NCBI GenBank assembly: GCA_025353165.1
Contig: JANXRE010000028.1
Coordinates: forward strand, 1-64,000
Direction of reading: 5' to 3'
Source of the DNA: Acidobacteriota bacterium
Lineage (GTDB): Bacteria > Acidobacteriota > Terriglobia > Bryobacterales > Bryobacteraceae
Length of the DNA stretch: 64,000 nucleotides
Both the position numbers and the translations under genes were made by a program. Numbering within the stretch: position 1 is the stretch's first letter; every line of letters starts with the position of its first letter. Shown piece by piece: positions 1-64,000 of the stretch. Under the pieces are notes generated by a model. The model worked only from the letters and a program-made list of their open reading frames with translations. It made no database searches and was not told the DNA's origin.

Positions 1-88
1 ATTAGATTACGAAAAGTACTTTACCGGACAGTAGTGAATCACAACCGTATCTGAATGTCCGGCCTATCGTCAGCTCCCCGCACACCGA

Positions 89-1056
89 TCAAGAATAGTT
101 GGCTGAAATAGTCGTATAGCTACCAGGGTTTACCTGTCGATTCAATCTCTCCATCTGCGCCATCAGGCCACGCCGCGAAAGATACCGCGCAAGCATGGCG
201 ATTCCTTCGTATTCGGCGTGGGTCAGTGGTGAGCCACCGGCTTTGTTGGGGTTGTTTGCAAAATGGTGCAGGTCTCCGCGTGTCCAAACCAACAGACTGA
301 GAAAACCATCGGCGTCGGGCCCCTTCTTGCGACGGTCAAGCATTGCTTTCACCTGGTAGATAAACTGCATCGGCTGCTTCTCACTCAAGTGGCACTCGAT
401 GGACTCGCGCAGTTCCACGGACTTCTTGAGCTCTTCGAGAACCTGGTAGTTTTTTTTTTGCCGTTGCCGTACAGCTCCTCCAAGACGAAATAGTAGTTAA
501 AGAACGCATTGATAAACTTGCCCTCATCAAGGCCGGATTCCCCCTGACGCCAGAAGGACTGAGCGACCACGATAGAGCGGTAATTGAAAAACAGTGCTGC
601 AAATGCTGCAAAAGCTTGAGGTTCGGGCTTGACGGCCTTAGGTTGGCCGCGGCCCGCCTTGACGGAGGCGAGTGGTTCCCATCCCGCGTGGTGTTCGGCC
701 TCAGCCTCGAAGATTACACTGATGGTCGGGTGCTCCCAATGCACCCTTCGCAATCCGAACATGAGACCTAATGTTGCTTCAAGGCATTGAATGTCAGACA
801 CAATCGATGAATATAGTTCCTGGTCGTAGATGGCGTTAACGGTGAAAGGCGCTACCGATGGACTACGAGGTTCAGACACCGGTTCTAACCCCCAACAGAA
901 CTTCGATGGGTCGGGTACATCCGCTGTCACCTTGATGGAATTCACCAAGCCTTCATGATTCACATTGACGAGGAACACGCGGGCAGGTGTTTTGATTTCA
1001 AGCGGACGCGGAAGAATCGTGTTCGAATCAGCGTCGCATTCCAGAACGAATTTCAT
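89..1056 (-). pseudogene. HEPN-like RxxxxH protein split by a frameshift at an A10 tract
   Basis: Two minus-strand frames join into one protein of about 322 aa if one base is corrected in the run of ten T (ten A on the coding strand) at 450-459. Frame 1 reads to ...ELYGNGKKK, then the other frame continues NYQVLEELKKSVELRES... The start chosen is ATG at 1056 (MKFVLECDADSN); an upstream ATG at 1164 would add a 36-residue Arg-rich stretch that looks non-coding. The C-terminal part is helical and carries TRGDLHHF near joined residue 260, an R-x4-H motif like that of HEPN nucleases (motif seen, family inferred). The N-terminal half resembles nothing I can name. Next to it lie hicBA, vapBC and mazEF, so a defence or toxin role is possible. 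The frameshift may be a sequencing error, a real mutation or slippage-controlled expression. Confidence 0.55.
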
Positions 1057-1693
1057 TTTGGCCGTAATTCTACCACTTACCCGTATCCTTCCGAGAGTCT
1101 CGGTCTTGGTCGCACCCAAAAGCCTCTCTCGATGCCAACTGAAACATATCACGCCAACTGGCACAACCTACGGAGACCACGCGAGCCGGTCTCAGATCTG
1201 CCGAAGCTCGGAGCCAGGGAGGGCTCGCGTGTCCCCTTCATTTCAACTGGACGGGAAACGCCCGTTCCGTAGTGGTGAACGCTCGACGCCCCGCGAAGTC
1301 CCGATCTGGGAAACTGAGGAGGATCACCCGCCGGAGAACGCCGCCCGGGACCATCTGGCCGATCAAAGTCCGACATCGCGACACGTCAAGGTGTATTGGA
1401 TAAATAGCGTAGATTCTTCGGGCGCACGTTCCCTGACCTCGCCACAACCTGCTACACTCCGTCCGTGACGAGCCTGACCCGGCCAGCCGTAGCGGAGCGG
1501 TGGATTCTCCGCATCGCCGTCGCTACCCTCCTGGAGCGGCTCATTATCCCCAAAACGAAAGGAACTCCACGTCCCGCAATGAGCAAGCGAGTCTACAAGT
1601 TCACATCTGCATATTACGGGAAACGCGCCTCCATCCGGCGCTCGGCGCTCGCGTGCCGGCCAGGTTTCAAAGATTGCCTAGTGGCCGTCTACA
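1057..1693. other. intergenic stretch with no convincing gene
   Basis: About 640 bases without a recognisable gene. Several frames are open but their translations are rich in Arg, Ser and Pro and look spurious. A possible fragment starts at ATG 1579 (MSKRVYKFTSAYYG), which recalls the N-terminus of DUF2971-type proteins but loses similarity after about 14 residues. TACACT at 1453-1458 is a possible -10 hexamer, 6 nt before a GTG at 1465 that opens an 88-residue frame of doubtful reality. Confidence 0.3.
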
Positions 1694-1930
1694 ATGGAAG
1701 GCGAGGACACATCCGTGCCACGCCAGTTTGATGTCGTGATTGAACGGGACTCAGAAGGCTACTACGTAGCATCGGTTCCCCAAATTCCCGCGTGCCACAC
1801 GCAAGCGCGGTCCCTCGACGAGGTCACCGAGCGCATCCGCGAAGCAATAGAGCTGTGTCTGGAAGTGGAAGGCACGCCAGAACAAGACTTGGAGTTCGTT
1901 GGCATCCAGCGCGTGACCATCGCGGCATGA
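1694..1930 (+). CDS. hicB: HicB-family antitoxin
   Basis: A 78-aa protein with the HicB partial RNase H-like fold: FDVVIERDSEGYYVASVPQ, then the CHTQARSLDEV and IREAIELCLEVE segments typical of the family. HicB neutralises HicA, an mRNA interferase, and usually represses its own operon. The ATG at 1694 gives an extra MEGEDTS; a GTG at 1715 (VPRQFDVV) with AGG about 10 nt upstream matches the usual family N-terminus better, so the true protein may be 71 aa. There is no C-terminal DNA-binding domain, which is normal for short HicBs. The stop overlaps the hicA start by 4 bp (ATGA at 1927-1930). The gene order hicB-hicA is the reverse of the classical one. Confidence 0.85.
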   Translation: MEGEDTSVPRQFDVVIERDSEGYYVASVPQIPACHTQARSLDEVTERIREAIELCLEVEGTPEQDLEFVGIQRVTIAA

Positions 1931-2109
1931 GCCGGACGCCCCGCATCACCGGCTCGGACCTCATTGCGGCGCTCGCCAAACTGCGCCACGAGGATGGCCG
2001 AAGCACGGCCGTGCCTGCACACGCAGGCGAGACCTTCGGTCCCGGCCTACTTCACAAGATCCTTCGCGATTGCCAGTTGACGGCCGAACAACTCGCGGAA
2101 CTCCTCTAA
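1927..2109 (+). CDS. hicA: HicA-like mRNA interferase with an internal deletion
   Basis: A 60-aa frame. The start (PRITGSDLIAALAKL) and end (RHEDGRSTAVP, PGLLHKILRDCQL, ELL) match HicA closely, but about 14 residues that normally lie between them (the AGF...RQ-GSH segment) are absent. The lost segment contains the catalytic His of the double-stranded RNA-binding fold, so the toxin is probably inactive although the frame is intact. Family members are usually about 75 aa. It is translationally coupled to hicB through a 4-bp overlap. Keeping a folded remnant could leave a HicB-binding decoy; that is speculation. Confidence 0.75.
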   Translation: MSRTPRITGSDLIAALAKLRHEDGRSTAVPAHAGETFGPGLLHKILRDCQLTAEQLAELL

Positions 2110-2438
2110 AGGCGATCACTCCCGATAAACGCGCCAGCGCCCGGGAAATCCATTTGGCCGGTTAGCCGGTATACCGCTGAACTGCCTCCGCCGGTACCCC
2201 CGGCGAAGCGCGTTCCGGGAAGCCGGCAGCCACCTCAACCCGGCGAGCTTAAGTTCACTGCTCCGCAGAAGGGCCCTGGCCGTATCACAGGCCTAGAAGC
2301 GTATCACACGCCCTGAATGTGTCGCAAGGAACAATGCCGGAACAATGCCGGTATATGGGGGCGCTCACCGGATCGCGGCCCTGCCGTGGTGCTTAGAGGC
2401 CGGTCCAGATCGCGAGTCATGGTCCCCAGGGGGCAGCC
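2110..2438. other. intergenic stretch, GC-rich with short direct repeats
   Basis: No gene recognised. It contains a tandem direct repeat GAACAATGCCG (about 2331-2353) and short Cys/Pro-rich open frames that look like shadows. It separates the hicBA remnant from the vapBC promoter. Confidence 0.4.
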
Positions 2439-2472
2439 TTGACACCGCGGCAGGTAAGACGGTATCTTACCT
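2439..2472 (+). promoter_or_regulatory. vapBC promoter with palindromic operator
   Basis: TTGACA (2439-2444), an 18-nt spacer and TATCTT (2463-2468) form a good sigma-70 promoter. A perfect 8-bp inverted repeat, AGGTAAGA (2452-2459) and TCTTACCT (2465-2472) with a 5-nt centre, covers the -10 box. This is the expected place for VapB autorepression. The ATG of vapB begins at 2475, 6 nt after the -10, so the transcript is probably leaderless and no Shine-Dalgarno sequence is seen. Confidence 0.75.
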
Positions 2473-2474
2473 AC

Positions 2475-2705
2475 ATGAAGACCACCGTCTCCTCCAAGGG
2501 CCAAATCGTTCTGCCTGCCGAGTTCCGGCAGATGGACCGTGTCGAACCGGGGCAGGAGTTCGACGTCGAGCGTGTCGATCGTGGGGACTATCGCCTCGTC
2601 CGGCGTGCGGCTCCGCCGAACGAGGGCGCCATTGCATGGTTACTGGCCTGTCCGCAGAAGGACTTCTTCGTCCCCATCGACTCTGAATCGACGGATGCGC
2701 TGTGA
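2475..2705 (+). CDS. vapB: AbrB/SpoVT-type antitoxin (VapB)
   Basis: A 76-aa protein starting MKTTVSSKGQIVLPAEFR, the swapped-hairpin AbrB DNA-binding motif (residues 1-45) that lets VapB dimers bind palindromes. The acidic, hydrophobic C-terminal tail (about 50-76, AIAWLLACPQKDFFV) would wrap the VapC toxin. An upstream GTG frame exists, but the family start and the promoter position both support ATG 2475. The stop overlaps the vapC start by 4 bp (GTGA, 2702-2705), so the pair is translationally coupled. Confidence 0.88.
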   Translation: MKTTVSSKGQIVLPAEFRQMDRVEPGQEFDVERVDRGDYRLVRRAAPPNEGAIAWLLACPQKDFFVPIDSESTDAL

Positions 2706-3112
2706 AGTACCTGGTCGATGCCAACGTTCTGAGCGAGCCGGCGAAACCAAAACCCGATCCGCGGGTGGTGGCGTGGCTTCTCGCACATGAGCCGAATATC
2801 GCCGTAGATCCCGTGATCCTCGGCGAACTCCGATTCGGGATTCTCATCCTTCCCAAGGGAAGGAAGCGGGCCGCCCTGGAACGTTGGTTCGACGCGGGAG
2901 TCGGGGTTCTCCACTGTCTTCCATGGGACGCGGACACCGGCTTGAAATGGGCGGAACTGCTGGCGCGTCTTCGCACAACCGGGAAAGCCATGCCAATCAA
3001 GGATAGCCTCATCGCGGCGACGGCGCTCGTCCACGGTCTGGCGGTTGCCACGCGAAATCGCGCTGATTTCGTTAACGCCGGCGTGCGTATTGTCGATCCA
3101 TTCGTGGGTTGA
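2702..3112 (+). CDS. vapC: PIN-domain ribonuclease toxin (VapC)
   Basis: A 136-aa PIN nuclease starting with GTG. The acidic Mg2+ site is complete: D6 (YLVDANVLSE), E42 (ILGELRFG), D101 (MPIKDSLIAAT) and D122 (ATRNRADF). Length and motif spacing are normal for VapC, which typically cuts initiator tRNA or rRNA; the target here cannot be told from sequence. The gene overlaps vapB by 4 bp. With all four acidic residues, the module looks functional, unlike the neighbouring hicA. Confidence 0.9.
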   Translation: MKYLVDANVLSEPAKPKPDPRVVAWLLAHEPNIAVDPVILGELRFGILILPKGRKRAALERWFDAGVGVLHCLPWDADTGLKWAELLARLRTTGKAMPIKDSLIAATALVHGLAVATRNRADFVNAGVRIVDPFVG

Positions 3113-3231
3113 GGTCTCGCGTAGGTGCGGCCACGGATAGCCCTACCCTTTGCGGCTTTTGGGGTACCCCGCCGACGAGCGAGTCTGGCGCGCGTGTTCT
3201 CCTCGACGGTCGGGGCTACACTGAGAAAACG

Positions 3232-3597
3232 ATGGAACGGGCGGTACCCATTCTCCCAGCCGACGACTTGGCAGTTGCGAAGGCTTTCTATGTCGATAGA
3301 CTGAGCTTTAGCGTGACATTCGAGGCGTCCGAGGACGGCCGGTCGGGACTACTCGGCCTTGAGCGCGGGACAATCCAACTGACTCTGGATAGTCCGATGA
3401 AGGGTCATGGCCGAGATGCCTGCGTAGCGCTCCATGTGGATGACACCGATGCGTACTACCGTGAGTGGAGCCCGAAGGTGACCGTGCTTCGGGCGCCGCG
3501 AGACGAGGAGTGGGGCGCACGAACGTTCGACCTGCTTGACCCGTCCGGCAACACCATCTTCGTCATGGGACCAGTCAGCGGGAAGAAGCGGGGCTAG
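3232..3597 (+). CDS. VOC-superfamily (glyoxalase/bleomycin-resistance-like) protein
   Basis: A 121-aa single-module VOC fold: MERAVPILPADDLAVAKAFY at the start, a central CVALHVDDTDAYY strand-helix and a C-terminal FDLLDPSGNTIFVMGP strand. Such small proteins dimerise to form a metal site used for antibiotic sequestration, isomerisation or dioxygenation. The substrate cannot be predicted. The start ATG 3232 matches the family N-terminus; the upstream in-frame stretch from 3109 is not conserved-looking. TACACT (3217-3222) lies 9 nt before the ATG and may be its -10. It stands alone between two toxin-antitoxin modules. Confidence 0.75.
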   Translation: MERAVPILPADDLAVAKAFYVDRLSFSVTFEASEDGRSGLLGLERGTIQLTLDSPMKGHGRDACVALHVDDTDAYYREWSPKVTVLRAPRDEEWGARTFDLLDPSGNTIFVMGPVSGKKRG

Positions 3598-3867
3598 GCT
3601 TCACCCCGCGCGGTTACGGATGCCTCGAATTGCCGCGCCGCGAACCCAACTCCTGACTAGCCAAGGCTTCGCCTTGATCTCCCTGCGGGATATGGGAGTC
3701 GAGGTAGCCAGAAGCCAGAAGCCAGAATGCACGGTGGACGGTTGAATCGAATGGACTTGCCAACACAGATTCAACAGCTTGCTGCAGCATGAGGCAGCGT
3801 CAAGCGTGTTTCGTGAAGACAGGATCGTGCCTCGCCCACCGCTCTGGCTTTCTGGTATTATGGAGTT
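3598..3867. other. intergenic stretch with mazEF -10 box and small tandem repeat
   Basis: No gene seen. GCCAGAA occurs three times in tandem at about 3707-3727. TATTAT (3856-3861), preceded by TGG, is a good extended -10 box exactly 6 nt before the mazE ATG at 3868; no clear -35 is present. This again suggests a leaderless toxin-antitoxin transcript. Confidence 0.45.
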
Positions 3868-4104
3868 ATGGCGATGAGGAAAATGACCTTTAGCGTGCCC
3901 GAGCCGTTGGCTGTGCAGCTTCTGCGAAGGGTTGCCTCACGCGACCGTTCGCGTTTCGTAAGTGAGGCCCTAGCTGCACGACTGGAAGAGCGCGACGTTG
4001 CGTTAATCCGTGCCTGCGAGATTGCGAATCAGGATCTGGATGTGGCCGAAATCGAGAAAGAATTTGACGGAATTCGCGACGAACTGGCAGAACCATGGAA
4101 GTGA
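3868..4104 (+). CDS. mazE: ribbon-helix-helix antitoxin (MazE/CopG-like)
   Basis: A 78-aa protein. The N-terminal MTFSVPEPLAVQLLRRVA...RSRFVSEALAARLE segment has the strand-helix-helix pattern of CopG/MetJ-type DNA binders, followed by an acidic helix (DLDVAEIEKEFDGIRDE) that would block the MazF active site. Three Met codons lie close together (3868, 3874, 3883); the first is placed best relative to the -10 at 3856-3861. It overlaps mazF by 10 bp, supporting co-translation. The symbol reflects its role; the fold is RHH rather than the AbrB type of E. coli MazE. Confidence 0.8.
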   Translation: MAMRKMTFSVPEPLAVQLLRRVASRDRSRFVSEALAARLEERDVALIRACEIANQDLDVAEIEKEFDGIRDELAEPWK

Positions 4105-4430
4105 TCCCGGAGCGCGGCGAAATCTGGTGGGTAGCGCTGGATCCGACGCTCGGTTCGGAAATTCGAAAGACGCGGCCCTGCGTTGTGATTTCGGTGAAGG
4201 TGCTAAATGAAAGGCGACGAACGGTGATCGTTGTCCCGCTGTCGAGTTCGCCGAAGGCCAGCCCGCCGATCCTGATCCCGATCTCCTGTGATGGGCAACC
4301 TGCAGTTGCGGTGAGTGACCAAATCCGAGCGGTAGCAAAGGAACGCCTGCGTAGCCGACTGGGCGTAGTCACATCGGAAGAGATGGCGGCACTGGAGGAG
4401 GGCCTCAGGCAAATCATGCTACTCGGATAA
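4095..4430 (+). CDS. mazF: MazF/PemK-type endoribonuclease toxin
   Basis: A 111-aa PemK/MazF-fold protein: PERGEIWWVALDPTLGSEIRK, then RPCVVISV, VIVVPLSSS and VSDQIRAVAKERL, all in family order and at normal length. The Arg after GSEIRKT and the Ser/Thr of the PLSSS strand are the usual active-site elements. It cleaves single-stranded mRNA at short sequence motifs in known homologues. It follows mazE with a 10-bp overlap. The module appears intact. Confidence 0.9.
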   Translation: MEVIPERGEIWWVALDPTLGSEIRKTRPCVVISVKVLNERRRTVIVVPLSSSPKASPPILIPISCDGQPAVAVSDQIRAVAKERLRSRLGVVTSEEMAALEEGLRQIMLLG

Positions 4431-4507
4431 CGCCGACCCGGGCCACACGTTCTCTATGACCTCACTACCCCGACTGGATGCGCCCACACTTGATGGACAA
4501 TGTTACT

Positions 4508-5398
4508 ATGCCGCGTTTTAGCGACCAGGCGTTTACTGTGGGGCTTATCCAGATGCGGTGCTCGACGGACCCTGAGGAGAACCTCGAAAGGATAAAAGGG
4601 AAGATTCGCGAGGCCGCCGCACAGGGCGCGCAGGTGGTCTGCACTCAGGAGTTGTTCCGCTCGCAGTACTTTTGCCGCGATGAAGATTCCGGGAACTTCT
4701 CGCTGGCCGAATCGATTCCCGGGCCTTCGACCGAAAGTCTCGGGAAGCTGGCCCGCGAGCTTGGCGTCGTGATTATCGCTTCCCTTTTCGAGAAGCGCGC
4801 CCAAGGCCTGTATCACAATACGGCGGTCGTGCTTGGCGACGATGGCGAGCTGAAAGGGATGTACCGGAAGATGCACATCCCCGACGACCCGCTGTACTTC
4901 GAGAAATATTACTTCACTCCCGGCGACCTCGGCTTCCCGAATTTCGAAACCCGGTTCGGGAAACTCGGCGTGCTGATCTGTTGGGATCAGTGGTATCCCG
5001 AGGGCGCGCGGCTTTCCAGCTTGCGGGGCGCGAACATACTGTTTTATCCGACCGCCATCGGCTGGCATCCATCCGAAAAAGCGCAGTACGGCGCGGCGCA
5101 GGTAGATGCGTGGCGCACCATTCAGCGCTCGCACGCAATCGCAAATGGCGTTTATGTAGCCGCTGTCAATCGCGTCGGGTTCGAAGGACCGCCGGACCAC
5201 GGCATCGAGTTCTGGGGATCTTCGTTTGTCGCCGACCCGTTCGGACAAGTCGTCGCCGAGGCCGGCACGAGCGAAGAGGCCATCCTGACGGCGACGGTCG
5301 ACCCGAAACGAATCGAGGAAGTGCGGCGCAATTGGCCTTTCCTCCGCGATCGCCGCATCGATGCTTACGGGCAACTGACCGAGCGGTGGCTGGGTTGA
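4508..5398 (+). CDS. aguB: N-carbamoylputrescine amidase
   Basis: A nitrilase-superfamily enzyme of 296 aa that hydrolyses N-carbamoylputrescine to putrescine, CO2 and ammonia. The catalytic triad is present: E48 (CTQELFRSQYF), K121 (YRKMHIPDDP) and C158 (LICWDQWYPEGAR). The QYF and DQWYPE contexts are those of AguB rather than other nitrilases. ATG 4508 (MPRFSDQAFTVGLIQM) fits the family; ATG 4493 and 4478 would add 5 or 10 residues. It runs directly into aguA (TTGA overlap at 5395-5398), the preceding enzyme of the pathway. Confidence 0.92.
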   Translation: MPRFSDQAFTVGLIQMRCSTDPEENLERIKGKIREAAAQGAQVVCTQELFRSQYFCRDEDSGNFSLAESIPGPSTESLGKLARELGVVIIASLFEKRAQGLYHNTAVVLGDDGELKGMYRKMHIPDDPLYFEKYYFTPGDLGFPNFETRFGKLGVLICWDQWYPEGARLSSLRGANILFYPTAIGWHPSEKAQYGAAQVDAWRTIQRSHAIANGVYVAAVNRVGFEGPPDHGIEFWGSSFVADPFGQVVAEAGTSEEAILTATVDPKRIEEVRRNWPFLRDRRIDAYGQLTERWLG

Positions 5399-6444
5399 CG
5401 CCGCGCGAGCTTGGGTATCGCATGCCGGCCGAGTGGGAACCGCATGAGGCAACCTGGATTGCCTGGCCCCACGAACGCACGGACTGGCCCGGCAAGTTCG
5501 AGGCGATTCCGTGGATCTACGGCGAGATTGTGCGGCGGCTCGCGCGGGTGGAACGGGTTCGCATCCTGGTACAGGACGAGGAACTTCGGGAATCATCGCG
5601 TGCGGTGCTGGAACAATGCGGCGTCCCACTCCATCAAGTAGATTATTTCGTAACCCCGACCGACCGGAGCTGGACCCGCGATTTTTGCCCCATCTTCGTG
5701 CAACGTCCGGGCGGGATCGCGGTCACAAACTGGCTCTTCAACGGGTGGGCCAAGTACGACAACTGGACAGCCGATAACGCAGTGCCGCCGTTTGTCGCGC
5801 AATCGCTGGGAGTGCCGCAATTCGATCCGGGCATCGTCCTGGAAGGAGGCAGCATCGACGTGAACGGCGCGGGCGCGCTGCTGACCACCGAGGAGTGCCT
5901 GCTGTCCCCCGTACAGGCTCGAAATCCCGCGTTGTCACGGGAACAGATTGAACAGGCCCTCGCCGATTATCTCGGCGCGAATCGCGTTTTGTGGCTGAAG
6001 AACGGCATCGCGGGCGACGATACGCACGGACACATCGACGACCTCGCGCGTTTTGTAAACGCGGACACCATCGTAACCGTGGTGGAAGAAGATCCCGGCG
6101 AGATCAACTTTGAGCCGACGCAGGAGAATCTGAGAATCCTGCGCGGTTTGGGCGACTACCGCATCGTGACGCTTCCGATGCCCGAGCCCGTTACCTTCGC
6201 CGGGCAGCGCCTCCCGGCGAGTTACGCGAACTTTTACATTGCCAACGGCACGGTACTGGTTCCGGTGTTCAACGACCCGAACGATCGTGCCGCGCTGAAC
6301 ATTCTGGCTGAGATGTTTCCGGACCGGCAAGTGGTGGGCATCGCCTGCACGGACCTGTTGCTCGGCCTGGGGACGCTGCACTGCATGACGCAGCAGCAGC
6401 CCGCCATCGAAAAATTAGGACAGACACCTTTTCCGTCGCTGTAA
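5395..6444 (+). CDS. aguA: agmatine deiminase
   Basis: A peptidyl-arginine-deiminase-fold enzyme of 349 aa turning agmatine into N-carbamoylputrescine and ammonia. Visible motifs: MPAEWEPHEATWIAWPH, TDRSWTRDFCP (D96), LEGGSIDVNG (E150), GDDTHGHIDDLARF (H213) and the C-terminal nucleophile in GLGTLHC (C330). The start is probably TTG 5395, overlapping the aguB stop; ATG 5422 is an alternative. The family normally ends soon after the HCMTQQQPA segment. Here the last residues GQTPFP are encoded by one arm of an inverted repeat (6418-6435), so the tail was apparently replaced by repeat DNA. Confidence 0.92.
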   Translation: MTPRELGYRMPAEWEPHEATWIAWPHERTDWPGKFEAIPWIYGEIVRRLARVERVRILVQDEELRESSRAVLEQCGVPLHQVDYFVTPTDRSWTRDFCPIFVQRPGGIAVTNWLFNGWAKYDNWTADNAVPPFVAQSLGVPQFDPGIVLEGGSIDVNGAGALLTTEECLLSPVQARNPALSREQIEQALADYLGANRVLWLKNGIAGDDTHGHIDDLARFVNADTIVTVVEEDPGEINFEPTQENLRILRGLGDYRIVTLPMPEPVTFAGQRLPASYANFYIANGTVLVPVFNDPNDRAALNILAEMFPDRQVVGIACTDLLLGLGTLHCMTQQQPAIEKLGQTPFPSL

Positions 6445-6488
6445 TCTATTTATTCCGCATTCGAACTCTGGCGGAAAGGGGTCTGTCC
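6418..6488. repeat. inverted repeat with GGACAGACCCC-type arms
   Basis: The left arm 6418-6435 and the right arm 6472-6488 are complementary except for one mismatch and one bulged base, with a 36-nt loop. The left arm lies inside the end of aguA; the right arm is followed by CCATTTTTCTG, so the hairpin could end aguBA transcription. Repeats with GGGACAGACC cores are familiar from many bacterial genomes as dispersed REP-like units; only this copy is in the window. Confidence 0.7.
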
Positions 6489-6521
6489 CCCATTTTTCTG
6501 ATAAGTTGGGGTGTCGCTACG

Positions 6522-7016
6522 ATGAAACCGAATCTCGACGAACTGAAGACCGAAATGCCTGAGCAGATCGAGGGCCGGGGGCTTACCGTGTTCCCTGGAT
6601 TTTCCCGCATGATGGACCAGACACCGATCGTGTTCTGGGATTCCGACAAAAACTCCGACTACAAGGCCTTCCTCGACGCGGCCTGTGAAATCGGCGTGAA
6701 GGTGGTCGTATTCCACAATCGGGAGTTTGGCTCCGAGATCGTCGAGGATGCGCTGGAGCGTTTGGAACACGCCACTCTGCCGCGCGAAGAGCAGCGCGCC
6801 TACGATCGCCGGTTGCGGGAGATGCGGGTTTACGACGGGTTCACTTGCGCGATCGAACTCTCCTTCGACAACGACGGCATTGCCTATATGTTCGAGGTGC
6901 GCACCGAGTGGTTCGACGAAATGAACCACATCCTCGACGACATCGAGGCCTCCATACCGGACGACGACGACGATAAAGACGAGGGCCCCATAGGGGGCTA
7001 TTTCTCGAAGAACTAG
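6522..7016 (+). CDS. acidic protein of unknown function
   Basis: A soluble 164-aa protein with no signal peptide or membrane segment. It contains a Rossmann-like stretch IVFWDSDKN...FLDAACEIGVKVVVFHNREF, a central helical part EDALERLEHATLPREEQRAYD, and ends in an extremely acidic linker PDDDDDKDEGPIGGYFSKN. I do not recognise a named family. It begins after the inverted repeat downstream of aguA and ends 2 bp before recJ, so it is probably co-transcribed with recJ. Confidence 0.7.
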   Translation: MKPNLDELKTEMPEQIEGRGLTVFPGFSRMMDQTPIVFWDSDKNSDYKAFLDAACEIGVKVVVFHNREFGSEIVEDALERLEHATLPREEQRAYDRRLREMRVYDGFTCAIELSFDNDGIAYMFEVRTEWFDEMNHILDDIEASIPDDDDDKDEGPIGGYFSKN

Positions 7017-7018
7017 CC

Positions 7019-8737
7019 GTGCGTTGGAACATTCCGCCCGTGGATGTCGAGCCGGTCCGGACACTGGCGGCCGAGCTCGGCATCCGGAGGCTCGCCGCGC
7101 AGGTGCTGTGGAACCGGGGTTATCGCGATCCTGATTCGGCGCGATCGTTTCTGGATGCACCCATCGACGCTCTCCACCATCCCCTGCTCATGAAAGGCAT
7201 GCCGCAGGCGGTGGAACGCCTGCATCGCGCCATCCGCGATCGCGAGCCCATCCTGCTGTACGGCGATTACGACGTGGACGGCACCAGCTCCGTCGTCATC
7301 CTGAAGAAGGCCATCGAACTGGCCGGCGGAGACGTCTCGTTTCACGTCCCGCACCGGTTGCTGGAAGGCTACGGGATGCGCTCGGAAGTGGTGGACGAGG
7401 CCGCCGTGCGAGGCGTCAAGCTGATTGTGAGCGTCGACACCGGCATTCGCGCCGCGGAAGTGGTCCGCCACTCGACGGAGCTCGGCATCGATGTGATCAT
7501 CACCGATCACCATCTTCCCGAACAGGAGCTCCCGGCCGCGCTGGCGGTGGTGAACCCGAATCAGCCGGGCTGCGGGTATCCGGACAAGAACCTGTGCGGC
7601 GCGGCAGTTGCGTTCAAACTTGCGCACGCGCTGTTTCTGCGGCTGGAGTGGGCGCCCGCGCGGCTGGGGCGCATGCTGGAATCGTTTCTGAAGCTGGCCG
7701 CCGTGGCGACCGTCGCCGACGTGGTGCCCCTGACCGGCGAGAACCGCGTCATCGTGAAGCGCGGACTGGCCGGTTTCAACGACGTGCGCAACCCCGGACT
7801 GCGCGCGCTGCTGGACGTCGCGGGACTGAAGGAAGGCGATATTCCTTCCGCCGGCCAGGTGGCGTTCTGGATCGCGCCCCGCATCAACGCGGCCGGCAGG
7901 ATGGCGAGCGCAAAGGATGTAATCGAGCTGCTGACGACGGGGAACCCCGAGCGCGCACGCGAACTCGCGGCGCAGTTGAATGAGCTCAATCAGGAACGGC
8001 AGGCCACCGAGACCGATATCGTGCAGAAGATCTTGAAGCAGTGCGAGGAGCAGCCCGTCCGCCAGGATCAGTTCGCACTGGTGTTCTCCGCGCCGGATTG
8101 GCACCGCGGCGTGATCGGGATCGTCGCCAGCCGGCTGGTGGAACGGTTTCACCGCCCGGTGTTCGTGCTCGGCGAGGAGAACGGCGATGCGCAGGGATCC
8201 GGCCGGAGCATCCGCGCGTTTCACTTGCTGGATGCGCTCGAATCCATGCCGGAGCTGTTCCACCGTTTCGGCGGACACCGGCAAGCGGCCGGCGTGGGGT
8301 TGCCCACCGCGCGGGTCGCCGAGTTTCGAGAGCGGTTGAACAGGCACGCGGCGGAGCGCCTCACGGCCGCGGATCTGGAGCGAAGCCTTGCGTTGGATGG
8401 GTTCGTTTCGTTTTCTGAAATCGAGGACGGCTCTGTGAAGGAGGTCCTGGATCTTGCGCCATTCGGGTTCGGCAATCCTTCTCCGGTTTTCGTAGCGCGC
8501 GGCCTGGAAGTTTGCGGCGCCGAGATCTGGAAACACCCGCACGTAAACGTTCGGCTGAAACAGAACGGGCGCGTGTTCAAGGTGAAGGCGTGGCAGTTCG
8601 CGGAGCGCATATCCGAGCTTCAGCCCGGCGCGCATGTTGACGCCGCGATCTCGTTCGAAGCCGACCCGTACTCGGCGGCCCGAGGCTACCCTCCGTGGTG
8701 CATCGAACTGAAGGACGTGCGGCCCGCTTCAGGGTAG
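7019..8737 (+). CDS. recJ: single-stranded-DNA-specific 5'-3' exonuclease RecJ
   Basis: A DHH-family nuclease of 572 aa with GTG start. Catalytic motifs: DYDVDG (83-88), VSVDTGI (138-143), TDHH (162-165, the DHH signature), and the DHHA1-type GGHRQAAGVGL in the C-terminal half, followed by an OB-like domain (about 440-565). RecJ resects DNA ends for RecFOR recombination and serves mismatch and base-excision repair. Length is normal. It follows the unknown 6522 gene at 2 bp. Its 3' end overlaps the 3' end of the opposing aminopeptidase gene by 9 bp. Confidence 0.93.
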   Translation: MRWNIPPVDVEPVRTLAAELGIRRLAAQVLWNRGYRDPDSARSFLDAPIDALHHPLLMKGMPQAVERLHRAIRDREPILLYGDYDVDGTSSVVILKKAIELAGGDVSFHVPHRLLEGYGMRSEVVDEAAVRGVKLIVSVDTGIRAAEVVRHSTELGIDVIITDHHLPEQELPAALAVVNPNQPGCGYPDKNLCGAAVAFKLAHALFLRLEWAPARLGRMLESFLKLAAVATVADVVPLTGENRVIVKRGLAGFNDVRNPGLRALLDVAGLKEGDIPSAGQVAFWIAPRINAAGRMASAKDVIELLTTGNPERARELAAQLNELNQERQATETDIVQKILKQCEEQPVRQDQFALVFSAPDWHRGVIGIVASRLVERFHRPVFVLGEENGDAQGSGRSIRAFHLLDALESMPELFHRFGGHRQAAGVGLPTARVAEFRERLNRHAAERLTAADLERSLALDGFVSFSEIEDGSVKEVLDLAPFGFGNPSPVFVARGLEVCGAEIWKHPHVNVRLKQNGRVFKVKAWQFAERISELQPGAHVDAAISFEADPYSAARGYPPWCIELKDVRPASG

Positions 8738-10381
8738 AGGCGCGGAGAACAATGTGTCGAGCACGAATTCCATTCTCTCCGGCGGGGTGAGTTGCCGCAG
8801 TGGAACACGGGCTGTCGCGAACCGATCGACGCGATAGTATCCGGCTCCGCCGGCGTTGGCGAACACCGATTTAGATGGTGCCTCGGCGACCGCGTAAGGA
8901 CTGCCTACCAGAACGCACGGTGGACGCGTCCCGTCGATGACCGAACACCACGGGACGATCCACGGGCCTTTCCGGTCTGCGGGGTTCCGCCCAAACCGAA
9001 GCAGCGGAACACCGGTGTGATCGAGGAATCCCGACAGAACCGGCCCAGCATCCGTTCCCGTCTCCTCCCGGATGGCCCGGATGAGGTCGGCGGTGGTAGC
9101 GTTGCCGAAGGAATGAGCGAGAAGATATTGATGGAGGGCGCGCTGGAAGGCCTCTTCTCCGAGCCACTGCTCCGTCATCGCCAGCACTGCCCCGCCCTTC
9201 TGATAAACAGTCCCGCTGTAAACGTCGTCCATATCCGCCACCGATGCCATCTGTTGTCGCACGGGTCTGGCGCGCGGCCCCGAGTCGCGGGCCATCATCC
9301 GGTGCTTGGCGAGCACGCGCGCGACACCCCGCCTTTCCGGGGGGAAATCGAGATCCGAGGTCTTCCAGCTGAGCCAGGTAGCGAAGCCCTCGCTGAGCCA
9401 CACGTCCTGCCAGTCTTGTTGCGTAACGAGGTTGCCGAACCATTGGTGCGCCAACTCGTGAGCCATGGTGCCGCGCATCGCGAGACGGCGTTGTTCGGTG
9501 GTCTTCGCCGGATCCAGCAGCAGGGTTCCCGCCCGATAGGTGATGAGTCCGGGATTCTCGACTGCGCCGTAAGCGCCTTCGATCAGAGCGATGTGGTCCA
9601 GCTTGTCCCACGGGTACGGCATGCCCGTATATTCTTCCAGGCGGGACAGCACCTGCGCGGTGGACTCGGCTGCGATGCGCCCCTCCGCCGCGCGGCCGCG
9701 CGGAGTGATCACGCGCACGGGAATGCTGTTGCGGCCCGCGACGCCGGCTTGGAAGACGTCGAACGGCCCGACGGCGAACGCCACTATCTCGCTAGGCAGC
9801 GGCAGCGTCGGAGCGAAGCGGAACCGGCGCCAGCCGTCCGCGGGCATTTCGGATAACAGCTTGGAATTCGACACCGCCATCAGACCGTCCGGGGCCGCGA
9901 TGGAAATCTCCCAAGGCGTTTTGAATCGTGGTTCGTCGAAACACGGGAAGGCGCGGCGGGCGTCGATGGGCGTAAAGGTCGTGTATACGTACCAGTCGTC
10001 CCCGGACTTTCTGCGGTATGCGCCGACGGCCCGTTCGCTGAACTTCGCCGAGTACTCGATGGACAGCTCATGACGTCCAGGGGCGAAGGCGTGGTCTCCG
10101 CGGACGGCCAGAAACTGGTTGCGGACCGCCTCGACGCGCACGGGTTGGCCATCGAGCGTGGCGCGCGCAATCGTCAGATCGTTGCCGTTCAGCCAGATTG
10201 TCTCGGCCGGCTGGCTCACCGCGATGTCGATCTCCACGCGCCCCTCGAAGGCCGGTTGCGCCGGATCGATGCGAAGGTCCAGCCGGTACCGCACCGGTCG
10301 CGCGCCCTCCGGCAGGTAGAACGAGGGCTCGACCGCGCCGAGTAACGGAGCGGCGAAACAAAACAGGAACAGCCGGCGCAT
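8729..10381 (-). CDS. secreted M1-family zinc aminopeptidase, C-terminally short
   Basis: A 550-aa protein with a signal peptide (MRRLFLFCFAAPLLGA). The N-terminal beta domain leads to the exopeptidase motif GAVEN (272-276, a variant of GAMEN) and the zinc site HELAH (308-312) plus E331 in WLSEGFATW. It should remove N-terminal residues from peptides outside the cytoplasm. Typical M1 enzymes are about 850 aa with a large helical C-terminal domain; here the protein stops at ...LTPPERMEFVLDTLFS, just where that domain should begin, and the stop lies inside the end of recJ. Either this is a naturally short form or the 3' part was deleted. The catalytic centre is complete. Confidence 0.88.
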   Translation of the reverse strand: MRRLFLFCFAAPLLGAVEPSFYLPEGARPVRYRLDLRIDPAQPAFEGRVEIDIAVSQPAETIWLNGNDLTIARATLDGQPVRVEAVRNQFLAVRGDHAFAPGRHELSIEYSAKFSERAVGAYRRKSGDDWYVYTTFTPIDARRAFPCFDEPRFKTPWEISIAAPDGLMAVSNSKLLSEMPADGWRRFRFAPTLPLPSEIVAFAVGPFDVFQAGVAGRNSIPVRVITPRGRAAEGRIAAESTAQVLSRLEEYTGMPYPWDKLDHIALIEGAYGAVENPGLITYRAGTLLLDPAKTTEQRRLAMRGTMAHELAHQWFGNLVTQQDWQDVWLSEGFATWLSWKTSDLDFPPERRGVARVLAKHRMMARDSGPRARPVRQQMASVADMDDVYSGTVYQKGGAVLAMTEQWLGEEAFQRALHQYLLAHSFGNATTADLIRAIREETGTDAGPVLSGFLDHTGVPLLRFGRNPADRKGPWIVPWCSVIDGTRPPCVLVGSPYAVAEAPSKSVFANAGGAGYYRVDRFATARVPLRQLTPPERMEFVLDTLFSAPLP

Positions 10382-10406
10382 TCAGCCGATTATCGCAATA
10401 CTCTCG

Positions 10407-12839
10407 CTACTCCAGCCGCAGTACCTGTGCCGGATCCGTGTTGCCGGCCCGCAGTGCCGGTTCCAAACACGCCACCAGCGCGGCCGCGATCAGGATCGCC
10501 GCAGCCCCGGCGATGGATGCCGCGTGGTATGGATCTGTCACGCCCAGTTGCGGGCCGAAACGCTTCAACAGAAGTAAGGTCACAAGCGTTCCCGCCGCCA
10601 AACCCGAGACGATCAGCCGGACGCCGCGCATCAGCACCAATCCCACGATGTCGCCGAATGCCGCGCCGATGGCCACGCGGATTCCGAACTCCCGGCGCTG
10701 CAACGCCACGAACTGCGAGATCAAACCGTACACGCCAATCACCGAGAGCGCCAAGCCCAGGACGCCGAACACTCCCATCAGCCACAGCCGGAATCGCCCG
10801 CCGCTGTAGACGTCACGCTCCATCCAGCTTTCGAGCGAACGCGGATCGTCGATGACCTGCGACTTGTCCAAGCGATATAACTCCCGACGGAGGGCCGGAG
10901 CAAGCCGCATCGGCTCGGCCACCGTATGAACGAGCAGCATGTCCGCCATGGCCGTGATCGAGTACGGGATGTAGATCTCGGGCAGCGGTTCGCCAGTGTG
11001 CAGTTCGTGCAACGCGTCTTCCGCGACCCCGATGATTTCGAAGCTGGCGTCGGTGACCGGGAGCTGGGGCGTGCGCAGCTCGGGCAGGCGCACTACCCGT
11101 CCGAGGGGCGTTTGCGAGGGCGACCACCGCTTCACGAAAGTCTGATTTACAACCGCGACATGCCGCGCCGCGGCAACGCTCGAGGCGTCCAGCCAGCGTC
11201 CGCTCACCAGCCGGATGCCGGTCGCTTTCAGATAATCCTCGTCCACCTGGTGCAGGTTCACACTACGTCCTTGCGCCTCTCGCGATCCGGGAATCTCGGC
11301 CCCCACCGTCCAGCTGTTTAAGGGATGGAGGCCGGCGTTGATAGCGGCGGCACGCACGCCAGGAAGTGCCCGCACATTTTCCAGCACCTCGCGGATAAAC
11401 GCGGCGCGCCGCTCCGTGGTCGGGTACGCTTCGGCACGAAGCGGAAGGCGCGCAACCAGCCGGTTCTCGATCCCGACCGCGAGGGGCGCTGCCTTCAGCG
11501 TGCGGAATGTATGCAGGAACAGGCCAGCCCCGGACAGCAGCACGATCGCGAGGCTGAGTTCGACAACGACCAGCGCTCCGCGCAGCCATGCCATGCGGCG
11601 CGAGCCGCCGGATCCTCGACCGGCATTCTTCAACGTAAGCGCCAGTTCGCCGCCGGCCCCGTGCAGCGCAGGCGCAAATCCGGCGATCAGCGTCGTCGCG
11701 AGGCACAACGCGAAGCTGAACGCCAGCACCGGCCAGTTCAGTACGACTTCCGACTCGTCGGGGATGACGCCCTGGGGAATGACCGCGAGGACCGCCTTTA
11801 GCCCCGCCCACGAGAGCAACACGCCGACCGCGCCGCCGCTCAATCCGAGCACCAGGTTCTCGGTCAGAAGTTGCCGGAACAGCCGCACGCGCCCAGCCCC
11901 CAAAGCTGCGCGCATGGCAATCTCGGCCTCGCGCGAGGACGCGCGCGCCAGAAGGAGATTCGACACGTTCGCGCAGGCGATCAGGAGCAACAGGCCGACC
12001 GCGCCAAACATGATCCACAGGATTGTGCGGATGCCGCTCGGAAACGTTTCCTTGAACGAAATCAAGACGACGCGCCATTTGGCCGGATATCGAGTCGGGT
12101 ATCGCGCGGCCAGGTCGCGGATGATCGGATCGACGTCCGCCCGCGCACTGGCGGCGGTGGTGCCGGCCTTGAGCCGTGCCGTGACCCATATCGAATCGAC
12201 GCCCTCCTGCACCTCGCCGGCCCGATAGCGCAGCGGGAGGTAAACATCCGGGCCGCGGAACATGAAACGCGGCGGCATGACGCCGACGATTGTGCGCGGC
12301 TTCCCGTTCAGTATTAGCGTCTTGCCGAGCACGTCCGGGTTACCCCCGAATTGCCGCATCCAGAAACGGTAAGCCAGGACCGCCTTGGTCTCGGGCGCAT
12401 CCTCGGCCGCGGTGACGATTCGCCCAAACAGCGCGGGGACGCCCATTACCTCGAAGCCGTTGTTCGAAATGTGATTGCCCCGCAGCCGCAGCGGTTCTCC
12501 GCTGGTGGTCCACGACACGTCCGAGACAGTGGATCCCGCGATGCCATCGAACACCGTCGCCCTGCGTGCGAGCTCCGCGTACTCGTCGACGCTATACTGC
12601 CCGCGGCCGCCGCGCCGTTCGGGGTCGCGGATAATGATGCTCGTCAGGCGGTCGATGTCTTTGTACGGAAATGGATCCAGGATCACGCCGTGGATGACGC
12701 TGTACATCGCGGTCGCCGCCATGATCCCGAGCGAGAGCGAGAGGATCGCCGTAACGGCGAAGCCGCGATTCTTCACCAGTTCGCGGGTACCGTAACGCAG
12801 GTCTTGCAGAAATGTTTCCAGCCAGGTGAAACCGCCCAT
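10407..12839 (-). CDS. ADOP-family MacB/FtsX-like permease
   Basis: An 810-aa membrane protein made of two MacB-type halves. Each half has a transmembrane helix, a periplasmic MacB_PCD-like domain and an FtsX triple helix region: first helix at about 25-50 (GFAVTAILSLSLGIMAATA), FtsX region about 270-400, second unit about 420-810 ending TDPAQVLRLE. The N-terminal LETFLQDLRYGTRELVKNRGF is typical of the Acidobacterial duplicated orphan permeases. No ATPase gene is adjacent, which is usual for this group, so substrate and partner are unknown. SD-like GGGGG precedes the ATG. Confidence 0.88.
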   Translation of the reverse strand: MGGFTWLETFLQDLRYGTRELVKNRGFAVTAILSLSLGIMAATAMYSVIHGVILDPFPYKDIDRLTSIIIRDPERRGGRGQYSVDEYAELARRATVFDGIAGSTVSDVSWTTSGEPLRLRGNHISNNGFEVMGVPALFGRIVTAAEDAPETKAVLAYRFWMRQFGGNPDVLGKTLILNGKPRTIVGVMPPRFMFRGPDVYLPLRYRAGEVQEGVDSIWVTARLKAGTTAASARADVDPIIRDLAARYPTRYPAKWRVVLISFKETFPSGIRTILWIMFGAVGLLLLIACANVSNLLLARASSREAEIAMRAALGAGRVRLFRQLLTENLVLGLSGGAVGVLLSWAGLKAVLAVIPQGVIPDESEVVLNWPVLAFSFALCLATTLIAGFAPALHGAGGELALTLKNAGRGSGGSRRMAWLRGALVVVELSLAIVLLSGAGLFLHTFRTLKAAPLAVGIENRLVARLPLRAEAYPTTERRAAFIREVLENVRALPGVRAAAINAGLHPLNSWTVGAEIPGSREAQGRSVNLHQVDEDYLKATGIRLVSGRWLDASSVAAARHVAVVNQTFVKRWSPSQTPLGRVVRLPELRTPQLPVTDASFEIIGVAEDALHELHTGEPLPEIYIPYSITAMADMLLVHTVAEPMRLAPALRRELYRLDKSQVIDDPRSLESWMERDVYSGGRFRLWLMGVFGVLGLALSVIGVYGLISQFVALQRREFGIRVAIGAAFGDIVGLVLMRGVRLIVSGLAAGTLVTLLLLKRFGPQLGVTDPYHAASIAGAAAILIAAALVACLEPALRAGNTDPAQVLRLE

Positions 12840-12915
12840 GTGCCCCCAGTTTCGATTATCGGTTAACCTACGCTCCTTCGCTGCGTAACTAGAGACAGAG
12901 AGGAATCATAAAATC

Positions 12916-13734
12916 GTGCGAAATCGAATTAAGATGATGTTGGCGGCGGGGATGCTGGCATCCTGCCTTGTCTGGGCGCAGGCGCCCGCCCAGTCCGTCG
13001 TGACCGTGGAGCAGCCGGATGCTCAACGTACAAAGGACGAGTTGTCGCGCCTTCTCGAGCACTATCCGCCCACGCTGAGAGGCGTCCTGGCGCTCGACCC
13101 GGCTCTGCTCACCAATGAGGGCTATCTTGCGCCTTATCCGGGTCTGGTGAGCTTCCTGGCCGCTCATCCCGACGTGGTGCGCAACCCGTCGTTCTATGTA
13201 GGCGAGGACGCCCGCCCCAACCGGGACCCCGCAAGCCAGGCCGTCGAGATGTGGAAAGATGTCTTGGACGGCCTTGCCATATTCACCGGTTTCGGAATGG
13301 CGATCGGCCTGCTCGTCTGGCTGATTCGGACGCTTGTCGACTACCGCCGGTGGAGCCGTCTGGCGAAGGTACAGACCGATGTCCATACGAAACTCCTGGA
13401 CCGCTTCACGGCGAACGACGATTTGCTCGCGTACATCCAGTCCCCGGCAGGATCGAAATTCCTGGAGTCTTCGCCGATCAAACTGGATGCCGGGCCGCGC
13501 ACCGTGGGTGCTCCTCTCGGGCGGATTCTCTGGTCGGTGCAGGGCGGGTTGGTTCTGATGGCGGGGGGGATCGGCCTGCAAATCGCAGGCGGACAGGCGA
13601 AGAATCCCGCCGCACAACCGCTCCACGCGATGGGCGTGCTGGCGATCGCGCTCGGACTCGGGTTTGTGATTTCGGCGATCATATCCTATGTGATCTCCCA
13701 TCGCCTGGGCCTGATCGAGCCGCCGAACGCCTAA
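12916..13734 (+). CDS. membrane protein next to an ECF sigma factor
   Basis: A 272-aa protein with GTG start and AGGA about 11 nt upstream. A signal sequence (MLAAGMLASCLVWAQAPAQS), a soluble extracytoplasmic part (about 25-115), one transmembrane helix (ILAIFTGFGMAIGLLVWLI, near 120-135), a cytoplasmic segment with DYRRWSRLAKVQTDVHTKLL, then two more hydrophobic helices (near 200-220 and 235-260). I do not recognise a family. It ends 4 bp before the sigma-factor gene, and the three genes 12916-14763 look like one operon, suggesting a sensory or regulatory part for the sigma/anti-sigma pair. Confidence 0.75.
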   Translation: MRNRIKMMLAAGMLASCLVWAQAPAQSVVTVEQPDAQRTKDELSRLLEHYPPTLRGVLALDPALLTNEGYLAPYPGLVSFLAAHPDVVRNPSFYVGEDARPNRDPASQAVEMWKDVLDGLAIFTGFGMAIGLLVWLIRTLVDYRRWSRLAKVQTDVHTKLLDRFTANDDLLAYIQSPAGSKFLESSPIKLDAGPRTVGAPLGRILWSVQGGLVLMAGGIGLQIAGGQAKNPAAQPLHAMGVLAIALGLGFVISAIISYVISHRLGLIEPPNA

Positions 13735-13738
13735 CCAT

Positions 13739-14287
13739 ATGTTCCATGACGCGACATTTACCCATCTCGCCCGCGGCGAAGCACTGGACGACGGCGCGGC
13801 GGATTTCCCGATGGACGAGGACGCCTTCCGCGGTCTCTACGACCGGACCGCGCGCGGGCTGTGGGCGTACCTCGCCCGGGTCACCGGCGATCGGGAACAG
13901 GCCGACGATCTGCTTCAGGAGACCTATTATCGCTTCCTGCGCGCCGCAGCGGCGCACGAAAACGAAACGCATCGCCGCAATTCTCTCTATCGCATCGCGA
14001 CGAATCTGGCGCGGGACGCGCGGCGGCGAAACCTGACGCGCGGCCCTTCGTACGGGGAGGAGATCGAGCGCGTGGCCTCCGACGGACATTCCGCCGAACG
14101 CACGGCCGATCTCACCCGGGCCCTCTCCAGTCTGAAACCGCGGGAACGGGCGATGCTCTGGCTGGCCTATGCCGAGGGCGCGTCGCATCACGAGATTGCG
14201 GACACGCTCGGCGTGCGCCCGGCGAGCTTGAAGCCCATGCTATTTCGCGCGCGGCAAAAAATGGCCGCACTGTTGGGACGGAAGTAA
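13739..14287 (+). CDS. ECF-type RNA polymerase sigma factor
   Basis: A 182-aa sigma-70 family factor. Region 2 runs from AFRGLYDRTARGLWAYLARVTGDREQADDLLQETYYRF (about 28-68) with the core-binding DDLLQET segment; region 4 (about 118-178) has the helix-turn-helix ALSSLKPRERAMLWLAYAEGASHHEIADTLG. Length and the lack of region 3 mark it as ECF. It sits between a membrane protein and a zinc-binding anti-sigma factor whose ATG begins 2 bp after its stop, the normal arrangement for sequestration by the downstream product. Confidence 0.9.
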   Translation: MFHDATFTHLARGEALDDGAADFPMDEDAFRGLYDRTARGLWAYLARVTGDREQADDLLQETYYRFLRAAAAHENETHRRNSLYRIATNLARDARRRNLTRGPSYGEEIERVASDGHSAERTADLTRALSSLKPRERAMLWLAYAEGASHHEIADTLGVRPASLKPMLFRARQKMAALLGRK

Positions 14288-14289
14288 CC

Positions 14290-14763
14290 ATGAGTCACCC
14301 TGAGTGCGAATTCGAACCCGACGTACTGGCCGCCGTTCTCCAGTCCCGCTGGCCGGAGCGAGCGGACTCTGCCCTTCGCGCGCACGTTGCGGATTGCGGG
14401 ATCTGTTCCGATGTTGTGGCCGTCGCCGGAGCTTTTGAGAGCGCCCGTGAGGAAGTACGCGTTCCCGATGCCGGCGGCATCTGGTGGCGCTCCCAGCTTC
14501 GTGCGCGGCGCGAGGCCGTCACAGCGGCGGGCCGTCCCATTACCGCCGCGCAGGTTATCGCCTTCGGTTGCGCGATGGGCCTGTTCGGCGCGTGTTTCGG
14601 GGCCACCTCGGCCTGGTTTCAGTCGGCGCTCGCGCGGATTGCGTCGAGGTTGTCCAACTTCGACACGACTGCGCTCACGGAGCACAGTTTTATCGTAGTC
14701 GGCTCGATCGCCGTCGTCCTTCTGGTTCCCACCGCCGTCTACGTCGTGCTTGCGAGAGACTGA
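14290..14763 (+). CDS. membrane-anchored zinc anti-sigma factor
   Basis: A 157-aa protein. Near residue 35 it has HVADCGIC, the H-x3-C-x2-C zinc motif of ZAS anti-sigma domains, which binds the ECF factor from the adjacent gene. Two hydrophobic helices follow (about 85-105, ITAAQVIAFGCAMGLFGACF, and 133-153, IVVGSIAVVLLVPTAVYVV), so it is membrane-bound. The extracytoplasmic part between them is short, so signal sensing may involve the 12916 membrane protein. Confidence 0.8.
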   Translation: MSHPECEFEPDVLAAVLQSRWPERADSALRAHVADCGICSDVVAVAGAFESAREEVRVPDAGGIWWRSQLRARREAVTAAGRPITAAQVIAFGCAMGLFGACFGATSAWFQSALARIASRLSNFDTTALTEHSFIVVGSIAVVLLVPTAVYVVLARD

Positions 14764-14791
14764 CGGATAACGGAACGGGAAACCTGAGCAT

Positions 14792-15021
14792 ATGCCCAGC
14801 GTTGCCGGCATCGAGCTGCCGGAGGCCGAGATCGTCGAGATTTGCCGTCGCCACCAGGTCAGGGAGTGATCCGTGTTCGGCTCGGCCGCGCGCGGCGAGA
14901 AATGATGCGTGAACTCACCGTCCTGCTTGGCCGCCGGGTCGATCTAGCCGTCAAGCCCGCGCGGAAGCCGCTCATCAGGACTGCTGTGCTGGCCGAAGCC
15001 CGGCTGATCTATGCGGCGTGA
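14792..15021 (+). pseudogene. remnant of an MntA-like nucleotidyltransferase antitoxin
   Basis: Translation reads MPSVAGIELPEAEIVEICRR-HQVRE, stop (TGA 14867-14869), SVFGSAARGE, then after a deletion and frame change MMRELTVLLGRRVDLAV...LIRTAVLAEARLIYAA. This matches the small nucleotidyltransferases whose GSxARGE-x-SDxDxxV active site AMPylates the partner HEPN toxin. The DxD part (about 25 residues) is deleted, a stop interrupts the first half, and the two halves are in different frames, so the gene is dead. Confidence 0.8.
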
Positions 15022-15093
15022 CCGGCAGCGTCTAACGCCATGGCCCTTGACGTCTGTTCACGCTGGAAACGGCCGACGACCTTGACCAAGTGA

Positions 15094-15150
15094 GCCGGTT
15101 TCCGACAGGCGAACAGCGCCAGCGATATCGACTGGATCGACTACCATTAG
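15094..15150 (+). pseudogene. C-terminal scrap of a HigB-type toxin
   Basis: After a TGA at 15091 the frame reads AGFRQANSASDIDWIDYH and stops, closely resembling the conserved C-terminus of RelE/HigB toxins (...YDVEIVDYH). The rest of the toxin is not visible upstream. It is followed by a strong SD (AGGAGG) and the higA remnant, giving normal higBA gene order. Confidence 0.6.
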
Positions 15151-15160
15151 GAGGCCCAAA

Positions 15161-15448
15161 ATGCCCATGAAGAACCCGCCCCATCCGGGCAACCTGATCA
15201 GAACCGAGATCGTCGAAGCCCTCGGCCTCGGCGTCTCGAAAGCGGCAGAGGTTCTGAAGGTGCAGCGCGCCACGCTCTCCGACCTTCTACGCGGAAAGGC
15301 AGATCTAACGCCGGAAATGGCCCCGCGCATCTAAAAGGTTTTTGGTACGGACATGGACCACCTGCTGCGGATGCAGTTGGCGTACGACGTGGCGAGAACG
15401 CGGCGGCTTGCGGGCGGCATCGCCATCCAGCGGTATGTCCCGGCGTAG
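15161..15448 (+). pseudogene. higA: higA antitoxin with a nonsense mutation
   Basis: MPMKNPPHPGNLIRTEIVEA...GVSKAAEVLKVQRATLSDLLRGKADLTPEMAPRI, then TAA (15332-15334), then in the same frame KVFGTDMDHLLRMQLAYDVARTRRLAGGIAIQRYVPA. Family members read RIEKAFG at the break, so one GAA/GAG to TAA change explains the stop. The helix-turn-helix (about 22-50) precedes the stop, so a truncated 57-aa DNA binder could still be made. The SD AGGAGG (15149-15154) is intact. Confidence 0.85.
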
Positions 15449-15462
15449 GCTCACTTTTTTAT

Positions 15463-15490
15463 TGACTTTTCCCTTTTCTTCGCCAAAATA
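15463..15490 (+). promoter_or_regulatory. probable lexA promoter
   Basis: TTGACT at 15463-15468 and an A-rich CAAAAT at 15484-15489 (15-nt spacer) lie just upstream of GGGAGAAG and the lexA ATG. The -10 and spacing are imperfect. I cannot identify an SOS operator with confidence, as the acidobacterial LexA box is not something I can recognise by eye. Confidence 0.35.
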
Positions 15491-15504
15491 GAGGGAGAAG
15501 CGTC

Positions 15505-16134
15505 ATGGCCCTCACTAAACGACAAAAGCAAGTTCTCGACTTCATCTCCATGTTCATCGAGCGCAATGGCTACAGCCCCTCCTACGAGGAACTGGCAACC
15601 GGTCTTGGACTGGCGTCGCTGGCCACCGTCCACAAGCACATCCAGGCGCTTGAAACCAAGCAGTACCTGAACCGCAGCTTCAATCACAGCCGGTCGCTGG
15701 AAGTGACTCGAAAATACTTCGATGAACAGCGGCTGTATCGCTCCGGGAGCGAGCCCAGGTCGGAGGTTCCCCTACTCGGCCGAATCGCCGCGGGCGCTCC
15801 CGTGGAAGCCATCGCCGGCCAGGACACGCTCGCGTTCGCCGACTTCGCCGGCGACCCGAACACCTTCGCGCTGCAGGTGCGCGGCGACTCCATGATCGAG
15901 GACCACATCTGCGACGGGGATTACGTTCTGATTGAAAAAACCGCGCACGCGCAGAACGGCGAGGTGGTAGTGGCGCTGGTGGATGGGACGGAGACTACGC
16001 TCAAGCGCTTCTACGAGGAACCCGAATTCGTGCGTCTCCAGCCGGCTAATTCCGCCATGGAACCGATCCGCGTACCAAAGGCCGCCGTGCAGATTCAGGG
16101 GCGGCTGATCGCGGTGCTTCGTAAATACAAGTAA
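15505..16134 (+). CDS. lexA: LexA repressor
   Basis: A 209-aa SOS repressor. The N-terminal winged helix (MALTKRQKQVLDFISMFIERNGYSPSYEELA, recognition helix near LASLATVHKHIQALE) is followed by the self-cleaving S24 domain: scissile A96-G97 (GRIAAGAPVEAI), S129 (RGDSMIED) and general base K167 (ETTLKRFY). All catalytic parts are present, so RecA-stimulated autocleavage is expected. It lies immediately downstream of three dead toxin-antitoxin genes. SD GGGAGAAG precedes the ATG. Confidence 0.95.
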   Translation: MALTKRQKQVLDFISMFIERNGYSPSYEELATGLGLASLATVHKHIQALETKQYLNRSFNHSRSLEVTRKYFDEQRLYRSGSEPRSEVPLLGRIAAGAPVEAIAGQDTLAFADFAGDPNTFALQVRGDSMIEDHICDGDYVLIEKTAHAQNGEVVVALVDGTETTLKRFYEEPEFVRLQPANSAMEPIRVPKAAVQIQGRLIAVLRKYK

Positions 16135-16194
16135 ACTTCCGTAACCCCCTGAAACCATCGGCCTTTCGGTCCCATCTGGTAAACTGGAGGAGCG

Positions 16195-16539
16195 ATGAAC
16201 TGGTTCCAGCGCTTCATTTTCTGGGACTACCCGCGCGCCAGCATTCAATACGACGTCATGGTGGCTATCATCGTGGCTTTCGTACTGTTAACCCCGCGCG
16301 AGTGGTTCAAGGATCAGCCCAAGGCCAGCTCCGTGGTCATGCTGCCCACCGCCCACGGCAGCAATGCGTTCTGGATCGATGCGGAGGTTCTCAACGCCGT
16401 TCCCGAGGCGCAGCGGCCTGCCCGCGCGGAGGAACTGCTGAAAGCGCGCGCGGGACGAAAAGAAACCGTGGTGCGGCTGGAACCCATCGTCGATTCCGAA
16501 CAGGAACTCAAAGGATACATGGCGTTCACCACCCCCTGA
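16195..16539 (+). CDS. small single-pass membrane protein
   Basis: A 114-aa protein with strong SD (GGAGGAGCG). One transmembrane helix near 22-40 (YDVMVAIIVAFVLLTPREWF) and a soluble C-terminal part of about 70 residues with KETVVRLEPIVDSEQELKGY. I do not recognise a family. It ends 14 bp before the LolA-like gene and is probably co-transcribed with it, so a role in envelope biogenesis is possible. Confidence 0.75.
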   Translation: MNWFQRFIFWDYPRASIQYDVMVAIIVAFVLLTPREWFKDQPKASSVVMLPTAHGSNAFWIDAEVLNAVPEAQRPARAEELLKARAGRKETVVRLEPIVDSEQELKGYMAFTTP

Positions 16540-16553
16540 CCGCCGTCCCCGAC

Positions 16554-17240
16554 ATGCGACATTTCGTCCGACCCGGTTCAGCCGCGCTGTGCGTCTTCAT
16601 GGCGGTATCCGCCGCGCGCGGCGAGACGCTGAAGGAGTTTCTAGCCCGCATGGACCGGAGCGCGGACACTTTCCGGGGGATGACCGCGAACCTCAGCCAG
16701 GTCCAACACACAGCCATCATCAACGAGGACGAGCACGATTCCGCCATGGTCCGGCTGAAGAAGACGAAGGACGGCCTACACGGATACGTGGAATTCAACG
16801 ATCCCAACCGCCGCATCATCGGCTTTCAGAACCGTGAGCTTCAGGTCTACTATCCGAAAACCCACACCGTGGATATCTACGATCTTGGGAAACACGGCGC
16901 GCAGTTGGATCAGTTCCTGCTGCTCGGGTTCGGTACCTCCGGCAAGGACCTCGAGAAGAGCTACAAAGTACGCGTAACGGGAACCGAGACCCTGGACGGC
17001 AAGCCGGTGACCCAGATCGAGCTTACGCCGAGAACGGCGGAAGCCCTGGAGTACATGAAGAAGATTGAACTCTGGATTCCGCAGAACGCATCCTACCCAG
17101 TACAGGAAAAGATCTACAAGAACGCGCAAGACTATATCCTGATTAACTATTCCGACGTGAGAATCAATTCTGGTCTGACCGACAAAGATTTGGAGTTGCG
17201 GGTTCCCGCGGGAGTCAAGAAGAATTACCCGCAGAAATGA
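16554..17240 (+). CDS. LolA-like outer-membrane lipoprotein carrier
   Basis: A 228-aa exported protein: signal peptide (RPGSAALCVFMAVSAARG), then ETLKEFLARMDRSADTFRGMTANLSQVQ, typical of the LolA/LppX beta-barrel fold that carries lipids across the periplasm. It continues with KDGLHGYVEFNDP, strands VDIYDLGKHGAQLDQFLLLGFG and ends VPAGVKKNYPQK. ATG 16554 places the signal peptide correctly. It follows the small membrane protein at 14 bp and is followed by the DUF1624-type gene at 4 bp. Confidence 0.78.
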   Translation: MRHFVRPGSAALCVFMAVSAARGETLKEFLARMDRSADTFRGMTANLSQVQHTAIINEDEHDSAMVRLKKTKDGLHGYVEFNDPNRRIIGFQNRELQVYYPKTHTVDIYDLGKHGAQLDQFLLLGFGTSGKDLEKSYKVRVTGTETLDGKPVTQIELTPRTAEALEYMKKIELWIPQNASYPVQEKIYKNAQDYILINYSDVRINSGLTDKDLELRVPAGVKKNYPQK

Positions 17241-17244
17241 GAAC

Positions 17245-18333
17245 ATGACGGGGGCAAAACAGGGACGGCTGCCATTCCTCGATTGGATGCGCGGCGTTGC
17301 GGCCGTGATCATGCTGCAAGGCCACACTTTCCACTCGTTTGCGACACCGCAAGTCCGGACTGGAGGCCCCTACAATCTCTCCCAGTTTTTCGGCGGAGAA
17401 GGGCCGGCCATTTTCCTGTTCCTCACGGGAATCACTTTCGCGTTCATCCTGCACGGCGGCGAGCAGAAGGAGCTGAGCGGCTGGAGGAAATGGACCGGAG
17501 CGTTGCGCCGCGCGCGTTATCTGTTCGTTCTGGCCTTCCTGTTCCGCTTCCAGATGTGGGCTTTCTCGCTCGGCCAGAGCCCATGGACCGACCTGCTGAA
17601 GGTGGACGTCCTGAACTGCATGGGACTCACCATGCTGCTGCTGACGCCGCTGGCCTTCGGCACGCTCCGCCGGCGCGCCGTCTGGAGCGCGGGAATCGGG
17701 GTGGCGATCGCGGGTCTGTCGCCGGTCGTTTCCATGATGTCGTGGACTTGGCTCCCGCCTGCCGTTTCCGACTACTTCGTTCCCAATCTGAATCACTTTG
17801 CGATCTTCCCCTGGGGGTCGTTCATCGCTTTCGGCATCAGCGCCGGGTGCCTGCTGAGGATGGCCAAGGCCGACGACATGAATCGACTGATGCAGTGGTC
17901 GGCCCTTGCCGGATTCGGCATGTTCCTTTCGGCGCAGTATTTCTCGAACCTTTCGTATTCCATGTACGCCACCTCGGATTTCTGGCTGAACAGTCCCGCG
18001 CTGGTGTTCTCGAAGCTGGGAGTGTTGCTGGTGTTCGCGGCGGCCGCTTATCTGTGGGTCCACTACGTAGTGGGCGACCAGTGGAGCTGGGTAAGGCAAC
18101 TGGGAACCACGTCCCTGCTGGTGTACTGGGTCCACATCGAGATCGTATATGGGACTTGGTTCGGATTCTGGAAGGATCGCATGAATGCCGCCGAGTGCGT
18201 GATTTGCTCGGTGCTCCTGATTCTGGCGATGATCGGCCTGTCGATCGCGCGCACCCGCCTGAAAAAGGTTCGCCTGCCACAGTGGGCGCCCGGATACGCG
18301 GTTCTGAACCAGCAGCGCGCCAGCGGAGATTGA
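17245..18333 (+). CDS. DUF1624/HGSNAT-like multipass membrane protein
   Basis: A 362-aa protein starting RLPFLDWMRGVAAVIMLQGHTFHSF, the signature of the heparan-alpha-glucosaminide acetyltransferase-like (DUF1624) family, with about nine hydrophobic helices. Early motifs FLDWMRG and GHTFH, plus FFGGEGPAIFLFLTGITFAF, mark transmembrane acyl-transfer proteins. The acceptor is unknown; modification of an envelope glycan or lipid is a reasonable guess. The gene starts 4 bp after the LolA-like stop. Confidence 0.8.
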   Translation: MTGAKQGRLPFLDWMRGVAAVIMLQGHTFHSFATPQVRTGGPYNLSQFFGGEGPAIFLFLTGITFAFILHGGEQKELSGWRKWTGALRRARYLFVLAFLFRFQMWAFSLGQSPWTDLLKVDVLNCMGLTMLLLTPLAFGTLRRRAVWSAGIGVAIAGLSPVVSMMSWTWLPPAVSDYFVPNLNHFAIFPWGSFIAFGISAGCLLRMAKADDMNRLMQWSALAGFGMFLSAQYFSNLSYSMYATSDFWLNSPALVFSKLGVLLVFAAAAYLWVHYVVGDQWSWVRQLGTTSLLVYWVHIEIVYGTWFGFWKDRMNAAECVICSVLLILAMIGLSIARTRLKKVRLPQWAPGYAVLNQQRASGD

Positions 18334-18389
18334 CGTAACTGAAGGCCGGTGCGCGCCGGAGCCTGCGCTACATTGGTAGTCAACCGCTT

Positions 18390-19091
18390 ATGCGCATCCT
18401 GGTTGTCGAAGACGAAAAACGAATCGCGGATTTCCTCTCCCGAGGTTTGGAGAGCGCGGGCTACGCGGTGGACCACGCGCCGGACGGGCAGACGGCCCTC
18501 GATTTCGCCCACCACACCGAGTACGACCTGGTGATCCTGGATCTCGGACTGCCGGACATCGACGGCCTCCAGGTGCTCGAAAAAATCCGCAACCGGAAGG
18601 CTAGCCCCCCCGTGCTGATCCTCAGCGCCAGAGACACCGTGGACGATCGCGTCAAGGGCCTGGAGGTCGGCGCCGACGATTACCTGGTGAAGCCGTTTGC
18701 GTTCGTCGAGATGCTGGCCCGCGTGCGCGCGCTGCTCCGGCGCGGGCAGCCCACTCCAGAGCGCCTGCAGGTCGGCGACCTCGCGCTCGATTGCATCCGC
18801 CGCCGCGTCACGCGCCAAAACGAACCCATTGAACTGGCGCCGAAAGAGTTCAGCATCCTCGAGTACCTCATGCGCAACCGGGGACGCCCGCTGAGCCGCA
18901 CCATGATCGTCGAGCATGTCTGGGACATGGACTACGACGGTCTGACTAACATCGTGGACGTCTACATCCGGCACCTTCGCTCCAAAATCGACGACCCCTT
19001 CCCGGTCAAGATGATCCAGACGATCCGCGGCATCGGCTATATGCTCGACCTGCCCGAAAAATCCGGAGTCCGCGCCGGCGATCTGACATGA
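18390..19091 (+). CDS. OmpR-family response regulator
   Basis: A 233-aa regulator. The receiver domain (1-115) has the acidic pocket EDE at 7-9, phosphoacceptor D51 (VILDLGLPD), the switch residue S79 and K101 (DDYLVKPF). A winged-helix DNA-binding domain follows (about 125-222, ELAPKEFSILEYL ... TNIVDVYIRHLRSKID ... IRGIGYML). It is most like the CusR/CopR-type regulators. TACATT (18369-18374) may be the -10. The partner histidine kinase follows 77 bp downstream. Confidence 0.93.
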   Translation: MRILVVEDEKRIADFLSRGLESAGYAVDHAPDGQTALDFAHHTEYDLVILDLGLPDIDGLQVLEKIRNRKASPPVLILSARDTVDDRVKGLEVGADDYLVKPFAFVEMLARVRALLRRGQPTPERLQVGDLALDCIRRRVTRQNEPIELAPKEFSILEYLMRNRGRPLSRTMIVEHVWDMDYDGLTNIVDVYIRHLRSKIDDPFPVKMIQTIRGIGYMLDLPEKSGVRAGDLT

Positions 19092-19168
19092 CCAGGTTTG
19101 CAGGATTTTGCCACGTCGGACTGGCACGCCTCTTTCATGACAGGCCCTTAGTGTAGCGGGGACGCTGC

Positions 19169-20695
19169 GTGGCTGTCATCACACGAGCGCGTAGGGAGTC
19201 CAGGCCGCCCGGCAGAATTGTCCGCGGCCTGCGGTTCCGCCTCTCGTTCAGCTATCTTCTTTTCTTCACTTTTCTGCTGGTCGTGCTCGGCGTGTTGTTC
19301 CGCCAGGTGCTGCACAACACCCTCTACGAGCAGTCGGTGAATCTGCTCGAAGAGGAGTGGGGCGAAATGAAAGGATACCTGCGAATCGAGAACGCGAACC
19401 CCGAGTGGGTGTTTGACAGATTCGACCCGGAGGAATCGTTCATCGTCAACCGCATCCGGCGGGTGTACATCCTCATGGACCGGAGCGGGGCGATCCTCCA
19501 GCGTTCCGCTAACTATTCCGATGGGACGCTCGCGCCGCCGACGGTCCGGCAGGTCCACGCTGTGCTCTCGTCGAACGGTCCGGTCATCACCATCGAGAAC
19601 GGCGCCGACGGTGTGACCTACATGATCCGGGCAGGCGTCATCCCCGAGGTGCGTCGCGCCGGGAGCACGCGACCTCACAAGGATTACTACGTCTCCGTGG
19701 GGCGGCCGATGGAGGACTCCGAACGCACTCTGAACGGCTTCACCTGGCGGTACTTCGCGCTGGTGCCGTTCATCGTGGCGGTGACGGGCGCGGTGGGCTG
19801 GCTGCTGGCGGGCCGGGCCCTGGCGCCTGTCACATCGGTGTCCCACGTTGCCCGGCGCATCACCGGATCGAATCTCAGCGTACAGATTCCGACCCGAGGT
19901 TCGGGCGACGAACTGGACGATCTCATCGAAGCCTTCAATCGCATGACGGAACGTCTGAAACATTCCTTCGAACAAATGCGGCAGTTCTCGACGGACGTCT
20001 CCCATGAGCTGCGAACGCCGCTCACCGGCATTCGCGGGCAGCTGGAAGTCGCGCTTTTCACGGCGGAGACGCCGGAGCAGTACCGCGAAGCGATGATGAA
20101 CGCCCTGCAGGACGTCGAGAAGCTGTCCAACATGGTCCGCGCGCTGCTGCTGCTGTCGCAGGCCGAAAGCGGACAGCTTGCGCTACAGATGACTACGCTG
20201 GATCTCTCGACCGTAGTTTCCGAGCTCGTGGATCAATACCAGATCGCGGCGGAGGAAGAAGGCGTGACCCTCACCTGCAACGCGGCGCCGGAGTGCTTGG
20301 TTCAGGCGGACCGGACGCAGATGGAGCGCATGGTTACCAATCTGGTCTCGAACGCCATCAAGTACACAAATGCGGGCGGCCGGGTGGATGTCGCCCTGGA
20401 GTACGACGAAACCTCCGCCCGATTCCGGGTTCAGGACACGGGCATCGGCATTCCCGCGGAAGACCTGCCGCTGATCTTCGACCGGTTCTACCGCGTGAAG
20501 GGGCGCAGTACCGCGACGAAGGAAGGGCTCGGCCTGGGCCTCAGCTTCGTGGCCTGGATCGTGAACGCGCACAACGGCAAGATCGAAGTGGACAGCAATC
20601 CCGGAACGGGCACCACCTTCACGGTGACGCTGCCGCGGGAAGGCGGTGTACCCGAGCCGGCGCCGGCAGCCGCCCCGCAACAACAAACGGCCTAG
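19169..20695 (+). CDS. sensor histidine kinase
   Basis: A 508-aa kinase with GTG start. A transmembrane helix (about 26-46), a periplasmic sensor domain of about 145 residues, a second helix (194-214) and a HAMP linker (about 215-268) lead to the HisKA domain with the phosphorylated His at H279 (FSTDVSHELRTPLTGIRGQ). The HATPase domain has the N box NLVSNAIKYTNAGG, G1 DTGIGIP and G2 GLGLGLSFV. The C-terminal PEPAPAAAPQQQTA is a loose tail. It pairs with the regulator upstream; the CusS-like layout hints at metal or envelope stress, not proven. Confidence 0.93.
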   Translation: MAVITRARRESRPPGRIVRGLRFRLSFSYLLFFTFLLVVLGVLFRQVLHNTLYEQSVNLLEEEWGEMKGYLRIENANPEWVFDRFDPEESFIVNRIRRVYILMDRSGAILQRSANYSDGTLAPPTVRQVHAVLSSNGPVITIENGADGVTYMIRAGVIPEVRRAGSTRPHKDYYVSVGRPMEDSERTLNGFTWRYFALVPFIVAVTGAVGWLLAGRALAPVTSVSHVARRITGSNLSVQIPTRGSGDELDDLIEAFNRMTERLKHSFEQMRQFSTDVSHELRTPLTGIRGQLEVALFTAETPEQYREAMMNALQDVEKLSNMVRALLLLSQAESGQLALQMTTLDLSTVVSELVDQYQIAAEEEGVTLTCNAAPECLVQADRTQMERMVTNLVSNAIKYTNAGGRVDVALEYDETSARFRVQDTGIGIPAEDLPLIFDRFYRVKGRSTATKEGLGLGLSFVAWIVNAHNGKIEVDSNPGTGTTFTVTLPREGGVPEPAPAAAPQQQTA

Positions 20696-20718
20696 CCCGG
20701 CACAGTACACTGAAGGCA

Positions 20719-21129
20719 ATGGGTCTCGAGATACAGGAACGGGAGCGAGAGGGCGTCGTAATATTGGACCTGAAGGGGCGGCTTACCGTCGGTCAGGCCG
20801 CAACGGTTTTGCGCGACCGCTTCGCCGAGCTCATCAGCGCCGGCAAGAACCAGGTCGTCGTCAACCTGGAGGGCGTCGACTACATCGACAGCACCGGTCT
20901 TGGCTCCCTCGTGATTTGCTTCACGAGCCTGCAAAAAGCGAAGGGCAGCCTCAAGCTTGCCCACCTGAACAAACGGAACCTGGAATTATTGCTGCTCACC
21001 AAGCTGAGCACGGTCTTCGAGTTGTTCAACGACGAGCAGGACGCCATCAATAGCTTCTTTCCAAACCGCGACATCAAGCACTTCGACATACTGAGTTTCA
21101 TCCAGCAGCATCAGGGCGAGGAGAGTTAG
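20719..21129 (+). CDS. STAS-domain anti-sigma factor antagonist
   Basis: A 136-aa protein of the SpoIIAA/RsbV type. S58 in VDYIDSTGLGS is the conserved phosphorylation site used by partner-switching kinases. The core STAS fold (1-105) is followed by a tail NRDIKHFDILSFIQQHQGEES. No anti-sigma kinase is adjacent. TACACT (20706-20711) lies 7 nt before the ATG and GAAGG lies between, so either a leaderless or SD-led start is possible. It ends 4 bp before the redoxin gene. Confidence 0.88.
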   Translation: MGLEIQEREREGVVILDLKGRLTVGQAATVLRDRFAELISAGKNQVVVNLEGVDYIDSTGLGSLVICFTSLQKAKGSLKLAHLNKRNLELLLLTKLSTVFELFNDEQDAINSFFPNRDIKHFDILSFIQQHQGEES

Positions 21130-21133
21130 CGTT

Positions 21134-21577
21134 TTGCTTGGGACTGGCGACACCGCGCCGGACTTCGGAAGCATCCACCCATTGAAGGGCCATCTGCGGA
21201 ACGGGCCCGTCCTCGTCGCTCTGTTCAAAGTCAGTTGTCCGGTCTGCCAGTACACCTTTCCATTTCTGGAGCGGCTGTCCAAATCGACGAACCTTCAGGT
21301 GGTCGGTATTTCCCAGGATGGCGCGGCGGCGACCGAGGAATTCCGCAAGGAATTCGGCATCACGTTTCCGGCGTGGATCGACTCCGCCAAGAGATACCCC
21401 GCCAGCAACGCCTTCGGGATCGAGAGCGTGCCTTCGATGTTTCTGGTCGAGACCGATGGGAAGATCTCAATGGCATGGTCCGGCTGGTCCAAGCGCGACA
21501 TGGACGCGCTTGGGCGTATCGCCGGGGTGGCACCGTTCGGCCCCGGCGACAACGTCCCCGACTGGAAACCGGGTTGA
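21134..21577 (+). CDS. redoxin/TlpA-like thiol protein
   Basis: A 147-aa thioredoxin-fold protein with a TTG start preceded by GAGGAG. It reads GDTAPDFGSI...VLVALFKVSCPVCQYTFPFLERL: the CPVC pair (about 37-40) is the redox centre, and VPSMFLVETDG holds the cis-Pro. No signal peptide is seen, so it should be cytoplasmic, unlike typical TlpA. Position 4 bp after the STAS gene suggests co-transcription. Confidence 0.8.
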   Translation: MLGTGDTAPDFGSIHPLKGHLRNGPVLVALFKVSCPVCQYTFPFLERLSKSTNLQVVGISQDGAAATEEFRKEFGITFPAWIDSAKRYPASNAFGIESVPSMFLVETDGKISMAWSGWSKRDMDALGRIAGVAPFGPGDNVPDWKPG

Positions 21578-21632
21578 GGGTCCAAAAACTAGGCTCCCGG
21601 GTGGAGCTGGGTTAATCTGGAAGGGTAGATCC

Positions 21633-22088
21633 ATGTCTGAGAAACAGAACGTTCTGGAATCGGCCGCGGCGCTCGTGAAAGGGTTCGGAGTCACCTTCCG
21701 CGAGATGATGAACCCGACGATCACCGAAGACTATCCCGAGGCTCCGCCGAATTTCATGGAGCGGTACCGGGGCCTTCACGTCCTCCAGCGCGACGAGAAC
21801 GGATTGGAGAAGTGCGTTGCCTGTTTCCTGTGCGCGATCGCGTGCCCGGTGAATTGCATCTACATTGAGGCCGCGGAAAACACCGAGACGGTGCGCATGA
21901 GCGGGGGCGAGCGTTTCGCGCAGGTCTACAACATCGATTACTCGCGCTGCATTTTCTGCGGCTACTGCGTGGAGGCCTGCCCGACCGACGCCATCACGCA
22001 CGGCCACGGCTTTGAGCTTGCCAGCTACAACACCTCGACGTTGATCTACCGGAAAGAGCAACTGCTCGCGCCGATGCCGGAACGCTAG
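21633..22088 (+). CDS. nuoI: NADH-quinone oxidoreductase subunit I
   Basis: A 151-aa ferredoxin-like subunit that carries clusters N6a and N6b of complex I. Two 4Fe-4S motifs are complete: CVACFLCAIACP (about 61-72) and CIFCGYCVEACP (about 103-114). The N-terminal helix region (ALVKGFGVTFREMMNPTITEDYP) is normal. No other nuo gene is in the window, so it is an orphan copy; the rest of complex I must be elsewhere. Its stop overlaps the stop of the opposing 22085 gene by 4 bp. Confidence 0.92.
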   Translation: MSEKQNVLESAAALVKGFGVTFREMMNPTITEDYPEAPPNFMERYRGLHVLQRDENGLEKCVACFLCAIACPVNCIYIEAAENTETVRMSGGERFAQVYNIDYSRCIFCGYCVEACPTDAITHGHGFELASYNTSTLIYRKEQLLAPMPER

Positions 22089-23380
22089 GAAAACCGTCCA
22101 GCCACAATCCGCGCGAACGACCCCGTCCGCACTTCCTCCATCGACAGGCCCGTCAACCCCGGAATATCCTCTGCCGGTAGCGCGCCGCAATCGATGGCCT
22201 GCAGGAAGAAGTTCAGCATCCCCTGCCCCGTCGCCGCGTCGTCGAAAACTTCTCCCGCCATCGTCGCCTGAGTGGCGCTCTCGATGAAATTCTTCAGCCG
22301 CTGCGACGCCGGCTCGAGCCCCTCCAGGAAAAACGAATACACCGCTCCGTATCGCGCCGGAACCTGCGCCGGATGCAGATCCCAGCCCTGATAAATTCCC
22401 CGCGCCAGCGAATGCCGCACGTGGTCCGCATGAATGCGCCACCCCCGATGGACCGTCTCGCGGCCGCCCTTGGGGATCACGTTGGTGACGCTGTCCACCA
22501 CCCGGATTCCCGTGCCCGCAAACGCCACCTGCATCATCTGCCGCGCGAAATCGTTCGCCGGGTGCGTGTAGCCCTGCGCCGCCACCGCGATGTTCTGGCA
22601 CGACGTGAAATCGAACGCGCCCAGGTGAGCCGCCACGCAGCGCCCGCGCGCCGCGCGCGCCAACTCCGGCAAAACGAACTCGCCCCGCTGGTTCGCGATC
22701 GACTGCGTCGTCTCCACCATCACTTCGAGTTTCAGAGATCCCGCGGCGAGTCCACGCGCCGTTTCAAAAACGTCCAGTACATCCGCCAGCGCCGTCACCT
22801 GTTCCGGCACGGTGATCTTCGGCAGGCACACGACAAAATTCGGCGGCAACCCGCCCCCGGCCGTATGCAGCAGCGACGTCAGGAAAAGATCCAGAGTGCG
22901 CACGGACCGCCGGTGCAGCTCGCCGCTGAAGGATTTAATCCGGAAGCCGGAGAATGGAGACAGCAGCCCCTCCCGCATAGCCCGGCCCATCTCGGCCGCC
23001 GCCGACACCGCGTGCGCATCCTCCTCTTCATCGGCTCTGTATCCGTATCCGTCTTCGAAATCGATCCGGTAGTCCTCCACCGGCTCGCGCCGCAGTTTGT
23101 CGCAAACCCGCGCATACACCGCCTCCGCATCGGCGGCCCGGATGCCCAGCGCGGAAGCAAACTCACCCGCGTCGGGTGCGTACTCTTCGAGCGATTTCAG
23201 CGCCAGTTGTCCGATCTTCCGGATCGTGTCCGCGCGAAACAACTGCGCGCCGCCATACACCGTGTGCACCGGCCGGCGCGAGCCCGTATCCCCCGGATAC
23301 GACCGCGCAAACTCCTCGTTCGCGCGCCGTAGCTTTTCCATGGCGGGCGCCACCGCGCCCGAAGGCAACGTCAGTCTCAT
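22085..23380 (-). CDS. HpcH/HpaI-aldolase-like protein (DUF6986 type)
   Basis: A 431-aa cytoplasmic protein. Motifs such as YRIDFEDGYG (metal-binding ED), RIKSF, LPKITVPEQV, LEVMVETTQSI and CVAAHLGAFDFTS follow the order of citrate-lyase beta/HpcH TIM barrels, where Asp/Glu residues bind Mg2+ and an Arg holds the acyl-CoA or keto acid. The whole length matches the group annotated as DUF6986. The substrate is unknown. Confidence 0.65.
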   Translation of the reverse strand: MRLTLPSGAVAPAMEKLRRANEEFARSYPGDTGSRRPVHTVYGGAQLFRADTIRKIGQLALKSLEEYAPDAGEFASALGIRAADAEAVYARVCDKLRREPVEDYRIDFEDGYGYRADEEEDAHAVSAAAEMGRAMREGLLSPFSGFRIKSFSGELHRRSVRTLDLFLTSLLHTAGGGLPPNFVVCLPKITVPEQVTALADVLDVFETARGLAAGSLKLEVMVETTQSIANQRGEFVLPELARAARGRCVAAHLGAFDFTSCQNIAVAAQGYTHPANDFARQMMQVAFAGTGIRVVDSVTNVIPKGGRETVHRGWRIHADHVRHSLARGIYQGWDLHPAQVPARYGAVYSFFLEGLEPASQRLKNFIESATQATMAGEVFDDAATGQGMLNFFLQAIDCGALPAEDIPGLTGLSMEEVRTGSFARIVAGRFS

Positions 23381-23412
23381 TTCTTAGGACCTCAGGAAAT
23401 AACCTCGCCGAC

Positions 23413-23537
23413 CCGACGTGGCGCACGCACTCGTGCGCGCCGTGTCGCGACTCATCGCGACACAAGTTTTCGCCCGGCTCGCCGGGCGTCGGCAGAAGCG
23501 CCGACGCGGCACGCACTCGTGCGTGCGCCACGTCGGT
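23413..23537. repeat. two inverted copies of the 50-bp double-palindrome repeat (R1, R2)
   Basis: R1 (23414-23464, forward) and R2 (23489-23536, reverse) face each other around a CGCCCGG...CCGGGCG hairpin (23471-23488). Each unit holds a near-perfect palindrome GGCGCACGCACTCGTGCGTGCC-like block followed by a hairpin with GCGTCG...CGACGC-type arms. It lies between the start of the 22085 gene and the end of guaD, that is, downstream of guaD. Other copies are at 34835, 52569 and 60738. Confidence 0.85.
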
Positions 23538-23563
23538 GGCAATGTTGTTCTCTGGACAGACAC

Positions 23564-24031
23564 TCAGTACCGGATCCGATCCACCTTCGCCATCCACGCC
23601 TCAAACGGCAGCAACGCCGAGGGATCTTCCACCCGCATCATCGGAAGCTTCCGCTGGCTCGCATCCAGGCGCGTCTGCTCGTAGATGTAGGAATCGTCGA
23701 AGCCCGCGTTCGCCGCGTCCCGATAAGTGGCGGCGTAATACACTTGATCCGGTCGCGCCCAATAGATTGCGCCCAGGCACATCGGGCAAGGCTCGCAACT
23801 CGAGTAAATATCGCAGCCATGCAATTGAAATGCGCCGAGCGCCTGACACGCCGCCCGGATCGCGACCACCTCGGCATGCGCCGTCGGATCGTTGGTGGAA
23901 GTCACCCGGTTCGTGCCGCTGCCCACCACTGCGCCGTCCTTCACCACCACCGCGCCGAACGGACCGCCGCGTCCGGCCTCGACGTTCTCCGCGGCTAGCC
24001 GTATGGCCAGCGCGATCCATTCGGATCCCAT
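23564..24031 (-). CDS. guaD: guanine deaminase-type nucleoside/base deaminase
   Basis: A 155-aa cytidine-deaminase-fold enzyme. Zinc and catalytic residues: H52-A-E54 (TAHAEVVAIRAA) and the PCPMC pair C82/C85. The sequence GAIYWARPDQVYYAATYRDAANAGFDDSYIY and the C-terminal KVDRIRY match the Bacillus GuaD type rather than tRNA adenosine deaminase TadA. It would turn guanine into xanthine in purine salvage. It ends next to the R1/R2 repeat and starts 3 bp after the GH20 gene ends. Confidence 0.85.
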   Translation of the reverse strand: MGSEWIALAIRLAAENVEAGRGGPFGAVVVKDGAVVGSGTNRVTSTNDPTAHAEVVAIRAACQALGAFQLHGCDIYSSCEPCPMCLGAIYWARPDQVYYAATYRDAANAGFDDSYIYEQTRLDASQRKLPMMRVEDPSALLPFEAWMAKVDRIRY

Positions 24032-24034
24032 AAG

Positions 24035-26029
24035 CTAATGCGCCGCGGCCCGCTCCACCAGCGACTCTATCCCCGGCACGATCATCAGCACCAAGTCGCC
24101 CTTCCGCTTCTTCGCTTCGGCGAGCGATGCCTTGCTCCGCGCGATCCAGCTCGCATCCGGCTTCGGCGAAGCGCCCTCGATGGAATCGAGCGCCGCCAAC
24201 CCGATCGTCGCCGCCTCGGTCAGCGCGGCCGAAAGAGGCTGCACCTCGGACAGGATCTCCCGCTGGCGAATCATCGGATCGAGAGCGATGTGGTTATCGC
24301 GCCACGCGACCAGCGTCTGCCGCAGCCTCGCGTGATCCATCGTCCCGTTCCCCACCGCGAGGTTGAACTCCCGCGCCGGGATGCTTTCCGGCCGCGCGGT
24401 GTCCACCAGCCGGTTCAATGGCGACTGCTGCGTGTAGTTGACGGTCTGCTCGCGCGTGTACCCCTTGATCGGCTCGACCAGATCGGCCACCGTTCGCACC
24501 GCCTCCACCGGCCCGTCGCCCGCGAGCCGCTGCAGCATCACCCGGTAGTTCGACAGGTGCGTCAGGCCCAGCGTATCCAGCCACCGGCTGGTCGTTTCCA
24601 TGCGCCGGTACATCGACTCGACATCCCGCACATTTTGAGGCGACCAGAACCGCTCCGCGATCGCCGCCAGTCGCGGCCAGTCCCGCGAATCGACATTCTC
24701 CGGCGAAGCGTACTCCGACCACATCGCCGCCTCGCCGCCCAGTATCCGCGCCCGCTGCTCGGGTGTGAGCGACTTCGTATCTTCATTCAGCGGATCCGCC
24801 AGGTAGTGCTCCGCCGCGGGGTGCATCAGGTCCAGATAATACGGGGCCGACAGAATCCCCGAGTAGCCCAGCCGCGCGGCCTCCGCAAGCGACTTCTGCC
24901 CACGCCACGACTGGATCACGATGTCTTTCGGCAGGCCCGGCGCGAGAATCTCGTCCCAGCCCATCATTCGCTTCGCGTACTTGGCGACAATCGGCTGCAC
25001 GCGGCTGTTGAAGTAGCGGTGAAACTCGCCCTGGTCCTTCAACCCGTGCGCTTTCATAAAGGACTGCACGTGCTCCGTCTTCCACTGTTCCCCGTTCACT
25101 TCGTCGCCGCCAACGTGGAAGAACTGGTCTGGAAACAACTCCGCCATCTCGTGGATGAAGCCATCCAGAAACGTGTAGACCTCTTCCTTCGTCGGGTCGA
25201 GGGTCGGATCGAAAACGCCCCACTTCCGTTCAATCCGATACGGCCCGGGGAGCGTGCCCAGCTCGGGGTAGGCCGTCAGCAGCGCCGTCGAATGCCCGGG
25301 AATATCGAACTCCGGAACTACGCGAATACCGCGATCGCGGGCGTACCAGATCACGTCCCGGATCTCGTCCTTCGTGTAATACAGGCCGTCGGACGCGAGT
25401 TCCTGAATCTTCGGATACTTCTCGCACTCCACCCGGAATCCCTGGTCGTCGGAAAGGTGCCAGTGAAGAACGTTCAGCTTCACGGCGGCCATTCCGTCGA
25501 GGGTGCGCTTCACCACCTCCACCGGCATGAAATGGCGCGAGACATCGAAGCTGAAGCCGCGCCACGGGAACCGCGGCGAGTCGCGAATCGTGGCGGCGGC
25601 GACTCCCCAGCCCTTGGGATCCTGATCCACCAGTTGGAGAAATGTCTCCATCCCGCGCAGGATTCCCAGCGGATTCACGGCGGTGATCCGGGCTTGCCGC
25701 GTCGTGATGGTGAGATCGTACGATTCGTCCTCGCCCAGCCGCTGGACAATTGCGGACCCTTCCCGGGTCTCCATGACCAGCGTGGCTGTCGTGGCGTCCT
25801 TTGATAGCGACCCCGGCAGCGGCATGCCGGTCTGTCGCGCGAGTCTGTCGATCACGCGGGCCGCGGCCTTCTCCAGCCTCGGCTCGCGGTAACCTCCGAG
25901 CGCGACGCGGAAACCCTGATCGATGGCCAGCCGTCCGCCCGACGGAGTATACGACGCCGGCAGCGGCATGAGGTGAGGATCGGCCGCGAACGCAGCGGTA
26001 CCACAAAGCATGAGTGCGATGGTCTTCAT
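24035..26029 (-). CDS. secreted GH20 beta-N-acetylhexosaminidase
   Basis: A 664-aa exported enzyme (signal peptide MKTIALMLCGTAAFA). GH20b-like N-terminal domain (about 20-150), then the catalytic barrel: WRGFSFDVSRHF, LHWHLSDDQGFR, and the acid/base pair D309-E310 in FFHVGGDEVNGEQW. Substrate-assisted cleavage of terminal GlcNAc/GalNAc from chitin fragments, peptidoglycan or glycans is expected. The C-terminal ~150 residues are helical. It precedes guaD by 3 bp with no functional link. Confidence 0.92.
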   Translation of the reverse strand: MKTIALMLCGTAAFAADPHLMPLPASYTPSGGRLAIDQGFRVALGGYREPRLEKAAARVIDRLARQTGMPLPGSLSKDATTATLVMETREGSAIVQRLGEDESYDLTITTRQARITAVNPLGILRGMETFLQLVDQDPKGWGVAAATIRDSPRFPWRGFSFDVSRHFMPVEVVKRTLDGMAAVKLNVLHWHLSDDQGFRVECEKYPKIQELASDGLYYTKDEIRDVIWYARDRGIRVVPEFDIPGHSTALLTAYPELGTLPGPYRIERKWGVFDPTLDPTKEEVYTFLDGFIHEMAELFPDQFFHVGGDEVNGEQWKTEHVQSFMKAHGLKDQGEFHRYFNSRVQPIVAKYAKRMMGWDEILAPGLPKDIVIQSWRGQKSLAEAARLGYSGILSAPYYLDLMHPAAEHYLADPLNEDTKSLTPEQRARILGGEAAMWSEYASPENVDSRDWPRLAAIAERFWSPQNVRDVESMYRRMETTSRWLDTLGLTHLSNYRVMLQRLAGDGPVEAVRTVADLVEPIKGYTREQTVNYTQQSPLNRLVDTARPESIPAREFNLAVGNGTMDHARLRQTLVAWRDNHIALDPMIRQREILSEVQPLSAALTEAATIGLAALDSIEGASPKPDASWIARSKASLAEAKKRKGDLVLMIVPGIESLVERAAAH

Positions 26030-26054
26030 TGAATACCAGCCTAACAGTCGTGAG

Positions 26055-26089
26055 GCGGACGTCCCCGTCCGCGCGGGTCCTCCGCCCGC
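26055..26089. repeat. tandem hairpins downstream of the VWFA gene
   Basis: GCGGACG (26055-26061) pairs with CGTCCGC (26066-26072), and GCGGG (26073-26077) with CCCGC (26085-26089), immediately after the stop codon of the minus-strand VWFA gene. This may be a REP-like unit or a terminator without a U-tract. Confidence 0.5.
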
Positions 26090-26090
26090 C

Positions 26091-28187
26091 CTACTCCACC
26101 ACCTCGAAATCCGTCCACTGCCCCGCCGCGCTCTTCTTCGGCTCCACCCGGTCCCCGGCGATCACCTGCATATAGTAATCCCCCGGCTTCATGAGATCTC
26201 CCAGCCGCAGCGTTCCCGCGATGGCCCGCGCGCCTCCTTCCACCTGCACCACTTTCGCCGGGCCGGAGTAAACCTCGCGCCCCTCCCGGTAAACCCGAAT
26301 CCTCGATATCAGCTCGCCCGGCCGACCCGCCTTGCCCTGCTCGACCACACACGCGTAGGACACTTGCCCGCCGCGCCGGAATTGCCGCATCGCCGCCGTG
26401 ATTCCGGCCAGACCCGGCGTGACACCCACGCGCTCCGGGTCCTCCAGCACGACGCTGGTCAGCGCCATCGGGACTTTCTTCAAATCCGGAACCTCGAGGA
26501 ACTGGCTGGCCGACCCCACCTTCGCCGTTGCCTCGTCCCGCACCGCCACGCGAATCTGATACGCGCCGCGCTTCTTCACATTCACATCCAGGGTATACAG
26601 CGCCCCATCCTTCATCGCCTGCTCGACATTCTCCGCGGGGATCTTGAGCTGATACTCGCGGGCGATTTTGGCCAGCGCAACGTCGCCCGTGCCCGTCGCC
26701 ACCACCACTACGCCGATGTTCGCCGTCGCGGACCTGTCCGCCGCCCAACTGAACTCGAGATCGTGCGTATTGATGTGCAGCAGATTTCGCACCACCGCGC
26801 CCTGCTTCGGAACCTCCGCATACAACGCGGTAAGCCGCAGCCGTACCCCCGACGACCGGAACGGCGACAGCATGGCCGCGCGCAATTGCTCGATGGGAGT
26901 ATCGTATCTCGGACGGCTCTCCTCGTCCGTCTCCCCGAAGAACCCCATCCTCGATCGCACGTGCAAACCCGCGCGCTTCACCTTCACTTGGATCTTGTGA
27001 TAACTACGCACACCGTGCTTATCTTCGAAAGTGCTCACCGACGGCTTGTATCCCAGTAGATAATAGCCCTGCTGGTCTTCCAGCACGCGATCCAGGCCCC
27101 AGTTCAGATCGTTGCCGTTCTCGTAGGCCAGTCCCCCGGTCTCCAGCGCCATGTGCGCGAGTCCCTGCTGTGCCATTTGGAACGCGACGTCTCTTCCGCC
27201 AGGCATTCCCACGTCGGTCAGGGCCCTCAAAGCGGTTTGCCTCTGCTCGCCGCTCATCCCGATGAACCCGCCGATCTCCACCCGGTCCGCCGCGCCCGGG
27301 ACCAGAGGCTGCAGACCCATCGTGTGCATGGTATAGATCACCGTCCCGGCTCGGTTGGCGAGATCGATCAGCTTGCGCAGCGCCTCCACGACGTCCCGGT
27401 TGGTCTGCATTCCGCCAAAATCCTCCTCTCCTCCGCGATGGACAACCGGACCCTGCCCCCCGGTGAACAGTTGGATCCCATCCGAGAAAAGCACGATCGA
27501 CTTACGACCCGGCATCTCGCGAAGCGCCCCGACAATATAGCTCACCGCCCCCAGCGTTCCAACCGTGAAAAGAGTATTCCTCTGGGCGTTATACGCGGCC
27601 TCCTGCGACCGCATGTCGCCGCTGTTCCGCGTCACGGCCTGCGCCTTTCCGTACATCCCAAGGGGCTCGAACAGGCTCACGCCGTAACGGCCGTTCGGGC
27701 GCCACCGCAGGCCATCGATAATAGACAGCAACAAGCGCTTGTCGGCCGTGAACTGTTGCAGCGCTCCGGAGCCGGCCGCGGTGCGGCACACCGCCACCAG
27801 ATCGCCGGGCTGCATCTGTTTCTCGATAAACTTGCGCAGCGACGATCGCACGAACGCCATGCTTTCGAACGACAACCCGAGATCGTCCACCATCAGCACG
27901 ATGGTGCGCCGCACATCTTCCACGCGCATCGGAACCGCCGGCAGAACAGGCGACACCACCGCGGCCCCCTGCGAGATTCGCACATAGGAAAAATACGTTA
28001 TAGCCTGCGGCTTGCCGTCCTCCAGAACTTCGAAGTCGTTGGCCGTGAGATCGGCGACGTGGCGCCCCTTTCCGTCGGTCACCACGGCATCCACCTGCAC
28101 CAGCGTGGACGTCACGCTGAACACTGGGCCCGGCTGCTGCCCGAATCCGAGGACCGCCGCCAGCACAACCGCTGAGAGTCGTTGCAC
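26091..28187 (-). CDS. VWFA-related Acidobacterial-domain protein
   Basis: A 698-aa exported protein with a GTG start and signal peptide (LSAVVLAAVLGFGQQ). The N-terminal strand-rich part FSVTSTLVQVDAVVTDGKGRHVADLTANDFEVLEDGKPQ and the VWFA region (about 95-330) with VLMVDDLGLSFE as MIDAS-like start define the Acidobacterial VWFA-related family. The C-terminal 300 residues form beta-sandwich-like segments. Function is unknown; such proteins are probably adhesion or matrix proteins of the cell surface. AATAAT lies 7 nt before the start codon. Confidence 0.88.
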   Translation of the reverse strand: MQRLSAVVLAAVLGFGQQPGPVFSVTSTLVQVDAVVTDGKGRHVADLTANDFEVLEDGKPQAITYFSYVRISQGAAVVSPVLPAVPMRVEDVRRTIVLMVDDLGLSFESMAFVRSSLRKFIEKQMQPGDLVAVCRTAAGSGALQQFTADKRLLLSIIDGLRWRPNGRYGVSLFEPLGMYGKAQAVTRNSGDMRSQEAAYNAQRNTLFTVGTLGAVSYIVGALREMPGRKSIVLFSDGIQLFTGGQGPVVHRGGEEDFGGMQTNRDVVEALRKLIDLANRAGTVIYTMHTMGLQPLVPGAADRVEIGGFIGMSGEQRQTALRALTDVGMPGGRDVAFQMAQQGLAHMALETGGLAYENGNDLNWGLDRVLEDQQGYYLLGYKPSVSTFEDKHGVRSYHKIQVKVKRAGLHVRSRMGFFGETDEESRPRYDTPIEQLRAAMLSPFRSSGVRLRLTALYAEVPKQGAVVRNLLHINTHDLEFSWAADRSATANIGVVVVATGTGDVALAKIAREYQLKIPAENVEQAMKDGALYTLDVNVKKRGAYQIRVAVRDEATAKVGSASQFLEVPDLKKVPMALTSVVLEDPERVGVTPGLAGITAAMRQFRRGGQVSYACVVEQGKAGRPGELISRIRVYREGREVYSGPAKVVQVEGGARAIAGTLRLGDLMKPGDYYMQVIAGDRVEPKKSAAGQWTDFEVVE

Positions 28188-28213
28188 TGCCTGGATTATT
28201 TCACATGCGGATT

Positions 28214-28391
28214 GCTAGCCTGACTTTCGCAGTTGGGGGCGAATCGACGAGCTAAGTGGGATGGAATGAATAGAGGGTAGGTCTTCCCCGCAGCGATTTT
28301 TAGATTGCCCGCCTTGCACGCAAAGGACTTGCCTTCAGCCCGGTGCCGAACATCGATCAAAATCGTGCTGAACTGCGACAGTCAGGCTAGC
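28214..28391. mobile_element. 178-bp element with 21-bp terminal inverted repeats (MITE-like)
   Basis: 28214-28234 (GCTAGCCTGACTTTCGCAGTT) and the reverse complement of 28371-28391 differ at one position in 21. The interior has no transposase gene; a minus-strand frame crosses it without recognisable domains. It lies in the 240-bp gap between the VWFA and priA genes. No clear target-site duplication is visible in the flanks, so it may be an old MITE or the ends of a decayed insertion sequence. Confidence 0.6.
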
Positions 28392-28424
28392 GGCAAGACC
28401 AATACGGCTGTTGGCATAAGAACA

Positions 28425-30836
28425 TTACATGAGACTGATCGGATCGACATCAATCACCAACGATGTCGGGCTCCATTTCTGCGCCGCCGCGTACTGTCGC
28501 AGCTCTTTCAAGGTCTCGTTCAGGCGCTTCCGGCTGGCCGCCTTGATCAGTAACTGATATCGGAATTCCTTCTTCAGCCGAGGCACCGGAGCCTCCGCCG
28601 GCCCAAGCACGCGCAAATCCTCGGGCGGCGGCGTCAGCCTGTGCCCGATCTCCGTGCTCATCCGCAAAGCGTGCTCCTGGCTTTCGCTCCTCACCAGCAC
28701 ATTCGCCAGAGCTACGAAGGGCGGATATCGCATCGCGCGGCGATACTCGATTTCCCTCTCGTAAAAACCTGCGTAATTCTGCGCCGCCGCGAAGCGAACG
28801 GCGTAGTGGTCCGGGTTGATGGTCTGGATGAACACAATCCCGGGAATGTCGCCGCGACCGGCGCGACCGGCAGCCTGGGTCAGCAACTGAAACGTGCGCT
28901 CGGCCGAACGGAAGTCCGGCAGGCCGAGACCGGAGTCGGCGGAGATGATTCCGACCAGCGTCACGTTCGGAATATCGTGACCCTTGGCAATCATTTGCGT
29001 TCCGACGAGAATGTCGTAGCTGCCTTCGCGGAACTCGTGGATGATGGATTCGAAGTGGCGCTTGCCGGTCACCGTATCGCGATCCATGCGGGCGATGCGC
29101 GCCGTCGGGAAATGCTGGTGCAACTCGTCCTCGGCCCGCTCGCTGCCCGCGCCAACGAAATGCAAATACTCGCTGCCGCATTTGGGGCACACCGAAGGAG
29201 GGCGTTCGGCGTAGCTGCAGTAGTGGCACAGCATGCGGCGGTCGCGCCGGTGATACGTAAGGGTGACGGAGCAGTTTACGCACTGCACGCGCTCGCCGCA
29301 AGTGCGGCACGCGACGAACGTCGAGAAGCCCCGGCGATTCAGCAGCAGCATGGTCTGCTCGCCGCTGTCCAGGCGACTCTGGATGGCCTCCAGGAGTTTT
29401 CGTGAAAACGTCGCGTGCTTGCGCGTATCTAAAAACTCCTGGCGCATGTCGATCAGTTCCACCATCGGCATCGGCCGCTTCTCGATGCGCTCCGGCAAAT
29501 CGAGGTACTTGTACTTGCCCTTATCGGCGTTGTAGCGAGTCTCCAGGCTGGGCGTCGCGGAGCCGAGAACGATCGCCGCGCCGGCGTGCTGCGCCCGCAC
29601 AATCGCGACATCGCGTCCGTGGTATCGCGGAGTCTCCTGCTGCTTGTAACTCCCGTCGTGCTCCTCATCCACGACGATGAGCCCGAGATTCTGAACCGGA
29701 GCGAAGACACCGCTGCGCGTGCCCACGACAACCCCCGCTTCGCCGGAGCGAATGCGCCGCCACTGCTCGGCACGCTCCGAGTCTTGAAATGCGGAGTGGA
29801 GAATCGCGACTTTGTCTCCGAACCGGTCGAAAAACTGGCCCGCCATGGCGGGCGTCAACGCGATCTCGGGGACCAGCATCAGCGCGCCGCGCCCAAGCGC
29901 CAGCGTATCCTCGATGGCCTTCAGGTACACCTCAGTCTTGCCGGAACCCGTAACGCCTTCCAGCAGAAACGTCCGAAATTCGCCGGATTCAACCGCTGCG
30001 CGGATCTCCTGATAGGCCGTGAGCTGCGTCGCGTTCAGTGTGTGGGGCACACGAATGCGCCCCGCCGAGTGTACAACCGGCTCCGGCCGCAACATCACCG
30101 CCGCTTTGCGCGCCAGCGACCGCGCCGCCTCGCTCGCGTTCTTGACGGCCAGCTCGAGTTCTGCCACGTTATGCGAACCGGGGTGCAACTCGAGGTACGC
30201 CAGCAGCTCACGCTCTACTTTCGGGTACTTGGCGTCGGGGCGCGGAAGAAGCAGCGTGATCCGCAGGCGCTCGGCCGAGGCGCGCAGCGGGTCGCGCTCG
30301 CTTTCCGTGTCCTCCACTCGAACAAGGCCCTTCTTCTCGAGCGACTTCAGCACGCGCCCGGCTTCCGGAAACTTTGACTTCACGTAAGCCGCCGACAGGG
30401 GCCGCCTCTCGAGCATCCCCAGCACCTTCGCCAGCGGATCGCTTTCCCCGGCGCCCAACAATAGCTGCCGCGTCGCGTCGATGCCCAGCGAGGTCAGCGA
30501 ATAGACCTTGCCGCGCCGGATTTCTCCCGAGAGCGGCACCATCGTGCGCAGCACCTCGCCGATCGGCGCGCAGTAATACGCCGCGATCCACTTCCCCAGC
30601 GCGATCAACCCGCTATCCAGCACCGGCTCTTCATCCAGCAGCGTGAACGCGTCCCGCGCCACCACGCCGGGCGGATCGTCATACGTGTGCAAAACAACGC
30701 CGACGAGCTTCCTCGATCCGAACGGCACCGACAGCCGGCATCCGGGTTTCACGCGGTGCTGGAGCGTTTCGGGAAGGTGGTAGGTAAAAGCCTGGTCCAC
30801 CGGAACCGGAAGTGCGACGTCGGCGAAGGCTGGCAT
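28425..30836 (-). CDS. priA: primosomal replication-restart helicase PriA
   Basis: An 803-aa SF2 helicase. The N-terminal DNA-binding domain (FADVALPVPVDQAFTYHLPE...GCRLSVPFGSRKLVGVV) is followed by Walker A GVTGSGKTE, the DEEH box (VVDEEHDGSYKQQ), a cysteine-rich zinc cluster (VACRTCGERVQCVNCSVTL...CHYCSYAE...CPKCGS) and motifs GTQMIAKGHDIPNVTLVGI and QAAGRAGRG. It reloads the replisome at stalled forks. It starts 8 bp after accC ends and is the last gene of the minus-strand run that begins at cdaA. Confidence 0.95.
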   Translation of the reverse strand: MPAFADVALPVPVDQAFTYHLPETLQHRVKPGCRLSVPFGSRKLVGVVLHTYDDPPGVVARDAFTLLDEEPVLDSGLIALGKWIAAYYCAPIGEVLRTMVPLSGEIRRGKVYSLTSLGIDATRQLLLGAGESDPLAKVLGMLERRPLSAAYVKSKFPEAGRVLKSLEKKGLVRVEDTESERDPLRASAERLRITLLLPRPDAKYPKVERELLAYLELHPGSHNVAELELAVKNASEAARSLARKAAVMLRPEPVVHSAGRIRVPHTLNATQLTAYQEIRAAVESGEFRTFLLEGVTGSGKTEVYLKAIEDTLALGRGALMLVPEIALTPAMAGQFFDRFGDKVAILHSAFQDSERAEQWRRIRSGEAGVVVGTRSGVFAPVQNLGLIVVDEEHDGSYKQQETPRYHGRDVAIVRAQHAGAAIVLGSATPSLETRYNADKGKYKYLDLPERIEKRPMPMVELIDMRQEFLDTRKHATFSRKLLEAIQSRLDSGEQTMLLLNRRGFSTFVACRTCGERVQCVNCSVTLTYHRRDRRMLCHYCSYAERPPSVCPKCGSEYLHFVGAGSERAEDELHQHFPTARIARMDRDTVTGKRHFESIIHEFREGSYDILVGTQMIAKGHDIPNVTLVGIISADSGLGLPDFRSAERTFQLLTQAAGRAGRGDIPGIVFIQTINPDHYAVRFAAAQNYAGFYEREIEYRRAMRYPPFVALANVLVRSESQEHALRMSTEIGHRLTPPPEDLRVLGPAEAPVPRLKKEFRYQLLIKAASRKRLNETLKELRQYAAAQKWSPTSLVIDVDPISLM

Positions 30837-30844
30837 TCAGGCCG

Positions 30845-32197
30845 CTATTTGGAGCAGGCTAATTTTGTGCGGGCCAGGAAACTGGTGTCCAGGTTGCCTG
30901 CCACGAATTCGGGATGCGCCAGGATCCGCTGGTGCAGCGGGATGGAGCTGTGAATGCCCTCGATGATGAACAGATCCAGCGCGCGGCGCATCCGGGCGAT
31001 CGCTTCCGTGCGGTCGCCGCCATACGTGATCAACTTCGCGATCAGTGAATCGTAGTACGGCGGGACGATGCAATCGGCGTGCGCCGCGGTATCCACGCGC
31101 ACGCCGATCCCGCCCGGCAGGTTCCACCCGGTGATGCGGCCCGGCGAAGGCGCAAACGTCTCCGGATGCTCGGCGTTGATGCGGCACTCGATGGCATGGC
31201 CGCGCATCTCGATGTTGGCGGGCAGCACCTCGCTGAGAGGCTGGCCCGCGGCGATGCGGATCTGGCTCTTCACCAGGTCGACGCCGGTCACGAATTCCGT
31301 CACCGGGTGCTCCACCTGGACGCGGGCATTCACTTCCATGAAGGACAGGCTGCCGTCCTCATCCATCAGAAACTCGACCGTGCCCGCGTTGGTGTATCCG
31401 ATGGCCTTCATCGCCACCTTCAGCCCGTCCCCGATGCGGCGGCGCAACTCCGGCGAGACGGCCGGCGACGGAGATTCCTCGATCAGCTTCTGGTGGCGCC
31501 GCTGGATGGAGCACTCGCGCTCGCCGAGAATCTCGACGTTGCCGTGCTCGTCGGCGAGCACCTGAAACTCGATGTGCCTTGGCCGCTCCACCAGCTTCTC
31601 AATGTACATGTCCCCGCAGCCGAACGCCGCGGCGGCTTCGTTCTGCGCTTGCGCGAGCATCGGCCCGAATTCGGACGCGTCCCGGACCACGCGCATCCCC
31701 CGTCCGCCCCCGCCGGCGGTCGCCTTGATCATGATCGGGAAGCCGATCGAGTGCGCGATCTCCAGCCCTTCTTCGGTGGATTTGAGCGTGCCCTCGCTCC
31801 CTGGCAGTATGGGAATGCCGGCTTCTTGCATCGCCCGGCGCGCTTCGTGTTTCATTCCCATACGCCGGATGACGGCGGCCGTGGGGCCGATGAACTTTAC
31901 GTTGCAAGCGTCGCAAACTTCGGCAAACTCGGAGTTCTCGCTGAGGAATCCGTACCCCGGGTGAATCGCTTCGGAGTCGGTGATTTCGGCGGCGGAGATT
32001 ACCGAGGGGATATCGAGATAGGAGCGCGTGCTCTTGGCCGGGCCGATGCAAATGGCCTCGTCGGCAAAGCGCGCATGGAGGCTGTGGCGGTCGGCCTCGG
32101 AGTACACCGCGACCGTTTGGATGCCGAGATCCTTGCACGCGCAGATGACGCGCAACGCGATCTCGCCGCGGTTGGCGATCAAGACTTTACGGAACAT
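30845..32197 (-). CDS. accC: acetyl-CoA carboxylase, biotin carboxylase subunit
   Basis: A 450-aa ATP-grasp enzyme that carboxylates biotin on AccB, the first step of fatty-acid synthesis. [21 protein letters not shown] start, glycine-rich ATP loop [13 protein letters not shown], the catalytic [21 protein letters not shown] block and [14 protein letters not shown] are all present. Normal length. It follows accB by 6 bp. Confidence 0.96.
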
Positions 32198-32203
32198 TCG
32201 GTT

Positions 32204-32767
32204 TCAACGCGGGCGGACGGCGAACAGGGCCTCGCCGTACTCCACCGGCCTGCCGTTCTCGACCAGCCTTGCCACGATCGTGCCCGCGACCTCCGATTCA
32301 ATCTCGTTCATCAGCTTCATCGACTCGATGATGCAGAGCACGGCGCCAACGTCGACGCGATCCCCGATCTTTACGAACGGCGGAGATCCGGGAGACGCGG
32401 AGTCATAAAACGTTCCGACGATGGGACTCCTCACCATCTCGGAATTCTCGTCCACCAGCGGGCGCGCCGACGCCATCGGCTCCTCGGCGCCCGAGCTCGG
32501 CGGCGCAATCTGGTACGAGCCCCCATGCATTGCGGCGTTGGATGCGTTGTGCGTCGCAACCGGCGCGGGAGCCGGCGCGATCACTTCGTGGGTCACTCCG
32601 GACGAACGCTTGATCCGCACGCGGTTATCGCCGCGCTGGACGTCCAGTTCGGCCACTCCGCTTTCGTTGAAGACGGCGAGCAGTTCTTTGATCTCTTCGA
32701 TAGTCATGTCGGGATTTGCGGGGGCCCGCTTGCGGGCCTTGGGACGGGCTGTGGTTGCTGCGGACAT
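32204..32767 (-). CDS. accB: acetyl-CoA carboxylase biotin carboxyl carrier protein
   Basis: A 187-aa carrier. The N-terminal helix region (MTIEEIKELLAVFNESGVAELDVQRG) and an Ala/Pro linker (about 60-100) lead to the biotinyl domain with the target Lys K151 in CIIESMKLMNEIESE. ATG 32767 (MSAATTARPK) is chosen; a start at 32779 would overlap pepP. The gene lies 1 bp after the pepP stop and 6 bp before accC, so pepP-accB-accC is one unit. Confidence 0.94.
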   Translation of the reverse strand: MSAATTARPKARKRAPANPDMTIEEIKELLAVFNESGVAELDVQRGDNRVRIKRSSGVTHEVIAPAPAPVATHNASNAAMHGGSYQIAPPSSGAEEPMASARPLVDENSEMVRSPIVGTFYDSASPGSPPFVKIGDRVDVGAVLCIIESMKLMNEIESEVAGTIVARLVENGRPVEYGEALFAVRPR

Positions 32768-32768
32768 G

Positions 32769-33839
32769 TCAGATTGCAATCAGTTCCTTGGTGGTGGGCG
32801 TGAGGACTTCGCAGCCGGATTGCGTGACCACGACGGTGTCCTCGATTCGAATGCCGCCGGCGCCTTCGATGTACACGCCCGGCTCTATCGTAACCGCCAT
32901 GCCGGCTTCGAGCACCGTCCGGTCGCCCTTTCCGAGCCGCGGAGATTCGTGGATCTCCAGGCCGAGTCCGTGACCGGTGGAGTGCATGAAGTACCGGTCG
33001 AGACCGTGCTTCTTCAGCACGCCCCGCACCACGCGGTCCACCTTACCAGCCGTGACGCCGGGTCGAACCGCATCAATGCCGGCCAACTGGGATTCCAGAA
33101 CAGCCTGGTACATCCGCCGGATCTTCGCCGGCGGCGCGCCGAGATGGAGCGTGCGCGTCATGTCGCTCGCATAGCCGTCCCGAAACGTTCCCATATCTAT
33201 CAATATTAATTGATTCGCGGTCAATTTTTGTCTGGTCGGGCGCGCATGAGGCAAGGCCGTCCGGGCGCCGCAGGCGACGATGGTTTCAAACGCGGGCTTC
33301 TCGGCGCCCAGCCTGCGCATCTGATATTCGATCTCTCCCGCCAGTTCCGATTCGCTGATTCCCGGGCGTATCTTCTTCAGCCCGCGTTCGAACGCCTGCG
33401 AGTTGATCAGCACGGATTCGCGGATGGCGGCCAACTCCCGTTCATCCTTGATCATGCGCTGCCGGGCAACCAGGTCAGGGAGAGGCGTCAGTTCGCATCG
33501 AGTATCAAGCAACTGTTTTAGTTGTCCGTATAAATCGAAGCTAATATGAGACTTCTCAAATCCGATCCGCCGTGCCCGAGACCGCTTGATCTCGCTGGCG
33601 ACGCCGGTGATTAAGGCGCCTCGCGGGATCACCCTGGTGCGGGGTAACACCTCCTGCGCCGCCTGGATCGTGTACCGCGGATCCGTGAAGAAAATCGGGT
33701 TCCCTTCCCGCCGCAACAGCAGCATTCCATTCGATCCGGTGAAGCCGCTGAGATAGCGGACGTTCTCAACCCCGGCGATCAGAACGGCGTCGAGTTCGAG
33801 CGCGGCGAGGTCGATCCCCGATTCGTGCCGCAAGCTCAT
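32769..33839 (-). CDS. M24 Xaa-Pro aminopeptidase
   Basis: A 356-aa pita-bread metallopeptidase. Creatinase-like N-terminal domain (1-125) and the dinuclear metal site: LILIDMGTFRDGYASDMTRTL (two Asp), HSTGHGLGLEIHE (His), ITIEPGVYI (Glu) and GGIRIEDTVVV (Glu). It cuts the bond before Pro in short peptides. ATG 33839 (MSLRHESGIDLAAL) overlaps the stop of the quinone-reductase gene (ATGA). The usual efp gene found between pepP and accB in many genomes is absent here. Confidence 0.9.
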   Translation of the reverse strand: MSLRHESGIDLAALELDAVLIAGVENVRYLSGFTGSNGMLLLRREGNPIFFTDPRYTIQAAQEVLPRTRVIPRGALITGVASEIKRSRARRIGFEKSHISFDLYGQLKQLLDTRCELTPLPDLVARQRMIKDERELAAIRESVLINSQAFERGLKKIRPGISESELAGEIEYQMRRLGAEKPAFETIVACGARTALPHARPTRQKLTANQLILIDMGTFRDGYASDMTRTLHLGAPPAKIRRMYQAVLESQLAGIDAVRPGVTAGKVDRVVRGVLKKHGLDRYFMHSTGHGLGLEIHESPRLGKGDRTVLEAGMAVTIEPGVYIEGAGGIRIEDTVVVTQSGCEVLTPTTKELIAI

Positions 33840-34807
33840 TGAATCTCCAGCACCAGCTTGCCTGTAGTTTTCCGGCCTTCGAGATCCCGGTGAGCCCGCG
33901 CCGCATCGGCCAGCGGATAACGGTGCTCGACGCGCAGCTTCAAGGAACCATCGTCGATCCAGCGGAACAGATCGCCCGCTCTCCACGCGATCTCGTCGCG
34001 ATCCACGGCGTAGTTTGCGAGCGACGGGCGGGTGAGAAATAGCGAGCCCTTCTGGCTGAGCATCAGCGGTTGGATGGCCGGCACCGGACCACTCGCGTTG
34101 CCGAACGAAACCATCATGCCCCGGGGGCGCAGCGAATCGAGGCTTTTCAAAAAGGTCTCGGCGCCGACTCCGTCGTACACGACGTCCACTCCCCGGCCGC
34201 CGGTGATCCGCTTCACCTCCTGCTGAAAGTCCTGGGTCGAATAATTGATCCCGTGGGCGGCCCCCGCTTCGCGCGCCAGTTCCAACTTGGCCTCGCTCCC
34301 GGCGGTGCCGATCACGGTCGCGCCGATCTTCTTGGCAATCTGGGTGAGGATCAATCCCACGCCGCCCGCCGCCGCATGAACCAGGCAGGTGTCACCCGGC
34401 TTGAGGGCAAAGGTTGAGAACGCGAGGTAATGCGCGGTCATGCCCTGCAGCATGACGGCGGCCGCGGAAACGAAGTCCACGCCGTCGGGAATCTTGACCA
34501 GTTGCCAGGCGGGCACCACGGCGTATTCGGCATCCGACCCGCGGGCCATGGCGTAGGCCACGCGATCGCCCGCCTTCAACCCGGTCACGCCGTCGCCGGC
34601 GGACTCCACCGTGCCCGCGCCTTCCATGCCGAGGACGACCGGCGGATCGGCCTGATACAGTCCCGTGCGGAAGTAGATGTCGATGAAGTTCACCCCGGAG
34701 GCAGCGAGCCTGACGAGGGCCTGTCCCGGTCCGGGCACCGGCGTCGGCAGGTCGCCGTAGATCAGGTTCTCGACGCCGCCGGGATTCTGAATGTAAATCG
34801 CTTTCAT
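33836..34807 (-). CDS. quinone oxidoreductase (zinc-independent MDR family)
   Basis: A 323-aa medium-chain dehydrogenase/reductase. MKAIYIQNPGGVENLIYGDLP start, catalytic-domain segment GVNFIDIYFRTGLY, and the nucleotide loop VHAAAGGVGLILTQIAKKIGATVIGT. The structural-zinc cysteines of alcohol dehydrogenases are absent, pointing to NADPH:quinone reductase. ATG 34807 follows a good SD (GGGAAGGGA). It overlaps pepP by 4 bp. Confidence 0.9.
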   Translation of the reverse strand: MKAIYIQNPGGVENLIYGDLPTPVPGPGQALVRLAASGVNFIDIYFRTGLYQADPPVVLGMEGAGTVESAGDGVTGLKAGDRVAYAMARGSDAEYAVVPAWQLVKIPDGVDFVSAAAVMLQGMTAHYLAFSTFALKPGDTCLVHAAAGGVGLILTQIAKKIGATVIGTAGSEAKLELAREAGAAHGINYSTQDFQQEVKRITGGRGVDVVYDGVGAETFLKSLDSLRPRGMMVSFGNASGPVPAIQPLMLSQKGSLFLTRPSLANYAVDRDEIAWRAGDLFRWIDDGSLKLRVEHRYPLADAARAHRDLEGRKTTGKLVLEIQ

Positions 34808-34834
34808 GAGTATTCCCTTCCCCCAACCACCCAG

Positions 34835-34886
34835 ACCGGCGTGGCGCACGCACTCGTGCGTGCCGCGTCGCCATTCTTGGCGACGC
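34835..34886. repeat. 50-bp double-palindrome repeat, copy R3
   Basis: ACCGGCGTGGCGCACGCACT... with the palindromic block centred near 34853 and a hairpin GCGTCGCC...GGCGACGC (34865-34886). It lies between the start of the quinone reductase and the 3' end of glmM, that is, downstream of glmM. Confidence 0.85.
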
Positions 34887-34907
34887 CTGCTTTAGCATAT
34901 CAAGCAC

Positions 34908-36257
34908 TCACCCGAGTTCCGCCCGAATGGCGTCGGCGATGCGCCGCGCCGTCGAGTGTACCGCGTCGTCGGTCGGGCCCTCCACCATCACGCGCGCCAG
35001 CGGCTCTGTGCCGCTGAACCGCACGTTAATGCGTCCCGAGCCGCCCAGCTCGCGCTCGGCCGAAGCAATCGCATCCCGAACACCGCCGAGCGAATCCAGC
35101 GGCCGCTTCTCTCTCACCCGGACGTTCACCAACACCTGCGGAAACAAAGTAAACTCAGCCGCGAGCTCATCCAGCGTCCGCCCACTCTCCCCGATCGCCT
35201 CCAACACGCGCAGCGCCGTCAGCATGCCGTCTCCGGTGGTTGCGAACTCCCGGTAAATCACGTGCCCCGATTGCTCGCCGCCGAGCTGCGCGTCCCGCCG
35301 CAGCATCTCCTCCAGCACGTACTTGTCGCCCACCGCGGTCCGCACCAGCTCAATGCCGTTCCGGTTGAGCGCGATCTCCAGGCCGAGGTTCGACATTATG
35401 GTGGCGATCACCACCGGCTTGCCGTCGGCCTCCACCAGTTTGCCGGCGCGATGCATGGCCAGCCCGGTGATCAGCAGTACGGCGTCGCCGTCCACCAGCC
35501 TCCCCGCGCGCGAAACGAACAGCGCGCGGTCGGCGTCGCCGTCGAACGCCACGCCGAGATCGGCGCCGGTCTTCAATACTTCCGCCCGCAGACGATCCAG
35601 GTGCAGCGATCCGCAATCGAGATTGATGTTGCGCCCGTCCGGCGAAACCCCGACCGCGTGCACTCGCGCGCCCAGCCGCTCGAACAATCGCGGCCCGAGA
35701 AACGAAGCCGAGCCATTCGCCGCGTCGACCACGATGCGCATACCCGCGAGCGAGCCCCGGAAAGTGGACGCCAGGAAATCCAGGTACTCCTCCCCGATCC
35801 GCGAATCCGCCTGAAGCTGCGCGGGCGCCGCGTCCATCTTCTCCTGCAACAGCCCAAAGATGTCCTGCTCGATCGCGTGCTCCACGGCGTCGGCCAGCTT
35901 GAATCCGCAGTGGTCCAGCACCTTGATGCCGTTGTCTTCGTACGGATTGTGAGACGCCGAGATCATCACTCCCGCGGCGAACGTGCCGGTGCGGGCGGCA
36001 AAAGCAATGCCGGGGGTGGTGATCAATCCGGCGAAGCGCGCCTTCACGCCCGATCGCTCCAGGCCTCCCGCGACATACTCGGCGATCCACGTTCCGGACT
36101 CCCGCGTATCCACGCCGATCGCGACCTCGGGCTCGGCATGCGCCGCCTGGATCCACCGGCCCACCGCCGCGCCCACCGCGAAAACCGTTTTGCGGTCCAG
36201 CGGATACTCGCCCGCGACGCCGCGAATGCCATCGGTTCCAAACAATTGTCGGTTCAT
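34908..36257 (-). CDS. glmM: phosphoglucosamine mutase
   Basis: A 449-aa alpha-D-phosphohexomutase converting glucosamine-6-phosphate to glucosamine-1-phosphate for peptidoglycan and LPS precursors. LFGTDGIRG start, the phospho-Ser loop with S102 (MISASHNPYEDNG), the Mg2+ loop DGDADR and the sugar-binding GEQSGH, plus RFSGTEPLARVMVEG at the C-terminus. Placed after cdaA and ybbR, the conserved c-di-AMP/glmM cluster. Confidence 0.96.
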   Translation of the reverse strand: MNRQLFGTDGIRGVAGEYPLDRKTVFAVGAAVGRWIQAAHAEPEVAIGVDTRESGTWIAEYVAGGLERSGVKARFAGLITTPGIAFAARTGTFAAGVMISASHNPYEDNGIKVLDHCGFKLADAVEHAIEQDIFGLLQEKMDAAPAQLQADSRIGEEYLDFLASTFRGSLAGMRIVVDAANGSASFLGPRLFERLGARVHAVGVSPDGRNINLDCGSLHLDRLRAEVLKTGADLGVAFDGDADRALFVSRAGRLVDGDAVLLITGLAMHRAGKLVEADGKPVVIATIMSNLGLEIALNRNGIELVRTAVGDKYVLEEMLRRDAQLGGEQSGHVIYREFATTGDGMLTALRVLEAIGESGRTLDELAAEFTLFPQVLVNVRVREKRPLDSLGGVRDAIASAERELGGSGRINVRFSGTEPLARVMVEGPTDDAVHSTARRIADAIRAELG

Positions 36258-36266
36258 GAATTGGGT

Positions 36267-36920
36267 TTACTGAGCCGGAGTCTCCAGGCGCTGAATCCAC
36301 ACCTTCACCGTCACCAGCGGAGAAGTCTCGAACCGTACTTGCGGATCGGCCACGTACGCGTGGACCGTAAACTGGCCCTGCTTCGCAATCTTGGAAAGGT
36401 CGATCGGATCCGTCTGCGCGGAATCGATCTGCTGTACGTGATTCTCCGGCCCCGTGACCTTCAGCATGGCGGGCTGCACTTCCTGCCGCACCACTTCCAG
36501 TCCCCGCGTTCCCGTGGTGCGCACTTGCACCGCCACCTCTTTCGACATCAGGCGGTCGAACCTCAAGCGGAGCTGCGACGGCACCGCGCGGAGAAAGGTC
36601 ACGCCCCGAGGGAGATTCAAGCTGCCGGAACCGATTGAGAACGTGCGTTCGCCGGGCCCTTCGACCGAAGCCAGATCCAGGAAGACGGCGGTATCCGCCA
36701 ACCGGGCGGCTGTCAGTTTGCCGGCCGGTCCGCGGAGTTCCAGATGCACCCGGTCCGGCATGTCCGAACCGACTTCGAGGTCGCGGGGCAGGTTCTTCAG
36801 AAAGATCGCTGCCGGCTGCGACGTCACCAGTTCCGGTTCGCCCACCACCAGGAACCAAAGCACGCCGGCGATGACGAGGGACAACGCCTTCCATCCGAGA
36901 TTCGCCGTCAGAAACCGCAT
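36267..36920 (-). CDS. ybbR: YbbR-domain protein (CdaR-like regulator of CdaA)
   Basis: A 217-aa membrane-anchored protein: one N-terminal helix (LGWKALSLVIAGVLWFLVV) and two YbbR-like beta domains (PAIFLKNLPRDLEV... and SKEVAVQVRTTGTRG...). In Firmicutes the homologue CdaR modulates CdaA. It abuts cdaA with no spacer and precedes glmM by 9 bp. Confidence 0.85.
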   Translation of the reverse strand: MRFLTANLGWKALSLVIAGVLWFLVVGEPELVTSQPAAIFLKNLPRDLEVGSDMPDRVHLELRGPAGKLTAARLADTAVFLDLASVEGPGERTFSIGSGSLNLPRGVTFLRAVPSQLRLRFDRLMSKEVAVQVRTTGTRGLEVVRQEVQPAMLKVTGPENHVQQIDSAQTDPIDLSKIAKQGQFTVHAYVADPQVRFETSPLVTVKVWIQRLETPAQ

Positions 36921-37769
36921 TTATCCCTCGCGCGCCTGGCGCACGGTTTCGCCAACCGGGTGCGCTAGATTGCCGCCGGGACCCGGCTGTCGTTCTTTGT
37001 GCCGGGCGTGCAGCATGAGCCGCTCGGCCAGCTTCTCGGGGTTCACTTCGCGCTCGATTTCGCCGAAGGCCGCCACGCTGACCTGCGCCGTCTCCTCCGA
37101 CACGATGACCGCGATGCAATCCGCTTCCTCGGTGATGCCGATGGCGGCGCGGTGGCGTGTTCCCAGTGAGCGCGCCAGTTGAGGGTTCATCGTCAGCGGC
37201 AGGAAACAGGCCGCGGCGGCAATGCGGTCTTTTTGAATGATGACCGCGCCGTCGTGCAGTGCCGCTTTCGGATGGAAAATCGAAAGCAGAAGGTCCCGCG
37301 AGACGCAGGCGTCCAGCTTGGTTCCGCTTTCGACGAACGTGCGAAGGCCGATATCGCGCTCGACCACAATCAACGCGCCAACCTTTTTGTCGGCTAGATC
37401 GGTGACAGCGAAAACAATGTCGCGAATCAGATCCCGCCGCTCGAGCCCGCCGCTCAGGGCCCGGAACTGGCGAGGCCCCAGCCGCGCCAGCAGCCGCCGC
37501 AAATCCGACTGGAACATCACGATCAGCGCGAACGCGGTGTAGGGAACCAGAGTCGCCAGCACGGTCCGCAACAGTTCCAGGCGGAAGATGGCCGAGAGCA
37601 GGTAAACGGTGCCCAGGATCAGAACGCCCACCAGGATCGGCGCGGCCCGGCGTCCCCGCGTGATACTCAGCAGTTGGTAAATGAGGATGGCGACGAGAAC
37701 GATATCGAGGACCGAGGTCCAGGTGACGGGTGGCGCGTTGGGCAGGAAAGGCAGGCTCACCGTTGGCAT
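36921..37769 (-). CDS. cdaA: membrane diadenylate cyclase CdaA
   Basis: A 282-aa protein with three N-terminal transmembrane helices (about 13-95) and a DAC domain (about 100-250). The catalytic motifs LHDGAVIIQ and LGTRHRAAIGITEEAD are complete. It makes cyclic di-AMP from two ATP, a signal for envelope and osmotic control. First gene of cdaA-ybbR-glmM. A GATAAT hexamer lies about 30 nt upstream of the start. Confidence 0.95.
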   Translation of the reverse strand: MPTVSLPFLPNAPPVTWTSVLDIVLVAILIYQLLSITRGRRAAPILVGVLILGTVYLLSAIFRLELLRTVLATLVPYTAFALIVMFQSDLRRLLARLGPRQFRALSGGLERRDLIRDIVFAVTDLADKKVGALIVVERDIGLRTFVESGTKLDACVSRDLLLSIFHPKAALHDGAVIIQKDRIAAAACFLPLTMNPQLARSLGTRHRAAIGITEEADCIAVIVSEETAQVSVAAFGEIEREVNPEKLAERLMLHARHKERQPGPGGNLAHPVGETVRQAREG

Positions 37770-37806
37770 AATCGGCTCGGTCCACCATTATCCCGCACTC
37801 TGCCAC

Positions 37807-37812
37807 TAAACT
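37807..37812 (+). promoter_or_regulatory. -10-like hexamer 6 nt before the GTG at 37819
   Basis: TAAACT followed by six bases and the start codon; no -35 is evident. The same geometry is seen at 2463, 3856 and 40972. Confidence 0.35.
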
Positions 37813-37818
37813 AAGTTC

Positions 37819-38415
37819 GTGGCGCTGCCAGCGGAAGTCCGTGTCAAGATCAGCTCTGAAGATGCCGGCTCGATCGCGATCGCGGAAGTGTCGGTGCGGA
37901 GCCTGCCGCCGCGGGACCTGATCGAGCAGATGCTGGGGCTCACCGGAAAGGATCTCGGCCGGCTGCGGGAGATCCTGAAACGCGGCTCCTTCGTCTCCGG
38001 AGAATCGCGCCTTCGCTGGGAGCCATTCGAGATCCAGGCGGCCGAACTCGGCCTGCTCCTCGCCACATTTCCGGATCCGGACCCCTCGCGTTCCTTCGAG
38101 CCCGCCGGCTGTTTTCACGCGCTTCTGCTGGCCCGGCGGGACCGTCTCGACATCCCGCGCAAGGTAGGCGCGAAACGCCGGTTCCTGCGCCGCCGCGATT
38201 TCTGGGACGCCCTCATGGAGCTGGGGCTGGCGGCCGCCTACGTGGAGTACTCGTACAAACTTCGGTGCGATCGCTATCGCGTCCGGATCGATCTAAGCCA
38301 ACTCGCAAAGTTGCAGTCGGCCGCCGCCTTGCTGCCCTATCGGAAACTCCGGGAGAAGGTGAAAGGGTCCGCCTTCGAGACGGCCGAATTCTTCGTGGGC
38401 CGCCTCCCTCGATGA
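37819..38415 (+). CDS. protein of unknown function, divergent from cdaA
   Basis: A 198-aa soluble, basic protein with GTG start. The first half is Leu-rich (SVRSLPPRDLIEQMLGLTGKDLGRLREIL); the C-terminal half carries many Arg/Lys/Tyr (KVGAKRRFLRRRDFWDAL...YVEYSYKLRCDRYRVRID). I recognise no family. It is divergent from cdaA with only about 50 bp between the starts. Confidence 0.65.
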   Translation: MALPAEVRVKISSEDAGSIAIAEVSVRSLPPRDLIEQMLGLTGKDLGRLREILKRGSFVSGESRLRWEPFEIQAAELGLLLATFPDPDPSRSFEPAGCFHALLLARRDRLDIPRKVGAKRRFLRRRDFWDALMELGLAAAYVEYSYKLRCDRYRVRIDLSQLAKLQSAAALLPYRKLREKVKGSAFETAEFFVGRLPR

Positions 38416-38419
38416 CCGA

Positions 38420-38728
38420 TTATGCCTCGGATGTTGTAACCGCCGAACGCCTGGCCAGTAGGTCGACAGGATTCAGCAGCGCATTCGCAAAGCCCTCGGT
38501 AATCCCCGAATGGTTCCGCCGCCACCAGCGCATCGCCTCCTCGAGGCCGTCCAGACTTCCCGGAGCCGCCGCAAGGAGATAGTCGGCCGGGCCGTTCGCG
38601 GTCTTCGTGTACACCATCGCGTGACAACCGCTCGAAGCCAGGTCGAGCACCGGCGTTGAATTGATACCGCTGCCCAACGGCCAGCATACGGGCACACCCT
38701 TCACGCGGCGGGTGTGAGAATCCGTCAC
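38420..38728 (-). CDS. small unknown protein coupled to the Fn3 gene
   Basis: A 102-aa frame whose GTG start overlaps the TGA of the upstream gene (GTGA, 38725-38728), suggesting translational coupling. It has no signal peptide; features are two Cys, GINSTPVLDLASSGCHAMVY and a Trp-rich helix EEAMRWWRRNHSG. I do not recognise it. Codon use is like that of the neighbours. Confidence 0.45.
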   Translation of the reverse strand: MTDSHTRRVKGVPVCWPLGSGINSTPVLDLASSGCHAMVYTKTANGPADYLLAAAPGSLDGLEEAMRWWRRNHSGITEGFANALLNPVDLLARRSAVTTSEA

Positions 38729-40965
38729 CTTGTCGTCGTCAGCGTCTGGTCGGCGGAAGTGGCATTATTGCCGATCGTATCCCTACTCATCACGATGAAA
38801 TGGTACACAGTATTCGGCAAGAGTCCCGTAAGACTTAGCGAGTGGCTTTGCTTCATATCCGCCCGGACATCGTTCGGTCCATTTACCGATGGAGCCCAGC
38901 TTCCGTAGCCCGTGGTTATTCCATACTTCATCCATGTGCTGCAATTCACGTCCGTGTTCCACGTCACCGTGGCCGTGCTGCTGGTGATCCCTGAAACCTG
39001 AAGGCCGGAGAGGACGGGCAAAGTGGTGTCGTGCACATACGTGGTGTCGACGGGGTTGTTGGAAGGGTCCGTCAGGGAAACGACGGGAACGGCCGAAGTT
39101 CGATAATGCACGTAGTCGAAGGACCATTTGTAATGCTGATTAAACTGCTTTCCATCGAAAATTCCGCTGGCGTCGTCATCCAGCGCATGGTTGAAAAGGA
39201 CGTCCCCTTGCGCCAGATACGTATTGTTCCCGGTCAGATTCCAGTACCACGCCCAGGCCGGCGAAAAGAGGTCGTTCAGGTTGGAGTAGATGGCGCCTAA
39301 CCTGGCGTTGGGCGGATACCCGTAGTTGCTAAGAGTGTTATACATCGTGTGGCCGTACAAAGGATCGGCCGGGTCGGTGACCACAGCGTGGGCCCATAGC
39401 CAATCCATCATCTGCTTGATGGCTGGAGGGATCCGGTAGTCGGGCGTGCCCAGCGCCGCCGTGTATTCGTAGTACTGAATAAGCGCCTCGGCCATGATCC
39501 CGTCATAAAACGGCTGGTTCAACTGGTTCAGGGTGGTAAGAAACAACTCATCGAACTGGCCCAAGCCCCAGTCCACCATTTGCAGCATGTGGGGATCGGG
39601 GGGCGTATGATTCACCTGGGCCTTCTTGACCGCGGCATCAATGCCGTAAGCCGTTTCCCGGATCCGGACGGCCTGAATATACGGGGTGCCATTCATGTTC
39701 ATCAAAGCGGTCTTGGCGTGTAGATCGCCGAAGCGCCAGTAAATCTCCGCCAGGCCATGCGGCGTCAGCCGCCAGCCTTCAATGTTGGTGGGAATATTTC
39801 GATCCGCAAACTGGTTCAGGATATTCTCGGCGCAAGGAAACCAGGTCTTCTTATTGCCGGTATAATCGCCAATCTGTAAGTAGGACCGGCCGCCGTCGTA
39901 GTACCAGATGTATCCTTCATACCCGAAAGGCATGAAGTCGCCCGGGATACAAAATTGCGCCCCGTCGACGACCATGCGAGTCTGCCAGCGGGCCAGCGCC
40001 GTCGGGTCCAGCGGAGGAACGGAGTGAACCGGCGTGCGGACGATTGGCCGCGGCGTAGCCAGAACCTTAAAGAACCATGTAAGCGTGCTGCTAACGCCGG
40101 TTTGCGTGTACGAGATCACTGCCGTATAGAGCCCGGGCGGGGTGTTGGGCTGGGTTTCAAACTTCAAAAACGTCGGGTAACTCAACCGCCAGCACATGGA
40201 ATTCCCGTTGGTATCCGTAGCCGTATCCGTGGGTGAATCCACTCCCCCGTAAAGGTTCTCGTCGCAGGCGTAATGAAACCCGATGACCGACGTTGGCACC
40301 GGATTGTGAGCCTGATCCGTAATTATCGGGGGGTTGACATACATCCAATCGTCGTCCTGGCCGGCCATGAGAGTGGTAGTAATGCCGAGGTATAGATCGG
40401 ATCCGGCATAGACGTTCTTCGGGCCTTCGGGGTTCAGGCGGAAACGCTTAGCGGCGGTCGCATTCTCCGGAGCGGTCTGGAAGCTGTAGACGCCGGCGGT
40501 CAGCCCTGGCAGGGTCCAGCCTTGACCCGTGCCATCTCCGGAGATGACCCTGAAACAGACGACGCTGTTGGGAGACAACCCAGTTACTTGAACGGAATGG
40601 GCCGTGACCAGCCCAGCGCTGGCGTGGAACGGGTACAACTGCGCCGGACCCGCCTGGCCGCAATCGCCCAGCGATTTCCCGTATAGAAGCACCTGACTGG
40701 TTGCCGCGCTGGTGGTGCTCCAGGTAACTACCGCCGAGTCCTCCTGGTTGACCAGGATCGGAGTGCCCGTGGAACTGAACAGACTTGGGACTTGCCCGTC
40801 CACCTGGATATTGGCGATCCCAGGGTCGCCCGTAGCCGGCTTTCCTTGCGCCTTCGCGAATGAACAGACGGAGACGTAATAGAATGAAAACAAACTTAGA
40901 AACAACCAAATAAGTCTCCATGGCCCCACATTCGACCGAAAGCGCATAGCTAAAGTCGTTACCAT
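38725..40965 (-). CDS. secreted protein with Fn3-like domains flanking an alpha-helical core
   Basis: About 740-746 aa. A signal sequence (RLIWLFLSLFSFYYVSVCSFAKA) is followed by an Fn3/phosphatase-N-like domain (about 45-170: VTWSTTSAATSQVLLYG...HSVQVTGLSPNSVVCFRV), further beta segments (to about 320), a Trp/Tyr-rich helical region (about 340-640) reminiscent of alpha/alpha-barrel glycan enzymes, and a second Fn3-like domain at the C-terminus (LSGLQVSGITSSTATVTWNTDVNCSTWMKYG...). No catalytic motif is recognised. The promoter position favours either a leaderless start at ATG 40965 or ATG 40947 (MRFRSNVGPW), which suits the signal peptide better. Confidence 0.7.
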   Translation of the reverse strand: MVTTLAMRFRSNVGPWRLIWLFLSLFSFYYVSVCSFAKAQGKPATGDPGIANIQVDGQVPSLFSSTGTPILVNQEDSAVVTWSTTSAATSQVLLYGKSLGDCGQAGPAQLYPFHASAGLVTAHSVQVTGLSPNSVVCFRVISGDGTGQGWTLPGLTAGVYSFQTAPENATAAKRFRLNPEGPKNVYAGSDLYLGITTTLMAGQDDDWMYVNPPIITDQAHNPVPTSVIGFHYACDENLYGGVDSPTDTATDTNGNSMCWRLSYPTFLKFETQPNTPPGLYTAVISYTQTGVSSTLTWFFKVLATPRPIVRTPVHSVPPLDPTALARWQTRMVVDGAQFCIPGDFMPFGYEGYIWYYDGGRSYLQIGDYTGNKKTWFPCAENILNQFADRNIPTNIEGWRLTPHGLAEIYWRFGDLHAKTALMNMNGTPYIQAVRIRETAYGIDAAVKKAQVNHTPPDPHMLQMVDWGLGQFDELFLTTLNQLNQPFYDGIMAEALIQYYEYTAALGTPDYRIPPAIKQMMDWLWAHAVVTDPADPLYGHTMYNTLSNYGYPPNARLGAIYSNLNDLFSPAWAWYWNLTGNNTYLAQGDVLFNHALDDDASGIFDGKQFNQHYKWSFDYVHYRTSAVPVVSLTDPSNNPVDTTYVHDTTLPVLSGLQVSGITSSTATVTWNTDVNCSTWMKYGITTGYGSWAPSVNGPNDVRADMKQSHSLSLTGLLPNTVYHFIVMSRDTIGNNATSADQTLTTTR

Positions 40966-40971
40966 TTCGTA

Positions 40972-41001
40972 AGTATGCCATCATGATTTGCTGGCTGTCA
41001 A
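40972..41001 (-). promoter_or_regulatory. promoter of the Fn3-protein gene
   Basis: On the minus strand TTGACA (40996-41001), an 18-nt spacer and CATACT (40972-40977). The expected transcription start falls on or next to the ATG at 40965, which is 6 nt after the -10. Confidence 0.65.
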
Positions 41002-41044
41002 TCAAATAATTCAGGTAAATTATTCCATATTTATATACTTATAA

Positions 41045-41059
41045 GTAACGATTCGTTAC
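41045..41059. promoter_or_regulatory. perfect 15-bp palindrome upstream of the Fn3 gene
   Basis: GTAACGA, T, TCGTTAC in an AT-rich stretch about 50 bp upstream of the -35 box. It has the size and symmetry of a dimeric regulator operator. No adjacent regulator gene suggests which protein would bind. Confidence 0.4.
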
Positions 41060-41144
41060 GAAAGAGCCCTGTATAACAGTGCCGGGATGTGGGACCCAAA
41101 GAATGATTTCCAGAAGGAAAAGGGGAGAGAGCCCGGTGGCGGTT

Positions 41145-41204
41145 GCACCGCCAAGAACGCTTATTGCTGAATATTCACCCACTCAACGCGCTTCATCCGC
41201 CGCT
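41145..41204 (-). pseudogene. stray copy of the lepA 3' end
   Basis: This 60-bp stretch matches 41500-41559, the end of lepA, at about 85% identity in the same orientation. The minus strand reads RMKRVEWVNIQQ, stop, AFLA against [17 protein letters not shown] in LepA. Similarity ends abruptly on both sides. The rest of 41060-41473 holds only Arg/Pro/Ser-rich frames and no gene. Confidence 0.65.
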
Positions 41205-41473
41205 GAAGTCCGCCGCAGCCCGCTGCGATACGGCCGGGCTCGCCGTCAATCGCTGAATGCGCCTCGCCGAACACCCTTGCATCCCTGGCATGACAAGCCT
41301 TGGCCCGAGCTTCCCGCCTCGCCTCGCTGGATCGCGGCGAACACGTTCATCCGGCCGAAGCCAAAACCAAATTGCAGCGCAAGTCCGAGGAACGCCGGAA
41401 GCAACAACGGTGAGCGGTTACATTCTTAGCCATGATGCCGGCCTGGACCTGGATCCCATGAGGTAGGGGCCTC

Positions 41474-43282
41474 CTAATCGCTATCCCCGCTTACCCGCAG
41501 CACCGCCAAAAACGCTTCCTGCGGAATATCCACCCGGCCCACGCGCTTCATCCGCCGCTTGCCTGCCTTCTGCTTCTCCAGCAGCTTGCGCTTCCGGCTG
41601 ATATCGCCGCCATAGCACTTCGCGAGCACGTTCTTCCGCATCGCCGCTATGTTTTCGCGCGAGATGATCTTATTGCCGACCGCCGCCTGCAACGCGACTT
41701 CGAACATCTGCCGCGGAATCAGCTTCCGCAGCCGCTCGATGAGCCCCTTCCCGCGCTCGTAAGCTAAGTCCCGGTGAACGATGATCGACAGCGCGTCGAT
41801 CGAGTCGCCCGCCACCAGCACGTCCATCTTGACCATCGGCGAAACACGGTAGCCCGCCAGATGGTAGTCCAAGGAAGCGTAGCCGCGCGACGCGCTCTTC
41901 AGCCGATCGTAGAAATCGAGGACGATCTCGTTCAGCGGCAGTTCGTACAGCAGCAGCACGCGCCCGGCGCCGATGTACTCGAACTTCTTCTGCACGCCGC
42001 GCTTGTCCTCCACCAGCTTCAGAATCTCGCCCAGGTATTCCTCGCGCGTGATCACGCTCGCGTCGATGATCGGCTCTTCAATCTGCGCGATCGAGGACGG
42101 GTCGGGCCACTTCGTCGGGTTGTCGACCTCCACCACCGTGCCGTCCGTCTGGGTCACGCGATAGCGAACCCCTGGCGCAGTCGTGATCAGGTCGATGTTG
42201 AACTCGCGCTCCAGCCGCTCCTGAATAATCTCCAGATGCAGCAGGCCCAGAAAACCGCAGCGGAAACCAAACCCCAGCGCCACCGAATTTTCCGGCTCGA
42301 AGTTGAACGCGCTGTCGTTTAATCGGAGCTTCTCCAGCGCGTCGCGCAGCAACCCGTGCTCGTGCGACTCAATCGGGTAAAGACCCGCGAACACCATCGG
42401 CTTAATCAGTTCAAATCCGGGAAGCGCTTCGGCCGCCGGTCTTGCGTCGTCGGTAATCGTGTCGCCGATCTGCGCGTCCGTGATGGTTTTAATGTTCGCG
42501 AAGACGTAACCGACCTCGCCCGCGGAAAGCTGATCGCAGGGAATCGGCTTGGGAGACTGGTAGCCCAGCCCTTCCACCTCGAAGGCCTTCCCGGCGGCCC
42601 ACAACCGGATCTTCTGGCCCATGCACAGGCGCCCCTCGACCACGCGGGTCAGGATAATGACGCCGCGATAAGGGTCGAACCACGAGTCGAAAATCAGCGC
42701 CTTCAGCGGAGCCTCCGGCGATCCCTTCGGCGGCGGCACCAGCCGCACGACGCTCTCCAGCAGTTCCTTCACCCCGATGCCGTTCTTTGCGCTGGTGAGC
42801 ACGGCCTCATCGGCGGGAAGCCCGATCACCTGCTCAATCTGCTCCTTGATGCGATCCGGTTCCGCCGAGGGCAGATCGATCTTGTTGATCACCGGAATGA
42901 TCTCGAGATTGTGGTGCAGCGCCAGGTACGTGTTCGCGAGAGTCTGCGCCTCCACGCCTTGCGAGGCATCGATCACCAGCAGTGCGCCTTCACACGCCTG
43001 CAAACTCCGGGATACTTCGTAGGTGAAATCGACGTGCCCCGGAGTGTCGATGAGATTGAGCTGGTACATCTCGCCGTCGTCGGCCTTGTAGTTCAGCCGC
43101 ACCGCGTGGGCTTTGATCGTAATCCCGCGCTCGCGCTCCAGGTCCATGGTGTCGAGCACCTGCTCCATCATCTCCCGCTGGCTCAATGCGCCGGTCACCT
43201 CGAGCAGGCGGTCGGCCAGGGTGGATTTGCCGTGGTCGATATGGGCGATGATCGAGAAGTTTCGGATGAAAGCGGGATCCAT
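41474..43282 (-). CDS. lepA: elongation factor 4 (LepA)
   Basis: A 602-aa translational GTPase that back-translocates or rescues ribosomes. G1 [15 protein letters not shown]2 [11 protein letters not shown]3 DTPGHVDF, G4 NKIDLPSA, then domains II, III and V, and the LepA-specific C-terminal domain ([19 protein letters not shown]-like segment, then [26 protein letters not shown]). Normal length. A fragment of its 3' end is repeated about 350 bp downstream. Confidence 0.96.
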
Positions 43283-43353
43283 GAGGTATGATGGGCCTGT
43301 ACCAACAAGTATCCCATAGGCGGTTAAAAACGCCGCGAATTGCCTGAAAACAA

Positions 43354-43833
43354 ATGACTCCGAAGGTAACTGAAGGCTCTCTAAACGCGCGCGGCCTGAA
43401 GTTCGCGATCGTGGTGGCCCGGTTCAATAGCGCCATTACCGAGAGGCTCCTCGCCGGGGCGCTGGACGCCCTTACGCGGTGCGGAGCGAACGAGGGCGAC
43501 GTGGAAATCGTCCGGGTTCCGGGATCGTGGGAGATGCCGCTCACCATCAAGACGCTGGCCGGGCAGAAACGGCACGACGCGGTGATCGCGCTCGGGGCCG
43601 TGATCCGCGGCGACACACCGCACTTCGATTACGTGGCGGGCCAGGCCGCTTCCGGGCTGGCGCAGGCTGCGCTCGAAACTGAAGTTCCCGTCGCATTCGG
43701 CGTCCTGACCACCAACACCGTGGAGCAGGCCATGGACCGGGCGGGTCTGAAGTCTGGGAACAAGGGGTTCGACGCCGCCATGACCGCCATCGAAATGGCC
43801 GATCTTCTGCGCATGCTGCGCGCCGGCCAGTAG
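43354..43833 (+). CDS. ribH: 6,7-dimethyl-8-ribityllumazine synthase
   Basis: A 159-aa enzyme joining 5-amino-6-ribitylaminouracil with dihydroxybutanone phosphate, the penultimate step of riboflavin synthesis. Motifs: [41 protein letters not shown] and [17 protein letters not shown]. The other rib genes are not nearby and no FMN riboswitch is visible in the 70-bp upstream gap. It ends 2 bp before nusB, a common pairing. Confidence 0.96.
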
Positions 43834-43835
43834 CC

Positions 43836-44264
43836 ATGCCCGCACGACACCGCTCGCGGCAGCGCGCTCTTCAGGTCTTATACCAACACGACATCCGGGC
43901 GGAGTCGTTGCCCGAAGCGATCGATCACGTTTACGGCGCCCTGCATTCCGAAGACGAGAACGCCGGCCGGCCCGAGCCCGATCTGTTCATGGAGGAACTG
44001 GCCCGGGGCACGGTGGAGAAGGCCCCCGGCATCGACAAGCTGATCATCGAAAAATCGGCCAACTGGAGGCTGGAACGGATGTCGGTAGTGGACCGCAACA
44101 TCCTGAGATTGGCGATTTACGAGATGTCGAACCTGGACACGCCCCCGCCGGTGGTCATCGACGAAGCGATTGAACTGGCGCGCCAGTTCTCCGGAGACGA
44201 GTCGATAGCGTTTATTAACGGCGTGCTGGACGCGATCCGCAAAGACCTCAAGCCCAACCAATAA
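43836..44264 (+). CDS. nusB: transcription antitermination factor NusB
   Basis: A 142-aa all-helical protein: RHRSRQRALQVLYQHDI start, FMEELARGTVEKAPGIDKLI, WRLERMSVVDRNILRLAIYEM and PPVVIDEAIELARQFSGDESIAFINGVLDAI. With NusE it binds boxA of rRNA transcripts. Located 2 bp after ribH; a terminator-like hairpin follows. Confidence 0.95.
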   Translation: MPARHRSRQRALQVLYQHDIRAESLPEAIDHVYGALHSEDENAGRPEPDLFMEELARGTVEKAPGIDKLIIEKSANWRLERMSVVDRNILRLAIYEMSNLDTPPPVVIDEAIELARQFSGDESIAFINGVLDAIRKDLKPNQ

Positions 44265-44267
44265 AAA

Positions 44268-44289
44268 CGGGGAGCCCGAAGGCTCCCCG
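44268..44289 (-). terminator. intrinsic terminator of the TonB-receptor gene
   Basis: A perfect 9-bp stem CGGGGAGCC / GGCTCCCCG with a 4-base loop. Read on the minus strand it is followed by TTTTTATT, so it ends the 44315-47614 transcript. On the plus strand it has no T-run but may still hinder read-through from nusB. Confidence 0.85.
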
Positions 44290-44314
44290 CGCATATCTGC
44301 GACTTATCTAATCC

Positions 44315-47300
44315 TCAGAAGGTGAACTTCGCCGAGATCTGGACGTTCCGAGGGTTGCTCGAGAACACAGAGTCGGGATGATAGAACGAAGTGTCGGCCG
44401 GGTTGAGGAAGTTGTGTACGTTCGTGCCGGTGTAGCCGACGGAGGCCACATCGTTGATGCGGGACCCCGTGTATTGCGGATGGTTCAAGAGGTTTGAGAA
44501 CCGGGCTCCGAATTCGAGCTTGTAACCTTCCCTGAATACGTTAAACCGCTTGATGAGGCTGAAGTCGATGTTCTGGATCGGCATCAGGTGCTCCGTCTGC
44601 CGGCCAGCCGTGGCGATCGTTCCCTTGGCTGCGGTGATGTATCGAGCGTCCGAGTTCTTCGCCAGGTAAGCGACTGTCGCACCCGCGCTGTTCTTGAGGG
44701 CCGTCACACCGGAACCGACGTTCACCGTACCGGCTGGATTCAGGATCGACCGGTCGCCGGCGCTGTCGCCGTTGAGGTTCGCGTCGATCGAGCTCTGAAC
44801 CGTGACCAGGGTACCGGTCTCGTAGGTGTAGATGGGGGCGGCCTCCCAATTGCCAATCAGGTTCTTCACCAACCAGTTGCCGTGCTTGAAGTAGGGCAGG
44901 TCGTAAACGGCGGCCATCGTGAAGCGATTGCGATGGTCCAGGGCGGAACTGGCGCGCTCGGCCCTCAGGTTCTGGAAGTCCTGCACGCGGCGCGGGTTGG
45001 TGTAGGTGCTGAACACCTCGGCTGTCGAGTTGTCGATGTTGTGGCTGTACGTGTAGGAGCCCACGAACTGCAAGCCGTTGTTGAACCGGCGGTTCACCTG
45101 CGTCGCCAGGCCGTGATAAGTGGAAGCGCCCATCGGCATGAAGCCGACGATGTTGGTGTGGAATCCCGCGTCCAGGTATTGCGGAAGGAAGCGGCCACGG
45201 CCTGCGCTCGGCGTGTTGTAGGCCCTGGTGAGCGCCGACAGCGTGTTGGTGAGACCGTCCAGCGTAGCCTGTGACGGAGCCTGTAGGTAAACAGGCAGCG
45301 CATTCGAGGAATTCACAACCGAACCGACATTGATGCGGTCCTGAATAGGCAGGTTGAGACCGCGGGTACCCAGATAGCGGACCTCGAGGGTGTAGTTCTC
45401 ATGCCACACCCGCTGGATGCCGAAGTTCCATTGAATGGACTTCGGAAGTTTCTGGTCGGGGATGTAGCCGCCGGTTGTAGCGCGCGCGCTGGCTTGGCTG
45501 AGGGATTCCGACGAGGCGTTGTTCGGGATACCACCGCCGGCGAGGAACCCGCCGCCTGGGTTGCCACCGACGTCTACCGTCTGCTGGAACTGAGGGGCCG
45601 CCGAGAGGATGCCGAGGTTGTCGAACAGCTTGTCGTAGTTGATCCCGAACCCGGCGCGAATCGAGGTTGTTCCGGTCTTGCCCGGCGAATAAGCGATGCC
45701 GATACGCGGTTCAAAATTCATGTTCTGCGGCTTCGGCTCGCCGAAGGTGATTAACCCCGGAACGTTGGAGATGGAGTTGACGGACTGGAGACGCTCGCCG
45801 TACGGAATCGTCGTGCGCTCATAGCGAACGCCCAGGTTGAGAGTGAGATTCGGGCGGATCTTCCAGGAGTCGTTCCCGTATGCGCCGAACAGGATCTGGT
45901 CCCCGTAGTAAATAAAGTTGCCCGTCGTCCGCTCGGCGAAATATGGGATGTTGTCCAGTAGAAAGTTTTCCATGGTGTCCCAGTCGTAGTCGCCGCGGCC
46001 ACGCTGAGTAAAGCTCTGCGGGCTGATGTATTTCCGGAAGTCCCCGCCGAAGCTCAACGTGTGCGCTCCCTTCAACCAGGAGACGTTATCGGTGATCTGG
46101 TAAAGGTTCTGGATGGTCTCCTGGGGAGCGTTCGGGTCAGGACCGATATTCACACCCAGGTCGTCGATCGTCAGGTTCGGGAAGGCATCGAGCCCCGGAA
46201 CCTTCTGAGTTCCCACAGCGGTGATCTGCGAGTAGCGGTTGAAGCCCAGCCGGAACTCGTTGGTCAGCGCGGGCGAGAAGTTGTGAAACTCCGTCAGGGT
46301 CGCGAGGTAGTTGGGCTGAACCAGCGGAAGCCAGAACGTCGGCAGGGTAGCGTTCGTGTCCTGACCTGTCGAGTTGTTCCGCACGTACCTGCCACGGAGG
46401 CTGTCTTTATCGCTGAGGTTGTAATCGACCGAAGCCAGATAGGTGTAAAAATTCGTGTAATTGGGCGCGAGGAACGAGTACTGCCCGAGCTCAATTGTCT
46501 TTCCGCCGACCACTGGGAATGCGCCGTTCGGGGTGATGGAAGGATCCACCGCCGTGGTCTGGGCCGGCAGATATTGCTTGAGAACGCCCAAGTTGTTTGG
46601 GTTGATGCCCGGAATGCTCGCCAGAGCGTCGTAGCCGGCCTGGGTTGGGGCGAAGATCTGGCCGCCGGAGCCGGACCCGCCGACTGGGTTGTACTCGGCA
46701 TTGGCGTAGAAGAACAACTTGTTCTGGAGAATCGGGCCGCCAAGGGTTCCACCGAAACGGTTGTTGTCGAATCGCGGATGCGGGTCGATGCCCTGGACGA
46801 TGGACTGTTGATCGGCCGCGTTGAGGTTGCGATTGCTCAAGTATTCGTACCCGGAACCGTGGAACGTATTGGTGCCGCTCTTGAGAATCTGATTGAACTG
46901 ACCGCCGGAAGAAGCGCCGTATTGCGCGGAAAACTGGTTCTGAAGAATCGAGAACTCCTCCACCGCATCGTTGGGGATGGCGGCGAGCGGTCCGGTGACG
47001 CTCTTGCTATTGTTGTCGATACCTTCGATGGTGAAGTTGTTGTTGCGGGGCCGCTGGCCGCCGACCGAGGGGCCCGTGCCGACGCCGACCGCACCGCTGC
47101 TGGAAACGCCGGACGAATAAAGCGCTAGGTTCAGAACGCCGGAACCGCTACTCGTCGTCGGAAGGTCGGCCAAGTCCCGCGCGTTAAACGTGGTTTGCAC
47201 TTGGGCCGTGGTCGTGTCGATCGTCACGGCAGCGCCGGAGACTTCGACTATCGTCTTGGACTCGCCGACCTGGAGCGTGACGTTTGCTGTAGCGGTCACG

Positions 47301-47614
47301 TTCAGGTTCACGTTTAGAGCTTTGACCTGCGCCGCGCTAAACCCCGGCGCGGTGACTGTGACGTCATAGGTTCCCGTAGCGAGATTCCGTAGACGGTACT
47401 GGCCGGCGCTCGAAGTAACTGTAGTGGTCTGGACGCTTGTCCCAGTGTTCTTTGCCGTTACGCTCGCGTTCGGAACCGCGGCGCCCGTGGTGTCGTACAC
47501 GGTCCCGACGAGTTCGCCAGACACCGCTTGGGCGTATAGAGTACTCGGTCCGGACGAAACCAGCAGCACGGCCGTCGCGAGAACAACGAGGAAGATGGTC
47601 AATAAACGGTTCAT
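44315..47614 (-). CDS. Oar-like TonB-dependent outer-membrane receptor
   Basis: A 1099-aa exported protein (signal peptide near 1-30). A carboxypeptidase-regulatory-like Ig fold (about 30-115: SGELVGTVYDTTGAAVPNASVTAKN) precedes a plug domain (about 120-270, with VGGQRPRNNNFTIEGIDNNS) and a large beta-barrel ending in the C-terminal aromatic signature VQISAKFTF. This is the acidobacterial Oar/CarboxypepD_reg group, probably taking up large organic substrates. Ligand unknown. SD AAAGGA precedes the ATG; a terminator follows the gene. Confidence 0.92.
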   Translation of the reverse strand: MNRLLTIFLVVLATAVLLVSSGPSTLYAQAVSGELVGTVYDTTGAAVPNASVTAKNTGTSVQTTTVTSSAGQYRLRNLATGTYDVTVTAPGFSAAQVKALNVNLNVTATANVTLQVGESKTIVEVSGAAVTIDTTTAQVQTTFNARDLADLPTTSSGSGVLNLALYSSGVSSSGAVGVGTGPSVGGQRPRNNNFTIEGIDNNSKSVTGPLAAIPNDAVEEFSILQNQFSAQYGASSGGQFNQILKSGTNTFHGSGYEYLSNRNLNAADQQSIVQGIDPHPRFDNNRFGGTLGGPILQNKLFFYANAEYNPVGGSGSGGQIFAPTQAGYDALASIPGINPNNLGVLKQYLPAQTTAVDPSITPNGAFPVVGGKTIELGQYSFLAPNYTNFYTYLASVDYNLSDKDSLRGRYVRNNSTGQDTNATLPTFWLPLVQPNYLATLTEFHNFSPALTNEFRLGFNRYSQITAVGTQKVPGLDAFPNLTIDDLGVNIGPDPNAPQETIQNLYQITDNVSWLKGAHTLSFGGDFRKYISPQSFTQRGRGDYDWDTMENFLLDNIPYFAERTTGNFIYYGDQILFGAYGNDSWKIRPNLTLNLGVRYERTTIPYGERLQSVNSISNVPGLITFGEPKPQNMNFEPRIGIAYSPGKTGTTSIRAGFGINYDKLFDNLGILSAAPQFQQTVDVGGNPGGGFLAGGGIPNNASSESLSQASARATTGGYIPDQKLPKSIQWNFGIQRVWHENYTLEVRYLGTRGLNLPIQDRINVGSVVNSSNALPVYLQAPSQATLDGLTNTLSALTRAYNTPSAGRGRFLPQYLDAGFHTNIVGFMPMGASTYHGLATQVNRRFNNGLQFVGSYTYSHNIDNSTAEVFSTYTNPRRVQDFQNLRAERASSALDHRNRFTMAAVYDLPYFKHGNWLVKNLIGNWEAAPIYTYETGTLVTVQSSIDANLNGDSAGDRSILNPAGTVNVGSGVTALKNSAGATVAYLAKNSDARYITAAKGTIATAGRQTEHLMPIQNIDFSLIKRFNVFREGYKLEFGARFSNLLNHPQYTGSRINDVASVGYTGTNVHNFLNPADTSFYHPDSVFSSNPRNVQISAKFTF

Positions 47615-47647
47615 TACATTCCTTTCGCAAAATGCGCTCTAGCTTTT

Positions 47648-47675
47648 ACCTTACCGCGTCTGAAGAAAAGGTCAA
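47648..47675 (-). promoter_or_regulatory. possible promoter of the TonB-receptor gene
   Basis: On the minus strand TTGACC (47670-47675), 16 nt, then TAAGGT (47648-47653). The -10 is weak. The rest of the 47643-47935 gap has a CACCAC...GTGGTG hairpin near 47850 and TATCAT (47911-47916), a possible -10 for the plus-strand gene at 47936; no gene is seen in it. Confidence 0.35.
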
Positions 47676-47935
47676 GTCCATTTTTTTCAATCGTTTGCCG
47701 CCCGTAACCGAACTTCCATATTCTGTAGAGCGATCCGGATTTCTGGAGTCTGGAAGCGCCTTTCTTTCAGCTGCTTACGTCGGAGATAAAACCTGTCTGA
47801 CCTCTGAATTATTGGATTTGGTACGAAAGCCGCTTCGGAAACATTTTCCACCACTTCATAGTGGTGCTTATTATCTGACCCCGGGCGAAGCATAAACTAA
47901 GTTAATGTGTTATCATCTGCCAAGAGGCTGATTGA

Positions 47936-48166
47936 ATGGCGAGCAAGCCCCCATTTCCCAAGGCGACACAGGTCGAACACACGAAGTTTGGTCTAGGTGC
48001 CGTCACCGAAACGACCGACGAACACATTACCATTAAGTTCGACGATCACGGCGAGAAGAAATTCGTCCGCTCAATCGTCGAGCCGGCGCTCAAGAAGAGC
48101 GACCGTCAACCGCCGGTCGAGAAACGCCGCGCCGCGCGTAAGAAGGCGGCGGCTCCAGCCGCTTAG
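47936..48166 (+). CDS. small Tudor/KOW-like protein with basic tail
   Basis: A 76-aa protein. VEHTKFGLGAVTETTDEHITIKFDDHGEKKFV (about 13-45) matches the small beta-barrel found at the C-terminus of UvrD/PcrA helicases, which binds RNA polymerase. The tail (KKSDRQPPVEKRRAARKKAAAPAA) is Lys/Arg/Ala-rich like histone-like DNA binders. It stands alone, convergent with the hpnK-type gene (4-bp overlap of stops). Role in nucleic-acid binding is inferred. Confidence 0.7.
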   Translation: MASKPPFPKATQVEHTKFGLGAVTETTDEHITIKFDDHGEKKFVRSIVEPALKKSDRQPPVEKRRAARKKAAAPAA

Positions 48167-48891
48167 CGCCCGCCATATCGCGCCAGCGCGACCCCGTTCC
48201 GCTCCATCGATTCCCGCACCAACGGTCCGGTGAGCGCCCGCAGTTCGCGTTCCCGGCTCTCCGTCAGGCGCGTTCCGGCCTGCCGTAATTCGGCCGTGCA
48301 GAACCCCGGATGGCACATGAACTCGGTCGTCCCTTCGGGGAGCGCGGAGACGATCGCGGCCAACCCGGCGCCGTCAAACTTGCCCGTCACCCGGAACCCC
48401 GCGAAGTGATCCGTCGAGCGCAACCCGTGGCGGGAAAGAACGCGCCGGAAGTGCGGCCGCAGTAGTCTCACCAACGGCTGCCGTACCCACAAAATCCCGA
48501 ACTCCTCCGCGAGCCGCGCGACGGCGTCGAGAACCGGAGGCAGCAGGTGCGTGTGCTTGTGCGTATCGATATGCGAAGGCTCCACCCCGGCGTCCAGGAT
48601 TTTCAGGATCTGGCTCTTCATCCGGCCGTACAAATCCAGCCGCCGCAAAGCCATCGCCTGCATCAACTGAGACACAGTCGAGGGATACCCCGGCATCCCC
48701 ACCAGCACCAGGTGACAGCCCACGTCGAGCGACGGATTCTCGCGGGCGAGCAGCACCGCGTCGTCAAACGCGGGCCCGTCCGCCATCAAAGTTGTCGCGG
48801 TCAGAATGCCGTTGCGGTGCGCTTCGACGATTCCCGCGTTGACGTCCTTCGTAAAGCCGAAATCGTCGGCGTTGACAATCAGCCGCTTCAA
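48163..48891 (-). CDS. hpnK: ChbG/HpnK-type deacetylase
   Basis: A 242-aa YdjC-fold deacetylase: MKRLIVNADDFGFTKDVNAGIVEAH holds the metal Asp, followed by GCHLVLVG and SHIDTHKHTHLLPPV for the His ligands, and MCHPGFC near the end. The DDFG/H-H metal site marks N-acetyl or O-acetyl sugar deacetylases; HpnK acts in hopanoid glycolipid synthesis. It overlaps mlaD by 4 bp, so it belongs to the lipid-transport operon. The hopanoid assignment is likely but not certain; ChbG of chitooligosaccharide use is the alternative. Confidence 0.75.
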   Translation of the reverse strand: MKRLIVNADDFGFTKDVNAGIVEAHRNGILTATTLMADGPAFDDAVLLARENPSLDVGCHLVLVGMPGYPSTVSQLMQAMALRRLDLYGRMKSQILKILDAGVEPSHIDTHKHTHLLPPVLDAVARLAEEFGILWVRQPLVRLLRPHFRRVLSRHGLRSTDHFAGFRVTGKFDGAGLAAIVSALPEGTTEFMCHPGFCTAELRQAGTRLTESRERELRALTGPLVRESMERNGVALARYGGR

Positions 48892-49961
48892 AAAAGTCCC
48901 AGCTTGATGTGCAGGAACTTCTTCGGGTTGGTCCGGAAATCCTGCATCAGCAAGTTCATCTCTCGCGTGGTGCCGTTCAGGTTGTCGTAGAGCTGCTGGT
49001 TCACCAGCAACTGGCCCACGGTGCCCTGCCCCGAGTTAATCTTGTCGAGGATCAAGTCCATCTTGCCGATCGTCGCGACGAGTTGATTGTGTAAGTCGTC
49101 GCTGTTGATCAGCTTGCCGATGGTGCCTTTTCCGGAATCGATCTCGCCGATGACCTTCCGCAGGTCGGCGATAACGCCGCGCGCCTCGTCATACAGTGCT
49201 GGATCCTTGAGCAATTTGCCGGCAGCGCCCTGGCCCTGCTGCAACCCGTCAAGGATCCCGTTCACACGGGTGAGAGAGGCGCGAACATCTTTGTACAGCG
49301 TATCGTCGTTCATCAGGCGTCCGAGCGTCCCCTTGTTGCTGGTGAGGGCCGTGACCGCCTTCTGGGTTTCACTCATGATCGCGAGGACGCGGTCGTAGAG
49401 CTCCTCGTCCACCAGCAGCTTGCCGATGCTTCCCTTGCCGCCCTCGACCAGGCCGACGACCACATCCACACGCTTCAGGATGCCCTGCAACTGCACCAGC
49501 AGATTGTTGCCCTGGTCCATGAAATCGTTGAAATCCGGCACTTCCACCGCCCGGATTTCCGAGCCGTCCTTCACCGTCTCCTTGCTCCGGCCCTTCTTGA
49601 TGTTCATGAACTTGGAGCCGAGCACGTTCTCCGCGCCGATGCCCGCCCTCGAATCGGCCGGAATCTGCTGTAGGAATTTCGCGCCGATGGACATTTCCAT
49701 TCGGACGATTCTGCCGGGCTGCGTGGACCCCGTCAGCACGATGCGATCCACCTTGCCGATGCCAATTCCATTCAGCCGCACGGGAGAACTCTCCGCCAGC
49801 GCCGCGGCATCGTTCATGTAAGTGAAAACGCGAGCCTGGCTTTCAAAGATCGAGCCACTGCCCGTCAGCAGAAAGATCAGGACGCCGAGAATGATCAGGG
49901 CGACAATCGCCGTCGCTCCGACTTTGAGGCGCGCCCACTGCGCTTTTTTCTGAATTGGCAT
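48888..49961 (-). CDS. mlaD: MlaD-type MCE lipid-transport protein with 34-residue repeats
   Basis: A 357-aa protein: one N-terminal transmembrane helix (about 14-34, VGATAIVALIILGVLIFLLTG), an MCE domain (about 38-120, VFTYMNDAAALAESSPVRLNGIGIGKVDRI) and a long helical tail. Residues 176-345 are five tandem repeats of exactly 34 residues, each opening with a KGTIGKLL-xD-xxLYD-like motif. MCE proteins form rings or tubes that pass lipids between membranes. It overlaps mlaF by 1 nt (TGATG) and hpnK by 4. Confidence 0.88.
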   Translation of the reverse strand: MPIQKKAQWARLKVGATAIVALIILGVLIFLLTGSGSIFESQARVFTYMNDAAALAESSPVRLNGIGIGKVDRIVLTGSTQPGRIVRMEMSIGAKFLQQIPADSRAGIGAENVLGSKFMNIKKGRSKETVKDGSEIRAVEVPDFNDFMDQGNNLLVQLQGILKRVDVVVGLVEGGKGSIGKLLVDEELYDRVLAIMSETQKAVTALTSNKGTLGRLMNDDTLYKDVRASLTRVNGILDGLQQGQGAAGKLLKDPALYDEARGVIADLRKVIGEIDSGKGTIGKLINSDDLHNQLVATIGKMDLILDKINSGQGTVGQLLVNQQLYDNLNGTTREMNLLMQDFRTNPKKFLHIKLGLF

Positions 49962-50788
49962 CAGCGTTTCACGAACTTGGACACGTAAGGATCGTCCGCG
50001 GCTTTCAGTTCTTCCTCCGTTCCTTCGAACGCCAGACGGCCTTCCTGCAGCACCATGAAGATGGTTTTCAGACCGTTCTCCTCCGCCCCGTTGGATGAGG
50101 CGCGCTCAAGATCGCCACTGTGGGGATTGTAGCGATAATTCGCCATCAATTGCCCGTCCTGGTAGCGGTGAGTCGCCATCATCGCGGCCGCGTTGCGCGT
50201 GTCTCTCTCCTTTACGATGAGCGCGATGATGGTGTTCGCGGTTATCGGATCGAGGCCCGCCGTCGGCGAATCGTACAGGACCAGCTCGGGTTCGGTGACC
50301 ACGGCCCGTGCGATGCCGACCCTCCGGCGCATCCCGCCCGACAGTTCGCTCGGGTACTGCTCCAGCGTCTGTTCGAGTTCCACGAATCGCAGAGTTTCGC
50401 GAACACGGTTTTCGATGGCATCGGGCTTTTCCGGCTTCGCGCCCCGCTGGTTTACGAGAGGGTACGACACGTTCTCGTCGATAGTCAGCGAGTCAAACAA
50501 GCCGCCCTCCTGAAATAGAAAGCCGATGCGCCCGCGAATGTCGAACAACTCCCCCTCGCTCAATGCGGTAATGTCCCGCCCGAAAACCAGCACTCTGCCG
50601 GCGCCGGCGCGAACTAGGCCGACCGCCGTCTTCAGCAGCACGGTCTTGCCGCTGCCCGAAGCCCCGAGCAGGATGCGTGTTTCGCCGCGGCGCATTTCAA
50701 AACTGATGCCGTCCAACGCCGCCACATCCTCGTAGTGAACGCTGACGTTTTCAAAGCGAAGTACCGGTTGATTGGAGTCTTCCGTCAT
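49961..50788 (-). CDS. mlaF: MlaF-type ABC transporter ATP-binding protein
   Basis: A 275-aa ATPase of the Mkl/MlaF group. Walker A GASGSGKT (42-49), Q-loop FLFQEGGLFDSLT, signature LSGGMRRR, Walker B LVLYD (169-173) and H-loop ATHRY. The residue after the Walker B Asp is Ser (S174, LYDSPTAGLDP) where a catalytic Glu is normal. The C-terminus has an extra segment (NYRYNPHSGDLERASSNGAEEN) before IFMVLQEGRLAFEGT. It overlaps mlaE by 4 bp (50785-50788). Confidence 0.9.
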   Translation of the reverse strand: MTEDSNQPVLRFENVSVHYEDVAALDGISFEMRRGETRILLGASGSGKTVLLKTAVGLVRAGAGRVLVFGRDITALSEGELFDIRGRIGFLFQEGGLFDSLTIDENVSYPLVNQRGAKPEKPDAIENRVRETLRFVELEQTLEQYPSELSGGMRRRVGIARAVVTEPELVLYDSPTAGLDPITANTIIALIVKERDTRNAAAMMATHRYQDGQLMANYRYNPHSGDLERASSNGAEENGLKTIFMVLQEGRLAFEGTEEELKAADDPYVSKFVKR

Positions 50789-51543
50789 GAAAGGTTGAGG
50801 AAGATGCGGCCGATGAAAAACGTCGTCACGATAATCCAGATGGAGGAGACCACCACCGCCTGCGTGGTGGACCGGCCCACGCCTTGCGTCCCGCCCGTGG
50901 TCTGCATTCCAAAATAGCAGCCGACGAGAGAAATGATGATCGCGAACACGAAAGGCTTCAAGATCCCCTGCACGACGTCGTTGTATTCGAGCGCCTTCCA
51001 GGCCGTGTTCCAGTACTGCGCCGGCGCCATATTCAGCATGCCCTCCGAGACGACGAAACCGCCGAACATGCCCATCAAGTCGGAGATGATCGTGAGCAGC
51101 GGGAGCATCGTCGCGGTTGCGATCAGGCGCGGCGTGACCAGCTTCTGAATGGGGTCGGTTCCCAACGCGCGCATGGCGTCGATCTGCTCGGTCACTTTCA
51201 TGGAACCGAGTTCCGAAGCGATGCCCGCGGCATTCCGGCCGGACACCATCAAGGCGGTCAGGACGGGCCCCAGTTCGCGAACGAGCGTGATGCACAGGAC
51301 CGGGGCAACTTGCCCTGTCGCGCCATAAGTGGACAGGGCGCGCGCAAGTTGCATGGCCATGACCGCGCCCGTAAAGAACCCCGTCAGAATGACGACCGGC
51401 AAACTGCCGACGCCGATCGAATCCATCTGAAGCAGAATATCGCGTGCGTAATGCGGGGAGCGGAAGACGTTTTTCCCGGCCTTCCCTGCAATGGCGACGA
51501 AGTCCTGCATGGCCTGGACAGGCCCCTTCAGAAAGTCGAGCAA
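50785..51543 (-). CDS. mlaE: MlaE-type ABC transporter permease
   Basis: A 252-aa permease with TTG start and strong SD (AGAGGA). Five hydrophobic helices with the conserved GVGSLPVVILTGFFTGAVMAMQ, LVRELGPVLTALMVSGRNAAGIASELGSM and EQIDAMRALGTDPIQKLV motifs of the MlaE/YrbE family. First gene of mlaE-mlaF-mlaD-hpnK, probably moving phospholipids or other lipids across the periplasm. Divergent from the P1 peptidase with a 49-bp gap. Confidence 0.93.
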   Translation of the reverse strand: MLDFLKGPVQAMQDFVAIAGKAGKNVFRSPHYARDILLQMDSIGVGSLPVVILTGFFTGAVMAMQLARALSTYGATGQVAPVLCITLVRELGPVLTALMVSGRNAAGIASELGSMKVTEQIDAMRALGTDPIQKLVTPRLIATATMLPLLTIISDLMGMFGGFVVSEGMLNMAPAQYWNTAWKALEYNDVVQGILKPFVFAIIISLVGCYFGMQTTGGTQGVGRSTTQAVVVSSIWIIVTTFFIGRIFLNLS

Positions 51544-51592
51544 GCGGTTCCTCTAACCTTTCGATGCTAGCATACGAGTTTGGAATGACCCC

Positions 51593-52549
51593 ATGAAAGG
51601 ACTTACGGATATTCCCGGCATCCGGGTTGGGCATGCCTCCGATCTAGACGCGATCACGGGGTGCACCGTGATCCTCTGCGAGGGCGGCGCGGTGGCGGGC
51701 GTGGATGTTCGGGGCTCGGCGACGGGCACCGAGGAATTCGGGCTGCTAGAGCCGTGGCACGTTACGGGGCGCATTCATGCGGTGGTATTCGCCGGTGGCA
51801 GCGCTTTCGGGTTGGAGGCCTGCTCGGGCGTGCGGCGGTTTCTCGAACACAAAGGGATTGGTTATCAGACCGGGTATGCGCGGGTTCCGCTGGTCGCCGG
51901 CGCGATCATTTACGATCTCGGGATTGGGAAAGCGAATGTGCGGCCGACGCGCGAAATGGGCGAATCCGCGGCAGCCGCGGCGACCGATCAGGCCGTGGCG
52001 GAGGGTGCGGCCGGCGCCGGCACGGGCGCGACGGCCGGCAAGATGCTCGGGATGAAGAACGCCATGAAGTCGGGCCTGGGCTGCTGGACCGTCGAGCTGT
52101 CCGGCGGCCTGCTGGTATCGGCGCTCGCGGTGGTGAACCCGGCGGGCGACGTGATCGATCCGTCAAACGGAAAGATCGTGGCGGGCGCTCGGGTTGCGCC
52201 AGATTCGATGGAGTTTCTGAACAGCGCGCGCTACGTGATGCAAGGACAGCGGGCGGGCGCGGCGAAAGAGAACACGACCCTCGTGTTGGTTGCGACGAAC
52301 GCGGCGCTGGACAAGGTGCAGGCGGGCAAGCTGGCCGCGCTCGCGTCGTTGGGCGTGGCGCGCACGATTTCGCCGGTGAATATGACGGTGGATGGCGATG
52401 TCACGATCGCGCTCAGCGTAGGATCTTTGAAGGCGGGTGTGGATCAGCTAGGGGTGGCTGCGGCCGAGGCTGTTTCGCACGCGATTCTGCGCGCGGTCCG
52501 ATTAGCGCCGTCCATGGGCGGCGTCCCCGGCCTGAAGGACCATCGCTAG
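51593..52549 (+). CDS. P1-family N-terminal nucleophile hydrolase
   Basis: A 318-aa protein: LTDIPGIRVGHASD start, GGSAFGLEACSGVRRFLE, GKMLGMKNAMKSGLG and NTTLVLVATNAALDK. The last contains the probable self-cleavage site N227-T228, as in NylC-type amide hydrolases, giving an N-terminal Thr nucleophile. DmpA/NylC relatives cut beta-peptides or nylon oligomers; the natural substrate here is unknown. No signal peptide. Convergent with the 52546 gene, stops overlapping by 4 bp. Confidence 0.85.
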   Translation: MKGLTDIPGIRVGHASDLDAITGCTVILCEGGAVAGVDVRGSATGTEEFGLLEPWHVTGRIHAVVFAGGSAFGLEACSGVRRFLEHKGIGYQTGYARVPLVAGAIIYDLGIGKANVRPTREMGESAAAAATDQAVAEGAAGAGTGATAGKMLGMKNAMKSGLGCWTVELSGGLLVSALAVVNPAGDVIDPSNGKIVAGARVAPDSMEFLNSARYVMQGQRAGAAKENTTLVLVATNAALDKVQAGKLAALASLGVARTISPVNMTVDGDVTIALSVGSLKAGVDQLGVAAAEAVSHAILRAVRLAPSMGGVPGLKDHR

Positions 52550-53700
52550 TTTCCGGCGCGCTCGCCAAGCGTCGCCAGGAGTGGCGACGCGGCACGCACG
52601 AGTGCGTGCGCCACGCCGGTGAAGTTCGGAGTTTCGTGGCCGCGCGCTGAGACCCGCTCAATTCGCGTTATTTTTCCGTCTTCGACGATCAGCGCGTCGT
52701 CGAAATTGTTCACCGTCGGGCAGACGTGGCGCGGCAGCAGGTAGAGCCGCTCGCCAATTTCCGGCACAGCGCCGGCACAGTCGATGGGAAGATGCTCCTC
52801 GCTGGGCTTGTCTGGCGTCAGGTCCGGGCGATCCAATACGGCGCACGTGGGAACGCCGGCATCCGCGGACACGGCCTTGTGGCCGGCATCGCAAGTGAGC
52901 CGGTTCGGTTTCGGATGGCTCACCACAGTCGCGATCACCAGGGCCGCCGGGCGGTATCCGAAGCCGGGCAGATCGGACAGGCTGCTCAAATCGTTGTACA
53001 CCACGGTGCCCGGCGAAACCTTGTGATTCAGGCCGGCGAATCCCGGATAGTCGATCGCATACGGGAAGGCCGGCGTTCCCGACGTGATCAACTCGGGGAC
53101 AGTTCTCAGCGCGCAGACCAGACGCATGAGCCGGTCGTAACCGGAGTGCGCGCGATCGCGCCGTTCGGCTAGATCGGGTTGATGCAGGTGGCCGTCATAG
53201 TAGTGCAGGCCGCGGAACTGCGAACCGATGCGGCGCGCGAGGTTCACGACTTCGTCGATGTGTTCCTGCTCGATGCCGGTCCGATTCATTCCGGTGTTGA
53301 GATCGATGAAGAGGCCGAGCGAGGTGTCCTTCCACTGCGCGGCCTGCGCGGAGTTTTCCACCAGCGTCGAGATCGAGACGCCGGGATGCGCCGCCGCGAT
53401 CTGGACGGCGCGGCGGGCGTTCGCGCCCACTACCGGGTAGGCCAGCAGCACATCCGCGAAGCCGGCCGAGCAGGCGGTGGCGAGCTCAAGCGTCGTGGAC
53501 GCTTTGCACGCCGTCACACCGGCAGCGACCAGCCGCTTCATCACGAACTCCAGCTTGGCGGTCTTGACGTGCGGACGCCAGCGATTCGGATCGCCGTGGA
53601 GAAGCCGGATCGTGTTCGCCACATTCGCGTCGACACACGCGGGATAAATAACCAGCGCGGGCGTCAGCAATCCACCGTCGTCGAAGATCTCGTAGGACAT
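52546..53700 (-). CDS. D-threonine aldolase-like PLP enzyme
   Basis: A 384-aa fold-type III enzyme. The N-terminal barrel has the PLP Lys in RPHVKTAKL (K46) and GLFIDLNTGMNRTG; the C-terminal domain has the metal pair LPRHVCPTVNNFD of D-threonine aldolases/D-serine dehydratases. It should cleave D-threonine or a related beta-hydroxy-D-amino acid. The last 24 residues (TGVAHALVRAAS...LGERAGN) are encoded by dispersed repeat R4 and are not part of the family fold. Co-directional with the trans-sulfuration enzyme upstream. Confidence 0.85.
   Translation of the reverse strand: MSYEIFDDGGLLTPALVIYPACVDANVANTIRLLHGDPNRWRPHVKTAKLEFVMKRLVAAGVTACKASTTLELATACSAGFADVLLAYPVVGANARRAVQIAAAHPGVSISTLVENSAQAAQWKDTSLGLFIDLNTGMNRTGIEQEHIDEVVNLARRIGSQFRGLHYYDGHLHQPDLAERRDRAHSGYDRLMRLVCALRTVPELITSGTPAFPYAIDYPGFAGLNHKVSPGTVVYNDLSSLSDLPGFGYRPAALVIATVVSHPKPNRLTCDAGHKAVSADAGVPTCAVLDRPDLTPDKPSEEHLPIDCAGAVPEIGERLYLLPRHVCPTVNNFDDALIVEDGKITRIERVSARGHETPNFTGVAHALVRAASPLLATLGERAGN
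52569..52620. repeat. 50-bp double-palindrome repeat, copy R4
   Basis: GCGTCGCC AGGAGT GGCGACGC hairpin (52569-52590) followed by the palindromic GGCACGCACGAGTGCGTGCGCC block (52591-52612). It lies inside the 3' end of the D-threonine-aldolase-like gene. Confidence 0.88.
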
Positions 53701-53704
53701 GGCT

Positions 53705-54826
53705 CTATTGTGCCAGCGCCTGTTCGAGATCGGCGATCAGATCGTCGGGATGCTCCAGGCCAATCGATAACCGTAGCAGGTTGGGCGGCGTGCGGGTTTG
53801 CGGGCCTTCGACCGAAGCGCGATGCTCGACCAGACTGTGGCCGCCTCCCAGGCTGGTGGCGCGAGTGAACAGTTGAACCTTCGCCGCGACCGCAATGGCC
53901 GCCTCCGCGCTGCCGCTCACCTGGAATGACAGCATGCCTCCGAACGCGGACATCTGCTCCTTCGCAACCGCGTGGCCCGGATGAGTCGCCAGCCCGGGGT
54001 AGTGCACCCTCTCGACAGCCGGATGCGCCGCGAGGAACCCGGCGATGAGTTGCGCATGGGCGGACTGCGCGCGTACGCGGTAGGGGAGCGTGTCGATGCC
54101 TCGCAACGTGAGCCAGCAATCGAAGGGCGAGGGCACCGCTCCTCCGTGTTGTTGCGCCTTTCGCGCGCGTTCGAAGAGATAACTGTCGTGCTTCGCGATC
54201 AGCGCTCCACCGACGACATCGGAATGACCGCCGAAGTATTTCGTGGTCGAGTGCATGACCATGTCGATCCCATGCTCCAACGGGCGCAGCAGGACCGGCG
54301 TCGCGAAGGTGCTGTCGCACACGCTGATCGCATTCATTTCGCGGGCGAGCCGCGCGATGGCCGCGACATCGGTGATCTTCAACAGCGGGTTGGATGGCGT
54401 CTCGATCCAGACCAGGCGCGTCGCGGGACGGGCCGCCGCGCGAACGGCGTCCAAGTCCGTCATGTCGACGTAGGTTACCTCGAGCGGCCACTTCGCGAAC
54501 ACGCCGCCGAGCACTTTGCGAAAACCGTAGTAGACATCGTCCGGCGCGAGGATGTGATCGCCGGGCTCGAGCCCCTGGATCAACGCCGTCAGCACCGCCA
54601 GGCCCGACGCGAAGGCGAGCGCTTCCTTGCCGCCTTCGAGCGCGGCCGCGCACTTTTCAAGCGCGGCGCGATTCGGATTGCGCTCGCGCGAATAGGCGTA
54701 GCCGCGCGCGTATTCGCCGTCCGGGTCGCGTTCGAAAGTGCTCGACAGGTAGATGGGCATCGCCACGGCGCCGGTCGCCGGGTCGATGCCGCGGCCCGCG
54801 TGGATGGCGGTGGTCTCGATTTTCAT
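53705..54826 (-). CDS. trans-sulfuration PLP enzyme (cystathionine synthase/lyase family)
   Basis: A 373-aa fold-type I enzyme. TTAIHAGRGIDPATGAVAMPIYLSSTF start, cofactor-binding Lys K196 in MHSTTKYFGGHSDVVGG, and the C-terminal SLGGGHSLVEHRAS motif. It acts on cystathionine, homoserine esters or methionine; the exact reaction cannot be told. ATG 54826 has GGAAG upstream; a GTG at 54835 overlapping the previous stop is the alternative. Confidence 0.88.
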   Translation of the reverse strand: MKIETTAIHAGRGIDPATGAVAMPIYLSSTFERDPDGEYARGYAYSRERNPNRAALEKCAAALEGGKEALAFASGLAVLTALIQGLEPGDHILAPDDVYYGFRKVLGGVFAKWPLEVTYVDMTDLDAVRAAARPATRLVWIETPSNPLLKITDVAAIARLAREMNAISVCDSTFATPVLLRPLEHGIDMVMHSTTKYFGGHSDVVGGALIAKHDSYLFERARKAQQHGGAVPSPFDCWLTLRGIDTLPYRVRAQSAHAQLIAGFLAAHPAVERVHYPGLATHPGHAVAKEQMSAFGGMLSFQVSGSAEAAIAVAAKVQLFTRATSLGGGHSLVEHRASVEGPQTRTPPNLLRLSIGLEHPDDLIADLEQALAQ

Positions 54827-54831
54827 ATACG

Positions 54832-55899
54832 TCACTTCCCGAGGTTCTCATACCACTTGATGTTGTGCGTGGAGGCCCCGATGCAGATCACGTCGGGCCG
54901 GCCGTCGCCGTTGAGATCGCGGATGGCGCAGTTGGCGGCGGCCATTCCCGGATCGAGAATCGTGCGGTTCCACTCCACCCCATCTACGGATGAGTACAGG
55001 TAGACCTGGTGATTCTTGCCGCGGCAGCCCGCGACGATTTCATCGTTGCCGTCGCCGTCCAGATCGGCTGTGGCCAGCGCGTGGCCGTCGTCGAGCGAGG
55101 TATCGACAACCTTGCGTTCCCACCCGTTTTTGGATTCGCGATACACCGCGACCTGGTTGCCGTGCCACGGCTCGATCGCGGCGATGAAGCGGTGGCCGCC
55201 TGCGCGGCCGGGCGCGACGTCGCTGCTGCCGCAGCGCGGACACGGCGCCGGATCGCCGCGGCCGATTTCGCGCGAGTCCCACTTTCCCGGGGGCGCGAAG
55301 ATGCGAACGCCGAGGAAGCTGGCGGTGATCAATTCGCCCTCGCCGGCGTGGATGCCGTGGAGCACGCCGCGCAGTTCGCCGGTCAGCAGTTCGCGCTTCC
55401 AGGCGGGCGGGCGGTACAGATAGATCGGGACGGCTGCGTCGTAATCGGGCGGCTTCGCCGTTGCGCCGGCGAGCGGCGCCAGGATGAACGCGCCATCGCT
55501 GAAGCGCACCCGGTGCGCGCTGGGGACGCGGTCGATTTCGCGCAGCGTCCAGGGGTTTCGAACGTCGCCATCCGGATGCAGCACGGCCACGATTCCGATG
55601 CTCTTGGAGGGATCCATATCGAATTGGTAGAGCAGCACGATATTTCCGCCGGCGGCAGCGAGGTTGATCGGATGCGGCACGCCGGTCGCGATGACGTGGC
55701 GCTCCCATCCGGGATTTTCATACCAGGCGATTTCCGAAGAGCCGGAATCGACGGCGATGAGGTCGGGTTTGCCGTCGCCGTTGATGTCGGCGACCACGAT
55801 CTGATAACCGCTCTTCAATCCGTCCGTGACGGTGTGTTCGCGGAATCGGATTGGTGGTGGCAGGGCAGAGAGCGTAAGCGCCAGAGCGGCGAGAAGCAT
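54832..55899 (-). CDS. exported FG-GAP/VCBS repeat protein
   Basis: A 355-aa protein with a short signal peptide (MLLAALALTLSALPPP). Repeats with the calcium-binding DxNGDGxxD pattern: VVADINGDGKPDLIAVD, ATADLDGDGNDEIVAG and AIRDLNGDGRPDVICIG, giving a beta-propeller as in integrin alpha chains. Cys pair CPRCG in the middle. Surface or periplasmic role unknown. The stop overlaps the possible GTG start of the next gene. The 55900-56103 gap upstream holds no gene. Confidence 0.8.
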   Translation of the reverse strand: MLLAALALTLSALPPPIRFREHTVTDGLKSGYQIVVADINGDGKPDLIAVDSGSSEIAWYENPGWERHVIATGVPHPINLAAAGGNIVLLYQFDMDPSKSIGIVAVLHPDGDVRNPWTLREIDRVPSAHRVRFSDGAFILAPLAGATAKPPDYDAAVPIYLYRPPAWKRELLTGELRGVLHGIHAGEGELITASFLGVRIFAPPGKWDSREIGRGDPAPCPRCGSSDVAPGRAGGHRFIAAIEPWHGNQVAVYRESKNGWERKVVDTSLDDGHALATADLDGDGNDEIVAGCRGKNHQVYLYSSVDGVEWNRTILDPGMAAANCAIRDLNGDGRPDVICIGASTHNIKWYENLGK

Positions 55900-56103
55900 T
55901 ATTCCATTATCGGCGGGGAATGTTATTGACCGGTGCCCGTCAGGTTTGCGGACTGGAGTCGCCGTTCGCGGCGATCGTATACAAATGGTTCGGAAAAGCC
56001 GGGCCCTCCAGCGACGCATGTTCTCTTTACTGAGCCTGCCGTTCGACGGCTTCGCTTGGCTAAAACACTATGTCCTCCGCTTGCTGCTGGGCCGATTTCG
56101 CGA

Positions 56104-56967
56104 TCACGCCCGAAACTCCGCGGCGTGATCAGCGGCCCAATCGCGGAATGTTCGCGCCGGCCCTCCGGTGATCTCCGCGACCGTGGATGTCACGAGCGCA
56201 GGTTGTCCGATTGCCGCAGCCCAGGCGTCGAGCAGCATATTCACGACGGACGCGGGCATGAGGGAGAGCAACTCCATTCTCGCGGCTTCCGGCGAGATCT
56301 CTTCCGGGCGCAACGAGCGGCCGATTACACCACCGATTGTCGATATCTGCTCGAACTGGGTCAGGGATTGAGGCCCGGTCAGAACATATTCCGCTCCGGC
56401 GTGTCCGTCGTCACATAAGGCGCGGACCGCGACCGCGGCGATGTCACGCTCGTGGATCGGAGCGGTAGGAGCGGCGAGATGAGGCCAGCGCACCACGTCG
56501 CCGCCGGCGCGGATCAGCGGTGCCCACCAGAACCGGGCATTCGCTGCGAACATGCCTGGCCGCAAGAAAGTCCACTGGCGTCCCGAGGCTTCGATCAGAC
56601 GCTCGATTTCCGCGTGCAGCGCCGCTACCGGATTGGGCTGGGCGCCTTGGAAGAAGGGGTGCGCCGTTTTGTACGGAGAAGAGAGGAATACGATACGCCG
56701 CGCGTGCTTCGCGATCAGCTCCAGAGCGGGAGCGACGGCGGCTGGTGGGGCACACCACACCAGGAACACCGCATCGATGCCATCCAGGCATTCCTCCAGG
56801 CCGCCGGCGAGAGTGAGGTCTCCGCGTACCACCTCAACGTGTGGCGGCAAACCAGCCGAGCCCGGGTTGCGGACGAGAGCGCGAACTCGCGCGCCCGTGG
56901 CCGGCAATTGAGCGAGAACCTCGCGACCGATGTTGCCGGTGGCTCCGATGACGAGGATACGATTCAT
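56104..56967 (-). CDS. NmrA-type NAD(P)-binding protein
   Basis: A 287-aa atypical short-chain dehydrogenase: MNRILVIGATGNIGREVLAQL carries the GxxGxxG dinucleotide loop, followed by VRALVRNPG, VVRGDLT and an NmrA-like C-terminal half without the YxxxK catalytic pair. Members sense NADP or act on small substrates. ATG 56967 overlaps the stop of the isomerase gene by one base (TAATG), so it is translationally coupled. Confidence 0.85.
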   Translation of the reverse strand: MNRILVIGATGNIGREVLAQLPATGARVRALVRNPGSAGLPPHVEVVRGDLTLAGGLEECLDGIDAVFLVWCAPPAAVAPALELIAKHARRIVFLSSPYKTAHPFFQGAQPNPVAALHAEIERLIEASGRQWTFLRPGMFAANARFWWAPLIRAGGDVVRWPHLAAPTAPIHERDIAAVAVRALCDDGHAGAEYVLTGPQSLTQFEQISTIGGVIGRSLRPEEISPEAARMELLSLMPASVVNMLLDAWAAAIGQPALVTSTVAEITGGPARTFRDWAADHAAEFRA

Positions 56968-57995
56968 TACAGCGCCGCCAGCACCTCCTTGTACAGGTAC
57001 TTCGCGCCCTCGATGCCGTCCCACGGGCCGTCTTCGTATTCCAGCGCGAACGTGCCCTCAAAGCCGGCATCGGTCATGATTTTGACCGAGCGGCGCACGT
57101 CGTTGTCCTTCCACCGGTTCCAATACTTGGCGTGCACGTTGGTGTGGGCGTAAGGCGCAAGCGCCTTCAGCCCGTGGTACATCAGGTACTCCTGCTCCCA
57201 GTTGCAAAAGTCCGGCGAGGCCTCGCAGAAGGGGTGGTTCACCTCTTCGATAATGATCCGGATGTGGATGGGATTGGCGGTGAGGCCCCAGTGGTTTTCC
57301 AGCGTGACCCTGACTCCCACCTGGCCGCCGTAGTCCGCCATCTCCTTGAAGGATTCGATGCAATTGGCCAGGTACATCGCAAGTTCGTCCGCCTTGGGGT
57401 AGCCGGTGGTGGCGATCGCGCCGGGAACGATGCGCGGGCCTCCGCTGTTCACCCGCATCGATTTAGCGCCCAGCATGGCCGCGCCGTCCAGCCACTTTTT
57501 GGCCACCGCAACGCCGGTCTTCCGCTTTTCCGCGTCGAGGTCGCAAATATCTCGCGGGGCGTTGTTGGAGATGTGCTGGCAGGACGTGCCGGTGGCTTTC
57601 ATGGAGTTGGCCATCTTCTCCAGCCAGCGTTTTCCAGACGCGCTCGAAGGGTCGAACTCCTGGGTAACGCGCGTGGCTGCGCCCACCGTCAGCGGAACCG
57701 GGACGTACATGGAGTCGTCGGCCACGTCGCCGAACAGGCCGGAGAAGAGATCCATGCGGGTGACCCCAGGGAACGCATCCTTTGTGAACCGGGGGAAGTC
57801 CAGCATGGTTATCTCGCCGTACTTCCTCTTGAGGTCCTGCGCTTGCGGATTGCCGGTGAAGGCCATCCGGCTCTTAAAGAGGTGGCGAATCGGCCAGGTG
57901 TTGGAGGCGATTCGCGCCAGCTTCTCCTTTTCGTTGAGTGGCGTGAGCGCGAAGGCCGCCCCGGCGCCCGTAAGAAAACTCCGGCGATCGAACAT
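56967..57995 (-). CDS. Tat-exported sugar phosphate isomerase/epimerase-like protein
   Basis: A 342-aa AP-endonuclease-2/xylose-isomerase-type TIM barrel. The twin-arginine signal FDRRSFLTGAGAAFALT is at the N-terminus. Barrel motifs: KSMRVNSGGP, GVRVTLENHWGL (metal Glu), TNVHAKYW and FALEYEDGPWDG. Probably an exported enzyme of sugar or polyol turnover. Just downstream of the Gfo/Idh/MocA gene (14 bp), a frequent pair in this phylum. Confidence 0.85.
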   Translation of the reverse strand: MFDRRSFLTGAGAAFALTPLNEKEKLARIASNTWPIRHLFKSRMAFTGNPQAQDLKRKYGEITMLDFPRFTKDAFPGVTRMDLFSGLFGDVADDSMYVPVPLTVGAATRVTQEFDPSSASGKRWLEKMANSMKATGTSCQHISNNAPRDICDLDAEKRKTGVAVAKKWLDGAAMLGAKSMRVNSGGPRIVPGAIATTGYPKADELAMYLANCIESFKEMADYGGQVGVRVTLENHWGLTANPIHIRIIIEEVNHPFCEASPDFCNWEQEYLMYHGLKALAPYAHTNVHAKYWNRWKDNDVRRSVKIMTDAGFEGTFALEYEDGPWDGIEGAKYLYKEVLAAL

Positions 57996-58009
57996 AACTT
58001 ACTCCCGGC

Positions 58010-59383
58010 TCAGTATTCGCGCGTGTTATGGATGCCCGGCTGCGGCACCGGGTAACGGCCGGCGGCGTCCGCACCGAGCGGCGCGGGGCCGTCCATGGTG
58101 AGCTTGTCCACGCCGGGCGCGAACTCGTGTTCGCAGTTCAGCATTTGGTCGAAAGTTACGATCTGGCCGGTGTGGGCGGCCATGCGGCCCATGGACGCGA
58201 CCAGGCTGGCTTCGGCGCCGCGCTTCACTTCGTTGTACGGCCGGTCGTCGCGAATGGCGGCGATCAGGTCTTCCCACTCCAGGTCGTACGGCGAACGCTC
58301 CGGTTGCGGGAACGCCCAGACCAGGCTGGCATCCTGCGGCACCGGCTGGTTGCCCTCCAGGCGCGGAATCTTCTGCCCCTTGTAAATGCGCGTTCGGCCC
58401 GGCGTGTGCGAGGAGGTGGAGATCACCGCCGACCCCTTGGAGCCGTGCGCGTAGCTGGCGAATTCGTTGTGCGTTCCAGGCATGTTGCGCCCGTCGAAGA
58501 ACAGGACCGTGCCGTCGGGATAGGTGTATTGCACGGCGTAGGTGTCGAAGTTCTGATCCACCGAATTACCGCGGTAATGGCGGCCACCGATAGCCTGCGC
58601 TTCTACCGGCCAGGCGCCCTTCATCCAGGAGCACTCGTCGATCTGGTGGATGTAATAGTCGCTGAAAACGCCGCCGCTGGCCCACAAGAAAGCATGGAAG
58701 GAGCGGATCTGATAGAGCAGTTCGGAGATGCCTTCCGGCTTCACCGGCGCGGTCCCGCCGCTGCCGCCCATGCGGTAGGCGCGCATGGCAACGATGTCGC
58801 CGATCTGCCCGTCGCGGATGCGGTTGAGCAGTTCCTGACGCGCGCGGCAGTGGCGGACCATCAGCCCCACCCCAACCTTGAGGTTCTTCCGCTCCGCATC
58901 CTCTCCCAGCTTGAACATCCGCTTGGTGGTTGGTCCGTCCACCGACACCGGCTTTTCCATGAAGGTGTGGAGGCCCTTCTCGACGGCGTAGCTGAATTGC
59001 GGCCAGCGGAAGGCCGGCGGAGTGCCGAGGATGACCACGTCGCCGGGCTTCAGGCAGTCCATGGCCTTGCGGTAGCCGTCGAAGCCTATGAACTTCCGGT
59101 CTTCTGGCACGTCCACCTGGTTGGGGAACTGTCCCCGCAGCTTGCCGTTGCTGTCGCTGAGCCTCTGCGGGGAGACGTCGGCCATGGCGACCAGCTGGAT
59201 GGGTCCGTTCTTCACGCCGAGGGCGTTTTCGGCTGCGCCGGTGCCGCGGCCGCCGCAGCCCACCAGGGCCAAGCGGATGGTGTTGTCCTCGGCCGCATGG
59301 ACGTGCGGCAGGGCGACTCCGGCCAGGGCGGATACGGTCAGGAACTGGCGGCGGGAGGTTGGGTTGTTCGGGTTTTGGATCAT
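58010..59383 (-). CDS. Tat-exported Gfo/Idh/MocA oxidoreductase
   Basis: A 457-aa protein: twin-arginine signal SRRQFLTVSALAGVALPHVHA, nucleotide-binding RLALVGCGGRGTG, then the MEKPVSVDG loop with the catalytic EKP Lys, and IHQIDECSWM in the substrate domain. Acts on sugars or glycosides with bound NAD(P). It heads the operon-like set 59383-56104 (oxidoreductase, isomerase, NmrA). Confidence 0.9.
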   Translation of the reverse strand: MIQNPNNPTSRRQFLTVSALAGVALPHVHAAEDNTIRLALVGCGGRGTGAAENALGVKNGPIQLVAMADVSPQRLSDSNGKLRGQFPNQVDVPEDRKFIGFDGYRKAMDCLKPGDVVILGTPPAFRWPQFSYAVEKGLHTFMEKPVSVDGPTTKRMFKLGEDAERKNLKVGVGLMVRHCRARQELLNRIRDGQIGDIVAMRAYRMGGSGGTAPVKPEGISELLYQIRSFHAFLWASGGVFSDYYIHQIDECSWMKGAWPVEAQAIGGRHYRGNSVDQNFDTYAVQYTYPDGTVLFFDGRNMPGTHNEFASYAHGSKGSAVISTSSHTPGRTRIYKGQKIPRLEGNQPVPQDASLVWAFPQPERSPYDLEWEDLIAAIRDDRPYNEVKRGAEASLVASMGRMAAHTGQIVTFDQMLNCEHEFAPGVDKLTMDGPAPLGADAAGRYPVPQPGIHNTREY

Positions 59384-59619
59384 CGGTGGGGCACCTCACT
59401 GCATGTTACTCCATCGCGGACGGTGTCGCATTGCGCGCGCTATTCCTACGCGTTTACGTGGTGACTGCCAGGCGGACAGCATGTAACTATGTGCCATATG
59501 ACGGGGCACCGGCAGGTTCGGATGCCGACTTAGCCGGACCTGTCCGGTGGATGGCTGGCTGCCAGGATGACTCTTGGCAGAAAACCGTATCGTCACAGAT
59601 ACGCAGTGAGAGAGGGAAT

Positions 59620-60322
59620 ATGAGAAGCCACTTACACGTTGTCACACGGCTCGTTGGAGCCATCTTAGCCACTTGTTGGATCGGGCTGCTTTCGCCAGCC
59701 CTGACGGCCGCAGAGCAAATTCTGACACCGCCGCCGGTGCCTGCCGCGATACAAGTTCCTGCCGGGGACGTGCCCTACATCCTGGGACATGCCACGGGCA
59801 CGCAAGGGTACATTTGCCTGCCCACCAGCACCGGCTCCTACGCCTGGTCCAAGACGGGATCGACGGTGGGTCCGAGTAACAACTCTCGTCCGGACGCGAT
59901 TCTGATCAACGACGTATTGAGGGAAACCATCACGCACTTCCTCAGCCCGAACCCGCAGGAGGTCTCGCCCAATCCATTCGAGAACGGGCAGCCTCGCCCA
60001 ACCTGGCAGAGCGTGTTTGACAACAGCATGGCATGGGGAAACAAGATCGGGAGCATCAATGCGGGTAGCGATCCGAGTTGCCCCAACACCGGCGCGATCT
60101 CGTGATGTATTGCTCCAGGTGGTGGGGACGCAAGTGGGCAACCAAGGTGGAACGCACATGGCGATAGCCACCTACATCCAACGGCTGAACACCAACGGAG
60201 GCAGCGCGGCCCCGTCTCCGCAGAGCGGCTGCATCGAGTGCTGCGCTGTGGCCACCGACGTCGGCAATCAATTGCTGGTACCTTACACGGCCGACTACTG
60301 GTTCTACCGGCTTGCCCGGTAG
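59620..60322 (+). pseudogene. DUF3455-family exported protein with frameshift
   Basis: ATG 59620 with SD AGAGGGA. A signal peptide (RLVGAILATCWIGLLSPALTAAEQ), IQVPAGDVPYILGHATGTQGYICL...PTWQSVFDNSMAWGNKIG...CPNTGAIS, then TGA (60103). The family continues in another frame: VLLQVVGTQVGNQGG...TYIQRLNTNGGSA...CIECCAVATDVGNQLLVPYTADYWFYRLAR (stop 60320-60322). The break near 60100 looks like a small insertion between GAI and LLLQ. Function of DUF3455 is unknown. Confidence 0.8.
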
Positions 60323-60343
60323 TAATACATGGCCCGGCGTCAA

Positions 60344-60376
60344 CGCCCAACGGCGATTACCGCTCACCGTTGGGCG
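60344..60376. repeat. perfect 10-bp inverted repeat downstream of the DUF3455 remnant
   Basis: CGCCCAACGG (60344-60353) and CCGTTGGGCG (60367-60376) with a 13-nt loop. No T-run follows, so a terminator role is uncertain. Confidence 0.55.
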
Positions 60377-60399
60377 CCGATCCGCTCACTCAACACTCC

Positions 60400-60580
60400 C
60401 ATTGGCGCGGCCTTCCGCGCCAATGGCTCCCTCGCCTATATTCCCAGTAACAACTGCCAGGCATTCCCTTGTATGGTTCCCGGGACGGTGTCAGTCGTCG
60501 AGACGGCGAACGGTCAGGTGGCGGCTACCGTTCCGGTGGGATTCAATCCTCAGGGCGTGAGCATCACTCCCAGGAGGCAT
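60400..60580 (+). pseudogene. fragment of a YVTN-type beta-propeller protein
   Basis: Within an otherwise Arg-rich frame, GSLAYIPSNN...PGTVSVVETANGQVAATVPVGFNPQGVSITP forms one blade of the 40-residue YVTN repeat. It then loses similarity. No start, signal peptide or further blades are present, so it is a relic. The remaining 60581-60737 bases show nothing recognisable. Confidence 0.65.
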
Positions 60581-60737
60581 CGTCGCGGTTTTGCCCGGCG
60601 CCGTCCGGTCAGACACCGGCCCCCGCGGATCTTCCGGCGGCAGAAGATGATTAGCATTTGACACAAATCACCTGCAACTGGCGGCGGGTGACTGGGTCAC
60701 TGCCGGGGATTAGGCCTATGCCGTCGAAGTGCCTTGG

Positions 60738-60789
60738 CGTCGCCAGGAGTGGCGACGCGGCGCGCATGAGTGCGCATGCAACGGCGGCC
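60738..60789. repeat. 50-bp double-palindrome repeat, copy R5 (diverged)
   Basis: GCGTCGCCAGGAGTGGCGACGC (60738-60759) is identical to the R4 hairpin; the second block has changed (GGCGCGCATGAGTGCGCATGCA). It ends 3 bp from the mutS2 stop codon. Confidence 0.8.
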
Positions 60790-60792
60790 CGG

Positions 60793-63207
60793 TTATGGGC
60801 CCTTTAGCTCGACGATTGTGGCTCCCGTTCCGCCTTCGCTGGGGCTGGCGGGGTAGAACTTTCCTACGTGCGGGTTTTGCGTTAACAGATCCGCTATCGC
60901 GCGCTTTAGGATGCCCATGCCGTGGCCGTGCACGATGCGGACCCGGTCTACGTTCGCCAGCGCGGCGGAGTCCAGAAATTTGTCTACTTCGTCCGTCGCT
61001 TCTTCCGCGTGCTTGCCGATGATGATGATCTCGCGGTAGCTGACGTCCCATTTTGGTCCGTCGAACCGGATGCCTTTGGGGAGAGCCGGGCCGCCTCCGT
61101 CGCCGGCCAAAACCTCTTCGACGTCGTCCATTGACACTTGCATCTTCAGGAAGCCGGCTTCTACTTCGATGAGCCCGTCGCCGAACACCCTTCGAACCTT
61201 GGTGGGTTGGCGGATGCCTTTCAGGCGGACTCGCACGCCTGCTTCGAGCTTTAGCTTGGGGGGCCCGGCGGGCGCGCCGCGCAGTTCCTCCACGGACTGC
61301 TCCGATTTTTCCAGGAACTCGCGGCGGGTTTGCGACACTTTGCGCAATGCTTTGCCGGCGGATTTTCGCTGGTCGAGGTTCTGAGCGATCTGCTGGATGG
61401 TCTCGCGCGCGCTTTGCTCGAATTGTTGCGCCAGCTCGGAAGAACGCTGCTCGAACTGGCGGGTCTTCTCGGCCACGCGGCGGTCGAAGTCCTTCTGCAG
61501 GATCGCCTCGCGCCCGGCCAGCTTCTCGCGCTCGGACACCAGCTGCGCCTCCAATCCCGCCGCGCGCTCCAGACGATCGTGGAGGTCCGCAAGAAACCGG
61601 GCGATGTCGCGCTCGCTCGACGACATCACGGAACGCGCCTGCTCGATGATGCGCGGTTCCAGCCCGAGCCGGCGCGCGATATCCAGACCGGCCGACTTGC
61701 CCGGCGCGCCCGTGCGCAGGAGATACGTCGGCTCCAGCGTGTCCTCGTCGAAACCCATGGAAGCGTTCAACACCCCGCCGGTGTTGGCGCCGTACACTTT
61801 GATGGCGAGCAAGTGCGTCGACGCCAGAGTGAATGCGCCCGCCGAGCGGAGCGTGTCCAGGATGGCGACGCCCAGTGCCCCGCCCTCCTCGGGATCGGTG
61901 GCGCGGCCCAGTTCATCCAGCAGGATCAGCGAATCCGGCGACACCACTTCCAGCATGTGCCGGATGGTGGAGATGTGGGCGGAGAAGGTGCTGAGACTTT
62001 CCTGTATCGACTGGTTGTCGCCGATGTCGGCCAGCACCTGGTCGAAGATCGGGAACACGGCTTCGGCCGCGGGCACCGGCAGGCCGGAGTGCGCCATCAG
62101 CGACAATAGGCCGACGGTTTTCATGGACACCGTTTTGCCGCCGGTGTTGGGGCCGCTAATCAGGAGCGTCCGGCAATCCTCGTCCAGATGCAGGGTGATG
62201 GGGACGACGGCTTTGCGCTGGCGGCGGAGAACGTCCTGCAACAGAGGATGCCGCGCATCCTTTATATAAAGACGGCGGCGCAAGTCGGGGGAGAAGGCCG
62301 GCGTGCAGCAATCGAAATCGAGCGCGAACTGCGCTTTCGCAAACAGCAGTTCCAGTTCGCCCATTACCCGGACGGCGCCGGCGATCGATTCGGCGTGCTC
62401 GCGGAGGCGTTCGGTCAGCTCGCGCAAGATGCGGTGGACCTCCACCGCTTCTTCCTCGCGCAGCCGCACCAGCTCGTTATTGAGATCGATGGTCTCCATC
62501 GGCTCCACGAACAGCGTGTGGCCGCTGGCCGAGGCCGCGTGGATGACGCCATCCACCTTGCGGCGCTGTCCGGCGACAACGGGCACCACGAAGCGTTCGT
62601 TGCGGATGGTGACGAACTCCTCCTGCAACGTGCCTTCCTCGCGGTGGGCCTTGATGAACCGCTCGAGCGACGCCTGAATGGATTTCCGCTGTTTTTCAAT
62701 TTCGCGGCGGATGCGGTGCAGCGCCACGCTGGCGTCGTCGGCCACCGATCCATCCGGCAGAACCTTGCCCGACAGGTCGCGGAGCAGCGGGCGGAAATCG
62801 TCGATACGGGCCGCGCGCGCCGCGAGCCGGGGGAAGCGCCCCTCCACGGCCGAGACGAGCGAGCGGGCTTCGCCGGCCTGGTCGAGCAGCGCGGAAAGGT
62901 CGTAGATCTGGCGGGCGTCGAGAGTCGCTCCTTCGATGCGGAGCAGGGCCACCGCTTCGGCGGCGTCCGGTATGGACGTGAAGCGGATGCGAATGGCGGA
63001 TCCGCGCTGGGCGGGTTGCGGCTGCACGGCGGCGCGCAGGTAGCCGATGGCCTCGGTGTTCTCGGCGTGCAGGGCTTCCAGCGCGGCGCGATCAGTCGAA
63101 GGCTCGATTTTGGCGAGCTCGGCGCGGCCCAGCGGGCTCGAGATATAACGGCCGATCAGGTCCCGCAGGGACTCGAATTCCAGGATTTGCGCGGAGGTGA
63201 TTTTCAT
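60793..63207 (-). CDS. mutS2: endonuclease MutS2
   Basis: An 804-aa MutS-family ATPase without mismatch-recognition domains. Core/lever region (1-300), ATPase with Walker A ISGPNTGGKT and Walker B LILLDELGRATDPEEG, STHLLAIK, coiled coil (about 515-630) and a C-terminal Smr nuclease domain (VDKFLDSAALANVDRVRIVHGHGMGIL). It suppresses recombination or splits collided ribosomes in known species. ATG 63207 overlaps the NUDIX stop (ATGA). A repeat lies right after the stop. Confidence 0.94.
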   Translation of the reverse strand: MKITSAQILEFESLRDLIGRYISSPLGRAELAKIEPSTDRAALEALHAENTEAIGYLRAAVQPQPAQRGSAIRIRFTSIPDAAEAVALLRIEGATLDARQIYDLSALLDQAGEARSLVSAVEGRFPRLAARAARIDDFRPLLRDLSGKVLPDGSVADDASVALHRIRREIEKQRKSIQASLERFIKAHREEGTLQEEFVTIRNERFVVPVVAGQRRKVDGVIHAASASGHTLFVEPMETIDLNNELVRLREEEAVEVHRILRELTERLREHAESIAGAVRVMGELELLFAKAQFALDFDCCTPAFSPDLRRRLYIKDARHPLLQDVLRRQRKAVVPITLHLDEDCRTLLISGPNTGGKTVSMKTVGLLSLMAHSGLPVPAAEAVFPIFDQVLADIGDNQSIQESLSTFSAHISTIRHMLEVVSPDSLILLDELGRATDPEEGGALGVAILDTLRSAGAFTLASTHLLAIKVYGANTGGVLNASMGFDEDTLEPTYLLRTGAPGKSAGLDIARRLGLEPRIIEQARSVMSSSERDIARFLADLHDRLERAAGLEAQLVSEREKLAGREAILQKDFDRRVAEKTRQFEQRSSELAQQFEQSARETIQQIAQNLDQRKSAGKALRKVSQTRREFLEKSEQSVEELRGAPAGPPKLKLEAGVRVRLKGIRQPTKVRRVFGDGLIEVEAGFLKMQVSMDDVEEVLAGDGGGPALPKGIRFDGPKWDVSYREIIIIGKHAEEATDEVDKFLDSAALANVDRVRIVHGHGMGILKRAIADLLTQNPHVGKFYPASPSEGGTGATIVELKGP

Positions 63208-63656
63208 CTGCTTCGGAAAGCTCTTTCGATCACGGCAAGAGTGCCTTCTGTGAGACGGACGGGCGGCAGGTCGTGTTTTGGGACCCAGCGGCAGGCGCTG
63301 GCGTCGCTGGCGGCGCAGGCCGTGCCAGCCGGCGCTTCGGCCACAAAATCGATGAGCACGTAGTGATACTCGGCGCGGCCTTCGGCGTCGCGAAGGATGC
63401 GCTGGAACACTTCGAATTGCCGGACCGGGCCGAGGGTGAGGCCGGTTTCTTCGAGGGTTTCCCGGCGGACGGCCTGCTCCAGCGTCTCGCCGGTTTCGAC
63501 GGCTCCGCCCGGCAAGGACCATTGTCCTTCGAGGGGCGGTTTGCCGCGTTCGACCAGCAGCACGCTGTCGTCCCGGAAAACGATCGCTCCGACGCCCAGG
63601 ATAGGCCGCGCGGGATAACGGCGGGCGTCTTGCTGGGATATGCTGGCTTCATACAT
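63204..63656 (-). CDS. NUDIX hydrolase
   Basis: A 150-aa protein with the full NUDIX box GGAVETGETLEQAVRRETLEETG (about 43-65). N-terminal YPARPILGVGAIVFRDDSVLLVERG resembles ADP-ribose pyrophosphatases/MutT-like enzymes. The ATG at 63656 has GAGGGA 4 nt upstream. Its start codon overlaps the start codon of the divergent ABC gene (CATG at 63654-63657). Coupled to mutS2 by a 4-bp overlap; a shared repair role is possible. Confidence 0.85.
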   Translation of the reverse strand: MYEASISQQDARRYPARPILGVGAIVFRDDSVLLVERGKPPLEGQWSLPGGAVETGETLEQAVRRETLEETGLTLGPVRQFEVFQRILRDAEGRAEYHYVLIDFVAEAPAGTACAASDASACRWVPKHDLPPVRLTEGTLAVIERAFRSR

Positions 63657-64000
63657 GGGTTCCCTCATCTCGCTTCGTAACATCGAGAAGTATTTCGAAC
63701 ATGGTCCGACCAAGACATTCGTACTGCGGCGCGTGAATCTCGATGTGAACGAGGGCGAGTTCATCTCCATTATGGGTCCGTCGGGCGCGGGGAAGTCGAC
63801 GCTGCTGCATCTGCTCGGCATGCATGACAGCGCGTGGACCGGCGAGTACTACCTGCTGGACCACCCGATCCACAAGATGAATAAGAAAGACCGGCTGGAG
63901 CTGTACAAACGGCATTTCGGGTTCGTGTTTCAGAGCTATCACCTGATCGATTCGCTGACGGTGTACGAAAACCTCGACATTCCGCTGTCGTACCGGAACA
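63655..64000 (+). CDS. LolD/MacB-type ABC transporter ATPase (partial)
   Basis: The first 115 residues run off the window edge. MGSLISLRNIEKYFEHG, Walker A GPSGAGKSTLL, and the Q-loop FGFVFQSYHLIDSLTVYENLDIPLSYRN place it in the MacB/LolD/FtsE group. A permease gene of the FtsX type would be expected just beyond the window. Divergent from the NUDIX gene with overlapping start codons. Confidence 0.88.
   Translation, partial: MGSLISLRNIEKYFEHGPTKTFVLRRVNLDVNEGEFISIMGPSGAGKSTLLHLLGMHDSAWTGEYYLLDHPIHKMNKKDRLELYKRHFGFVFQSYHLIDSLTVYENLDIPLSYRN

Follow-up and report, generated by a model that had tools for sequence, protein, structure and literature searches.

A gene-less mini-element with IS1634-type ends between priA and a VWA-domain gene in an Acidobacteriota bacterium

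The window, that is, the whole stretch of 64,000 nucleotides analysed here from an Acidobacteriota bacterium of the family Bryobacteraceae (contig JANXRE010000028.1), carries between two genes a short inverted repeat that a preliminary description took for a MITE-like element of 178 bp with 21-bp ends. This raises the question of which mobile element such a structure descends from, how it came to lack a gene, and whether it belongs to a spreading family or is rather a regulatory hairpin of the locus. Based on comparisons to full-length insertion sequences in relatives, combined with searches of its own genome, we propose that it is very probably a non-autonomous mini insertion sequence of the IS1634 family, inserted at CTAG, whose transposase gene was lost by a deletion in direct repeats.

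Borders and anatomy of the mini-element

The terminal inverted repeats are beyond chance. The arms at 28214-28234 and 28371-28391 match at 20 of 21 positions across a spacing of 136 nt, just as first described, and the 21-mer with up to three mismatches occurs at two places in the 64-kb window, both being these arms (expected 0.00; none of 100 shuffles reached two places). The borders, in contrast, had to be corrected from 178 bp with 21-bp ends to 168 bp with 16-bp ends, the latter matching at 15 of 16 positions, as comparison with two-ended elements places the mobile sequence from CCTGAC at 28219 through GTCAGG at 28386. The adjoining CTAG on either side is a flanking target sequence outside the element that looked like part of the inverted repeat because it is palindromic, and the outermost G/C pair of the longer arms is one further chance match. 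The features are as follows.

26091 to 28187, minus strand: VWA-domain gene (TIGR03436), its start codon 31 nt beyond the element
28215 to 28218, no strand: CTAG left flank, putative 4-bp target duplication
28219 to 28386, minus strand: mini-element of 168 bp, IS1634-derived, two-ended, its halves matching the 3' and 5' ends of the insertion sequence
28219 to 28234, plus strand: terminal inverted repeat CCTGACTTTCGCAGTT, 3' end of the insertion sequence, from the arm match and comparison with two-ended elements
28219 to 28278, minus strand: 3'-end segment of the parent, 95% identical over 65 bp, 5 of them flanking, to the C89 relic, and aligned to other 3' ends
28272 to 28386, minus strand: 5'-end and leader segment of the parent, identical at 92% to C39, 87% to C118 and 85% to G037 (the last over 28272-28324)
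28279 to 28286, minus strand: junction motif AGGTCTTC / GAAGACCT, a direct-repeat motif in full elements, here in single copy
28371 to 28386, minus strand: terminal inverted repeat CCTGACTGTCGCAGTT, 5' end of the insertion sequence, 15 of 16 positions, from the arm match and alignment
28387 to 28390, no strand: CTAG right flank, putative 4-bp target duplication
28425 to 30836, minus strand: priA, its stop 38 nt before the element

The neighbours are thus two minus-strand genes, as had been stated, and the interior is indeed gene-less: the 168 bp hold no open frame of 60 aa and hence no transposase gene of an autonomous IS1634 element. The left 60 bp correspond to the 3' end of an IS1634-family insertion sequence and the right 115 bp to its 5' end and leader, with the minus strand carrying the sense sequence of the lost transposase gene; the two segments overlap in AGAGGGT, adjoining AGGTCTTC.

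The claim that the window holds no other clear transposon-like structure was too strong. At 23413-23536, between two minus-strand frames, lies a 35-nt inverted repeat (89%) with arms 54 nt apart, which resembles a repeat of the REP/REPIN type. Its core GTGGCGCACGCACTCGTGCG recurs exactly at 34841 and 52595 and, with up to three mismatches, at four places in the window, where 0.01 were expected.

Full-length relatives and relics in the same genome

An autonomous transposon with the same ends, which the preliminary description had suggested looking for, exists in related Acidobacteria. Scanning a genome collection with YTARCCTGACTTTCGCAGTT gave 96 stretches, 89 of them labelled acidobacterial and 7 otherwise. 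In two of these (L056, L085) CCTGACTTTCGCAGTT stands exactly at both facing ends, about 2.0 kb apart with an intact transposase between them, and a third (L134) has two facing exact ends at 1950 bp. The L085 transposase is a single open frame of 595 aa with a DDE_Tnp_1 domain, scores 296 bits against the IS1634 model NF033559 of NCBIfam (cut-off 100), and has matches in 67 of 150 relatives in addition to the own genome. Elements fetched by this protein rather than by their ends (L145-L148) terminate in close variants of the same end motif. Two records labelled Thermoplasmata (L079, L117) and one labelled Aliibacillus (L081) also carry the same 20-base end motif; in L079 a less perfect end-like match faces it at a distance of 1.6 kb.

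The own genome is a metagenome-assembled genome of 5.77 Mb in 200 contigs, 98.4% complete. A DNA search found four places in it, namely the element, which is the single copy with two ends, and three relics with one end each. Of the compared stretch, only the left 65 bp (the 3' end) are found at C89:25717-25781 and only the right part (the 5' end) at C39:5932-6006 and C118:10344-10428; the 21-mer with up to three mismatches likewise occurs at four places, two being the element's own arms. None of the four matching places is located at a contig end, where unassembled repeat copies would show, although in a 200-contig assembly further copies may have gone unassembled. Beside its end, the C89 relic retains two C-terminal pieces of the transposase (aa 484-517 at 71% and aa 528-582 at 56%). 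A search with the transposase protein found no intact matching transposase in the own genome, where the other matches, on C94 and C35, reach only 30-34% identity and hence represent other branches. Taken together, the shared termini, the NF033559 assignment of the transposase between them, and the inner sequence shared with C89 in the 3' half and with C39, C118 and G037 in the 5' half mark the element, as judged from sequence comparison, as a gene-less deletion derivative of an IS1634-family insertion sequence.

The two solo 5' ends, L005 (G000:C39) and L007 (G000:C118), both stop after TTTGAGTG and then run into unrelated sequence, with no second end seen at those loci. A search of plasmid DNA gave no match to the element. 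An IS1380 origin, our first guess from the ends, was dropped, as the PF13701 loci of the own genome (L012-L019) lack such ends.

Is the element, then, a MITE? In build it is MITE-like, as claimed, being short, transposon-derived and gene-less with the terminal inverted repeats of an autonomous insertion sequence; the expansion that would make it a multi-copy MITE family is not seen, and the proposed search for further copies gave the single two-ended copy and the three relics above. It is nevertheless conceivable, if unlikely, that the 168-bp form arrived here whole, mobilized in trans by an IS1634 transposase since lost from the genome. Both terminal repeats and subterminal regions are kept, CTAG stands on both sides, and from the broken pieces of the parent it is clear that the genome formerly had a matching transposase. 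Against this speak the one two-ended copy and the missing cognate transposase in the own genome, and the two-ended pattern that finds the window element (exact CCTGACTTTCG...GTCAGGYTAR pairs, 148-208 bp; 1 of 257 genomes of the order) occurs in none of the 256 other genomes. A stricter exact pattern was found in 0 of 257 genomes, which says little because the mismatch in the terminal repeat makes it miss the window element too.

Target site, junction and genomic setting

For 12 two-ended elements collected with no condition on their flanks, and a spurious 495-bp pair in L159 left out, YTAR stands at 21 of 24 flanks. Flanking 4-mers are equal in 9 and unequal in 8 of 17 two-ended elements, against a chance expectation of 0.295 (P = 0.037; 0.069 without the window element), in a set that leaves out L212 (truncated at a contig end) and L213 (TA missing from one flank) and in which some pairs were preselected for TA in the flank. 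The nine include the window element and two elements in finished plasmids (L235, L236). A 4-bp target duplication is therefore likely in these elements on the pattern of their flanks, and the CTAG pair of the window element would arise with a chance of 0.16 from site preference alone. Its flanks agree at 4/4 positions, then at 0/5 and 1/6, so that no 5-6 bp repeat of the IS1634 kind is present. Long variable direct repeats, reported for IS1549 and IS1634 in the family overview of PMC2266710, were sought in the flanks of 11 two-ended elements at all lengths that the loci permitted; at 6 nt or more, no value other than a single one at 8 nt reached 60%. Among related IS1634-type elements, L147, L156, L206, L208, L235, L236 and others have YTAR-like flanks whose pattern is one of 4 bp instead of 5-6 bp, and their ends agree in part with the IS701 signature as given in PMC2266710.

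The junction between the two end segments coincides with a motif that full elements carry twice. Among 123 distinct ends preselected for a YTAR flank (de-duplicated by identical context, an end cut by a locus edge possibly counting twice), GAAGACCT occurs in 24 5' ends at a depth of 90-133 bp and AGGTCTTC in 19 3' ends at 61-67 bp, the window element's own end counted in each case; 52 ends have neither exact motif and 28 are too short to tell. In many full elements the two are direct repeats on one strand flanking the transposase gene, and their copies vary between elements and often agree within one, with TGTGGTGAAGACCT at both places in L085, TGTAGGGCAGACCT in L148, GGTGAAGACCTAGCC in L145 and TGTAGTGCCAAC in L236. 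In 9 of 14 elements, leader and trailer have a same-strand stretch of at least 11 identical nt in common; the 14 are not all independent, and some of the nine are mutual relatives. Between different elements such sharing occurs in 17 of 182 comparisons, on opposite strands in 0 of 14, and among shuffles in 4 of 420. The other five elements share 7-9 nt, the level of chance. A longest-frame rule had put several of the 14 on the wrong strand, which leaves the same-strand comparison unaffected.

Between the motif and ACCCTCT the window element is six bases shorter than C89; the exchange would therefore fall within ACCCTCT(ATTC), a stretch also present in the 5' leader of L053. The junction was reconstructed from relics and distant relatives, with no close full-length parent found in the own genome, and its position at a motif doubled around the transposase gene suggests gene loss by deletion between the repeats. 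We thus propose the following sequence of events. A roughly 2-kb IS1634-type element, or an already shortened form of it, would have inserted at CTAG between priA and the VWA-domain gene. A deletion ending in short direct repeats (GAAGACCT, then the ACCCTCT-type stretch), which in such elements sit just before and just after the transposase gene, would then have removed that gene and fused the two end segments, keeping both terminal inverted repeats. The product would be movable only if a matching transposase acts in trans; the own genome yielded none, and the element is therefore most probably inert at present.

A second mini-element bears on this model in part. A wider two-ended pattern, which misses the window element, was found in one of 237 genomes of the family, G208, as a gene-less two-ended mini-element of 148 bp (C441:3961-4108). 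Its leader stops at TGTAGCGCAGACCTAC, with 3'-end sequence directly after; the left deletion endpoint lies at the same motif, and the right one about 30 nt past the second motif copy, and it hence fits the deletion model in part only. The form occurs once in full in G208, with pieces at C829, and had no match in 18 other genomes of the genus. The same genome holds a 578-bp derivative of the same insertion sequence with both motif copies kept; this derivative (L239, G208:C829) has about 165 extra leader bases, with TTTAA on both borders, that are absent from the 148-bp form.

That right endpoint in G208, which misses the second motif copy, and the one-ended relics in the own genome could also be read in favour of a composite, in which the two ends stem from neighbouring or recombining copies and were joined by a chance deletion unrelated to the repeats. 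We consider this very improbable, as the two segments overlap by 7 nt beside a conserved motif and still stand in the normal end-to-end order.

The setting of the element was further examined for signs of a function at the locus. The old transposase leader points at the VWA-domain gene. None of 200 shuffles folds as well as the minus-strand RNA (z -3.7), and 197 of 200 fold less well than the DNA strand; a strong fold is what long inverted ends give. No sigma-70-like promoter, terminator or Rfam match was found in the element. A hairpin conserved at this locus, the alternative that the preliminary description had named against a transposon origin, is not borne out: the element DNA is matched in 10 of 200 relatives, by parts only. 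priA is found in 41 of 41 genomes; among the 30 priA loci compared, own genome included, a search of up to 1500 bp of flank at a threshold of E = 1 did not find the VWA-domain gene beside it in any of the 29 relative loci, which thus offer no empty site for comparison. That the element was co-opted to supply a promoter or leader RNA to the VWA-domain gene 31 nt downstream, in line with its orientation, its fold and the MITEs with promoters described in PMC10969869, is very improbable given the missing signals, the lack of conservation of both element and gene order in the relatives tested, and a fold expected of any element with long inverted ends.

Significance and comparison with known systems

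Gene-less mini-elements derived from insertion sequences are a known, ordinary kind, and the element alone is a minor remnant. It is, however, a traceable case of mini-element birth, in which the parental segments can be named and the junction lies on a motif carried twice by the parent type. The point of wider interest is the paired, co-varying repeats. As these differ between elements and agree within one, they would be functional cis sites in this IS1634 branch, evolving together or kept alike by conversion, and they may also promote shedding of the transposase gene into two-ended mini-elements, with the window and G208 elements as independent products; we offer this only as a tentative possibility. 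If the repeats are general in the branch, mini-element birth becomes predictable and testable. We met no description of paired repeats around the transposase gene in the IS1634/IS4-family literature searched, largely at the level of its listings, nor, in the literature likewise surveyed on IS1634, MITEs, Acidobacteria, Solibacter and Bryobacter, of this element.

Among the closest analogues is the 148-bp element of G208, which resembles the window element in its wider end group, its two ends, its gene-lessness and a junction at the GCAGACCT motif, and differs in CCCAACTTTCGCA ends, flanks CCAG/TTAG and the other right endpoint. The 187-nt MITE linked to ISL3 in Microcystis, as presented in PMC11448079, is also short and gene-less with terminal inverted repeats common to an autonomous insertion sequence, but there counts 31 and 33 copies, compared to one two-ended copy here. 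With the IS1634 family the element shares the ends that in full elements enclose an IS1634 transposase (NF033559), and these ends fit the family signature C-----YT of PMC2266710, whereas the family is gene-bearing and the element is not. The 15 full two-ended elements measured span 1950-2337 bp, against a tabulated IS1634 length of 1500-2000 in PMC2266710. The same table gives a target of 5-6 bp for IS1634 and 4 bp for IS701; the flanks analysed here instead suggest a 4-bp YTAR target, and the IS701 end pattern listed there, YACT-Y--YR, partly fits the ends of these elements.
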